Positions 1 to 48,067 of a stretch of DNA of 48,067 nt are shown piece by piece. The stretch spans positions 1 through 48,067 of the forward strand of contig CAIZEE010000503.1 in the NCBI GenBank assembly GCA_903931835.1, in the 5' to 3' direction. The notes beneath the pieces are model-generated. The model had not been told where the DNA came from. It saw only the letters and a list, made by a program, of their open reading frames with translations, and did not search any database. Source of the stretch: an uncultured Elstera sp. (GTDB taxonomy: Bacteria > Pseudomonadota > Alphaproteobacteria > Elsterales > Elsteraceae). The translations under genes and the position numbers were made by a program. How positions within the stretch are numbered: position 1 is the stretch's first letter; each line of letters opens with the position of its first letter.

Positions 1-676
1 CGGTCTTGCCGACACCGGGATCGCCGACATAAAGCGGGTTGTTCTTGGTCCGGCGGCACAGGATCTGGATCGTGCGCTCAACCTCGGTCTCACGCCCGAT
101 CAAGGGGTCGATCCTGCCGCTGGCGGCCTTCTTATTCAGGTTGATGCAGTAGGCGTCGAGTGCCTCATGGCCGCGTTTGACCACTTTTTCCGCTCCCGCA
201 TCCTCGTCGGCGCCCGAAACCCGGCGGGTCTCGGTACGGCCGGGCGACTTGGCAATCCCGTGGCTGATATAGTTGACCGCGTCGAATCGCGACATGTCCT
301 GTTCCTGCAGAAAGAACACGGCATGGCTTTCGCGCTCCGAGAACATGGCGACCAGCACATTGGCGCCGGTGACCTCGGCGCGGCCGGATGACTGGACATG
401 GATGACGGCGCGCTGAACCACGCGCTGGAATCCTGCGGTCGGCTTCGCTTCCTCCGCCCGGGCGCCGACCAGATTGGTTAGCTCGGCGTCGAGGTAATGC
501 GCGAGCTCTCGGCGCAGCTTGTCGATATCGATGCCGCAAGCGCGGAAAACCGCAATTGAGTCCTGATCTTCGGTCAGGGCCAGGAGCAGATGCTCCAAGG
601 TTGCGTATTCATGCCGGCGCTGATTGGCGTAGTCGAGCGCACGGTGGAGAGTCTTTTCAAGATTGCGCGACAGCAT
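1..676 (-). CDS. clpA: ATP-dependent Clp protease ATP-binding subunit ClpA (N-terminal part; runs off window edge)
   Basis: Minus-strand frame open to the window edge. Reads [40 protein letters not shown]... and later ...[37 protein letters not shown] (Clp_N plus Walker A). Directly downstream of clpS. Missing from the ORF track because no stop lies in the window. Confidence 0.93.
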
Positions 677-683
677 TCAAGCC

Positions 684-1010
684 TCAATCCTTCTCGAGGG
701 TGCACTGCAGTGGATGCTGATGGCGCCTTGCGTAATCCATTACCTGGTTCACCTTCGTCTCAGCGACCTCGTACGTAAACACACCACAGATTCCAACCCC
801 ACGCTGGTGAACATGCAACATGATTCGCGTGGCCTCTTCACGATTCTTTGAAAAGAACCGTTCAAGCACCAGAACGACGAACTCCATGGGAGTATAATCG
901 TCGTTTAACATCAGCACTTTGTACATTGCGGGCTTCTTCGTCTTCGGCTTCGCCTTGACGATCACACCCGCCGCCGTACCGTCATCCTCGCGCTTATCGT
1001 CGTCGCTCAT
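684..1010 (-). CDS. clpS: ClpS adaptor protein
   Basis: 108 aa with the ClpS core [28 protein letters not shown]...[17 protein letters not shown]; adjacent to clpA. Confidence 0.96.
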
Positions 1011-1161
1011 GGCCGCTGTTATAAATTCCTATCGTCCCGCGCGTCTGTCGGAGCCGAGGTGACGTCCCGACATGGCTGATGAAACCAATATGGCGTGCCT
1101 GACCCCAAAGTGCAAAGCCGCACCTGGATCAAAATGAGTGGATTGTTTTTTCGCAACGCAA

Positions 1162-1192
1162 AACGGCCCGGTAGCGATGCCACCGGGCCGTT
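1162..1192 (-). terminator. Hairpin terminator downstream of the phasin gene
   Basis: Perfect 11-bp stem AACGGCCCGGT / ACCGGGCCGTT with 9-nt loop, followed by a T-rich run on the minus strand. Confidence 0.7.
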
Positions 1193-1213
1193 AACAGCGT
1201 CTCGTTCTTCGCA

Positions 1214-1234
1214 GGATCCCCAGCGCGGGGATCC
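1214..1234. terminator. Second short hairpin just downstream of the phasin stop codon
   Basis: 8-bp perfect stem GGATCCCC / GGGGATCC, loop AGCGC. Confidence 0.4.
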
Positions 1235-1242
1235 GCCGTAAG

Positions 1243-2013
1243 TTAGGCGGCGAGGGGCTTGCCGAAAGTCTCGACAGCCAGCGTCACGCGGGCCTGCAGC
1301 GGCTCGATCGCTTCGTTGGTCATCTTGTAGGACATCTCAGACAGCTTGTTGCCTTCCGAGACCAGCTTGTCGAAGGTGGTCTTGGCGAAGTCGCTCTGCA
1401 GGTCGACGATCTGCTTCAGGGTCGTACAGTTCAGGGCTGCCTTGGCGGCGGCAACACCGTGCTCCATGTTGCTCTGGGCCAGCGCCATCACCTGGCGGCT
1501 GAGTTCCTCAAAGCCGCGCGCGACGATCGTGCTCGACTTCACGACGGCTTCGACATTGCCCTTACCAAAACCGGCGAGGTCGCCGTAGCTCTTGAACAGG
1601 TTCTCAGACATTTTCTTGCTCGATTCCATGATGCTGGTTGCTCCGATAACGGGGGTTTTCGACAAAGAAGTGACGGCCGCGCCAAGTTTGGCAAGGGCCG
1701 GTTCGACGGTCGCCGCTGCAACCGCCGCCTTGGGTAGCGTTGCTGCGACCGGGGCCGCAGGTTTAGACTTCACGACCGGGGCCGCGATGACGGGTTTCGG
1801 CTTCGCCGTTACCGCCGCGACCTTGGGCGCTGCGATCGTTGGCGTGGCCACGACCGCTGGTTTCACTTTTGCTTCCGGGGGCGGAATAACCTCCGCCAAC
1901 GGCTTAATCGGCGCCGCAGCTTTCGCCTTGGGCGCCGCGACAGACTTGGGTGCTGCGGGTTTCACGACTCCGCTGCCGGACACGCCAGCCTTGCTACGAA
2001 TGACAGCCATCAT
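1243..2013 (-). CDS. Phasin family protein with AKP-rich N-terminal region
   Basis: C-terminal phasin-like helical region (KKMSENLFKSYGDLAGFGKGNVEAVVKSSTIVARGFEELSRQVMALAQSNMEHGVAAAKAAL). N-terminal Ala/Lys/Pro-rich tract. Start chosen at the internal MMAVIRSK; the ORF track extends to 2091. Confidence 0.85.
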   Translation of the reverse strand: MMAVIRSKAGVSGSGVVKPAAPKSVAAPKAKAAAPIKPLAEVIPPPEAKVKPAVVATPTIAAPKVAAVTAKPKPVIAAPVVKSKPAAPVAATLPKAAVAAATVEPALAKLGAAVTSLSKTPVIGATSIMESSKKMSENLFKSYGDLAGFGKGNVEAVVKSSTIVARGFEELSRQVMALAQSNMEHGVAAAKAALNCTTLKQIVDLQSDFAKTTFDKLVSEGNKLSEMSYKMTNEAIEPLQARVTLAVETFGKPLAA

Positions 2014-2059
2014 CGCCTCTCTTGGATGAACGGATAGAGAAACCGTGCCGCACTCCCCA

Positions 2060-2074
2060 TGCTGCACTGCAACA
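2060..2074. promoter_or_regulatory. Candidate PhaR-type operator 1
   Basis: TGCTGCACTGCAACA, contains TGC-N3-GCA; upstream of phasin. Confidence 0.4.
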
Positions 2075-2114
2075 ACGCTAAAATTGGTCATTCGCCGGCT
2101 AATGTCAAGAGGCT

Positions 2115-2129
2115 TTTGTGCAGCGCAAC
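2115..2129. promoter_or_regulatory. Candidate PhaR-type operator 2
   Basis: TTGTGCAGCGCAACA, contains TGC-N3-GCA; 11/15 identical to the site at 2060. Confidence 0.4.
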
Positions 2130-2479
2130 ATAAGATTTATAAGGCAGCTGCCGAGCCGGACTTTTTGGCCCTGAAATCGGGCGGAGAGCATCCTCGCCAT
2201 GACATAGAGCGGTGTTGCCTATCATTCAATAGGCATTTTGTAAGAAGCCGGATCGCGCAGATTTGAGGGGTGATTTTTGCGCTGCGGCGTTTCCCGCCGG
2301 TGGCGAAAATTGCGGCACCGTGAATTTCTGCTTTGTTTTTTTCCGTTAAACACATATACAGTTATGTTACTGCTAGTTGATTCAATCAGTTACGCTGCGG
2401 TCTTGTGACGTGACCTTGGCTTTGTCCCTGTACGTGGCAGCGGCAACGCGGATTGATTCAGCCGGAATCGGGGGTGGGG

Positions 2480-3835
2480 ATGCACTGGCTTCGACTGAAC
2501 ACAACATGGGCTGCCCGCGCAGCCCTGGCGCTTCTGATTCTGAGCACCTCTGTGATCGGTTCGGCCGAAGCGACGTCGAAGCCGCATAAGGCTGCCGCGA
2601 AATCTGCTCCCGTAGAAGCGACGCCAAAGAATTCTTCCATCGTGCTTGATGCCGATACCGGCCGCGTTTTGACCTCGGTCGATCCGGATCAGCAGAACTA
2701 TCCGGCATCGCTGACGAAGATGATGACGCTCTATGTCACCTTCCAGCAATTGGCCCAGCGGCGGATTTCGCTGAACCAGACTTTCCCCGTCAGTGACTAC
2801 GCAGCCTCCATGGCGCCGTCGAAACTTGACTTGCGTCCTGGCCAGAGCATCCGTCTGGAAGATGCGATCCTGGCGCTTTGCACCAAATCAGCCAATGACG
2901 TCGCGGTCGTCCTGGCTGAAGGGCTCGGCGGCAATGAGGAAAATTTCGCCCATATCATGACGCAGACCGCCGCCAAGCTTGGCATGACGCGGACCCATTT
3001 CGCGAATGCCTCTGGCTTGCCGGATAACGAACAGCTGACGACGGCGCGCGACATGGCGACATTAGGCCTCGCCCTCATTCGCGACTTCCCGCAATTCTAC
3101 CCGTATTTCAACACGCGGACTTTTGCCTATAAGGGCGAGGTGATCACCAATCACAATCACCTGTTGGGTGCGGTTGACGGTGTGGACGGGATCAAGACCG
3201 GGTTCATCCGCGCATCCGGGTTCAATCTTGTTGCCTCTGCCAAGCGCGAAGGGCATCGAATCGTCGCTGTCGTCTTAGGCGGCACAACTCCCGCCTTGCG
3301 CGACCGGCAGATGGCGCATCTGCTTGACGAAGGCTTTGCCGAGATCGAGATGCGCAGTGACAATCCGGTGGTCGCGAATGCCGAGACGCCGCAGAATGCG
3401 CCGCATTTCCGTCCGACCTCGTATCACTCGGCCCCCGCCATGGCGGATTTGTCGGTCGCCGCTGACGCCGCCGCCCAGAATGCCCAAGGCGATTCGGAGA
3501 GTGATGGCGATCGTGCCGCCTCTGCCGCGCGTCAAGCCCCGCCCAATACCGTTCAAGTCGCGTCCAATGACATCATGATGCCGGCGACATCCTGGGCTAT
3601 TCAAGTTGGCGCCTTCGCCAGCGATCAGGCCGCCCGCGCCGCAGCTGTAAAGGCCGAACGGCAGGCGCATCGCTGGCTGCAATCTGGCAAAATTCAAATC
3701 GGGCTCAGCACCGGTTCGACATCGGCTGTTTTCCGCGCGCGCATCAACGGGCTTGATCAGAAACAGGCGGCAGCTGCCTGCCGAGTGCTGCTCAGCCAGG
3801 GGACCAAATGTCTGGCTCTGCCTGACCAGCTTTGA
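2480..3835 (+). CDS. D-alanyl-D-alanine carboxypeptidase (penicillin-binding protein 5/6 family) with C-terminal SPOR domain
   Basis: Signal peptide; SLTKMMTLYV (SxxK), KSANDVAVVLAE (SxN), DGIKTGFIRASGFNLVAS (KTG); C-term SWAIQVGAFASDQAARAAAVKA (SPOR). Start taken at ATG 2480 rather than the upstream ORF start 2453. Confidence 0.92.
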   Translation: MHWLRLNTTWAARAALALLILSTSVIGSAEATSKPHKAAAKSAPVEATPKNSSIVLDADTGRVLTSVDPDQQNYPASLTKMMTLYVTFQQLAQRRISLNQTFPVSDYAASMAPSKLDLRPGQSIRLEDAILALCTKSANDVAVVLAEGLGGNEENFAHIMTQTAAKLGMTRTHFANASGLPDNEQLTTARDMATLGLALIRDFPQFYPYFNTRTFAYKGEVITNHNHLLGAVDGVDGIKTGFIRASGFNLVASAKREGHRIVAVVLGGTTPALRDRQMAHLLDEGFAEIEMRSDNPVVANAETPQNAPHFRPTSYHSAPAMADLSVAADAAAQNAQGDSESDGDRAASAARQAPPNTVQVASNDIMMPATSWAIQVGAFASDQAARAAAVKAERQAHRWLQSGKIQIGLSTGSTSAVFRARINGLDQKQAAAACRVLLSQGTKCLALPDQL

Positions 3836-3841
3836 TTGCCG

Positions 3842-4918
3842 TCAAGCGCCCTCGAAGTCCTTGGTGAGCATGGGCGGCGGGTTATCGGGACGGGCGAAAT
3901 AAAAACCCTGAACCAGATCAGCCCCATGGGCCTGCACCCACCGCCATTCCGCTTCGGTTTCGATCCCTTCTGCAATCGTCGTGATCGATAGGCTGCGTGC
4001 GGTTTCCAGAAGGCTGCCGGCCAGTTCCGCCTTATAGGGATCGCTATCGATGCCTCGGATAAGCTCCATATCCAGCTTCAGATAGTCCGGCCGAAGTGCC
4101 ACGATCAGGTTCATCGAAGAGTAGCCCGCCCCGAAATCGTCGATCGCGATCTGGAATCCAGCGCTTCGGTAAACCTGCAGAATGCTCTTGAGCAGGCTTT
4201 CGTCCGCCTGTTCAGTCTCGATGATTTCAAAAACCACCCGCGTTGGGTCCAATTGCAGCTGCCTGACCAGATTGACGGTGGAGCGCAGGCAGGTTGCCGG
4301 ATCGTAGATCGAGGTCGGCGTGAAGTTGATCAGCGCCAAGGTCGACAGCCCGTGCTCCGCGATCGATTGGACCGCTTTTCGGCGCGCCGCGAGGTCTAGC
4401 TGAAACAGCAGGCCGCCCTGTTTCGCCGCGCCAAACAGAGCGTTAGGCGCAATCAGTTCGCCGGCGGTGGTTCGGCCCCTCAACAGGCATTCATAGGCTG
4501 CGATGCGATTGGGCGCGCGCGCATCAATGATCGGCTGAAAATGGGTTTCCAGTCGGTTTTCGGCCAGCAGATCGGATAGCCAGCGCACCCGCTGCATCCC
4601 GACCAGGCGCTCCAGCGATGAAACGCGCCGGAAATCGGCCAGTCCTGGTTCCACCCCTGCGGCCATCAGCAGCGCCTGGGTACCGTCTCGCTCCTCTGGG
4701 AGCAGGGCGTTGCTTGCGGCGGTCAGAATGGTCTCGATATCCGCCGACCGGATCTCCCAGCGAATGCAATCACTACCAAGATCGGTGACGGCGACCGTCA
4801 GCGCCGCCGCGACCGCGATCAGTTTAGGGCCGGTGTGTCTCGCAGCAGGCCACAGATACAGCCAACTGTTGGCGGGCATTGCCGCATCGGTTGGGGTGCA
4901 TGCTGAACATCCGCTCAT
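3842..4918 (-). CDS. EAL-domain cyclic-di-GMP phosphodiesterase-like protein
   Basis: YECLLRG (EAL-motif position), VVFEIIETE, DDFGAGYSSMNLIVALRPDYLKLDMELIRGI, IAEGIETEAEW, GADLVQGFYFARP. Confidence 0.9.
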   Translation of the reverse strand: MSGCSACTPTDAAMPANSWLYLWPAARHTGPKLIAVAAALTVAVTDLGSDCIRWEIRSADIETILTAASNALLPEERDGTQALLMAAGVEPGLADFRRVSSLERLVGMQRVRWLSDLLAENRLETHFQPIIDARAPNRIAAYECLLRGRTTAGELIAPNALFGAAKQGGLLFQLDLAARRKAVQSIAEHGLSTLALINFTPTSIYDPATCLRSTVNLVRQLQLDPTRVVFEIIETEQADESLLKSILQVYRSAGFQIAIDDFGAGYSSMNLIVALRPDYLKLDMELIRGIDSDPYKAELAGSLLETARSLSITTIAEGIETEAEWRWVQAHGADLVQGFYFARPDNPPPMLTKDFEGA

Positions 4919-4945
4919 CGGTCTTCTCCGCGCGTCCGAGACGGG

Positions 4946-6328
4946 CTAGTCCTTCGGGAGTTCTACGTCGCTGGCTGCCAGAGTCACTGCAACGGCCTTA
5001 AGCAGCCGATCCAATCCCGCCTTGTTCTTCGCCTCACACCGCGCAACCAGTACCGCCTGCGTGTTGGAGGCACGCAGCAGCCACCAGCCGTCTTCGGTTT
5101 GCACACGCACGCCGTCGACCGCATCGACCTTGGCGCCATCGCGCTCCAGCCTAGCCTTGACCTCGTCGATCACCGCGAATTTGCGTGTATCGGGGCAGGC
5201 GAAGCGCATTTCCGGGGTGTTGACCGCCTTCGGCAACTCATCGCGCAATTCCGCGACGGATTTCTTGGATGCAGCCGCCAATTCAATCACCCGGACGGCG
5301 GCATAGAGGGCATCGTCGAAACCAAAATAACGATCGGCGAAGAAGATGTGGCCGGACATCTCGCCGCCCAAGGGGGCTCCGGTTTCCTTCATCTTCGACT
5401 TGATCAGCGAATGGCCGGTCTTCCACATCAGCGGCTTGCCGCCGAGCCGCGCGATCTCATCAAACAGCGTCTGGCTGGCTTTGACATCGGCGATGATGGT
5501 TGAACCCGGCTTGTCCTCCAGGATCGGCCGCGCCAGCAGAGCCACCAGCTGGTCGCCCCACAGGATCCGTCCCTTGCCGTCGATCACGCCGATCCGATCG
5601 CCATCGCCGTCAAAGGCGATGCCGAGATCAGCACCGTGCTGCGCCACCGCGTCACGCAGTTGCACGAGGTTCTTTTCCTCGGTCGGATCTGGATGATGTG
5701 CGGGAAAGGTCCCATCGATCACCTCGTTCAGCAGGATATGCTTGCCGGGCAACCGGGCTGTGAGCTTCACCATCGCTTCACCGGCGGCGCCGTTGCCGGC
5801 ATCCCAGACGACCGTGAGTTTGTGGCCGGGTTTGAAATCCTCGACCAGCCGGGCGACGTATTGGTCGAGCAACTCGACCGTCTCCTGCCCACCCGGCCCG
5901 TTGACGAAGGCGCCCTCGCTCGCGATCCGGCCGAGACGTTGAATGTTCTCGCCGAAAAACGGCGCCTGACCCAGCATCATCTTGAAGCCGTTATGATCGG
6001 GCGGGTTATGCGAGCCGGTAATCTGAATGCCGCCATCGCAGCCAAGCTTGTGCACCGCATAATACAGCATCGGTGTCGGGCCGAGCCCGACCCGGCGAAC
6101 CTTTAGCCCGCAGGCTGTCAATCCGGCGACGACCGCGCGTTCGAGATCGGGCGACGACAGGCGGCCGTCATAGCCGACTGCCACGTTGGAGCCGCCTGAG
6201 TGAACGATCACCGTGCCGAAAGCACGGCCCAGCGCCAGCGCATCGGCGATGGACAACGTCTGGCCCATGATCCCGCGCACATCATATTCGCGCAGGATTG
6301 TGGGATCGAACTCATGCTTATCTGACGT
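4946..6328 (-). CDS. Phosphomannomutase/phosphoglucomutase
   Basis: [32 protein letters not shown] (catalytic Ser loop), [23 protein letters not shown]. Start taken at internal MTSDKHEF. Confidence 0.93.
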
Positions 6329-6363
6329 CATCGTGTGTCCTATTATGGTGCCCGCCAAACAAC

Positions 6364-7680
6364 TTACGCTGCCGCTGAGGGGCGTCCGATGGAAATATAG
6401 GTGAACCCGGCGGCTGCCAGTGTCTGCGGGTCATAGACATTGCGCAGGTCGACGATGATCGGCTGGCGCAGCAGTTTCTTCACCCGGTCGAGGTCAAGCG
6501 CGCGGAACTCATTCCACTCGGTGATGATCACGACGACATCGGCACCACCCATGCATTCATAGGTCGTGTCGCACCAGATGACGCCGTCCAGCAGCTTCTT
6601 CGCCTCGGTCATGCCTTCGGGATCGAAGGCCCGCACGGTGGCGCCGGCTTCCTGCAAGGCCGGTATGATGTCCAGGCTCGGGCTGTCCCGCATATCGTCG
6701 GTATTGGGCTTGAAGGTGACTCCGAGCACCGCAACGGTCTTGCCCTTGGCCGACCCGCCTAGCGCCTGGATGACGCGCTTGGCCATCTGCTTCTTGCGTG
6801 CGTCGTTCACCTCGACCACGGTCTCGACGATTTTCAGCGGCGATCCTGCTTCCTGCGCGGTGCGCACCAGGGCCAGCGTGTCCTTGGGGAAGCAACTGCC
6901 GCCATAGCCAGGTCCGGCGTGAAGGAATTTCCGCCCGATGCGGCCGTCCAGCCCAATACCCTTGGCGACGTCCTGCACGTCGCAGCCGAGCTGCTCGCAC
7001 AGATCGGCGATTTCGTTAATGAAGGTGATCTTGGTCGCAAGGAAGGTGTTGGCCGCGTATTTGGTGAGCTCGGAGGTTTCGAGTGCGGTAAACACGATCG
7101 GCGTTTCGATCAGATAGAGCGGACGATAGAGATTGCGCATAATCTCCTTCGCCCGGTCGCTCGCCGTGCCGATAACGACCCGGTCGGGACGCATGAAATC
7201 ATTGATCGCCGACCCTTCGCGCAGAAACTCAGGGTTCGACACCATGTCGAACTGCGCATCGGGGCGCGCTTCACGAATGATGCGGCCGACTTCCTTGCCG
7301 GTGCCGACGGGGACTGTTGATTTGGTGACGATGACGGCATATCCGGTCAGCGCATCGGCGATCTCGCGCGCGACGGCATAGACAAAGGACAGATCGGCAT
7401 GGCCATCGCCGCGCCTGCTTGGCGTGCCGACCGCGATGAAGACGGCGTCAGCACCCGCAACGGATTCCTTCAGATTGGTCGAGAAGCGCAGGCGACCGGC
7501 ACGGACAATGGTCTCAACGAGCTTGTCGAGGCCCGGCTCGAAAATCGGCATCACGCCATCAAGCAGCCGGGCGATCTTGCCCTCATCCTTGTCGACGCAG
7601 ACGACATCGACACCGAATTCTGAAAAACACGCGCCAGATACCAAACCGACATAGCCGGTACCGATCATCGCAATCCGCAT
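6364..7680 (-). CDS. UDP-glucose 6-dehydrogenase
   Basis: [23 protein letters not shown]...; [13 protein letters not shown] catalytic Cys motif; [17 protein letters not shown]. Confidence 0.97.
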
Positions 7681-7762
7681 TTATTCCGTCCCTTAAGTCA
7701 AATATCGGAGCCGATTCTATTTTTCCGGGGCGTGCCGGTCGGCCATCGGCGCGGAGCCTAAT

Positions 7763-8638
7763 CTATCCGGCTGTATATTTCCCTAAAATCTCACGGACTG
7801 CCGGGCCGAGATCGGCACGCTTCAGCGCAAAGGCCAGATTCGCCTCGATAAACCCGACCTTGTCGCCGCAATCGAACCGTTCGCCCTCAAAGCGCAGACC
7901 ATGGAACGGCGATTGGCCGATCAGTTTGGCCATCGCGTCGGTCAGCTGAATCTCATTGCCGGCGCCACGCTGCTGCGCGCCCAGATGGTCGAACACGCCA
8001 GGGTCGAGGATATATCGGCCGATCACGGCGAGCGTCGAGGGTGCCTCTTCCGTTTTTGGCTTTTCGACCAGGCCGCTGACCTCGACAATCTGGCCGCCAA
8101 GTTTCGGCGACGCGACAATGCCATAGCGGCTGGTATGTTCCTTCGGCACATCCATGACGGCCAACATACTGCCGCCAACCTCAGCATGCGCGTCGATCAT
8201 CTGCTTGAGGCAGGGGCGTTCAGCCAGGATGAGATCGTCCGCCAACAATACCGCGAAGGGTTCGTCGCCAATCAGTGACCTGGCACACCAGACGGCATGG
8301 CCGAGGCCGAGCGGTTCGGGCTGGCGCGTATAAGCGACCTGACCCGCTTCCAGCGTGATCGAACGCACACTCTCCCATAAATCGGCCTTGCCGCGATCAA
8401 GCAGCGTCGCCTGCAGTTCAGAGCTGTGATCGAAATGATCCTCGATCGCCGATTTGCCGCGTCCGGTGACGAAAATGAATTGTTCGATCCCGGCGGCGCG
8501 CGCCTCCTCGACCGCATATTGAATAAGCGGCTTGTCGACCACCGGAAGCATTTCCTTCGGCATCGCCTTAGTCGCGGGTAGGAAGCGCGTGCCCAATCCG
8601 CCGACTGGGAAAATCGCCTTCCGTACTGGCCTCATCAT
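7763..8638 (-). CDS. galU: UTP-glucose-1-phosphate uridylyltransferase
   Basis: MRPVRKAIFPVGGLGTRFLPATKAMPKEMLPVVDKPLIQYAVEEA; start at MMRPVRK. Confidence 0.95.
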   Translation of the reverse strand: MMRPVRKAIFPVGGLGTRFLPATKAMPKEMLPVVDKPLIQYAVEEARAAGIEQFIFVTGRGKSAIEDHFDHSSELQATLLDRGKADLWESVRSITLEAGQVAYTRQPEPLGLGHAVWCARSLIGDEPFAVLLADDLILAERPCLKQMIDAHAEVGGSMLAVMDVPKEHTSRYGIVASPKLGGQIVEVSGLVEKPKTEEAPSTLAVIGRYILDPGVFDHLGAQQRGAGNEIQLTDAMAKLIGQSPFHGLRFEGERFDCGDKVGFIEANLAFALKRADLGPAVREILGKYTAG

Positions 8639-8791
8639 ATTACCTCTTTCATAACTTGCCGGCGCATATCCGATCGTGGCGAAGCCATTGCATATATAGG
8701 GCTGCCGGCCTCGGAAGAATAACCCCCGAGAGGCCAAGCTGGATTATTCGTAATGAGCCGCACTGGGCTGTGACTTTTGGTCACATAACGC

Positions 8792-9625
8792 TCACGCATT
8801 GCCAACCGACGCCGCTCCCCGCCGTTTGGCTGACGGCAGCGCCAATGCTGCAGCCAGTGCCCGCACTTCCTGCCGCGCCGCGACATGGCTCATTGTTAAC
8901 GGTTGATCGACCGCATCGGCCGTCCGTGCGCCGATATCGAGCAAGGTAAGACCGCTCGGAAACAGCTCACGAAAGATGACACGCTCGCTGAACCCCGGTG
9001 CTAAACGAAAGCCGATACGCTTGGCAAGCTGGTCGAGTGCGGCTGCGACATGGGCTTTGTTGCGGGCGTCGAGTGTGCTCAGACGATTCCGCATGACGAT
9101 CCAATCAAGCGGCGGGCGTTTGGCGATCGCCCGGCGCTTGCGCTGCTCCCAGACCATCTCGGCATAATGACTCGGGCGGCGGATCTGCAGCGTCTCCGGT
9201 TCGACCCGAGCCAGCACGTCGAAATCGATGAAGCTGTCGTTCAGCGGCGTGATCAATATATCGGCCGCCTCATGCGCCAGGCGCGACAACGCTGTGTCGC
9301 TGCCGGGGCAGTCGACGACGATGTAGTCGTGATCGGTGCTGAGCTCCGCCAATGCCGCCTTAAGCGCCTCACTATCGCCATCGCCGATCGGCCTCAGCGT
9401 AGGCATGACGAGGGGCCGCGCGGTTTTTTCGGCATAAGCGGCGCGGTTTTCGAGATAACGGGTCAGCGTCGCCTGACGAACATCAAGATCGAGAGCGGCA
9501 ACGCGGTTGCCGTCCTGGATCAAGGTGATGATCAGATGCATGGCGGTGGTGGATTTGCCCGAACCGCCTTTTTCGTTGCCGAGCGCGATGATCCGGGCCG
9601 GGCCCGGCATCGTTCCGCTGGTCAT
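8792..9625 (-). CDS. mipZ: MipZ-type division-plane positioning ATPase
   Basis: ARIIALGNEKGGSGKSTTAMHL (deviant Walker A), DLDVRQ, DWIVMRNRLSTLDARNKAHV, SERVIFRELFPSGLTLLDIG: matches the alphaproteobacterial MipZ pattern rather than chromosomal ParA. Confidence 0.88.
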   Translation of the reverse strand: MTSGTMPGPARIIALGNEKGGSGKSTTAMHLIITLIQDGNRVAALDLDVRQATLTRYLENRAAYAEKTARPLVMPTLRPIGDGDSEALKAALAELSTDHDYIVVDCPGSDTALSRLAHEAADILITPLNDSFIDFDVLARVEPETLQIRRPSHYAEMVWEQRKRRAIAKRPPLDWIVMRNRLSTLDARNKAHVAAALDQLAKRIGFRLAPGFSERVIFRELFPSGLTLLDIGARTADAVDQPLTMSHVAARQEVRALAAALALPSAKRRGAASVGNA

Positions 9626-9773
9626 GGATAGTCACCCGCCTCAGTCGTCAAAAAAGATTGGGCGCGGACCTTAGAGCAGATCGGACCCCGGTGGAAGACG
9701 CCGCCTTGCCAGAAGCATCGTTTGACCGTAAAGAGGCCGAATACGCCATATTTGCCGATCGAGGGCACGCTCC

Positions 9774-10439
9774 ATGACCCCTATTGATGACGCTGCCCGC
9801 ATGACTGCCCGCATTCTGCTGGAGATTGAGGCGATCACGATCCGCCCGGCAGAGCCGTTCATCCTGACCTCCGGCTGGGCAAGCCCGGTCTATGTCGATT
9901 GCCGCAAGGTCATTTCGTTCCCGCGTGCCAGGCGCGCGATCATCGACGCTGCGGTGGCAAAGATCGAACGCGAAATCGGCTTCGAATCAATCGATGCCAT
10001 AGCGGGCGGGGAGACGGCGGGCATTCCCTATGCCGCGTGGATCGCCGATCGCCTGGGCCTGCCGATGCTCTATGTCCGCAAGAAGCCCAAAGGATTTGGC
10101 CGTAACGCACAGATCGAAGGGATTTTCCCGGAGGGTGCGCGCGTGCTGCTGGTCGAGGATCTGGCGAGTGACGGCAAGAGCAAGCTGATCTTTGTCGACG
10201 CGCTGCGCAAGGCCGGTGCGGTGGTCAGCGACGCTTTGGTCGTCTTCTTCTACTCAGCCTTCCCGCAAGGGCTGAAGGTGCTGGACGAGGCTGGGGTTCG
10301 CCTGCTGTCGCTCGCCACTTGGGAAAATGTCCTGGCTATCGCCGATGCCGATCCGCGCTTTTCATCCGATGACATTTTGGAAGTGCGCCGCTTCCTGGCC
10401 GACCCGGCGGCTTGGTCCGCAGCGCATGGCGGCGCTTAG
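9774..10439 (+). CDS. pyrE: Orotate phosphoribosyltransferase
   Basis: FILTSGWASPVYVDCRKVISFPR, GGETAGIPYAAWIAD, RVLLVEDLASDGKSKLIFVDALR (PRPP loop). Stop TAG at 10437-10439. Confidence 0.95.
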   Translation: MTPIDDAARMTARILLEIEAITIRPAEPFILTSGWASPVYVDCRKVISFPRARRAIIDAAVAKIEREIGFESIDAIAGGETAGIPYAAWIADRLGLPMLYVRKKPKGFGRNAQIEGIFPEGARVLLVEDLASDGKSKLIFVDALRKAGAVVSDALVVFFYSAFPQGLKVLDEAGVRLLSLATWENVLAIADADPRFSSDDILEVRRFLADPAAWSAAHGGA

Positions 10440-10540
10440 AGGGCGATCGTTACACGCGCCTTCACCTTGAAGCGCGAATCACTCTCTATTTTATGAAGAG
10501 GGTCTGATTCGCGGTTCAATTTGAACCGATCAGACCCTAG
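10436..10540. repeat. Bipartite double-hairpin intergenic repeat, copy 1 (full length)
   Basis: Hairpin A 10437-10488 (TAGAGGGCGATCGTT...CTCTCTA), 10-nt linker, hairpin B 10499-10540 (AGGGTCTGAT-TCG-CGGTTCAA-T-TTGAACCG-ATCAGACCCT-AG). Same modules at 21308-21413 (inverted) and 34668-34737 (decayed). Confidence 0.85.
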
Positions 10541-11916
10541 CCGAGATCGCCGCTCCGGCGCACGCCGTTCAGATTGGCGCCGGTCAGATTGGCGCCGCCC
10601 AGGATCGCCTCGGTCAGGTTGGCCCCTTGGAGATCGGCGTTCGATAAATTCACGTCGCGCAAATCGGCCTTGCTAAGATCGGCGCCAAGCAGCCTGGCAC
10701 CGCTTAAATTGGCGCCGACCAGATTGGCGGCGTTCAGCTTGGCCAGCTCAAGATCGGCCGACCAGGACGCACCGTCATGGCCGGCCAGCGAGACCGGACC
10801 GATCATCGCCCGGCGCAGGTCGGCGCCGATTAAAATGGCCCGGCGCAAATTCGCGCCGCGCAAATCAGCATCAATGAATTTGGCGCCGCGCAGATCGGCA
10901 AAGGACAGATTGACCATCAGCATTTCGGCTTTGACGAAGCTGACATCGTTGAACATGCAGTAGTCGAATTGCGCCACCGACAGATGCGCGCCATCGAAAT
11001 TCAGCCCGGTCATGTCGATCCCGGGCAGGATCAATTGCGAGCCGTCGACCCCCGATGTTTCGACCCATTGCCTGTGGGCCTTAAGAAGGTTTTCTTGAGT
11101 GAAGCCAAGCGTAGCGAAGCGGGGTACGCGCTTGACGATGGCAAATTCGCCGCGCGTCAGCCACGAGACATCGACGACCGCACCTCTCAGATCAGCGCCC
11201 TCCAAATTGGCGCCATTCCACTTGGCATCGGTGGTCACCGCACCTTGAAGGTTGGCGCCGCGCAGATTGCACCCCGACAGATCGGCGCCTGACAGGGTCG
11301 AGCCGGTCAGATTGGCATTGCGCAAATCGGCGTTGGTCAGATTGACATGGTTCAGATTGGCGTCGGTCAGATCGGTCTGGACTCCCATCGCATTGGCCAT
11401 GCGGGCATGGGACAGATCGGCGCGGCGGGCCAGCGTGCAAGCGAGATCGGCCGGTGACGGCGTGTATGACACCATATGCAATTCACGCGAGGTATCGCTG
11501 AGCGCCAGAACGCCTTCCCTGAGATCGGCGGATACCATGATCGCGTCGTCCAGTACCGCGCCGCGCAGGCAGGTGCCGCGCATATCGGCCCGCGTCAAAT
11601 TACCTTCGCGCAGATCCGCCAACCTCAGATCTGTCGCAAACATATTGGCCGAAACCAGCCTGGTTCCCCGCAATACAGCACGCTGTAATCGAGCCCCTGA
11701 CAAATCCGCCCCGGATAATTCGCGGTCGCTCAGATCGAGCGCAGAAAGATCGGTGAAGGACAAGTTGGCGCGGGCACCGCCGGCACGCTGGCTCAAATAA
11801 GCCTCGTGGCCGGAGATCACCTTATTAAGTTCGTTCTGCGCGATCACGCGCAGCGGGATCGGTTGACCAGCTCCATTGTTAGCCCCGCCTGGAGCCGGTT
11901 GTTGAGGTTCGACCAT
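10537..11916 (-). CDS. Pentapeptide-repeat protein
   Basis: Many A(D/N)LxX repeats: LSALDLSDRELSGADLSGARLQRAVLRGTRLVSANMFATDLRLADLREGNLTRADMRG... DNA shows visible 15-nt periodicity (cagattggcgccg...). Confidence 0.93.
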   Translation of the reverse strand: MVEPQQPAPGGANNGAGQPIPLRVIAQNELNKVISGHEAYLSQRAGGARANLSFTDLSALDLSDRELSGADLSGARLQRAVLRGTRLVSANMFATDLRLADLREGNLTRADMRGTCLRGAVLDDAIMVSADLREGVLALSDTSRELHMVSYTPSPADLACTLARRADLSHARMANAMGVQTDLTDANLNHVNLTNADLRNANLTGSTLSGADLSGCNLRGANLQGAVTTDAKWNGANLEGADLRGAVVDVSWLTRGEFAIVKRVPRFATLGFTQENLLKAHRQWVETSGVDGSQLILPGIDMTGLNFDGAHLSVAQFDYCMFNDVSFVKAEMLMVNLSFADLRGAKFIDADLRGANLRRAILIGADLRRAMIGPVSLAGHDGASWSADLELAKLNAANLVGANLSGARLLGADLSKADLRDVNLSNADLQGANLTEAILGGANLTGANLNGVRRSGDLG

Positions 11917-12091
11917 TATGCCTGCGTCGTCACTATGAAGGCCTTCGGCGCGCTAAATCGTTGCTGCCCGCAGCAGGATCAAGCGCGTTTTGGAGGTGAT
12001 GGACGGTCGCTGGCTGAAGCATCACGGGGCATCATGGATTATGGATAATTTTTTGCCAATATATCTCGACATTGGGCGTCGCAGAGGGAGG

Positions 12092-13012
12092 TCAAAGTGC
12101 CGCCGCGCGGCGGCGGCCATCCACGCCGGTCGGCTCTTCATGGATGATGATTTCGGCGCCGGGATACGCCGCCACCAACTCGGCCTCGACTTCCTGTCCG
12201 ATAAAATGGGCGGAGCGCAGATTGAGACTGCCCTCCATCTCCAGCGTCACATGAATGAAAATCCTGGGACCCGCCTGGCGCGTGCGGATGCCATACGCGT
12301 CTAGCACCCCCTGATGGGTGAGGCATATCCGCCGAATGCGCTCGCGATCCTCGTCGGGCAACTCGCGGTCCATCAGCATCTGAAAAGATTGCTGAAAAAT
12401 CCTCGCTGAATTGATGATGAGATAAAAACCGATGCCGAGGCCGAAAAGCGGATCGATCAGCTGCCAGCCAAGCGATTTTGACAGCAGCAGGGAGACCAGC
12501 ACCCCGAGATTGAGATAAAGATCGCCCCGATAGTGAATTTCGTCGGCAGCCACGGCCACCGAGGGGCTCTGCTTCAAGGCGTAGCGCTGGAACGCGACGA
12601 CCAGGCCGGTCAGTGCGATCGACACGATAATGACGGCAAAGCCGATTGCCTCGTTATGGATCGGCGCCGGATTGAGCAAGCCCGCAATCGACGAGGCGAT
12701 CAGGATCCCGGCCGATACCGCGACGAAGATGGTCTGGGCGAGACCAGCCAGCGGTTCGGCCTTGCCATGGCCAAAGCGATGTTCGTCATCAGGCGGCTGC
12801 TGGGCCAAACGAACTGCGGCGAGATTGAGCAGAGAGGCGGCTGCGTCTAATCCGGAATCGAGTGCGGTCGACAACACGCTGATCGATTGCGTCGCGAAAT
12901 AGGCGAATAGCTTGATCGCGATCAGCAGTAACGCGACCGACAGGCTGATTTCCGTCGCGCGCCGATGCAGGCGCTGGACCAGCGAAACGCCGCCCTCGGT
13001 TTCAGACGTCAT
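12092..13012 (-). CDS. Cation diffusion facilitator family transporter
   Basis: [64 protein letters not shown] (CDF signature); cytoplasmic ferredoxin-like C-term. Start overlaps pdxH stop (ATGA). Confidence 0.93.
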
Positions 13013-13653
13013 GGATAGAGACGCTCGACCGACCAACCTGACGAGGTCGCTTGATAGACCCGGCGGTCATGCAGTCTGAACGGCTGGTCCTGCCAGAATT
13101 CGATATGATCGGGCACCAGCCGGAAGCCGCCCCAATGGGGCGGTCGGGGCACGCTGCCTTGAGGGTATCTGGCGCTGAAATCGGCGACGCGCGCCTCCAA
13201 CGTCGCCCTCTTATCCAAGACGTGCGATTGCAGTGAGGCCCAGGCGCCGATTTGCGATTGATAGGGGCGGCTGGCGAAATACCGGTCGGCTTCTTCATCC
13301 GCCGCCAACCCAACTGATCCCTCGATCCGCACCTGACGGCGCAGGCTCTTCCAGTGAAAGCACAAGGCCGCCTTCGGGTTGGCCGCCAGTGCCTCGCCCT
13401 TGCGGCTTGTTAGGTTTGTGTAGAAGACAAACCCGCTCGTATCGAAATCCTTCAGCAGCACGATGCGGACGGACGGTCTACCGTCTGCGTCGATCGTCGC
13501 CAGCGACATGGCGGTCGGGTCGTTCAGCTCCTCCGCTGTTGCCATGGTCAACCATTGGGCAAACAGCTGGAAAGGATCTGCCAAGTCGGGGATGCCGGCG
13601 GCCTGTGGGCCTTGGGCTGTGGGGGAGGTCACGTCAGGCTCCTTCGAGTTCAA
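13009..13653 (-). CDS. pdxH: Pyridoxamine 5'-phosphate oxidase
   Basis: [69 protein letters not shown]-term [15 protein letters not shown]...WSVERLYP. Confidence 0.97.
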
Positions 13654-13834
13654 GCGATTGGCGCCATCATAGGGTGCATCTGGTTCGGCGGGCAGGCGTT
13701 TCTAGGCCGGTTGACGAAAAATGCTGTGACTCATAACGCTGGCAATGATTTAAGGTATTGAGTCGATACTACGACCCAGTGCCCATCGTTCCGCCGTTAA
13801 TGCGCCGTCTGCGATTGCGGTGTACAGGATAGAG

Positions 13835-14737
13835 ATGCGCGACCCTTATGACGTTTTAGGCGTGCCGCGCACGGCCAGCGCGGACGCAATCAAGCAAGCC
13901 TATCGCAAGCTGGCGAAACAGCTTCATCCCGATTTGCATCCGAACGACAAAGCAGTCGAGACGAAATTCAAAGAAGTCTCGGCGGCCCATGATCTGTTGT
14001 CCGACACGGTCAAGCGTGGGCGCTTTGATCGGGGCGAGATCGACGCATCCGGCGCCGAGCGTCCTAATGCGCGATATTACAAGGCCTATGCCGGTCGCGG
14101 CGAGACGGGGCGGTCCAACCCGTTCGACGCCGAAGATATCTTTGAGATGTTCAACGAGGATATCCGTCGGCGGAGCTCGGAGCGCGAGACGCCGAAGCGG
14201 CGGGGGGCCGACGTCAATTATTCGCTCAGCGTCGATTTCATCGCAGCGAGCGCCGGCACCAAGCGCCGACTGACCTTGCCCGATGGACGCACGCTCGATG
14301 TCACCATTCCGCCCGGCACGCTGGAGGGCACGGTCTTAAGATTGCGTGGTCAGGGGCAGCCTGGCGCCGCCGGGGCCGGGGATGCATTGATCGAAATCCA
14401 GGTCGAACCGCATCCGTTTTTCGAGCGGCGCGACAACGATATTCACGTCGAGGTGCCGGTGACGCTGCGCGAAGCCGTGTTGGGCGCCACCATCACAGTG
14501 CCGACAATTGACGGGAATGTCGCGGTGAAGGTGCCAAAGGCGTCTAGTTCCGGCACGACGCTTCGGCTTCGGGGCCGGGGGTTGGCCGCCGCTCGCGGTG
14601 GCGCCAGGGGCGACCAATACGTCCGGCTGATGATCAGCCTGCCGACCAAGCTTGACGATGAGTTGAAGGATTTCGTAGAGCGCTGGAACCCTAGCCAGCC
14701 TTATCGTGTGCGCACCAAACTTGGCATCGACGATTGA
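13835..14737 (+). CDS. DnaJ-domain (CbpA-like) co-chaperone
   Basis: MRDPYDVLGVPRTASADAIKQAYRKLAKQLHPDLHPND (J domain with HPD) followed by DnaJ C-terminal domain; no Cys-rich zinc finger. Start at ATG 13835 rather than GTG 13820. Confidence 0.92.
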   Translation: MRDPYDVLGVPRTASADAIKQAYRKLAKQLHPDLHPNDKAVETKFKEVSAAHDLLSDTVKRGRFDRGEIDASGAERPNARYYKAYAGRGETGRSNPFDAEDIFEMFNEDIRRRSSERETPKRRGADVNYSLSVDFIAASAGTKRRLTLPDGRTLDVTIPPGTLEGTVLRLRGQGQPGAAGAGDALIEIQVEPHPFFERRDNDIHVEVPVTLREAVLGATITVPTIDGNVAVKVPKASSSGTTLRLRGRGLAAARGGARGDQYVRLMISLPTKLDDELKDFVERWNPSQPYRVRTKLGIDD

Positions 14738-14828
14738 CCGGGCGGTGTCGCGGCTGCTATGGGCGATATAACTTTCGCATGCTAGCCGTACGACCTGCGG
14801 CCATTCATCTACAGAAAACGAGGTAAGT

Positions 14829-15656
14829 ATGAGCAACCCCAGCGCCCTTCCCGCCGGCAAATTGATGGCTGGCAAGCGGGGCTTGATTCTGGGTGTCGCC
14901 AATGAGCGTTCGATTGCCTGGGGCATTGCGCGCATGCTGGCTGAACACGGTGCAGAACTCGCATTCACCTATCAAGGCGAGGCGCTGGAGAAGCGTGTGC
15001 GGCCTTTGGCTGCGTCGCTCGGCAGTGAGCTTGTGATGGATTGCGATGTCGCGAGCGAGGCGTCGATCGATGGGGTTTTCACCGAACTCGCTAAGCGCTG
15101 GGATCGCCTCGACTTTCTGGTGCACGCAATCGGCTTTGCCGATAAGGAAGACCTCAAAGGCGAGTACATGAAGGTGAACCGCGCCAACTTCCTGATGGCG
15201 ATGGACATCTCCTGCTATTCCTTCACGGCGGTCTGCCAGCGCGCTGTGCCGATGATGACCGAGGGCGGTTCGCTGATCACGCTGAGTTACTATGGCGCCG
15301 AGCGTGTCGTGCCGCATTACAACGTCATGGGCGTCGCCAAGGCGGCGCTCGAGGCGAGCGTGCGTTATCTGGCGGTCGATCTCGGCGGCAAGAACATCCG
15401 TGTCAATGCGCTGTCGGCAGGTCCGATCAAGACGCTAGCGGCGTCCGGCATCGGTGATTTCCGCTACATTCTGAAATGGAATCAGTACAACTCGCCGCTG
15501 AAGCGCAATGTCACGCTGGAAGATGTCGCGGGCGCCGGGCTGTATTTGCTGAGCTCGCTGTCATCGGGCGTCACCGGGGAATGCCACCATGTCGATTGCG
15601 GGTACCACGTCGTCGGCATGAAGGCTGTCGACGCGCCGGATATCAGCGTCGTCTGA
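14829..15656 (+). CDS. fabI: Enoyl-[acyl-carrier-protein] reductase (NADH)
   Basis: [83 protein letters not shown]. Confidence 0.97.
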
Positions 15657-15667
15657 CGGGGGCAGGG

Positions 15668-16741
15668 ATGGCGGGCAACAGCTTCGGCAGCGTGTTCCGC
15701 TTTACAAGCTGGGGTGAAAGCCATGGCCCTGCCATCGGCTGCGTGGTCGACGGCGTCCCGTCCAAGCTCGACCTGTCCGAGGCCGATATTCAGCCCTGGC
15801 TCGACAAGCGTAAGCCCGGGCAGTCGCGTTTCACGACCCAGCGGCAGGAAAGCGACATCGTATCGATCCTGTCTGGCGTGTTCGAGGGCAAGACCACTGG
15901 TGCCCCAATTGCGCTGCAGATCGCCAATACCGACCAGCGCTCGAAAGACTATTCGGAGATCAAGGATATCTATCGTCCGGGTCACGCCGATCTCACCTAC
16001 GATCTGAAATACGGCATTCGCGACTATCGTGGCGGTGGCCGGTCCTCGGCGCGTGAGACGGCGGTCCGCGTTGCGGCTGGTGCTGTTGCCCGGGCGATCC
16101 TGGGGCCCAGCGTTAGCATCCGGGGCGCGCTGGTCGAAATCGGCGGCGACGCCATCGATCGCGCCGGATGGGATTGGGCTGCGGTGGAGGAAAATCTGCT
16201 GTTCTGTCCCGATCGCGCTGCTGCGGCTCGCTGGGAAACGCTGCTGGACGGCGCGCGCAAAGCGGGCTCCTCGCTCGGCGCCATCGTCGAGGTCGTGGCG
16301 AGCGGTGTGCCGGCTGGTCTGGGTGAGCCGCTATACGACAAGCTCGACAGCGATATCGCGCGGGCGATGATGACGATCAACGCGGTCAAGGGTGTCGAAA
16401 TCGGCGATGGTTTTGCCACGGCGCGGCTGGCCGGCGAAGACAATGCCGACGAGATGCGCATGCAGGATGGCCGTATCTCCTTCCTGTCCAATCACGCCGG
16501 CGGGATACTCGGCGGCATTTCGACCGGCCAGGACATCGTCGTGCGCTTTGCGGTTAAGCCGACTAGCTCAATTCTGACGACCCGCCGGACCGTCGACCGG
16601 TTTGGCCACGATGCCGAAATCAGAACCAAGGGCCGCCACGATCCCTGTGTCGGGATCAGGGCGGTCCCGGTTGGCGAGGCGATGCTGGCTTGCGTCCTGG
16701 CGGATCATTTGCTGCGACACCGCGCATTGACCGGTTCTTGA
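15668..16741 (+). CDS. aroC: Chorismate synthase
   Basis: [72 protein letters not shown]. Start set at ATG 15668; the ORF-track start overlaps fabI. Confidence 0.97.
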
Positions 16742-16762
16742 ACGCGTGAGGGGGGATAGTCC

Positions 16763-18541
16763 ATGGGACGTGTCGTAATCGGCTGTCTGGCGGTGATTGG
16801 CGTTATCTCCATGTTCGTGCTGGCGGTGACGGTCTTTGGCGTCTATCTGGTCGTCAATCGGCATGGCCGGGATACGGTGGCCGAGGTCGCGCCGCATACG
16901 CTGCTTAGGCTCAATCTCGGTGGATCGATCGCCGAGACCTCAGGTTCCGATCCGATCGCCATTGCTCTGTCGGGCGGCAAGGCGTCCTTGCGCGATCTGG
17001 TCGACGCGATCGATAGCGGGGCGGCGGATCCGAAGGTCAAAGGGTTGATCGCCGATCTCGGTCGCGCTCAGATGTCGCTCGCGACGGCGGAGGAGCTGAG
17101 TGCGGCGCTCGGCCGGTTTAGGACTGCCGGCAAACCGGCCTATGCCTATGCCGATACGCTGGCGGAGAGCAGCAGCAACACCCAGGTGCTTTATTTGGCA
17201 TCACAGTTCGACCAGGTCTGGCTGCAGCCTGCCGGCGAGATCGGGGCTACCGGCCTTAGCCTCGAATTGCCCTATGTCGCCGATGCGCTGAAGACGATCG
17301 GCGTGACACCGCGCTTTTCGCAGCGTTACGAGTTCAAGGGCGGCATCGACATGTATGTCGCTCCCGGAACCTCGCCGGCCTTGAAGCAGTCCCTCGGCAC
17401 CCTGGTCTCCGATCTTTATGGCCAGATCGTCGACGGCATCGCCGCCGGTCGCAAGATTTCGGCTGATGAGGTTCGTCATCTGATCGATCGGGCACCCCTT
17501 TCGGCCAATGAGGCGCTCAATGCGAAGCTGATCGATCATGTCGGCTATCGGATCGACAGCGAGAATGCCCTGCGTAAGGCGGCCGGGACTGATACCGGAA
17601 AATTCATGGATGCTGGCGACTATCTGAAACTCGCCGGACCGCTGAACGGCGCCGGCGAGCGGATCGCCGTGATCTATGGCGTCGGCGAGGTGGTGCGCGG
17701 CGATCCTGAGGAAAGCTTCTCCGGTAACTCCCAGATGAGTGCCGAGGAGATCGCCCGCGCCTTCCGTGATGCCGCGCGCGATCCTAAGGTGCGCGCGATC
17801 GTGTTCCGTATCGATAGTCCCGGCGGCTCTTATGTCGCCTCCGATACGATCTGGCATGCGGTTCATCAGGCGCGGCAATCCGGCAAGAAGGTGATCGCCT
17901 CAATGGGCGGGCTGGCGGCATCGGGCGGCTATTTCTCTGCCATTGCCTGCGACCGGATCATTGCCGAGCCGGCGAGCCTGACCGGATCGATCGGCGTCTA
18001 TTCCGGCAAATTCGTGCTAACGAAATTATGGGACAAGATCGGCGTCAAATGGGACCAGGTGTCGTCTGGCGCTCACGCCGGCATTGACAGCATGAATAAC
18101 GACTTTACGCCCGACGAGGCGGCGGGTTTTGAGCGCGATCTTGATCGCATCTATGGCGATTTCACGCATCGCGTAGCGACCGATCGCCATATCCCGGAGC
18201 CAGAGATGGACGCTGTTGCGCGCGGCCGGGTGTGGAGCGGCGCGGCGGCCAAGGCGCATGGTTTGGTTGATGAGCTCGGCGATTTTCGGGCGGCTGTGAT
18301 CGAGGCGAAACGGGCGGCCGGGCTTGACGCCAATGCTGCGGTCGATTTGGTGACCTTCCCGAAGCCCGAGCAATCCTGGCAGCGTTTTGCCAGAATGGTC
18401 GGGCGCGTCACCCGGACCGAGGCATCGCTGCAGCAATTCGGCGAGATGACGAAGGTGATTGCGCCGACAATCAGCAGGCTTGCGCCATCAACCGCCGAAC
18501 GCTTGCTGATGTCGCCTCTATCCGATCAATCGCTGCAATAA
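16763..18541 (+). CDS. sppA: Signal peptide peptidase SppA (long, 67K-type form)
   Basis: N-terminal TM; IVFRIDSPGGSYVASDTIWHAV; VIASMGGLAASGGYFSAIACDRIIAEPASLTGSIGVYSGK. Confidence 0.94.
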   Translation: MGRVVIGCLAVIGVISMFVLAVTVFGVYLVVNRHGRDTVAEVAPHTLLRLNLGGSIAETSGSDPIAIALSGGKASLRDLVDAIDSGAADPKVKGLIADLGRAQMSLATAEELSAALGRFRTAGKPAYAYADTLAESSSNTQVLYLASQFDQVWLQPAGEIGATGLSLELPYVADALKTIGVTPRFSQRYEFKGGIDMYVAPGTSPALKQSLGTLVSDLYGQIVDGIAAGRKISADEVRHLIDRAPLSANEALNAKLIDHVGYRIDSENALRKAAGTDTGKFMDAGDYLKLAGPLNGAGERIAVIYGVGEVVRGDPEESFSGNSQMSAEEIARAFRDAARDPKVRAIVFRIDSPGGSYVASDTIWHAVHQARQSGKKVIASMGGLAASGGYFSAIACDRIIAEPASLTGSIGVYSGKFVLTKLWDKIGVKWDQVSSGAHAGIDSMNNDFTPDEAAGFERDLDRIYGDFTHRVATDRHIPEPEMDAVARGRVWSGAAAKAHGLVDELGDFRAAVIEAKRAAGLDANAAVDLVTFPKPEQSWQRFARMVGRVTRTEASLQQFGEMTKVIAPTISRLAPSTAERLLMSPLSDQSLQ

Positions 18542-18548
18542 AGACCGT

Positions 18549-18749
18549 TCAGATGAGCGCGCGGATAGCCTGCTTCAGGTGATCGGCAGCCGTTACCATG
18601 GCGCTTTCCGACACCGATACGATCGCGGCAGGCGACAGGCTCGATGACAGATCACGCGTTGCCAGTTGCTCTGGAACATGGGCGAAAATCAGCGTGGCGG
18701 TGATGGCGGCCACCAGCTTGATGAGGGTGGCGATCTGCGTCCTGATCAT
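18549..18749 (-). CDS. Small hypothetical protein with N-terminal hydrophobic segment
   Basis: 66 aa MIRTQIATLIKLVAAITATLIFAHVPEQ...; occupies an otherwise empty gap. Weak support. Confidence 0.35.
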   Translation of the reverse strand: MIRTQIATLIKLVAAITATLIFAHVPEQLATRDLSSSLSPAAIVSVSESAMVTAADHLKQAIRALI

Positions 18750-18842
18750 CGCAATTCTCCCGTCCCGATGTCGCGCTCTACAGGGTTATACGCATCCCGT
18801 GTGAAAACGTTGCGTCAGTTGCTTGGCAAAAATAAGGCGGGG

Positions 18843-19628
18843 TCAGCCAGGTGACGGCAGATCCCGTGATTTTCGCGCGGCGATCAGGAATTCACGATTG
18901 CCGGCCGGGCCCAGTATAGGGCTCTCGGCCTCGCCAAAAACCTCCCAGCCCATATCGCGTGCAAGCCATTCGGCGATGCGGCGGCGAACCTGGTCATGCA
19001 GGGCCGGATCGCGTACCACGCCGCCTTTGCCGACCAGCGCCTTGCCGACCTCAAATTGCGGCTTGATCAGCGCCACCAGAATGGCGCCGGGTGCTGCCAA
19101 GGCGAGAGCCGCCGGCAGCAGCGTAGTCAGGCCGATGAAGCTCGCATCGGTTACGATCATGGCGATCGGCTCGGCGAAATCCTCCGGCTTTAGGTAGCGC
19201 GCATTAACACGCTCGCGCACCACCACGCGGGCATCCTGGCGCAGGCTCCAGGCAAGCTGCCCGTGACCGACATCGACCGCATAGACGCGCGCGGCACCGC
19301 GCTGGAGCAGCAGGTCGGTGAACCCTCCAGTAGACGCGCCGATGTCAAGCGCCACAACGCCTGCCGGGTTGATGCCGAACGTCTCTAGCGCGTGTTCCAG
19401 CTTCAATCCGCCGCGCGAAACATAGGGATGATCATCGCCGCGCAATTGGATTTCTGCATCAATGGCAAGGCTCATGCCCGGCTTATTGAGGCGGGTTTCG
19501 CCGGCGTAAACCCGGCCCGCCAGGATGAGCGCTTGTGCCCGCGTCCGCGAAGGCGCCAGTTCCCGCAAAACCAGCAATTCGTCCAGGCGGATCTTTCCGC
19601 GCGCTGCCGGCGTTACATCCCGGGACAA
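18843..19628 (-). CDS. tlyA: TlyA family rRNA methyltransferase/hemolysin A-like
   Basis: S4 domain (RLDELLVLRELAPSRTRAQALILAGRVYAGE), VALDIGASTGGFTDLLLQRGAARVYAVDVGHGQL, FEVGKALVGKGGVVRD. Confidence 0.95.
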   Translation of the reverse strand: MSRDVTPAARGKIRLDELLVLRELAPSRTRAQALILAGRVYAGETRLNKPGMSLAIDAEIQLRGDDHPYVSRGGLKLEHALETFGINPAGVVALDIGASTGGFTDLLLQRGAARVYAVDVGHGQLAWSLRQDARVVVRERVNARYLKPEDFAEPIAMIVTDASFIGLTTLLPAALALAAPGAILVALIKPQFEVGKALVGKGGVVRDPALHDQVRRRIAEWLARDMGWEVFGEAESPILGPAGNREFLIAARKSRDLPSPG

Positions 19629-19699
19629 TCGGCCTCAACCCTTGATTCGTGTTAAGCTTTGGTTCACTTTTAGTGACTGAAAAATAAGGTGCCCGCAAA

Positions 19700-20074
19700 A
19701 TGCATGTGGCAAAAGCTCATAAATCCTATCGTCTCTTAACGACAGTGCCGCATCCGCCAAGCGTTGTGCCGCAGCTGCCGTCATCCGCCCCGAAATCATC
19801 GCAGCCGACAGCGACCAATCAGATACCGGCCGTGTCGGTAACCCGTCCTGTGGTGGCCGTTGCGACGCCCAGCCAAATCGCGTCTATCGCGCCGTCTCTC
19901 GCCACCACTAAGGTGGCGCAGTCAGGCTCGACCGCCACGCGCGTTGCGAAAACCCAGGCGACCGTGGCGCCTAGCTACGCCACGCAAAACACGACCAAAA
20001 CCGGCAGTTCGGCGGCTTACGCGACCAGTTTCAAAAAGTCCTATACCGGACTGGTGCAGAGCCATATCAGCTAG
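19700..20074 (+). CDS. Ser/Thr/Ala/Pro-rich orphan protein
   Basis: 124 aa low-complexity ORF with an AT-rich upstream region, fitting exactly between tlyA and ispA; no family recognised. Confidence 0.45.
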   Translation: MHVAKAHKSYRLLTTVPHPPSVVPQLPSSAPKSSQPTATNQIPAVSVTRPVVAVATPSQIASIAPSLATTKVAQSGSTATRVAKTQATVAPSYATQNTTKTGSSAAYATSFKKSYTGLVQSHIS

Positions 20075-20091
20075 GCCTGCGGGTTCTGGGC

Positions 20092-21024
20092 CTACTTCTT
20101 GCGGGTGATCACGAAGCGGGCGACGTGGCGCAGCATGTCGGCGCGTTCCTCAAAGATTTCGAGGTGGCTGATCGCCTGATCCGCCAGCAGCGCTGATTGC
20201 GCCCGCGCGCGCTCAATGCCGAGGATGGAGACGAAGGTCGCCTTGCCGGCCTGACCATCGCGCCGCACTTCCTTGCCGGTTTCCGCCTCGTCGCCTTCGA
20301 CATCAAGAAGGTCGTCGGCGATCTGGAAGGCCAGACCCAGATCATGGGCATAATTATGGAGGGCGACGCGCATGCTGGCGGGCGCCTTACCCAGAATGGC
20401 GCCGGCGATCGCAGAGAAGGCGATGATCTCCCCGGTCTTCAGGCGCTGCAGCCTGGTGATCTGACCAATATCAAAGGCTGTCGGCCGGGTCTCCGCGACC
20501 AAATCTGCCATCTGTCCGCCGCACATGCCATGCGGTCCGGCAGCAGCGGCCATCTCGCGTACCAGATCAATGCGGACCTGAGCGTCGCCATGGGTTTCGG
20601 GTTCGGCCAGCACTTCAAAGGCGCGAGTCAGCAGCGCGTCGCCGGCCAGGATCGCCGTCGCCTCATCGAATTCGATATGGGTACTCGGCCGGCCGCGGCG
20701 CAGCGGGCTGTCATCCATCGCCGGCAGATCGTCATGCACCAGTGAATAGCAATGAACCATCTCGATCGCGGCGGCGACGCGGAGCGCTGCCGTCGGAGAG
20801 ACATTGAACAGCTTGGCGCTTTCCACCACCAGGAACGGCCGCAGCCTCTTGCCGCCATTCAGCGCGGCATAGCGCATCGCCTCATGCAGTTTCGCCTCCG
20901 GTCCGGCCGACACCGGCAGCAGGCTGGCTAGTTGCAGTTCCATCGCGGCTGCGGTTTCGTTCATGGCGCGTTCAAGGCCGAGATCGGCGAGGTTGTTTGC
21001 TGGGGGCATGGCTTCAGGCATCAA
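20092..21024 (-). CDS. ispA: Polyprenyl (farnesyl) diphosphate synthase
   Basis: GGKRLRPFLVVESAKLF, CYSLVHDDLPAMDDSPLRRGRPSTH (FARM), LAFQIADDLLDVEGD (SARM). Confidence 0.95.
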   Translation of the reverse strand: MMPEAMPPANNLADLGLERAMNETAAAMELQLASLLPVSAGPEAKLHEAMRYAALNGGKRLRPFLVVESAKLFNVSPTAALRVAAAIEMVHCYSLVHDDLPAMDDSPLRRGRPSTHIEFDEATAILAGDALLTRAFEVLAEPETHGDAQVRIDLVREMAAAAGPHGMCGGQMADLVAETRPTAFDIGQITRLQRLKTGEIIAFSAIAGAILGKAPASMRVALHNYAHDLGLAFQIADDLLDVEGDEAETGKEVRRDGQAGKATFVSILGIERARAQSALLADQAISHLEIFEERADMLRHVARFVITRKK

Positions 21025-21277
21025 AGGGTTCCGCTGCTATCGTGCCGTCGCTGCCGACCAGAATGCGATCGATCCGGGCCTGGGCTTCGGCGAGTTTGGC
21101 TTCGCAATGGCGGCGTAGATACGTGCCGCGCTCATAAGAAGCAATGGCGTCGTCGAGTTTGCCCTTGCCGTCTTCGAGCCGTTTCACCACGGCATCAAGC
21201 TCCGCCAGCGCTTGCTCGAAGCTTAATTCGCCGATATCGGCCGGGATTGGGTTGTCGGAAATCGGCGTGCCCGTCAT
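21014..21277 (-). CDS. xseB: Exodeoxyribonuclease VII small subunit
   Basis: LSFEQALAELDAVVKRLEDGKGKLDDAIASYERGTYLRRHCEAKLAEAQARID; overlaps ispA start. Start set at MTGTP. Confidence 0.95.
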   Translation of the reverse strand: MTGTPISDNPIPADIGELSFEQALAELDAVVKRLEDGKGKLDDAIASYERGTYLRRHCEAKLAEAQARIDRILVGSDGTIAAEPFDA

Positions 21278-21307
21278 GGAGTCCCCATCGCAAATGAGCG
21301 ACACAGT

Positions 21308-21413
21308 CTAGGGTCTGATGGGCTCAAATTGAACCGCGAATCAGATCCTGCCTGTATGAATAGAGCGCGAGGCACGTTTCAGGTTGATTGAACCCGAAAC
21401 GATCGCGCTCTAG
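21308..21413. repeat. Bipartite double-hairpin intergenic repeat, copy 2 (inverted relative to copy 1)
   Basis: Hairpin B 21308-21349 (39/42 identical to copy 1 after reverse complement), 11-nt linker, hairpin A 21361-21412 (TAGAGCGCGA..CGTTTCaGGTT gattg AACCcGAAACG..TCGCGCTCTA). CTAG at both ends. Confidence 0.85.
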
Positions 21414-21420
21414 GGGGTGG

Positions 21421-22347
21421 TCACGGCGCCATCAAGCCGCGTAGATGGGCTGCCGTGCTGGCCGCCAAAGCCGCCAGATCATAGCCCCCCTCCAATGTCG
21501 AGACCACTCGATCCTGGCAGGTTTCGCGGGCGATTTGCCGGATCGCCAAGGTTGCCCACTCGTAATCGTCCTCGGAAAAATTGAGGCCGCCCAGCGGGTC
21601 GTCCGCGTGGGCGTCGAAACCAGCCGAGATCAGAATGAAGTCTGGCTGGAACGCCGCCAGTGCCGGCAGCACAATCTCCGTCATAGCCTGACGGAATTCA
21701 AAGCCGCCGGCCCCGGGCCGCAAAGGCGCGTTGACGATATTGCCGACACCGCGCTCACTTGATGCTCCGGTGCCGGGGTAGAGCGGCGATTGATGGGTCG
21801 AGGCAAAGAACAGGCTTTCGTCGCGCTCGAAGATCGCCTGGGTGCCGTTGCCATGATGCACATCGAAGTCGATCACGGCGATGCGGCCAAGATTGTGAAT
21901 TTTTTGCGCATGGCGGGCGCCGATGGCGACGTTATTGAGCAGACAGAATCCCATCGCCTCCGCCGCTTCGGCATGGTGGCCCGGCGGACGAACAGCGCAG
22001 AAGGCGTTTTGTGCATCGCCCGCCATCACCCAGTCAATGGCGACGCAAACGGCGCCGGCAGCGCGAAGCATCGCCTCTTTGCTGCCGCTTGAGATAATGG
22101 TATCGCCGTCAATACGTGCATAGCCCGTGCTCGGCATTGCCGCCAGAAGATGATCGAGATGAGCTTGCGGATGGACACGGATGATCTGGTCTACCGACGC
22201 GATCGGCGCCTCACGCCATTCCAGATCGGCGAAGTCGGGCTCTGAGGCGCGGCGCAAAATCGCCCGCAGGCGATCGGGGCTTTCCGGGTGGTGTGGCCCC
22301 GGATCGTGGGCGACACAGGCCTGATGCGTGACGAATAGGGTGCCCAT
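21421..22347 (-). CDS. Histone deacetylase family protein (class II HDAC/acetoin utilisation-like)
   Basis: HHPESPDRLRAILRR, RPPGHHAEAAEAMGFCLLNNVAIGARHA, VIDFDVHHGNGTQAIF, ISAGFDAHADDPLGGLN. Confidence 0.94.
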   Translation of the reverse strand: MGTLFVTHQACVAHDPGPHHPESPDRLRAILRRASEPDFADLEWREAPIASVDQIIRVHPQAHLDHLLAAMPSTGYARIDGDTIISSGSKEAMLRAAGAVCVAIDWVMAGDAQNAFCAVRPPGHHAEAAEAMGFCLLNNVAIGARHAQKIHNLGRIAVIDFDVHHGNGTQAIFERDESLFFASTHQSPLYPGTGASSERGVGNIVNAPLRPGAGGFEFRQAMTEIVLPALAAFQPDFILISAGFDAHADDPLGGLNFSEDDYEWATLAIRQIARETCQDRVVSTLEGGYDLAALAASTAAHLRGLMAP

Positions 22348-22655
22348 GTGCTACTCCCCCTTTTTGGATGCTGATCCGGCGGGCTTTTTTCCAGAAAACT
22401 GTTCGCTCAACGTTCCTATGCTGACCTGACTAAAGTGATGAGTGCAACGATTGATCAACAGGTTACGTCACTTTGCTCATAACGATCCTCTAGACATATC
22501 GAAGCTTACACGCCATGCTCACGCCGTCTGATAAGTGATTCGGATATAGAGAGTTATTACCGGGAATTAACTCAATATTCACCACCCGCTGCTAATCCCA
22601 CTGAGACAAACCGTTTCAGGCGGCGAAACGCCCTCAAGCCAACAGGATCGAATGC

Positions 22656-24320
22656 GTGAACGCTTTCATTCAAACGCTTCGTAACCTCGGTCCCCTTCGG
22701 ATGGCCGTGATTGCCGCCATGGGCGTCGCGGTGATCGGGTTCATCATTTACCTGCTGCTGCGCGTCAGTAGCGGTTCGGAGATGGCGCTGTTATATGGCG
22801 ATCTCGGCGGTGCCGACGCTGGCAAGGTTGATGCGCGCCTTACGCAGCTCAACATTCCGCACGAATTGCGGGGCGATGGTAGCCAGATTCTGGTCCCGGC
22901 CGATCAGGTGGCGCATGCCCGTGTGACCCTGGCGTCTGAAGGACTGCCAAGCGGCGGGTCGATTGGCTACGAGATTTTCGACAAGGGCCAAGGCTTGGCC
23001 ACATCCAGCTTCGTGCAGAACATTAACCAGCTGCGCGCCATTGAGGGCGAGCTTGGACGGACGGTCAGTGGCATTGACGGCGTGCGTTCGGCGCGCGTTC
23101 ATCTGGTGCTGCCGACGCGTGAGCTGTTCACCCGCGAAAAGCAGGACCCCAGCGCCTCGATCATGATCCGCATGTCTGGGCCGGGCCGCCTGCAGCGGCC
23201 CCAGGTTCTGGCCATTCAGCACATCGTCGCGATGGCGGTGCCGGGCCTGAAGCCCGAACGTATTTCGATCGTCGACGACCACGGCACCTTGCTGGCCAAG
23301 GGTGTGGGCGAGGGGCAGTCGGGCGTGGTTCAGCGTGAAGACGCTGAGGAAATGCGCATCGCCTATGAGGACCGCACGGCCCGTGCCATTGAAGCCCTGC
23401 TGGAGCGTACGCTCGGCACGGATAAGGCCCGCGTCGAGGTAACGGCGGCGATGGATAACGCCAAGGTTACCGAGAACCAGGAGGTCTTCAATCCCGACCA
23501 GCAGGTGGTGCGTTCCACTCAAACCGTCAGCGATACGTCGGAGCAGAATGAGAATGACGGCGCGCCTGCGGTAACGATCGCGAATAACCTGCCCGCTGGT
23601 CAGGCTCAGACGCAGACGGGCACAGTCAATTCCAGCAAATCGGCGCGCAACGAAGAAACCATCAATTACGAGATCACCCGGACGGTGCGCAATCAGGTGC
23701 GCGAGCCCGGTACTCTCAGCCGCATTTCGGTGGCGGTTCTGGTCGACGGCACCTACACCACCAATGCGGATGGAACGCACACCTATGCGGCGCGTCCGCA
23801 GAAGGAACTGGATGCGATTACGGCCCTGGTCCGCTCGGCAGTCGGCTATGACGCGTCGCGCGGCGATCAGGTCCAGGTCGTCAACCTGCCCTTCTACAAC
23901 GAAGATGCCGATAAGCCGCCGACTCTGAAGCTGTGGGGGCTGGAGCGTGCGGAGCTGATCGCGGTCGCCAAGTGGCTGATCCTCGGCGTCATTGTCATCC
24001 TCGTGCTGTTCCTGGTCGTCCGCCCGTTGATGGCGCGGCTGTTCGAGGCGATGCCTGCGGCGGCAACCGCGTCGGGCGCAGCCGCGGCCCTGCTTGGCGG
24101 CCCTGGCGTCGGTGGCGCCGCGCAGCTTACCGGTCCTGGCGGCTCAATGGAGCTTGCGGGGGGTATGTCGCCTGAAGACATGGTCGACGATATGATCGAT
24201 CTCAATCGCATCGATGGCCGCGTCAAGGCGTCCAGCCTGCGCCGCATCGGTGAGATTGTCGAAAAGCATCCAGAAGACGTGGTCGCTATTATCCGCAGCT
24301 GGTTATACCAGGAAACTTGA
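22656..24320 (+). CDS. fliF: Flagellar M-ring protein FliF
   Basis: LYGDLGGADAGKVDARLTQLNIPHEL, GIDGVRSARVHLVLPTRELFTREKQDPSASIMI, KSARNEETINYEITRTVRNQVREPGTLSRISVAVLVDG. Confidence 0.97.
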   Translation: MNAFIQTLRNLGPLRMAVIAAMGVAVIGFIIYLLLRVSSGSEMALLYGDLGGADAGKVDARLTQLNIPHELRGDGSQILVPADQVAHARVTLASEGLPSGGSIGYEIFDKGQGLATSSFVQNINQLRAIEGELGRTVSGIDGVRSARVHLVLPTRELFTREKQDPSASIMIRMSGPGRLQRPQVLAIQHIVAMAVPGLKPERISIVDDHGTLLAKGVGEGQSGVVQREDAEEMRIAYEDRTARAIEALLERTLGTDKARVEVTAAMDNAKVTENQEVFNPDQQVVRSTQTVSDTSEQNENDGAPAVTIANNLPAGQAQTQTGTVNSSKSARNEETINYEITRTVRNQVREPGTLSRISVAVLVDGTYTTNADGTHTYAARPQKELDAITALVRSAVGYDASRGDQVQVVNLPFYNEDADKPPTLKLWGLERAELIAVAKWLILGVIVILVLFLVVRPLMARLFEAMPAAATASGAAAALLGGPGVGGAAQLTGPGGSMELAGGMSPEDMVDDMIDLNRIDGRVKASSLRRIGEIVEKHPEDVVAIIRSWLYQET

Positions 24321-24347
24321 CATTAGAAGCGAGGGGCGAGCAGCGAC

Positions 24348-25361
24348 ATGCGCGTTCGTGAGGATTACCGGTCTTTAACCGGTCCGGAAAAAGCGGCAGT
24401 TTTGATGTTGGCGCTGGGCGACGAGCACGCGGCAACGCTGTTCGAGTTGATGGATGACGAGGAGATCAAGGAGATCTCGCAGACCATGGCCAATCTGGGC
24501 ACGGTCAGCGCGAACCTGGTCGAGCGTCTGTTTGTCGAATTCGCTGAACAGTTCAGCCAGACAGGGTCTCTGGTGGGTAGCTTCGACAGCACCGAAAGGC
24601 TGCTGTCCAAGGTGCTCGATAAGGACCGCGTTGACGCGATCATGGAAGAAATCCGTGGTCCCGCCGGTCGCACCATGTGGGACAAGCTCGGCAACGTGAA
24701 CGAGCAGGTTCTGGCGAATTACCTGAAGAACGAGTATCCGCAGACGGTCGCAGTCGTTCTGTCCAAAATCAAGGCGGAACATGCCGCCCGGGTGCTGGCG
24801 CTGCTGCCGGAAACCTTCGCGATGGAAGTCATCATGCGCATGCTGCGTATGGAGGCGGTGCAGAAGGAAGTGTTGAACGACGTCGAGAAGACGTTGCGCA
24901 CCGAGTTCATGAGCAATCTCGCGCGCACCAATCGCCGCGATGCGCATGAGATGATGGCGGATATCTTCAACAATCTCGATCGCACCACCGAAACGCGCTT
25001 CATCACCGCATTGGAAGAGCGCAACAAGGATTCGGCCGAGCGCATCAAGGCGTTGATGTTCACCTTCGAGGATCTGGCCCGGCTCGATTCGAGCGGCATC
25101 CAGACCCTTTTGCGTGCGACGGAGAAAGACAAGCTTACTGTCGCGCTCAAGGGCGCGTCGGAACCGCTGCGCGATATGTTCCTTGGCAATATGTCGGAAC
25201 GTGCGTCGAAGTTGCTGCGTGAAGACATGGCCTCGATGGGACCGGTACGCCTGCGCGATGTCGACGAAGCGCAGATGTATATGGTCCAGCTCGCCAAGGA
25301 TCTGGCGGCCCGTGGTGAAATTGTGATCGCCGAAAAGGGCGGCGATGAGCTGATCTATTAA
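24348..25361 (+). CDS. fliG: Flagellar motor switch protein FliG
   Basis: [89 protein letters not shown]. Confidence 0.98.
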
Positions 25362-25389
25362 GGGGTGCTTGAGTGAAGGATAGCCCCCC

Positions 25390-26925
25390 ATGAGCGATCC
25401 GAACGACGATCCGGATGCCCTGAAGACGAAGCCACCCGGAAAGGCCGGCAAGGCGCCCGACCCGTTCGACGCGGATGATTTTGCGTTGCCGAGCGATGAT
25501 TTCCCGGATTTCACGGGCACCCCGGACGATGCGTTGGGTTTTGGGACTGGCGACGACCTGCCGCCGCTCGGTGATGAGCCGTCGGTCGGTTCACTGGATG
25601 ATTTCGGCTCGCTCGACGATCTTGCCCTGACCAGCGCCGAGGGAACCGGTGCTGAGGGATTGGATCCCTTCGCCGACGAACCGCTATCGTCCGGCCTCGA
25701 ATCGCCCAACCTGGAATCACCCAGCCTGGAGTCGCCGGCCCTGGAACTGGCCGATGCGGCGGCGCTGCCGGGCGAGCCTGAAGACGCCTTTGCTGGATTC
25801 AGCATGAGCGATCAGGCCGAACCTGAGGCGGGATCCGAGATTTTGGCTGAGGAGCCTGCTGCCCCCGTTCTGGCCGACCCACTGGATGTCGAGCCGGCGC
25901 GTGCCGAGCTGCCCGAGTTTCCGGAAGTGACTGAGCCTGCCTTGGCGGTGCTGGATGATGGCGACGACGCCTTCTCCTTCGGCGGCGATCTGCCGCCCGC
26001 CGATCTCGATCTTGGCGCGGATCTGGTGCTCGACGAGGGCGCAGATGATTTCGCGGTGCAGGCCACTGCGGCGGAGCCGGATGCCGCGTGGCCCGAGGAC
26101 GAGGAAGAAATAGCCTTCGCTGCCGCCGAGACGCCGGATTCGGGCGAGCACGACGCGCAAGAAACCGAAGAAGCCGCGCGCCACCGGGTGCGCAAATACA
26201 TGTTCGACACGTCGTTCGATCCGGTCGTAGCGCCGATCGAATTGCCCGAGCTTGAGGCTGAGGCGGAGGAAGCGGTTTTCGTGCCGGAGGAGCCGGATCC
26301 CGAACCGGAACCACCGCCACCGCCGCCACCGCCAACCTTTAGCGAGGCTGAACTGGCTGCAGCGCGCGAGGCTTCGCGGGCGGAAGGGGAAGCCGCCGGC
26401 ATTGCCGCGACTCAGGCTTCGATCAACGCGCAGTTCGCCGTGGCGGCACAGGCTATTGGCGGCGTCTTGCCGGGGCTGATGAATGATCGCGAACAGGCGG
26501 TCCAGAGCTTGAGTGAGGAGGCGGCGAGGCTAGCCGTCGCGCTGGTCGCCAAGGCGCTGCCAGAGCTAAACCGTCGTTACGGCGTGGGCGAGATCGAGGC
26601 GATCGTGAAGTCGAGCCTGGCGCTGGCGGTTGATCAGCCGCGCATCATCATTCGCGTGGCATCCGATCTGGCATCGGGTTTGTCACGGGAATTTGAGACG
26701 CTGGCGCAGGCGACCGGCTATCAGGGACGGATCATCGTTTTGGGTGATGCGGCACTGGGTCCGGCCGATGTCCGGATCGACTGGGGTGATGGCGGTGCCG
26801 AACGGCTAGCCCACAAAGTATGGGGCGAGTTGGAGGCGATCGTCCAGCGCGCCATTGGGCATTTGGAACAGATTGCTCCGGTGGCCGAGCGGCCGGCCGC
26901 CGATGATATCGGTAGCGCCGCATGA
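25390..26925 (+). CDS. fliH: FliH-like flagellar assembly protein with long acidic N-terminal extension
   Basis: Position between fliG and fliN. C-terminal FliH-like helical region (EAARLAVALVAKALPELNRRYGVGEIEAIVKSSLALAVDQPRIIIRVASDLASGL). Internal RKYMFDTSFDP motif. First ~270 aa very D/E/P-rich. Confidence 0.82.
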   Translation: MSDPNDDPDALKTKPPGKAGKAPDPFDADDFALPSDDFPDFTGTPDDALGFGTGDDLPPLGDEPSVGSLDDFGSLDDLALTSAEGTGAEGLDPFADEPLSSGLESPNLESPSLESPALELADAAALPGEPEDAFAGFSMSDQAEPEAGSEILAEEPAAPVLADPLDVEPARAELPEFPEVTEPALAVLDDGDDAFSFGGDLPPADLDLGADLVLDEGADDFAVQATAAEPDAAWPEDEEEIAFAAAETPDSGEHDAQETEEAARHRVRKYMFDTSFDPVVAPIELPELEAEAEEAVFVPEEPDPEPEPPPPPPPPTFSEAELAAAREASRAEGEAAGIAATQASINAQFAVAAQAIGGVLPGLMNDREQAVQSLSEEAARLAVALVAKALPELNRRYGVGEIEAIVKSSLALAVDQPRIIIRVASDLASGLSREFETLAQATGYQGRIIVLGDAALGPADVRIDWGDGGAERLAHKVWGELEAIVQRAIGHLEQIAPVAERPAADDIGSAA

Positions 26926-26973
26926 GTTTCGACCCGCAGACACTGAACGCTTAACACCACAGGAGTTAGGATT

Positions 26974-27303
26974 ATGGCCGAGAAAAAGATGATGGATCTG
27001 GCGGATCTCGAGGAAGCCCTTGAGGAAAGCCGTGACGAAGGCGGACGTGGTGGCGCCCGTGAACTGGGCGCCGTCTATGACATTCCGGTTCAGGTTTCGG
27101 CCGTACTGGGCCGTGCCACCATGCAGGTCAGCCAGTTGCTGAAGCTTGGCCGTGGCGCCGTTGTCGAGCTCGATCGTAAGGTCGGCGAGGCGATCGACAT
27201 CTACGTCAACAACCGGCTGGTCGCACGCGGCGAGGTGGTTATCGTCGATGAGCGTCTGGGCGTTACGATGACGGAAATCATCAAGTCAGATCGGCAGGCC
27301 TAA
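26974..27303 (+). CDS. fliN: Flagellar motor switch protein FliN
   Basis: YDIPVQVSAVLGRATMQVSQLLKLGRGAVVELDRKVGEAIDIYVNNRLVARGEVVIVDERLGVTMTEIIK. Confidence 0.97.
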   Translation: MAEKKMMDLADLEEALEESRDEGGRGGARELGAVYDIPVQVSAVLGRATMQVSQLLKLGRGAVVELDRKVGEAIDIYVNNRLVARGEVVIVDERLGVTMTEIIKSDRQA

Positions 27304-27325
27304 ATCCTAAAGCTGGATTGACGCC

Positions 27326-28708
27326 ATGCATCTTCTGATCGTCGGGTCGCTTGAGGGCCACATCACCGCTGCCGGCAAAATTGCCATGTCGCGCGGCGCG
27401 AAGGTGGCGCATGTCCTCGATATCGACGCAGCCTTGCGGGCGCTGCGGTCGGGCGAGGGCGCTGATCTTTTGATGATCGATGTCAAACTGGACATTGCAC
27501 GGCTGATCCAGGGGCTGAAGGCCGAGCGCATCAACGTGCCGGTGGTTGCCTGTGGCATCCATTCCGACGCGGGTGCGGCGGTCAAGGCGATCAAGGCGGG
27601 GGCGAAAGAATATATCCCTTTGCCGCCCAACGCGGATCTGATCGCGGCGGTGCTGGAGGCGGTGGCCCAGGAGGCGTCGGCCGTGATCCATGCCGATCCG
27701 GCCATGGCGACTGTGTTGAAACTGGCGGAGCAGGTGGCGCCCAGCGACGCGAGCGTGCTGATCACCGGCGAGAGCGGTACCGGTAAGGAAGTGCTGGCAC
27801 ATTTCGTTCATCGCAAGAGCCGGCGCAGCCACGCGCGTTTCGTCTCGGTCAATTGCGCGGCGATCCCGGAAAACCTTCTGGAATCGGAACTCTTCGGTCA
27901 TGAGAAGGGCGCGTTTACCGGCGCCGTTGCGCGGCGTATCGGCAAGTTCGAGGAAGCGAGCGGCGGCACCCTGCTGCTCGATGAAATCAGCGAGATGGAC
28001 CCAAGGCTTCAGGCGAAGCTGCTGCGCGCCGTGCAGGAACGCGAGATCGACCGGGTCGGCGGCAATCAGCCGGTCAAGATCGATCTGCGCCTGATCGCGA
28101 CGTCGAACCGTGACCTCGAGGCCGAGGTGCGCAAGGGCAATTTCCGCGAGGATTTGTTTTATCGCCTGAATGTGGTCAATCTGGCTATCCCGCCCTTGCG
28201 TCAGCGGCCCCAGGATATTCGGATACTGGCCGACCATTTCGCGCAAAAATATGCCGAAGTGAACGGTGTCGCCGAGCGGCCGCTGTCAGCCGAGGCGAAG
28301 GCCAAGCTGCTGGCCTATAGCTGGCGCGGCAATGTGCGCGAGTTGGAGAACACGATTCACCGCGCGGTGCTGATTGCGACGGGCGACGAAATCGGGGCTG
28401 GAGCGATTATGCTGTCGCAAATGACGCCGAGCGCCCATGATATCGCCACAGCGGTAGCGCAGCCGGCCGATGGGGAGGCCGCGCGGACGCTGGGTGTGGT
28501 CACATCCGGTGCGCAGGTCGGCCAGACCGTGGCCGAGATGGAGCGGCATCTCATCATCAATACGCTGAGCCATTGCCTCGGCAACCGCACGCATGCGGCG
28601 AATATTCTTGGCATCTCGATCCGCACCTTGCGGAACAAGCTGAAGCAGTACAGCGACGAAGGTATTGCCATCCTGCCGCCCGGTGAGGGCGAGCGGCCGG
28701 CCTTTTAG
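27326..28708 (+). CDS. flbD: FlbD-type sigma-54-dependent flagellar transcriptional activator
   Basis: N-term MHLLIVGSLEGHITAAGKIAMSRGAKVAHV...GADLLMIDV; AAA+ GESGTGKEV, ELFGHEKGAFTGA; C-term HTH (NILGISIRTLRNKLKQY). Confidence 0.93.
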   Translation: MHLLIVGSLEGHITAAGKIAMSRGAKVAHVLDIDAALRALRSGEGADLLMIDVKLDIARLIQGLKAERINVPVVACGIHSDAGAAVKAIKAGAKEYIPLPPNADLIAAVLEAVAQEASAVIHADPAMATVLKLAEQVAPSDASVLITGESGTGKEVLAHFVHRKSRRSHARFVSVNCAAIPENLLESELFGHEKGAFTGAVARRIGKFEEASGGTLLLDEISEMDPRLQAKLLRAVQEREIDRVGGNQPVKIDLRLIATSNRDLEAEVRKGNFREDLFYRLNVVNLAIPPLRQRPQDIRILADHFAQKYAEVNGVAERPLSAEAKAKLLAYSWRGNVRELENTIHRAVLIATGDEIGAGAIMLSQMTPSAHDIATAVAQPADGEAARTLGVVTSGAQVGQTVAEMERHLIINTLSHCLGNRTHAANILGISIRTLRNKLKQYSDEGIAILPPGEGERPAF

Positions 28709-28718
28709 GGTGCAGTAG

Positions 28719-30842
28719 ATGGCAATCGTTCCTATGACAACCCAGACACGTGCCGTGGGAGCGGTGCGTTTGGTGCTGGATGCGGCGCGGATCGCGCTGA
28801 AGCGCGGCGAAATCGCGCTGGCGTTTGGCGTCGTCGCGATTCTCGTCGTGCTCGTGCTGCCGATGCCGACCTGGCTGCTCGATATCAGTCTGGCGCTATC
28901 GCTTGGTATTTCCGTGATCGTGCTGATGACCACGCTGTTCATCACACGGCCGCTCGAATTCAACTCCTTCCCAACCGTCTTGTTGATCACCACGCTGCTC
29001 AGATTGTCGCTCAATCTGGCGTCGACGCGGTTGATCTTGTCGAACGGCTATCAAGGAACGGACGCCGCCGGACACGTCATTCAGGCGTTCGGCGCCTTGC
29101 TGATGCGTGGCAACTTCCTGATCGGCCTGATTGTTTTCGGCATCCTGGTGTTGGTGAACTTCGTCGTCATCACCAAGGGTTCGGGACGTATCGCGGAAGT
29201 CTCCGCGCGCTTTAGCCTGGACGCCATGCCGGGTAAGCAGATGGCGATCGACGCCGATCTGTCGGCTGGCATGATCAATGAAGAGCAAGCCCGCACCCGC
29301 CGGCGCGAGCTGGAGGAGGAGAGCACCTTCTTCGGCTCGATGGACGGTGCCGCAAAATTCGTGCGCGGCGACGCCGTAGCCGGCCTGGTCATTACGCTGA
29401 TCAATATCATCGGCGGTATCCTGATCGGCACGCTGTATCACGACATGTCGTTCGGCGAGGCGACCAATACCTATACCGTGCTGACGGTTGGCGACGGGCT
29501 GGTAACCCAGATCCCGGCGTTTATCATCTCGACCGCCGCCGGTCTGATCGTGACCAAATCGGGCGCGATCGGCACGGCCGACAAGGCGCTGTTCAAGCAG
29601 CTTGGCGGGTCGTCTGCGCTCGCCATGGCGTCTGGCTTGATGGCCCTATTGTCGCTTCTGCCGGGCGTGCCGATGCTGCCCTTCATGTTCCTTGCCATCG
29701 TCATGGGCGGTGCCGCCTATCTCGCCTGGCAGAGCGATCAGGCAGCGCTGGCGCTCGCGGCCGGTCCCGATGGCGCTACCGGCGATGGCGGCGTGCCGCC
29801 GGTCGCTGAGGAACCGATTTCGACCGCATTGCAGATCGATCAACTGCGCCTTGAACTCGGCTACGGGTTGCTGGCGCTGATCAATTCGCCGAAGGGCCAG
29901 CGGCTGACCGACCAGATCAAGGCGCTGCGCCGCCAGGTTGCCTCCGAACTTGGCTTCGTCATGCCGGCCGTGCGCATCCAGGACAATCTACAGCTTCCCG
30001 CCAATAGCTATGTGATCCGCGTCAAGGAAATCGAGGCGGGCCGGGGCGATCTGCGGCCATCGATGCTGCTGGTGATGGACCCCAGGGGCGAAGCGATTTC
30101 GCTGCCCGGCGAGATGACGAAGGAACCGACTTTTGGGCTGCCCGCGATGTGGGTCGCCGAAAGCCATCGCGAAGAAGCCTTATTCCGCGGCTATACCGTT
30201 GTTGATCCGCCGACCGTCGTCACCACTCATCTGACTGAGGTGGTGAAGGAGAATATGTCGGACCTGCTTTCGTTCAGCGAAACACAGAAATTGCTGAACG
30301 AGGTCAACAAGGAGAACCAGAAGCTGGTGGCCGATGTCGTGCCGACGCAGATCACCGTCAGTGGCCTGCAGCGCGTGCTGCAAAACCTGCTGAACGAGCG
30401 TATCTCGATCCGCGACATGCCGTCGATTCTGGAGGGCATCTCAGAGGCTTGCGCGTTTACCCGCAGCATCAGCCAGATCACCGAACACGTCCGCTCGCGC
30501 CTGGCGCGCCAGATTTCAGATGCGAATACGACGGATGGCGGGTTCATCCCCATCGTGACATTGTCACCGGAATGGGAGCAGGCTTTTGCCGAATCGCTGG
30601 TCGGCAGCGGCGACGAGCGGCAATTGTCGATGGCGCCCTCGCAGCTTCAACGCTTCATCACGTCGGTCCGCCAGACCTTTGAGCGTTTCGCCGTCATGGG
30701 TGAAGTGCCGGTCTTGCTGACCAGTCCCGGTATTCGTCCGTTCGTCCGGTCTATCGTTGAGCGGTTCAGGCCTCTGACTGTCGTTATCAGCCAGGCAGAG
30801 GTCCACCCCAAGGCGAAAATCAAAACGATCGGACAAATCTAA
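28719..30842 (+). CDS. flhA: Flagellar biosynthesis protein FlhA
   Basis: RPLEFNSFPTVLLITTLLRLSLNLASTRLIL, RIAEVSARFSLDAMPGKQMAIDADLSAGMI, FHIPEP-family C-terminal domain. Confidence 0.98.
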   Translation: MAIVPMTTQTRAVGAVRLVLDAARIALKRGEIALAFGVVAILVVLVLPMPTWLLDISLALSLGISVIVLMTTLFITRPLEFNSFPTVLLITTLLRLSLNLASTRLILSNGYQGTDAAGHVIQAFGALLMRGNFLIGLIVFGILVLVNFVVITKGSGRIAEVSARFSLDAMPGKQMAIDADLSAGMINEEQARTRRRELEEESTFFGSMDGAAKFVRGDAVAGLVITLINIIGGILIGTLYHDMSFGEATNTYTVLTVGDGLVTQIPAFIISTAAGLIVTKSGAIGTADKALFKQLGGSSALAMASGLMALLSLLPGVPMLPFMFLAIVMGGAAYLAWQSDQAALALAAGPDGATGDGGVPPVAEEPISTALQIDQLRLELGYGLLALINSPKGQRLTDQIKALRRQVASELGFVMPAVRIQDNLQLPANSYVIRVKEIEAGRGDLRPSMLLVMDPRGEAISLPGEMTKEPTFGLPAMWVAESHREEALFRGYTVVDPPTVVTTHLTEVVKENMSDLLSFSETQKLLNEVNKENQKLVADVVPTQITVSGLQRVLQNLLNERISIRDMPSILEGISEACAFTRSISQITEHVRSRLARQISDANTTDGGFIPIVTLSPEWEQAFAESLVGSGDERQLSMAPSQLQRFITSVRQTFERFAVMGEVPVLLTSPGIRPFVRSIVERFRPLTVVISQAEVHPKAKIKTIGQI

Positions 30843-30882
30843 CGCTTATTCCTAAACCGTCTACGAGAGGTTCTGACCCGCG

Positions 30883-31905
30883 ATGCGGATGAAGGTCTTT
30901 CAAGCCGATTCGATGCCGGAGGCCATTCGTTTGGTCCGCAGCGAGCTTGGCGAGAATGCGATCATCGTGTCCAGCCAGCGCGGCGAGGGCGGTCATGGCA
31001 TCCGTGTCACGGCTGCGGTTGAGGGTAACGAGCCCGAACCACCGCCCCCTCTGGTCGATCAACCGCTCGATGCGATTGAGGAAATTGCCAACGCGCTCGA
31101 CCGGCACGGAACACCTGCGGCCTTGGCGGAGCGGCTGCTCCATGCGGCCGCCCCGCTAGCGGAAAAGCTGCTGCGCGCAGCCTCCATCCTGTCGGTCGAC
31201 GCTCCGGTCATGACCATGGCGGCAGCCCTTGACACCGTGTTCGGTTTCGACCCCATGCTTGATCTCGCACCAACGCAGCCAATTGTGCTGATCGGCCCGC
31301 CCGGATCGGGCAAGACGGTAACGGTCGCCAAATTGGCGGCGCGCGCCGTTTTGGCTAATCGCCCGGTCAATGTCATCACCACGGACACAATGCGCGCGGG
31401 CGGGATCGGCCAGTTGCAGGCGTTTACCCGGATTCTGGATATCGACCTGCAGACGGCGCTCGACACCGAATCTCTGCGAGACGCGCTGACCGCAGCCGCT
31501 ATGTCGCGGGGCGATGCGTTGACGCTAATCGACACAGCCGGCGCCAATCCGTTTGATGCAACCGAAATGGATGAAGTGACTCGACTGGTTGAAACCGTCG
31601 GCGGGGACACAATTTTAGTGCTTCCGGCTGGTTACGATTGCGATGAGGCGTCTGAGATCGCCCGCGCCTTTGGCGCCGCCGGGGCCACGCGGATGCTGGT
31701 TACCCGCCTTGATGCCGCTCGACGGCTCGGCAGCGTACTGGCAGCCGCCGATGTCGCGTCTTTGAAATTCAGCGGTCTCAGCATCACTCCGCATATCGCG
31801 GATGGGTTGAGTCCGGTTAATCCGGTTTCGCTGGCTCGGTTGCTGATTCCAGAATTCAAACCGGCGACCAGCGTCTTTGCGTTGTACGAGACCGCCCACT
31901 CATGA
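30883..31905 (+). CDS. flhF: FlhF-like SRP-type GTPase
   Basis: MRMKVFQADSMPEAIRLVRSELGENAIIVSSQRG; VLIGPPGSGKTVTVAKLAARAVL; TTDTMRAGGIGQLQAF; LIDTAGANPFD. Confidence 0.93.
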   Translation: MRMKVFQADSMPEAIRLVRSELGENAIIVSSQRGEGGHGIRVTAAVEGNEPEPPPPLVDQPLDAIEEIANALDRHGTPAALAERLLHAAAPLAEKLLRAASILSVDAPVMTMAAALDTVFGFDPMLDLAPTQPIVLIGPPGSGKTVTVAKLAARAVLANRPVNVITTDTMRAGGIGQLQAFTRILDIDLQTALDTESLRDALTAAAMSRGDALTLIDTAGANPFDATEMDEVTRLVETVGGDTILVLPAGYDCDEASEIARAFGAAGATRMLVTRLDAARRLGSVLAAADVASLKFSGLSITPHIADGLSPVNPVSLARLLIPEFKPATSVFALYETAHS

Positions 31906-32717
31906 GCCATTCACCGACTATTCATCTCGCTCCGCAAGGCATGGCGCCGACCGTACCGGTCGCGCCCAACCTCATTGCCGTTGCGTCGGGCAAGGGCGGG
32001 GTCGGCAAGACGTTCTTTGCGATCACGCTGTGTCACGCGCTGGCGATGAATGCACGCAAGGCGCTGCTGTTCGACGGCGATCTCGGGCTTGCCAATGTCG
32101 ACGTCCAATTGGGACTGATGCCCAACCGTGATCTCGGCGGCGTGATTGCCGGGCGGTTGACACTGAACCAGGCGAAGACGCCCTATGTGCCGGGCGGCTT
32201 CGATGTCATTGCCGGTCGTTCGGGTGGTGGCAGCCTCGCCGCTCTGGCGCCGAGCAGGCTTGCCGTGCTGGGTGGCGATCTGGTCGAACTCGCACGTTCC
32301 TACGATCATGTCATCATGGATCTGGGGGCGGGTGTCGATCGCATGGTCCGGCAATTGGCCAGCCACGCCAAGCGCCGCCTGGTTGTTGTGACGGCGGAGC
32401 CGACCTCGATGACCGATGCCTATGCCTTCATCAAGGTGACGCTGGCCGACGATCCGAAGGCGGAGCTCAGCGTCGTCGTCAATCAGGCGAAATCGACCCC
32501 CGACGGCGAACGGACCTTCATGACGCTTAACAAGGCGTGCGAGAATTTCCTAAAATATTCGCCGACGCTGGCCGGTGTGGTGCGCCGGGACCGCAAGGTG
32601 ATTGAAAGTATCCGGTCGCAATCGCCGCTGCTCAGCAAATTCCCGAGCTCTGATGCTGCTCTCGACGTCCAGGCGATCGCGACGCATATCCGCAACGCGG
32701 ACCGAGCGGAAAAATGA
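31902..32717 (+). CDS. flhG: FlhG/FleN-type MinD-like ATPase
   Basis: LIAVASGKGGVGKTFFAITLCHALAMNARKALLFDGDLGLANVDVQLGL; overlaps flhF stop. Confidence 0.93.
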   Translation: MSHSPTIHLAPQGMAPTVPVAPNLIAVASGKGGVGKTFFAITLCHALAMNARKALLFDGDLGLANVDVQLGLMPNRDLGGVIAGRLTLNQAKTPYVPGGFDVIAGRSGGGSLAALAPSRLAVLGGDLVELARSYDHVIMDLGAGVDRMVRQLASHAKRRLVVVTAEPTSMTDAYAFIKVTLADDPKAELSVVVNQAKSTPDGERTFMTLNKACENFLKYSPTLAGVVRRDRKVIESIRSQSPLLSKFPSSDAALDVQAIATHIRNADRAEK

Positions 32718-34657
32718 TCGCGATCGTTGTCGCTCCTCCGGCGCCGCAATTCATCCCGACGGAGGCGATCAACCAACCGATCACGGTAGCAAGTCCGCCT
32801 AGCTGGCTGTCGGCGGTTCCGCCCGGATCGACGATCCAGGCAGTCGTGCAATCGACCAACGCCGATGGCTTGGTCACGGTTGTCAGCAGCGCTGGTACGT
32901 TGAGCTTTCAGGCCCCGACCACGCTGGTCAACACCACCCAGATCCTGCTTCAGGTTACGCAGTCTGGTGCCGGGCAGTCGCAGCCTCAGCTTCAGATCAT
33001 CCAAGTCACAGCGCCAGCTCCACCGCCGGCATACAACACGGCTGTCCTAACCGACATAGCGCCGCAGGGGATCGCGTCGCTGCCGATTCCAGGCGCGATC
33101 GTGGTTGCCCAGGTCGAACGGACATTGGCTCCGGTCGATGGCCCGACTTTGGCCCTGCAGAACGCCGTCGGCGCTGCGGCAGCCACTTCACCAGGCAGCG
33201 TCGCGTCGTCGCCGATACTAGCCGGCGCTTCGCCCTTGGCTGGCGTGGTCGGTGCCACGGCGATCAATACGGCGGTAGTGCCGCCGACGGCAACATTGCC
33301 TACCGTTCCGACCGCCTTGCTGGCACAGGCTCTGGCCAGCACGCCGGCAACCGGCGCCATCACCGGTCAGGCGATTCTCCCAGGTCAAGCAACGCCCTAC
33401 CAGTCACCGAGCAGCGGTCAGCAACCCCCAGAGGAGGAGACCACTGGCACGGCTGGGCAGCCGACTCCCGCAACCGCTGGTCAGGCTGCGGCGCCCAACC
33501 CGGGCGCAGGCGCCCCGGCCACTGCGCAAGTGCCGACAGGACCGACGGTCAACGCTCAGACAGCGGCGCCGACGCAAGCTCCGACCAGTCCCGCCACGTC
33601 GGGGGCGCCAACGACCACCGCGACGGTGGCCACGCCATCCCTGGCGCCGGGGAGTCAATCGGTTCCGGCCGCGTTGGCGAATACCACAGTTGGTCAGCGG
33701 CTCGCCGTGCAGATCGTCAATATCACCCCACCCGGCGCGTCCCAGTATTCTGCAGTCGCAGCGGCCGATCCCAATGCAGCAGGTGCTGCCACTGCCACTG
33801 CCACTGCCTCGGCGGCGAAGGCGGCTTCCAGTTTTGTCGCAACGGTCGTCGGCAGCGATGCGTCGGGACAACCCATCCTGTCGTCCGGGCCGCTACTGAT
33901 CACCCTTGCCACCTCGGCACCGCCGCCTGGAACCAAGATCACGCTCGCCGTTGTGCCGGAACAGGTATCCGCAGCATCGGCCGCCGCCATCCCAGCGTCG
34001 GGCGATGTGGCGCCTGCGGCGGCATTGCTGACGGCATCGCAGGGTACCGCCGCTGCGGCGGCGGTTAATGCGCTGATGCCGCAGGTCGGGCCGGCCCTTG
34101 CCGCCCAGATGGCGTTCTATGCCGGCGCTTTGCAGCAGGGCGATATCAGGGTCTGGCTCGGCGATGCCGCGCGCGCCTCGCTCGATCGCACCCAGCGTGG
34201 CCGGCAGGCATTGTCATCGGTCGGCGACGATATGGCTAATACCCAGGAGGTCAATGCCAGTGCGGGGCCAGGAAACTGGCAGGCGATGACGATTCCCTTC
34301 GCCAATGGCGCCGTCGTCGATCCGATCCGCCTTTATGTGATGCAGACCGATCCTGATGAGGAAGGCGACGCTAAGAACAAGCAGTCATCCGATGCCACGC
34401 GGTTTTTGGTCGATGTCCAGTTGAGCAAGCTTGGCCTGTTCCAGATCGACGGGTTCGCCCGTCCGGACCGGCTCGATCTGATCATCCGCACGCCGCAACC
34501 GCTGAACCCAGCGGTCAAGGCAGGCATCGAACAGGTCTATGTCAATGTCAGCTCGGCGCGTGGCCTGGGCGGCGTGATCGCCTTTCAGGTGGCGCCACCG
34601 GTGGTGCCACCGACGCCGCGGCCTCCGCCGCGTCCATCAGCCGGAATATTGGTCTAA
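32714..34657 (+). CDS. Divergent FliK-like (flagellar hook-length control) protein
   Basis: Overlaps flhG stop within the flagellar operon. Long Ala/Pro/Thr/Gln-rich middle. C-term GNWQAMTIPFANGAVVDPIRLYVMQ...TRFLVDVQLSKLGLFQIDGFARPDRLDLIIRT resembles a FliK C-terminal domain. Confidence 0.55.
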   Translation: MIAIVVAPPAPQFIPTEAINQPITVASPPSWLSAVPPGSTIQAVVQSTNADGLVTVVSSAGTLSFQAPTTLVNTTQILLQVTQSGAGQSQPQLQIIQVTAPAPPPAYNTAVLTDIAPQGIASLPIPGAIVVAQVERTLAPVDGPTLALQNAVGAAAATSPGSVASSPILAGASPLAGVVGATAINTAVVPPTATLPTVPTALLAQALASTPATGAITGQAILPGQATPYQSPSSGQQPPEEETTGTAGQPTPATAGQAAAPNPGAGAPATAQVPTGPTVNAQTAAPTQAPTSPATSGAPTTTATVATPSLAPGSQSVPAALANTTVGQRLAVQIVNITPPGASQYSAVAAADPNAAGAATATATASAAKAASSFVATVVGSDASGQPILSSGPLLITLATSAPPPGTKITLAVVPEQVSAASAAAIPASGDVAPAAALLTASQGTAAAAAVNALMPQVGPALAAQMAFYAGALQQGDIRVWLGDAARASLDRTQRGRQALSSVGDDMANTQEVNASAGPGNWQAMTIPFANGAVVDPIRLYVMQTDPDEEGDAKNKQSSDATRFLVDVQLSKLGLFQIDGFARPDRLDLIIRTPQPLNPAVKAGIEQVYVNVSSARGLGGVIAFQVAPPVVPPTPRPPPRPSAGILV

Positions 34658-34667
34658 CGTCGGCGAC

Positions 34668-34737
34668 AGCGCGATCGCACGTTATTCCATCACGGTAAAG
34701 CCGATTCGCGGTTCAATCTGAACCGTTCAGACCCTAG
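34668..34737. repeat. Bipartite intergenic repeat, copy 3 (decayed)
   Basis: GATTCGCGGTTCAATCTGAACCGTTCAGACCCTAG (34703-34737) is 33/35 identical to copy 1. Upstream AGCGCGATCG (34668-34677) matches the hairpin A start; the middle is shortened. Confidence 0.75.
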
Positions 34738-35147
34738 TGATCGCGGCGGAATGACTCGATCGCGACATCGTCCAACTGGATCTGTTCGCGCCGATTGGCG
34801 TCAGCCCGGGCGCGGCGGCTGCGATTGGCGTTAGCGACCTCGAATTTCTTTAGCTCGGTAAACGCTTCGGTCAGCTCCTCCATCGCCGTCTCGATCTGGC
34901 GTTGAACCCCCTCCACCGAATGCTCAAGCGTGCGGCGGCGTTCCACCACCGCAGCCGCATAGGGTCCATAGGCGAAGGTAAGATCAGCGTGGGACGAGGT
35001 GAGCCCCTGTTCCTGTTGCACTTCGTCGTTCAGCCGAGCGATCGCATCCGACAGTTTGGCGGCCAGCGCGCGCAGGTCGTTCAGCTTGCGGCGCTTCTCC
35101 TCAAGCTCCCATTTGCGGACGCGGATGAGTGTTGGCAGGGACTTCAT
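34734..35147 (-). CDS. fliJ: FliJ-like flagellar export chaperone
   Basis: 137 aa coiled-coil (LIRVRKWELEEKRRKLNDLRALAAKLSDAIARLNDEVQQEQ...), overlaps fliI stop. Confidence 0.8.
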   Translation of the reverse strand: MKSLPTLIRVRKWELEEKRRKLNDLRALAAKLSDAIARLNDEVQQEQGLTSSHADLTFAYGPYAAAVVERRRTLEHSVEGVQRQIETAMEELTEAFTELKKFEVANANRSRRARADANRREQIQLDDVAIESFRRDH

Positions 35148-36472
35148 GCCGCCCCCTCAGTACCGACGATCTCGGCCAGCGTCGTGTAGCCCTGTTCCAG
35201 ATTGGCTTGATCGCTCTTTTCCTGGCGCAGGAAATTCTCGATCAGCGGATAGTAATGGATCGCCTCGTCGATCTTCGGATCGGTACCCTGGCGATAGGCG
35301 CCGAGGCGGATCAGCTCCGCCATATCTTCATAGGTCGACAGCAATTGGCGGGCGCGGCTGACAACGATGTTCTCTTCCGGCGTGTTGCAGCCCGGCATGG
35401 TACGAGAGACCGAGCGCAATACGTTGATCGCCGGATAGCGCCCGCGTTCGGCGATCGCTCGGTCCAGCACGATATGACCATCCAGAATACCGCGCACCGC
35501 ATCGGCGACCGGTTCGTTGTGATCGTCGCCTTCAACCAGCACAGTGAACAGGCCGGTGATCGAGCCCTTGGCGATACCGGGACCGGCGCGTTCCAGCAGC
35601 TTCGGCAATTCGGCGAAGACGGTCGGGGTATAACCTTTTGATGCGGGCGGCTCGCCGGCGGACAGGCCGATCTCGCGCTGCGCCATCGCGAAGCGGGTCA
35701 CGCTGTCCATCAGGCACAGAACGTTCTTGCCCTGGTCGCGGAAATACTCGGCCACGGTCAGCGTCATCAGCGCCGCCTGCCGACGCAGCAACGGCGATTG
35801 GTCGGACGTTGAGACGACCAGAACGCTGCGTTTCAACCCCTCTGGACCAAGATCGTCGTGAATGAATTCCTGCACCTCACGGCCGCGCTCGCCGATCAGC
35901 CCGATCACGATGACATCCGCTGAGGTATAGCGTGCGATCATCGATAGCAGGATCGACTTGCCGATACCGGAGCCCGCGAAAATACCCATGCGCTGACCCT
36001 TGCAACAGGTCAGGAACTGGTTGAGCGCGCGGACGCCGAGATCGACTTTGCCGGCAACCCGCTGCCGGGCATGGGCAGGCGGCGGTGGATTGCGCAATTT
36101 ATAGGCCTGGGCACCCTGCAAGAGGGGCGCTCCATCGTCCAAGGGCATACCCATGCCGTCAATCACGCGGCCAAGCCAGGAACTGTCAGGGAAGGCGACC
36201 GGGTCGGTCAGGCTGATCTCGGCATTACAGCCGAGTCCGACGCCATCCAGCGTACCGAACGGCATGGCGAGCGCGCGATTGCCACGGAAACCGACGATTT
36301 CGGCAGGGACGCGATGATTGCCGCGCCCGACAATGACGATGCGGTCGCCGATCGACAAGGCGCGTTCGACGCCGCCGATCTCCGCCATCATCCCGAGCAC
36401 GCCCGTCACGCGGCCGTGCAGCATCTGCTCCGGCTGGCGCTCAATTTCGCCGATCAAATGGTCGACCAACAT
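35144..36472 (-). CDS. fliI: Flagellum-specific ATP synthase FliI
   Basis: GIFAGSGIGKSILLSMIARYTSADVIVIGLIGERGREVQEFI; LCLMDSVTRFAMAQREIGLSAGEPPASKGYTPTVFAELPKLLERAG. Start set at MLVDHLIGEI. Confidence 0.97.
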   Translation of the reverse strand: MLVDHLIGEIERQPEQMLHGRVTGVLGMMAEIGGVERALSIGDRIVIVGRGNHRVPAEIVGFRGNRALAMPFGTLDGVGLGCNAEISLTDPVAFPDSSWLGRVIDGMGMPLDDGAPLLQGAQAYKLRNPPPPAHARQRVAGKVDLGVRALNQFLTCCKGQRMGIFAGSGIGKSILLSMIARYTSADVIVIGLIGERGREVQEFIHDDLGPEGLKRSVLVVSTSDQSPLLRRQAALMTLTVAEYFRDQGKNVLCLMDSVTRFAMAQREIGLSAGEPPASKGYTPTVFAELPKLLERAGPGIAKGSITGLFTVLVEGDDHNEPVADAVRGILDGHIVLDRAIAERGRYPAINVLRSVSRTMPGCNTPEENIVVSRARQLLSTYEDMAELIRLGAYRQGTDPKIDEAIHYYPLIENFLRQEKSDQANLEQGYTTLAEIVGTEGAA

Positions 36473-36583
36473 CGAGTCCGCGACCCCTTCTGAATTGTTA
36501 CGGCATTGAAGCAGCGTTTCGCCGCCGCCGATAGGGGCGACCGGCGCATGACACACAATCTGTCATAATATGCCCTAAAAAGC

Positions 36584-36598
36584 TTAAGCCTCGGTAAA
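36584..36598. promoter_or_regulatory. Near-consensus CtrA-like box in the fliI/ctrA intergenic region
   Basis: TTAA-gcctcgg-TAAA (consensus TTAA-N7-TTAA). Confidence 0.35.
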
Positions 36599-36700
36599 GC
36601 TGCGTAACCCTGTCTTAACCAATCGCGCTTGCCATACGCGGAGGGTTTGGAGGATAGTAGAAGGGTCGGGCGTTTGGCCGCACTGTGAAGGTAACCAACG

Positions 36701-37432
36701 ATGCGCGTCTTGCTAGTTGAGGACGATGCTCCCACCGCGAAGAGCATTACATTGATGCTTTCCTCGGCTGGGTATGTGGTCGACGTGACGGATCTTGGCG
36801 AAGACGGGCTGGAGATTGGCAAGCTCTACGATTACGACATTATCATCCTCGATCTTGTGTTGCCAGATATTGATGGCTACGAGGTGTTGCGTCGTTTTCG
36901 GGCAGCGCGGGTGCGCACCCCTATTCTGATCCTGTCTGGACTTACAGAACTCGATCACAAGATCAAAGGTCTTGGTGTCGGCGCCGACGATTATCTGACC
37001 AAGCCCTTCGACAAGCGCGAATTGATCGCCCGTATCCAGGCGATCGTCCGCCGCGCCAAGGGACACTCGGAATCGGTCATCCGCACCGGCCGGTTGATGG
37101 TCAATCTCGACACGCGAACAGTCGATGTCGACGGTCAGCCCCTGCATCTGACCGGTAAAGAATATGGGATTCTGGAACTTCTCTCCCTGCGCAAGGGTAC
37201 GACGCTGACCAAGGAGATGTTCTTGAACCATCTCTATGGCGGCATGGATGAGCCTGAGCTGAAGATCATCGACGTGTTCGTCTGCAAGCTGCGCAAGAAG
37301 CTGACGCAGGCGACGCATGGCGACAATTACATCGAAACGGTTTGGGGGCGCGGCTACGTCCTGCGCGATCCGCCGGGCGACCCTGGCACGATGCCGACGA
37401 TCACTCATACCGAGATGATCATAACGCCCTAA
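36701..37432 (+). CDS. ctrA: Cell-cycle master response regulator CtrA
   Basis: [120 protein letters not shown]. Confidence 0.97.
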
Positions 37433-37454
37433 GAGCTGGGCGGGAGACCGCGCC

Positions 37455-37835
37455 ATCATCTTTCAGAAACTTGGCCTCGCGATCGTTTTCCTGTGGTTTT
37501 CGATCGGCGGATTTTGCCATTTTATCTTTCCGTCCAGTTTCGAGACGGTGGTCCCGCCCTATCTCCCTTGGCCTCTTGCGATTGTTTATGTCAGCGGCGG
37601 CTTTGAGCTGCTTGGAGCCGGCGGGCTGTTGTTCCCCCGCCTGCGCGGGCTCGCCGCCTGGGGGCTCTTTGCGCTGACCATCGCGGTGACACCGGCGAAT
37701 ATCTATATGTGGCAGACACCCGCGCTATTTTCGTCGATCCCGCAATGGATGCTGGGGTGGCGGTTGATTCTGCAACTCGTTTTGCTGGCAATGATCGCCT
37801 CGATCGCCATACGAGCGCGAACCCGAACAATCTAG
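37455..37835 (+). CDS. DoxX-like small membrane protein, apparent non-canonical (ATC) start
   Basis: Frame reads IIFQKLGLAIVFLWFSIGGFCHFIFPSSFETVVPPYLPWPLAIVYVSGGFELLGAGGLLFPRLRGLAAWGLFALTIAVTPANIYMW... First canonical start (GTG 37548) would drop the first TM helix. GGGAG lies 8 nt upstream of ATC 37455. Confidence 0.7.
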   Translation: MIFQKLGLAIVFLWFSIGGFCHFIFPSSFETVVPPYLPWPLAIVYVSGGFELLGAGGLLFPRLRGLAAWGLFALTIAVTPANIYMWQTPALFSSIPQWMLGWRLILQLVLLAMIASIAIRARTRTI

Positions 37836-38671
37836 CCAAGCGGCAGGGATTGCTTCGCCTTTGAGGTCGGGCGGTAAAGGCCGCGTTCTGTCGGCAGCGG
37901 TTCGAACCGGTCGGAGATACCAAGCACGGTCTCCGCCCCACCCAGATAAAGCAGCCCATCCGGCGCCATCACTTGTGCGATGCGCGCCAGTACCTGGCCC
38001 TTGGTAGCCTGATCGAAATAGATCAGTACGTTGCGGCAGAACACGACATCGAATGTGCCGAGCGAGCGCGTGTCATGCAGCAGGTTGAACTCGCGATACT
38101 GCACCATGTCGCGGATTTCCTGCGTCAGCTGCCAGCGATCCTCGACAGGCTTGAAGTACTTCATCAGCATTTGGATCGGCAGGCCGCGTTGCACCTCGAA
38201 TTGGGAGTAGATGCCCTTGCGCGCGCGTTCGATGATTTCCAGGCTGATATCGGTCCCGATGATCTCAATTCGCCAACCGGCCAGCAATGCCGCTTCCTCG
38301 CGCAGGATCATCGCGAGCGAATAAGGCTCCTGGCCGCTTGACGAGGCGGCTGACCAGATGCGCAATTGCCGCTTGGACGCGCGCGCTGCGAGCAGTTCGG
38401 GCAAGACCAAACGGCGGAATTGTTCGAACGGCTTGGTGTCGCGGAAGAACAAGGTCTCGTTGGTCGTCATCGCTTCGGTGATCGCCTTGATCACTGTCGA
38501 GTCACGGCGCTGGCGTACCATCGTCACCAGCTCTTCGATGGTCTTGACGCCATAGCGGCGCGCTACCGGGCCCAAGCGGCTTTCCAGCAGATACGCCTTG
38601 TCGGCGGACACGACCAGCCCGGACGTCTCGTAGACGGTCTTCGCCAACAGGTCGAAGTCATCGACCTTCAT
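37832..38671 (-). CDS. cheR: Chemotaxis protein methyltransferase CheR
   Basis: ETLFFRDTKPFEQFRRLVLPELL, LRIWSAASSSGQEPYSLAMIL, VVFCRNVLIYFD, LYLGGAETV. Confidence 0.96.
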   Translation of the reverse strand: MKVDDFDLLAKTVYETSGLVVSADKAYLLESRLGPVARRYGVKTIEELVTMVRQRRDSTVIKAITEAMTTNETLFFRDTKPFEQFRRLVLPELLAARASKRQLRIWSAASSSGQEPYSLAMILREEAALLAGWRIEIIGTDISLEIIERARKGIYSQFEVQRGLPIQMLMKYFKPVEDRWQLTQEIRDMVQYREFNLLHDTRSLGTFDVVFCRNVLIYFDQATKGQVLARIAQVMAPDGLLYLGGAETVLGISDRFEPLPTERGLYRPTSKAKQSLPLG

Positions 38672-39846
38672 GATGCGGACCTGAGCAACTGGCGGTTTAC
38701 GAAGCCGGCGATTTCGGTCAGCGGCAGAACGGCAGCGCATAATCCAGCATTGGCGACAGCCCCCGGCATGCCCCAGACGACGCTGGACGCCTCATCCTGC
38801 GCAATCACATAGCCCCCGCCCTCGACGACCGAGCTCGATCCCAACATGCCGTCCTTGCCCATGCCGGTCAGCATGATGACCATCATGCGGGCGCCGTAGA
38901 TCCGCGAGAGGCTGCGCAGCATCGGATCGACCGAGGGGCGGCAGTAATTCTCAGGCGGGGTGCTCAGCAATTTGATGGTTTTGCCGGCGGGGCCCGGCTC
39001 GACCACCATGTGATAATCGCCAGGGGCGACATAGATATGGCCTGGTTGAACGATATCGCCGGTATGGCCCTCCTGACACGGTCGGTTGGTCACGCGCGCC
39101 AGATGCTCGGCCAGAATGGTCGTGAAAGTGGCCGGCATATGCTGGGTAATCAGGATCGGCTGACGAATCTCGGGGCGCAGCCCGCCGAGCACGGTGAACA
39201 GAGCCTGCGGGCCGCCGGTCGAAGAACCAATCGCGATGATTTCCGGCATCTCGCGGGAAATCGGCTTCAGCGCCAGCGGGCGCTTGGTGTCGGTGGCCAC
39301 GATGGGGCTGGGTGCGGGGGCGAGAGGCCGCGCGCTATAACTGGGGGCACTGAAACTGGCGACCGGACTCGCTACCGATTCCGCCCGTTGTACCGTCCTG
39401 GGCGATCGCCGGCTACCGGCCAGCGCCTTGATCTTCGCGATCAATTCCTGCTTGAAGTTCTCAGCTGATGTCAGCTCGCTCGTCGTGCTCGGCTTGGTGA
39501 CATAATCCTTGGCGCCATCGCGCAACGCCTTTAACGAGACTTCCGCATTCTTGCGGGTCAACGTCGACGCCATGATGATCTGCAGATCGGGATCGATCTG
39601 GAGCAGCAAGGGCAGGGCCGTCAGCCCGTCCATCACCGGCATTTCGATGTCGAGCACGGCGACATCAATCTTATGGCGTTTCAGCGCGTTGACCGCCATT
39701 TGGCCGTCACCGACCGATGCCACCACCTCGATCTCGCGATCGGACTCGATTGAGCGGGTGAACAGACCCCGAATGACCGCGCTATCATCGACCAACATGA
39801 CCCGGATAACGCCGGGTGCCGCAGTACCGGCTTGTTCGATTGCCAT
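38668..39846 (-). CDS. cheB: Chemotaxis response regulator protein-glutamate methylesterase CheB
   Basis: Receiver domain VMLVDDSAVIRGLFTRSIE...; IIAIGSSTGGPQALFTVL; ILITQHMPATFTTILAEHLAR; ARMMVIMLTGMGKDG. Confidence 0.97.
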   Translation of the reverse strand: MAIEQAGTAAPGVIRVMLVDDSAVIRGLFTRSIESDREIEVVASVGDGQMAVNALKRHKIDVAVLDIEMPVMDGLTALPLLLQIDPDLQIIMASTLTRKNAEVSLKALRDGAKDYVTKPSTTSELTSAENFKQELIAKIKALAGSRRSPRTVQRAESVASPVASFSAPSYSARPLAPAPSPIVATDTKRPLALKPISREMPEIIAIGSSTGGPQALFTVLGGLRPEIRQPILITQHMPATFTTILAEHLARVTNRPCQEGHTGDIVQPGHIYVAPGDYHMVVEPGPAGKTIKLLSTPPENYCRPSVDPMLRSLSRIYGARMMVIMLTGMGKDGMLGSSSVVEGGGYVIAQDEASSVVWGMPGAVANAGLCAAVLPLTEIAGFVNRQLLRSAS

Positions 39847-40211
39847 CAGATCAAGCCGACCTGGGTGAACTTGCTCTCGACGATCTCGGAATCGAACGGC
39901 TTCATGATGTATTCATCTGCCCCCGCCCCCATCGCCTCATAGATATGCGACAGCTCGTTTTCGGTGGTGCAGAAGATCACTTTGGGTGTCGTCCCACCGG
40001 GGGTCTTGCGTAACGCGCGTAGGAACTCGATGCCGTTCATGACTGGCATGTTCCAATCCAGCAGGATGGCATCCGGCATCGAAACCAGACAGGAATCGAG
40101 CGCCTGTTTGCCGTCGCCCGCCTCACTCACGTCAAAGCTCAGATCCTGCAGGATCTTGCGCGCTACCATACGCACGACGCGGCTATCGTCGACGATAAGG
40201 CATGATTTCAT
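39846..40211 (-). CDS. cheY: Single-domain response regulator (CheY)
   Basis: MKSCLIVDDSRVVRMVARKILQDLSFDVSEAGDGKQALDSCLVSMPDAILLDWNMPVMNGIEFLRALR. Confidence 0.94.
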   Translation of the reverse strand: MKSCLIVDDSRVVRMVARKILQDLSFDVSEAGDGKQALDSCLVSMPDAILLDWNMPVMNGIEFLRALRKTPGGTTPKVIFCTTENELSHIYEAMGAGADEYIMKPFDSEIVESKFTQVGLI

Positions 40212-40286
40212 AACCCAACGTCTCCACTCAACGTCGCTTGGTCGACCGGCCAAGCAGCAGGACTACATAACGCTGGCGACGCGACG

Positions 40287-40790
40287 CTACGCGGCCTCGT
40301 TGCGGCTGAAGTCAAGCAGACGCAGTACATCCAAAATAACCAAAAGTTCGGCATCCAAGCGATAGATACCAAGTGACACATCACGCCAGCGCGGGTCGAG
40401 CGTCGCCGGATTGCGTTCAAACTCAGCGGTCGACAACATCAGCACTTCGCCAACAGCGTCGACCATCAGGCTGTAAAACTCGCCGCCATGCTCGACCACC
40501 ACACTCATCGCCGTGTCGTCGCCGACATCGCGTTTGGGCAATCCTAAGCGCAGGCGGACGTCGATTGCCGTCACGATGCGACCACGAAGGTTCAGCGATC
40601 CCGCCACCTCCGGCGGAGCAAGCGGGATGCGAGTGATACGTTGCGGACCCAGCACATCGTGCACGATCAAGACCGGAATGCCGAAAAGCTGGCCACCGAT
40701 GGTGATCGACACATATTGATTCTGGTCGGAAACCTGAAGCTGCTGGCGCGAAGGGCCAACGCGCTTTCCGGCTGGAACTAGTTCGCTCAT
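40287..40790 (-). CDS. cheW: Chemotaxis coupling protein CheW
   Basis: QYVSITIGGQLFGIPVLIVHDVLGPQRITRIPLAPPEVAGSLNLRGRIVTAIDVRLRLGL. Confidence 0.95.
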   Translation of the reverse strand: MSELVPAGKRVGPSRQQLQVSDQNQYVSITIGGQLFGIPVLIVHDVLGPQRITRIPLAPPEVAGSLNLRGRIVTAIDVRLRLGLPKRDVGDDTAMSVVVEHGGEFYSLMVDAVGEVLMLSTAEFERNPATLDPRWRDVSLGIYRLDAELLVILDVLRLLDFSRNEAA

Positions 40791-43420
40791 GCCACACCCC
40801 GTGCGATCAAGAGTTCGTTCAGCGAATGCAACAGCGCGTCACGATCGAATTTGGGAACATAATCGCTAAAGCCGACTGCGCGCCCGCGCTCCAGATCCTG
40901 CGGCGAGGTATGCGCCGACAGGGCGATCATCGGCGTCTCCTTCCACCGATTATCACGTTTGATCGCGGCCGCGAAATCGAACCCGTTCATCCCGGGCATT
41001 TCAATGTCGCTTACGATCGCGTCAAAATGCAACCCGCTCTCGCATAGGGTCAGCGCTTCCTCGGCCGTGGTCGCCGTCGTCACGACATAACCGCCAACGG
41101 AGAGAAGCGGCGTCAGAAGGTTGCGGAAGAACGGGCTGTCATCGACCAGCAGAATGCGCCGGCCGGCGTCCTTCGCGACATTGTTACCACCGGTCGCCGA
41201 GCCGAACCAATCGCCATAGGCTTGGGTCAGGAAGAATCCGGCATCGATCAGATCGGTCGCATGACCGCCCACAATAGCGCTGCCGATCAGTCCCGGACGG
41301 TCGGAAACCAGTTCGATGACCATCTTATCCTCGATGATATCGACGATCTCGTCGACGATCAGGCCCATTGACCGATCGCCATCTGAGAAGACCAGGACCG
41401 GACGGCTGCCTGTCGCATCAAGCTTTAGGGCCGGATCGATTGGAACCAGCGGCATCAGCTTGTCGCGATACTGCACCATGGGCCGGTTGTTGGAATATTC
41501 GACGGTCGCAAGGTCGACATCCTCCAACCGGGCGACCAGCGACAACGGCACAGCCTTGGGCCCGCCTTCGCCGGCGCGGAAGAGCAGCAGCGTGGTACGA
41601 TCCTCGTCCTTGACATGGGTTTCGGTCTTCTGGACCGCACGGCGATCGACCCCGGCCATCTCGCCGGTCGAGCCTGCGATCCCGTTAGGGTCGAGAATCA
41701 TGATGACGCTTCCATCGCCGAGGATGGTGTTGCCCGAGAACAGCGACAGGTGCCGCAAGATGGGTGCGACCGGCTTCACCACGATTTCCTCGGTATCGAA
41801 CACACGGTCGACCATGATGCCGAAACTGTAGGCGCCGACCTGCGCCACGATGATGAAGCTTTCCTCGGTCTCGTCGCCTTCCGGACGATCGAGACGAAGC
41901 AATTGCTCCAGGCTGACCAGCGGCAACAGTCGGTCGCGCAAACGCAGGACCGGCGTACCCTTCAGCCGTTCGATCTTATGCTCAGATTGCGCCGAGGCCC
42001 GGACCAGCTCGATCACGCTGATCTGCGGAATGGCAAAGCGTTCGCCGCAGCTTTCGACGATCAAGGCCGAGACGATCGCCAGCGTCAGCGGGATCTTGAT
42101 GGTGAAGATCGAGCCGCGGCCGAAGGTCGAGTTCAGCTCGACCGTTCCGCCGATCTTCTCGATATTCGTGCGCACCACGTCCATGCCGACGCCGCGTCCG
42201 GAGACGGCGGTCACGGCGGCGGCGGTGGAGAAGCCGGCGCGGAAGATGAATTGCTGAATCTGGCTATCCGTCATCTGCTCGATTTCGGCCTCGGTCGCAA
42301 GACCGTTGGCGATCGCCTTTTCCTTGATCCGGTTCAGGTCTAGGCCCTTACCATCATCGGAGATTTCGATCAGGATATGCCCGCCCTCATGGAAGGCGTT
42401 CAGCGTAATTCGGCCGGTTTCGGACTTGCCGGCGCGGATGCGTCCCTCCGGCGCCTCAATGCCATGATCGGCCGAGTTGCGGACCATATGGGTCAGCGGA
42501 TCCTTGATCAGTTCGAGGACCTGACGATCAAGCTCGGTCTCGGCGCCAATCATGGTCAGCTCGATCTTCTTGTGCAGTTCCAAAGACAGGTCGCGGATCA
42601 AGCGCGGCAGTTTTGCCCAGGCATTGCCGATGGGCTGCATGCGCGTCTTCATGACGCCTTCCTGTAGCTCCGACGTCACGTGACTTAGGCGCTGCAGGGG
42701 AACGGCGAATTCGCTATCCTTGTGGCGGCGGACGATCTGCAGCAACTGATTGCGCGTCAGCACCAGTTCCGAGACGGTCGTCATCAGGTTTTCCAGCAGA
42801 TCGACGCTGACGCGGATGGTCGTGGCGGCGTGGGCGGATTCCTTGATCTCGCCGGGCGCTGCGCGCAGTTCCGCTTCCTGCGGGGTCGCTTCGTGCACCT
42901 CTACCGCCTTGGGTGTTTCAACCCGCGCCACTTCACTGGCGGGCGGCGGGGCGGCGGCCACGACTTCTTGCGGGGGCGGGGCGGGGGTTGGTTCGGGAGC
43001 GGCTACAGGCGCCGGTGCCGCTGGTGCAACGGCCTCAGCGGTCTTGCCCTGCGCAAGATCGTTCAGCCGGGTGATCAGCGCTTCATCGTCGCCAGGCGGC
43101 TCGGCCTCGGTTGCTTCGAGCGTCGCCAGGATCGATTTGATCGCATCGATCGATTGCAGGATGAGTGAAACGGTGGACGGCGTAACGGTCAGCTCGCCAT
43201 CGCGGATCCGGCCCAGCACGTTCTCGGCCGCGTGGGCGACATGTTCGAGGCGCGACAAGCCAAGAAAGCCGCATGTGCCCTTGATCGTATGGACAAGGCG
43301 GAAAATATTACTAAGCAGCGCCGGATCATTGGGGTTCTGTTCGAGTTTGACGAGCTCGATATCAAGCACCGCCAAGCCCTCGGATGTTTCGGTTAGAAAC
43401 TCTCCCAGCAAATCATCCAT
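40787..43420 (-). CDS. cheA: Hybrid chemotaxis histidine kinase CheA (Hpt - HATPase - CheW - second CheW-like - receiver)
   Basis: LVHTIKGTCGFLGLSRLEHVAH (Hpt), DPLTHMVRNSADHGIE (N box), SGRGVGMDVVRTNIEKIGG (G box), two CheW-like regions, C-term RILLVDDSPFFRNLLTPLL...DAIVSDIEMPGMNGFDF. Confidence 0.95.
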   Translation of the reverse strand: MDDLLGEFLTETSEGLAVLDIELVKLEQNPNDPALLSNIFRLVHTIKGTCGFLGLSRLEHVAHAAENVLGRIRDGELTVTPSTVSLILQSIDAIKSILATLEATEAEPPGDDEALITRLNDLAQGKTAEAVAPAAPAPVAAPEPTPAPPPQEVVAAAPPPASEVARVETPKAVEVHEATPQEAELRAAPGEIKESAHAATTIRVSVDLLENLMTTVSELVLTRNQLLQIVRRHKDSEFAVPLQRLSHVTSELQEGVMKTRMQPIGNAWAKLPRLIRDLSLELHKKIELTMIGAETELDRQVLELIKDPLTHMVRNSADHGIEAPEGRIRAGKSETGRITLNAFHEGGHILIEISDDGKGLDLNRIKEKAIANGLATEAEIEQMTDSQIQQFIFRAGFSTAAAVTAVSGRGVGMDVVRTNIEKIGGTVELNSTFGRGSIFTIKIPLTLAIVSALIVESCGERFAIPQISVIELVRASAQSEHKIERLKGTPVLRLRDRLLPLVSLEQLLRLDRPEGDETEESFIIVAQVGAYSFGIMVDRVFDTEEIVVKPVAPILRHLSLFSGNTILGDGSVIMILDPNGIAGSTGEMAGVDRRAVQKTETHVKDEDRTTLLLFRAGEGGPKAVPLSLVARLEDVDLATVEYSNNRPMVQYRDKLMPLVPIDPALKLDATGSRPVLVFSDGDRSMGLIVDEIVDIIEDKMVIELVSDRPGLIGSAIVGGHATDLIDAGFFLTQAYGDWFGSATGGNNVAKDAGRRILLVDDSPFFRNLLTPLLSVGGYVVTTATTAEEALTLCESGLHFDAIVSDIEMPGMNGFDFAAAIKRDNRWKETPMIALSAHTSPQDLERGRAVGFSDYVPKFDRDALLHSLNELLIARGVA

Positions 43421-43771
43421 GATTAAATCCGTCGCTCGTTTTCTGACCGTCGAACCGGGCCCTATTGGCCGCGATTTCCGCCGCGTCGCTGTTAAATAAA
43501 GACGCCTACGTTATCCGCCAATCGTTAATGATGCATAGCGGATCTGTCCTATATACGCTGCAAATTCCGTGGCGCAGTCGGCACTCAGCGGCCCACTCGA
43601 AAACAGTCGCGCGCCGGACCGGTCAATCCCTCTAGAAAACTACCTCGCGACGATCACGCAAGCTACTCAAATTGTGTTGTTCCATCAGAGCATGATATCG
43701 CTTGTCGTCCGATCTATCCGGACGCGAATATCCGCCCGCGACAGCCTTAACTGGCCACTCTAGGAGCCGAC

Positions 43772-45199
43772 ATGTCCAACCACCTGAAATTCTATATCGA
43801 TGGCGCCTGGGTCGACCCTATCGTCCCCGCCACGCTCGACGTCATCAACCCGGCGAATGAGGAAGCCTACACCAAGATATCGGCCGGCAGTTCGGCCGAT
43901 GTCAACCGGGCTGTCGCTGCGGCCAAGGCCGCCTTCCCAGGTTTTGCCAAGACTACCAAGGAGCAGCGTCTGGCGTTCCTGCGCCGCCTGCTAGAGGTCT
44001 ATAACGAGCGTTATGAGGACATCGCCCAGGCGGTGACGAACGAGATGGGCGCACCCTTATCCTTCGCCCGGGGCGCTCAGGCCTGGGCAGGGCAAGCGCA
44101 TATGGAAGCGACAATCAAAGCGCTGGAGGCGTTCGAGTTCGAGCACCAGCGCGGCAACTCCCGCATCGTCAAAGAACCGATCGGCGTCGTCGGTCTGATC
44201 ACGCCCTGGAACTGGCCGCTCAACCAGATCGTCTGCAAGGTCGCGCCGGCGATCGCGGCTGGTTGCACCATGGTGCTGAAGCCGAGCGAGGTAGCACCGA
44301 TCAGCGGTATCATCTTCGCCGAGCTGGTTGACGCGATCGGCTTACCCAAGGGCGTGTTCAATCTGGTCAACGGCGACGGCCCGTCGGTCGGCCAGGTCAT
44401 CGCCTCGCATCCTGACGTTGATATGGTGTCGTTCACCGGCTCGACCCGCGCCGGCATCATCGTCGCCAAATCGGCCGCCGATACGGTCAAGCGCGTGGCC
44501 CAGGAACTGGGTGGCAAATCGGCCAACATCATTCTGCCGGATGCCGATCTGGCGGCGGCCGTTGCAACCGGCGTCGGCGCGTGTTTTGGCAATAGCGGCC
44601 AGTCCTGCGATGCGCCGACCCGCATGTTCGTGCCCGCCGCCCGCCAGGAAGAGGCGCTGGCAATCGCCAAAGCGGCGGCAGAGACCCATAAGGTCGGCGA
44701 ACCGCGCGCCGAGGATACGGTATTGGGCCCTGTCGTCAGCCAGGTGCAATACGACAAGATCCAACGTCTGATCCAGGCTGGCATCGAGGAGGGCGCGACG
44801 CTGGTGACGGGTGGCCTCGGCCGCCCCGATGGGCTTAATCGCGGCTATTATGTCCGCCCGACCATCTTTGGCCATGTGAAGCATGAGATGACGATTTCGC
44901 GCGAAGAAATCTTCGGCCCGGTGTTGTCGATCCTGTCCTACGAGACGGAAGAAGAGGCGATCGCCAAGGCCAATGACACGGTTTATGGCCTGGCCGCCTA
45001 TGTCCAGTCATCCGATATCGCCCATGCAAGACGGGTCGCCTATCAGCTTCGCGCTGGTACGGTGAACATCAATTACCCGGACTGGGACACGCATGCGCCG
45101 TTCGGCGGCTATAAGCAGTCCGGCAATGGCCGGGAATACGCCGATTGGGGCATCCACGATTTCCTGGAGATCAAGGGGATCGTCGGCTACGGCAGCTGA
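43772..45199 (+). CDS. NAD(P)-dependent aldehyde dehydrogenase
   Basis: LITPWNWPLNQIVCKVAPAIAAGCTMVLKPSEVAP; VSFTGSTRAGIIVA; ELGGKSANIILPDADL; GNSGQSCDAPTR (catalytic Cys). Confidence 0.95.
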   Translation: MSNHLKFYIDGAWVDPIVPATLDVINPANEEAYTKISAGSSADVNRAVAAAKAAFPGFAKTTKEQRLAFLRRLLEVYNERYEDIAQAVTNEMGAPLSFARGAQAWAGQAHMEATIKALEAFEFEHQRGNSRIVKEPIGVVGLITPWNWPLNQIVCKVAPAIAAGCTMVLKPSEVAPISGIIFAELVDAIGLPKGVFNLVNGDGPSVGQVIASHPDVDMVSFTGSTRAGIIVAKSAADTVKRVAQELGGKSANIILPDADLAAAVATGVGACFGNSGQSCDAPTRMFVPAARQEEALAIAKAAAETHKVGEPRAEDTVLGPVVSQVQYDKIQRLIQAGIEEGATLVTGGLGRPDGLNRGYYVRPTIFGHVKHEMTISREEIFGPVLSILSYETEEEAIAKANDTVYGLAAYVQSSDIAHARRVAYQLRAGTVNINYPDWDTHAPFGGYKQSGNGREYADWGIHDFLEIKGIVGYGS

Positions 45200-45834
45200 T
45201 CAAGGGGTAGGGCGGCGGCAATGCGGACCAGACCATCGGTTTCGGCAATGTCCAGCCGCCCACCCAAATTCGCGGCGAGCCTGGCGCACATCAGCGCATG
45301 GGCATTGTGATAGTCAGGCTCCTGGCTGGTGCCATTGGCCGCCCTAAGGACTTGTACATCCAGCCGCGCCGGCGCGCCCGAAGCCTCGATGGTTGCGGCG
45401 AGATGCGTGGGGGCGGGTGACAGAGTCACGCTGACAATGCCCCCGCGCGGCAATGCTGACGTCCCCAGAACCGCCAGATTCATCAGTAACTGTGCCGCGC
45501 CCGCGACACAGGCCGGAACGGCGCTCTCCCCCCAATCGAGTGTCATTGACGTTTCGGTCGCGAAATAATCGACCACGGCCTTGCGGGCATCGCCCAAGCT
45601 GAAATCCTGCGCATTGCCCGAACGGCCATAGGCCAAGCGGAAGAAGCGCAATCGTGCCGCCAGTACCCGCCCACTGAGGGCGATCAGGTCGAGCGCTTCT
45701 TGTTGCAGATCACCTGCTTCGCCATCCTCGATGAGCTCGATGCCGTTATTCAGCGCGCCGACCGGATTGACCAGTTCATGACACAGATGGCCGATCCATA
45801 GCTGGGCCATCTCCAGATTCGGGTCGATTGTCAT
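45187..45834 (-). CDS. chpT: ChpT-type histidine phosphotransferase
   Basis: LWIGHLCHELVNPVGALNNGIELIEDGEAGDLQQEALDLIALSGRVLAARLRFFRLAYGR, the alphaproteobacterial ChpT dimerisation-domain pattern with His in HLCHELVNPVGA. Confidence 0.88.
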   Translation of the reverse strand: MTIDPNLEMAQLWIGHLCHELVNPVGALNNGIELIEDGEAGDLQQEALDLIALSGRVLAARLRFFRLAYGRSGNAQDFSLGDARKAVVDYFATETSMTLDWGESAVPACVAGAAQLLMNLAVLGTSALPRGGIVSVTLSPAPTHLAATIEASGAPARLDVQVLRAANGTSQEPDYHNAHALMCARLAANLGGRLDIAETDGLVRIAAALPLDQLP

Positions 45835-45911
45835 CTCCAGTCCCTTTGTGATGCGCCGCTGGCCTATGCTACCAAATCACGTAAAGCGGTGGCGCAGGAA
45901 GCGGGGTTGCG

Positions 45912-46097
45912 ATGCAGGATGGGTTGGTCCCCGGCATGTTCGTACGGCTTAGAGGTGAGCCGGATTGGGGCTTAGGTCAAATTCAGTCAGTCGTCGGCGC
46001 GCGCGTTACGGTCAATTTCGAACATGCAGGCAAGCGGTTGATCAACACCGATATCGTGGAGCTGGAACCGGATAGCGGTAACGCTGCCACCCTATAG
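45912..46097 (+). CDS. DUF3553 domain protein
   Basis: 61 aa GMFVRLRGEPDWGLGQIQSVVGARVTVNFEHAGKRLINTDIVELE. Confidence 0.82.
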   Translation: MQDGLVPGMFVRLRGEPDWGLGQIQSVVGARVTVNFEHAGKRLINTDIVELEPDSGNAATL

Positions 46098-46718
46098 CAG
46101 CGCCAGGGTTTGTGCCGTCGCCAGATCGTCGGGCGTGTTCACGTTGAAGAACGGGTCGACCGGATCGACGCTGAATTCCGTAGTCACCACGCCCTGTTGT
46201 TCGGCGAAGTTAAGAACGCTGCGGCTGCCTGGCGCCGCCAACAGCTCGGCCAAGGCGTCGGCCAGGCTGAGCGACCATAAAGCCACCACCGGATGTAGCC
46301 GACCGCCGCTCGCCGCCATCGGGACTTTGCCCGGTTCGCGGCCGCCGGACGCCAGCAGGCGGTCAACGAGATCGGCCGGCAGGAACGGACAATCGGCCGG
46401 CACGCTGACCAGGCCGGTTGTTGTCGGCGCATTCCGGCGAATCCAGCGCATCGCGCTCAACAACCCGCCAAGGGGGCCCTGCAGCTCACCATCGCCGTCG
46501 CCGATGACCGTCAGCCCGAGATCGCTGAACCGGTCCGGCAGGCCATTGGCACTGAGCAATAGCAGCTCGGTTTGCGGGCGCATTCTGGCGACAACCCGGT
46601 CGAGAATGCTTGTGCCGCCGATCAGCCGTCGTCCCTTATCGCCGCCGCCCAGCCGCGTCGCCTGGCCACCGGCCAGGACGACAACGGCGATCTCTCGGGC
46701 GATATCCGGGTGCGTCAC
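46092..46718 (-). CDS. mobA: Molybdenum cofactor guanylyltransferase
   Basis: VVLAGGQATRLGGGDKGRRLIGGTSILDRVVARM; VSVPADCPFLPADLVDRLL; FFNVNTPDDLATA. Confidence 0.93.
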   Translation of the reverse strand: MTHPDIAREIAVVVLAGGQATRLGGGDKGRRLIGGTSILDRVVARMRPQTELLLLSANGLPDRFSDLGLTVIGDGDGELQGPLGGLLSAMRWIRRNAPTTTGLVSVPADCPFLPADLVDRLLASGGREPGKVPMAASGGRLHPVVALWSLSLADALAELLAAPGSRSVLNFAEQQGVVTTEFSVDPVDPFFNVNTPDDLATAQTLALL

Positions 46719-46730
46719 GCTCAGCTGTAA

Positions 46731-47513
46731 TTACTGAGCGGTCCAGCCGCCATCCATCGACAGTGTCGTGCCGGTGATGGTCGACGCGTCGTCGCCGGCC
46801 AGGAACACCGCGAGGCCGCCCAATTTCTCCGGCGTGGAGAAAGTCAGCATCGGTTGCTTCGCGCGCAACAGCGCCTTGGACGCCTCTTCGACCGAGATAC
46901 CGTCGCGCTTGGCATTAGCCTCGATCTGTTTTTGGACCAGTGGCGTGTGCACCCAGCCCGGACAGATCGCGTTGCAGGTGATGCCGTCATTGGCGGTTTC
47001 CAGCGCCACCACCTTGGTCATGCCGACCAGGCCATGCTTGGCCGTGACATAGGCGACTTTCTCCTCGCTCGCGACCAGACCATGGGCCGACGCGATATTG
47101 ATGATGCGGCCCCATTTTTGCGCCTTCATGATCGGCAAGGCTGCCTTGATCGCGTGGAACGACGCCGACATGTTGATCGCGATGACCGCGTCCCATTTGT
47201 CGTCGGGAAAATCCTCGACCTTGGCGGTGAACTGGATGCCGGCATTGTTGACCAGGATATCAACCGATCCGAAATGCGCCTTTGCGTCCGCGATCATTTT
47301 GGCGATCTCGGCCGGCTTCGACATATCGGCTGGCGAATAGAAGGTCTTGATCTTGTGCTTTTCGCGCACGTCATGCTCGACCTTCTCGATCGTGGCGGCG
47401 TCGCCAAAGCCGTTGAGCACGATGTTGCAACCCTCGGCGGCGAATGCTTCAGCAATGCCAAGCCCAATGCCGCTGGTCGATCCGGTAACGATGGCAGTCT
47501 TGCCTTTCAACAT
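46731..47513 (-). CDS. bdhA: 3-hydroxybutyrate dehydrogenase
   Basis: MLKGKTAIVTGSTSGIGLGIAEAFAAEGCNIVLNGFG; NNAGIQFTAKVEDFP; ASAHGLVASEEKVAYVTAKHGLVGMTKVVALE; NAICPGWVHTPLVQKQI. Confidence 0.95.
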   Translation of the reverse strand: MLKGKTAIVTGSTSGIGLGIAEAFAAEGCNIVLNGFGDAATIEKVEHDVREKHKIKTFYSPADMSKPAEIAKMIADAKAHFGSVDILVNNAGIQFTAKVEDFPDDKWDAVIAINMSASFHAIKAALPIMKAQKWGRIINIASAHGLVASEEKVAYVTAKHGLVGMTKVVALETANDGITCNAICPGWVHTPLVQKQIEANAKRDGISVEEASKALLRAKQPMLTFSTPEKLGGLAVFLAGDDASTITGTTLSMDGGWTAQ

Positions 47514-47530
47514 GATACTCTCTCCTGAAT

Positions 47531-48067
47531 CTAGTCTTCGTGGACGTCGTGAACGATCAGCCCCGCCGGTGACTTCGCCTTCATCAACCATTCGGGGTGG
47601 TGCAAAGTTCGTTTGGTGTCGTCGTAGCCGGACTGCCAGTGCTCGCGCATCGACATGCCGGAGAACTCATAATCCTTGGCGCTGCCCTCATAGTCTCTCT
47701 GCTGATAGATCAGGTGAACGATGTTCACCGACCCTAGCTCCTTGAGCGCCGTCAGCTGTTCGTTCTCTTCAGGCGTGCGCAATTCGGCGGGGATGCGCGC
47801 GAGTGCATCGCCCAGCCTGCGACGCAATGCGTAGAGCCGCTTGAACGTGTCGGTGTTGTATCGGGTGCGGCTTGAATAGGTGATGTCCTTCTGGCGAGCC
47901 TGGACGCCGCGCATGTCGCGAGGCACGGCGCCGCGCGCGCTGAACAAATCGACCTGGAAAACGAGGGAATTCAGCTGATCCTCCTGATCCAGCAGATACT
48001 GCAACGGCGTATTGGAGACGATGCCGCCATCCCAATAGAGGTCACCGTTGATCGCGACCGGCGGCAG
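47531..48067 (-). CDS. Patatin-like phospholipase family protein, DUF3734-type C-terminus (5' end beyond window)
   Basis: Frame open to the edge: LPPVAINGDLYWDGGIVSNTPLQYLLDQ (patatin Asp-Gly-Gly motif), then ...GMSMREHWQSGYDDTKRTLHHPEWL. Confidence 0.85.
   Translation of the reverse strand: MPPVAINGDLYWDGGIVSNTPLQYLLDQEDQLNSLVFQVDLFSARGAVPRDMRGVQARQKDITYSSRTRYNTDTFKRLYALRRRLGDALARIPAELRTPEENEQLTALKELGSVNIVHLIYQQRDYEGSAKDYEFSGMSMREHWQSGYDDTKRTLHHPEWLMKAKSPAGLIVHDVHED

Follow-up and report, generated by a model that had tools for sequence, protein, structure and literature searches.

In a 48,067-nucleotide stretch of DNA from an uncultured Elstera sp. (hereafter the window), the gap between two convergent genes is filled by one folded element, both ends of which are stop codons of the adjoining genes. 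This raises the questions of what kind of element it is, and why its ends should fall on stop codons. We herein report copies of this element in the window, in the source genome and in other Alphaproteobacteria, and consider how it may have come to lie where it does. The main new information is the insertion site of a real, mobile-looking, CTAG-targeted repeat.

The element and its neighbours

The features of copy 1 are as follows.

10437–10539: element copy 1, two hairpins, filling the gap between convergent genes
10437–10488, + strand: module (hairpin) A; inner stem decayed; GAATC (a GANTC site) at about 10475–10480 in the linker-side arm
10489–10498, + strand: linker of about 10 nt; family consensus nTTCATATnGT
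10499–10540, + strand: module (hairpin) B; TCG bulge (consensus TCA) giving GATTC; terminal CTAG at 10537–10540
10437–10439, + strand: TAG, element end and stop of the + gene 9774–10439
9774–10439, + strand: phosphoribosyltransferase gene (PF00156), named pyrE in the sequence-only reading
10537–10539, − strand: CTA, element end and stop of the − gene 10537–11847/11916
10537–11847/11916, − strand: pentapeptide repeat protein gene (PF00805)

The sequence, coordinates and two-hairpin fold first proposed for copy 1 are correct (minimum free energy −44.2 kcal/mol; z −6.6 against shuffles), as are the stops proposed for its two ends. It is nevertheless a worn copy, in which the inner stem of A deviates from the family consensus.

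Two further copies lie in the window.

21308–21413, − strand: copy 2, full element, with CTAG flanking both sides, between tandem − genes
34655–34737, + strand: copy 3, decayed module A and well-kept module B (34697–34737)
34734–34736: CTA, end of copy 3 and stop of the − gene 34734–35147 (FliJ, PF02050)

The recurrence of the hairpin–linker–hairpin architecture at these two places, claimed from the letters, is thus real, with B intact and A decayed in copy 3. Copy 2 is reversed in orientation relative to copy 1 and neither of its ends is a stop (the left gene starts 4 nt away and the right gene stops 8 nt away), and copy 3 has only one end on a stop codon. A gene for a protein with a histone deacetylase domain (PF00850; 21421–22347) adjoins copy 2.

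A family of two-module repeats in the source genome

In the source genome (774 contigs, 4.29 Mb), blastn returned 64 matches, inverted self-matches included, and a covariance model built from 24 full copies placed the element, full, solo or decayed, at about 50 distinct sites; the statistics given below for this genome are based on about 48 copies. Nearly all copies are intergenic, and the element measures 103–105 bp. Its consensus reads TAGAGTGCGATCGTTTCAGGTTGA..TCAACCTGAAACG-TGA-ATCGCCCTCTA, the linker nTTCATATnGT, and then TAGGGTCTGAT-TCA-CGGTTCAATTTGAACCGATCAGACCCTA. Because the reverse complement of hairpin A lines up with B, the element consists of two diverged inverted copies of one module with a linker of about 10 nt between them, a relation missed in the sequence-only reading. 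In each hairpin, a 3-nt bulge (TCA) in the linker-side arm gives rise to GATTC, which could serve as a CcrM site.

Pairing in the stems is retained in 92.4% of cells, and six pairs are changed on both sides. Covariation between the stem arms, suggested beforehand as a check, appears as 10 doubly changed cells, where shuffles give 3.2 and not one of 500 reaches as many, although further pair types do not exceed shuffles and sliding the pairing by +2 likewise reaches 10 doubly changed cells. A search of Rfam with the element gave no match. The original proposal of a dispersed palindromic intergenic repeat, of the class that holds RIME, Bru-RS and REP-like elements, is therefore supported by the genome-wide copies, their intergenic location, the covariation and the ends on stop codons; the class now narrows to repeats like the Caulobacter CIR (CcrM-associated intergenic repeats), and membership among REP elements moved by RAYT transposases finds no support. 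The bias toward convergent gene pairs, proposed as a check, is only moderate in the source genome (21/45 vs. 30/108, p 0.04), and other genomes show no evident bias (23/80 classifiable cases).

Some copies stand in tandem and have a terminal CTAG in common (L014/L025 on G000:C115, where G000 is the source genome; L163:6546-6775; L196:3686-3985), and look as if one copy had been inserted into the end of another.

Distribution and module lengths

The element is absent from eight genomes of the source's own family. When the pattern TAGRGNNNGATTCACG was searched in 385 alphaproteobacterial genomes, many copies were found in few genomes: 39 in G036, 32 in the source, 25 in G359, 10 in G086, eight in G242 and six in G142. 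The reversed pattern, used as a control, gave 0–1 matches. Other genomes showed several isolated matches with no second arm, which look like chance. When named genomes were scanned for the two-module frame, at least 112 stretches were recovered; among the matches listed, every record named to class or lower is alphaproteobacterial, and the carriers include Hyphomicrobium, Filomicrobium, Rhodospirillales, Magnetovibrio, Acidocella, Caulobacteraceae and others. Some 25 alphaproteobacterial genomes hold the frame with differing inner stems; across genera, the inner stems vary whereas the feet, linker and bulge are constant.

Among 101 elements (202 modules), linkers are 9–12 nt long and module lengths fall into classes of 41–42, 49–56, 61–68 and 73–78 nt, being mostly 42, 51–52, 63–65 and 75. 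This clustering exceeds a uniform null after similar stems are collapsed into 26 types (P 0.0005), with shared ancestry not fully removed, and the period of the classes is poorly fixed at 11–13. The quantised lengths suggest that the element acts as phased double-stranded DNA, which is offered as a reading rather than a result.

Element ends and stop codons

Gene ends were called with a codon-usage gene caller, and solo modules with a boundary offset of 1 nt were scored as exact. Stops fall exactly on the terminal TAG at 34/62 element-facing gene ends in the source genome (counted by hand) and at 39/101 in other genomes, so that the coincidence noticed at copy 1 is general. Genes entering the element in another frame number only four in the source and two in the other genomes, which against a one-in-three null gives p 1e-12 and 1e-16, respectively.

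A further comparison is with CTAG sites that lie outside genes and carry no element, which are at stops in 15/31 cases at the source loci, in 51/247 at the named-genome loci and in 132/378 in G472. We take G472 to be C. vibrioides, its CcrM being 100% identical to that of C. crescentus. Against this background, the source elements at stops (25/48) match the element-free sites of the same genome, and the other genomes show roughly twice as many stop-coincident elements as the harmless CTAG background predicts (p 1e-4). Both ends lie on stops in 9/25 source copies, compared with 10/198 background CTAG-stop sites (p 3e-5), and these nine copies lie between convergent genes. Owing to the both-end and two-fold excesses, target choice combined with purifying selection is insufficient to explain all of the coincidence. 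In the literature searched, we found no previous description of CTAG targeting at stop codons.

Empty sites and the CTAG target

A clean empty site was found within genus g140, where G142 reads ggcgcCTAG[element]CTAGttcc and G242 reads ggcgcCTAGttcc. The flanks of the G142 element join at a single CTAG in G242, and the gene ends at the same stop without the element. Since the outgroups G323 and G395 have CGAA at this site, the pair could instead record a precise excision. The element-free orthologues in G282 of genes that face elements in G359 stop at the same codon in all four stop-coincident cases (L228, TAA for TAG; L229, TAG, with CTAG intact in G282; L230, TAG; L225, TGA), and the elements thus occupy stops that already existed. 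Apparently, the element inserts at CTAG and duplicates the four letters; the duplication is seen letter for letter at the one clean empty site, where a duplication of TA and one of CTAG look the same. The target site duplication looked for in miniature inverted-repeat elements (MITEs) is accordingly present, as CTAG at that site and at consistent sites in G282.

Proposed mobilisation

IS5-family (DUF4096) copies occur in 6/12 genomes searched, 16 of them in G036, and in the 13 G036 copies that were aligned each end is CTAG or TTAG. Three copies in G036 (L362, L371 and L374) sit exactly on the terminal CTAG of an element, as does an IS481-family copy (L035:1636-2680), so the element ends act as targets for insertion sequences. 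These IS copies have their target in common with the element and differ from it in terminal sequence; with a shared target and unshared ends, a CTAG-specific DDE transposase is something we infer indirectly. The outer arms of the element are inverted repeats, and no parent IS with the same terminal repeats was found in the loci searched. The IS5-family (PF13340) copies were considered as a parent and set aside, as their ends differ from those of the element. Open reading frames between single modules were likewise considered as an autonomous version, and the six pairs proved to be ordinary genes or separate elements, with an IS481-family copy inserted at an element end in one case. The carriers G389, G242, G142, G390 and G391 yielded no DUF4096 match, which speaks against a need for exactly that group everywhere.

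Taken together, we favour, as the probable explanation, a CIR-like, non-autonomous, MITE-like element that inserts at CTAG and is mobilised by a CTAG/YTAR-specific DDE transposase. Two inverted hairpin modules, separated by roughly one DNA turn of linker, would enter a CTAG site as double-stranded DNA and, through duplication of TA or CTAG, come to be bounded by CTAG on both sides. Because CTAG contains TAG whichever strand is read, a copy inserted at a TAG stop would restore that stop, and such an insertion would be harmless and retained, while insertions within genes would be lost. The mobiliser would act in trans and may belong to the IS5 or IS481 family. The linker-side bulge may distinguish the inner arms from true ends and so restrict use to the outer CTAG ends, and GATTC in the bulge may let CcrM methylation time the use of the ends. 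Directly observed are the copies, their frame and CTAG ends, the one clean empty site with CTAG, the native stops at empty sites and the CTAG ends of IS5-family copies in a carrier genome; the mobility mechanism, the mobiliser, the function of the bulge and the role of CcrM are what we infer here.

Alternative explanations

Copies might instead be kept for a role in RNA, as bidirectional terminators or stabilisers of mRNA 3′ ends between convergent genes. The strong fold, the compensatory stem changes (10 cells vs. 3.2 expected), the moderate convergent bias and the both-end stop excess of the source genome all suit such a role, but a terminator scan detected neither a T-tract nor a terminator-like site, many copies stand between tandem genes or upstream of a gene, and steps of about 11 nt in total length suit B-DNA better than RNA arms; we regard this as unlikely, though it is the strongest of the rivals. 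A methylation-dependent regulatory site (CcrM/GcrA) kept for host use, as has been guessed for CIR, draws on the retention of GANTC in source copies (22/24 in A and 18/24 in B) and on a CcrM-like gene in 117/119 Caulobacteraceae. Yet GANTC sits in the bulge of source-type elements and in the loop of CIR-like ones, several subtypes have no GANTC in one module, and copies are mostly at the 3′ ends of genes; the N of GANTC varies no more than other positions of module B, a comparison confounded with the pairing constraint. A host role of this kind therefore appears improbable.

Two other accounts have very little probability. One is that the element is a REP/BIME moved by a RAYT (Y1_Tnp) transposase, given that its bulged hairpins, paired inverted modules and intergenic position at 3′ ends are REP/BIME-like, and that the source genome has one RAYT-like Y1_Tnp gene (L031; G000:C35:457-780). 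That gene is flanked by TATAGTGTCCC repeats unrelated to the element, Y1_Tnp had no match in 13/15 carrier or related genomes, the complete G036 among them, and CTAG at both ends and in the empty site is not RAYT-like. The other, equally remote, is that insertion within gene ends truncates genes, with the element supplying a new stop; its ends do read TAG both ways, and the outgroup gene at the G142 site seems, by eye, 5–8 codons longer. The same stop codon is nevertheless present without the element in 4/4 G359/G282 cases and in G242, and entry in another frame is nearly absent.

Comparison with known repeats

Searched de novo over 1.1 Mb, G472 yielded elements of 112–116 bp with CTAG ends, TAGAG feet, GANTC in the loop and a linker of 11–12 nt with TTTGATT; 4/6 coincide with stops. 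Other abundant palindromic intergenic families are present in the same genome (L345:2620-2774, L327:8031-8144 and L345:12402-12532), the CCTCCCCC.. type at more than 20 places in the 1.1 Mb and the GTCATCCCGG.. type at 10–15. CIR1–CIR4 were described as CcrM-associated intergenic repeats of Caulobacter (Chen and Shapiro 2003, cited in PMC2229807, PMC10969869), and the G472 elements fit the published description (PMC2229807).

Compared with CIR through that description and the G472 copies, the source element is of the CIR-like kind and a distinct variant. It has the two hairpins and short linker in about 110 bp, GANTC (in the bulge), an intergenic location, many copies and TA at its termini. 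With the G472 elements it shares size, two hairpins and a linker, intergenic position, CTAG ends, TAGAG feet, the TTTGATT linker, a linker-side bulge 10–12 bp from the foot, and the coincidence with stops. The two kinds differ in that the source element has GATTC formed by the TCA bulge of each hairpin, whereas G472 has GANTC in the loop and a bulge of 4–5 nt with another sequence. A 3-nt linker-side bulge is present in 190/200 source-type modules (one module per element being partly selected by the search pattern), and one of 4–5 nt in 8/9 CIR-like modules of G472. G472 gave no match to the GATTCA frame, and 10 further Caulobacteraceae genomes gave no more than one each.

REP/BIME elements with RAYT resemble the source element in their bulged hairpins, inverted pairs and intergenic position; the source element differs in having no RAYT link, CTAG-specific ends and longer modules. 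Prokaryotic MITEs (RUP, Correia/NEMIS, ERIC; PMC2229807) are likewise short, non-autonomous and mostly intergenic with a TA-type duplication, but the source element forms two separate hairpins rather than pairing end to end, and no parent IS was found for it. Bru-RS1 and Bru-RS2 of Brucella and RIME of Rhizobium are palindromic intergenic repeats as well, a likeness of size and architecture that serves as a lead only; Bru-RS is 103–106 bp long (PMC2267715, PMC10800456), and a YTAR site within Bru-RS1 is a target of IS711, which duplicates TA on insertion (PMC3163539). A more speculative view, to which we give a limited chance, is that CIR, this element and perhaps Bru-RS and RIME form a helically phased, CTAG-targeted superfamily throughout the class, in which a one-sided bulge one turn from each foot would distinguish outer from inner ends and, in the source variant, a CcrM site in the bulge would tie transposition to passage of the replication fork.

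The CIR-type group comprises widespread, poorly understood alphaproteobacterial repeats, for which a 2007 review listed the target duplication of CIR as unknown and asked for a mobility mechanism (PMC2229807). The empty sites provide a CTAG target and explain why the repeats cap genes at stop codons, and they point to a testable class of transposase. The shared feet, linker, bulge and length steps link the Caulobacter repeat to a wider alphaproteobacterial group.
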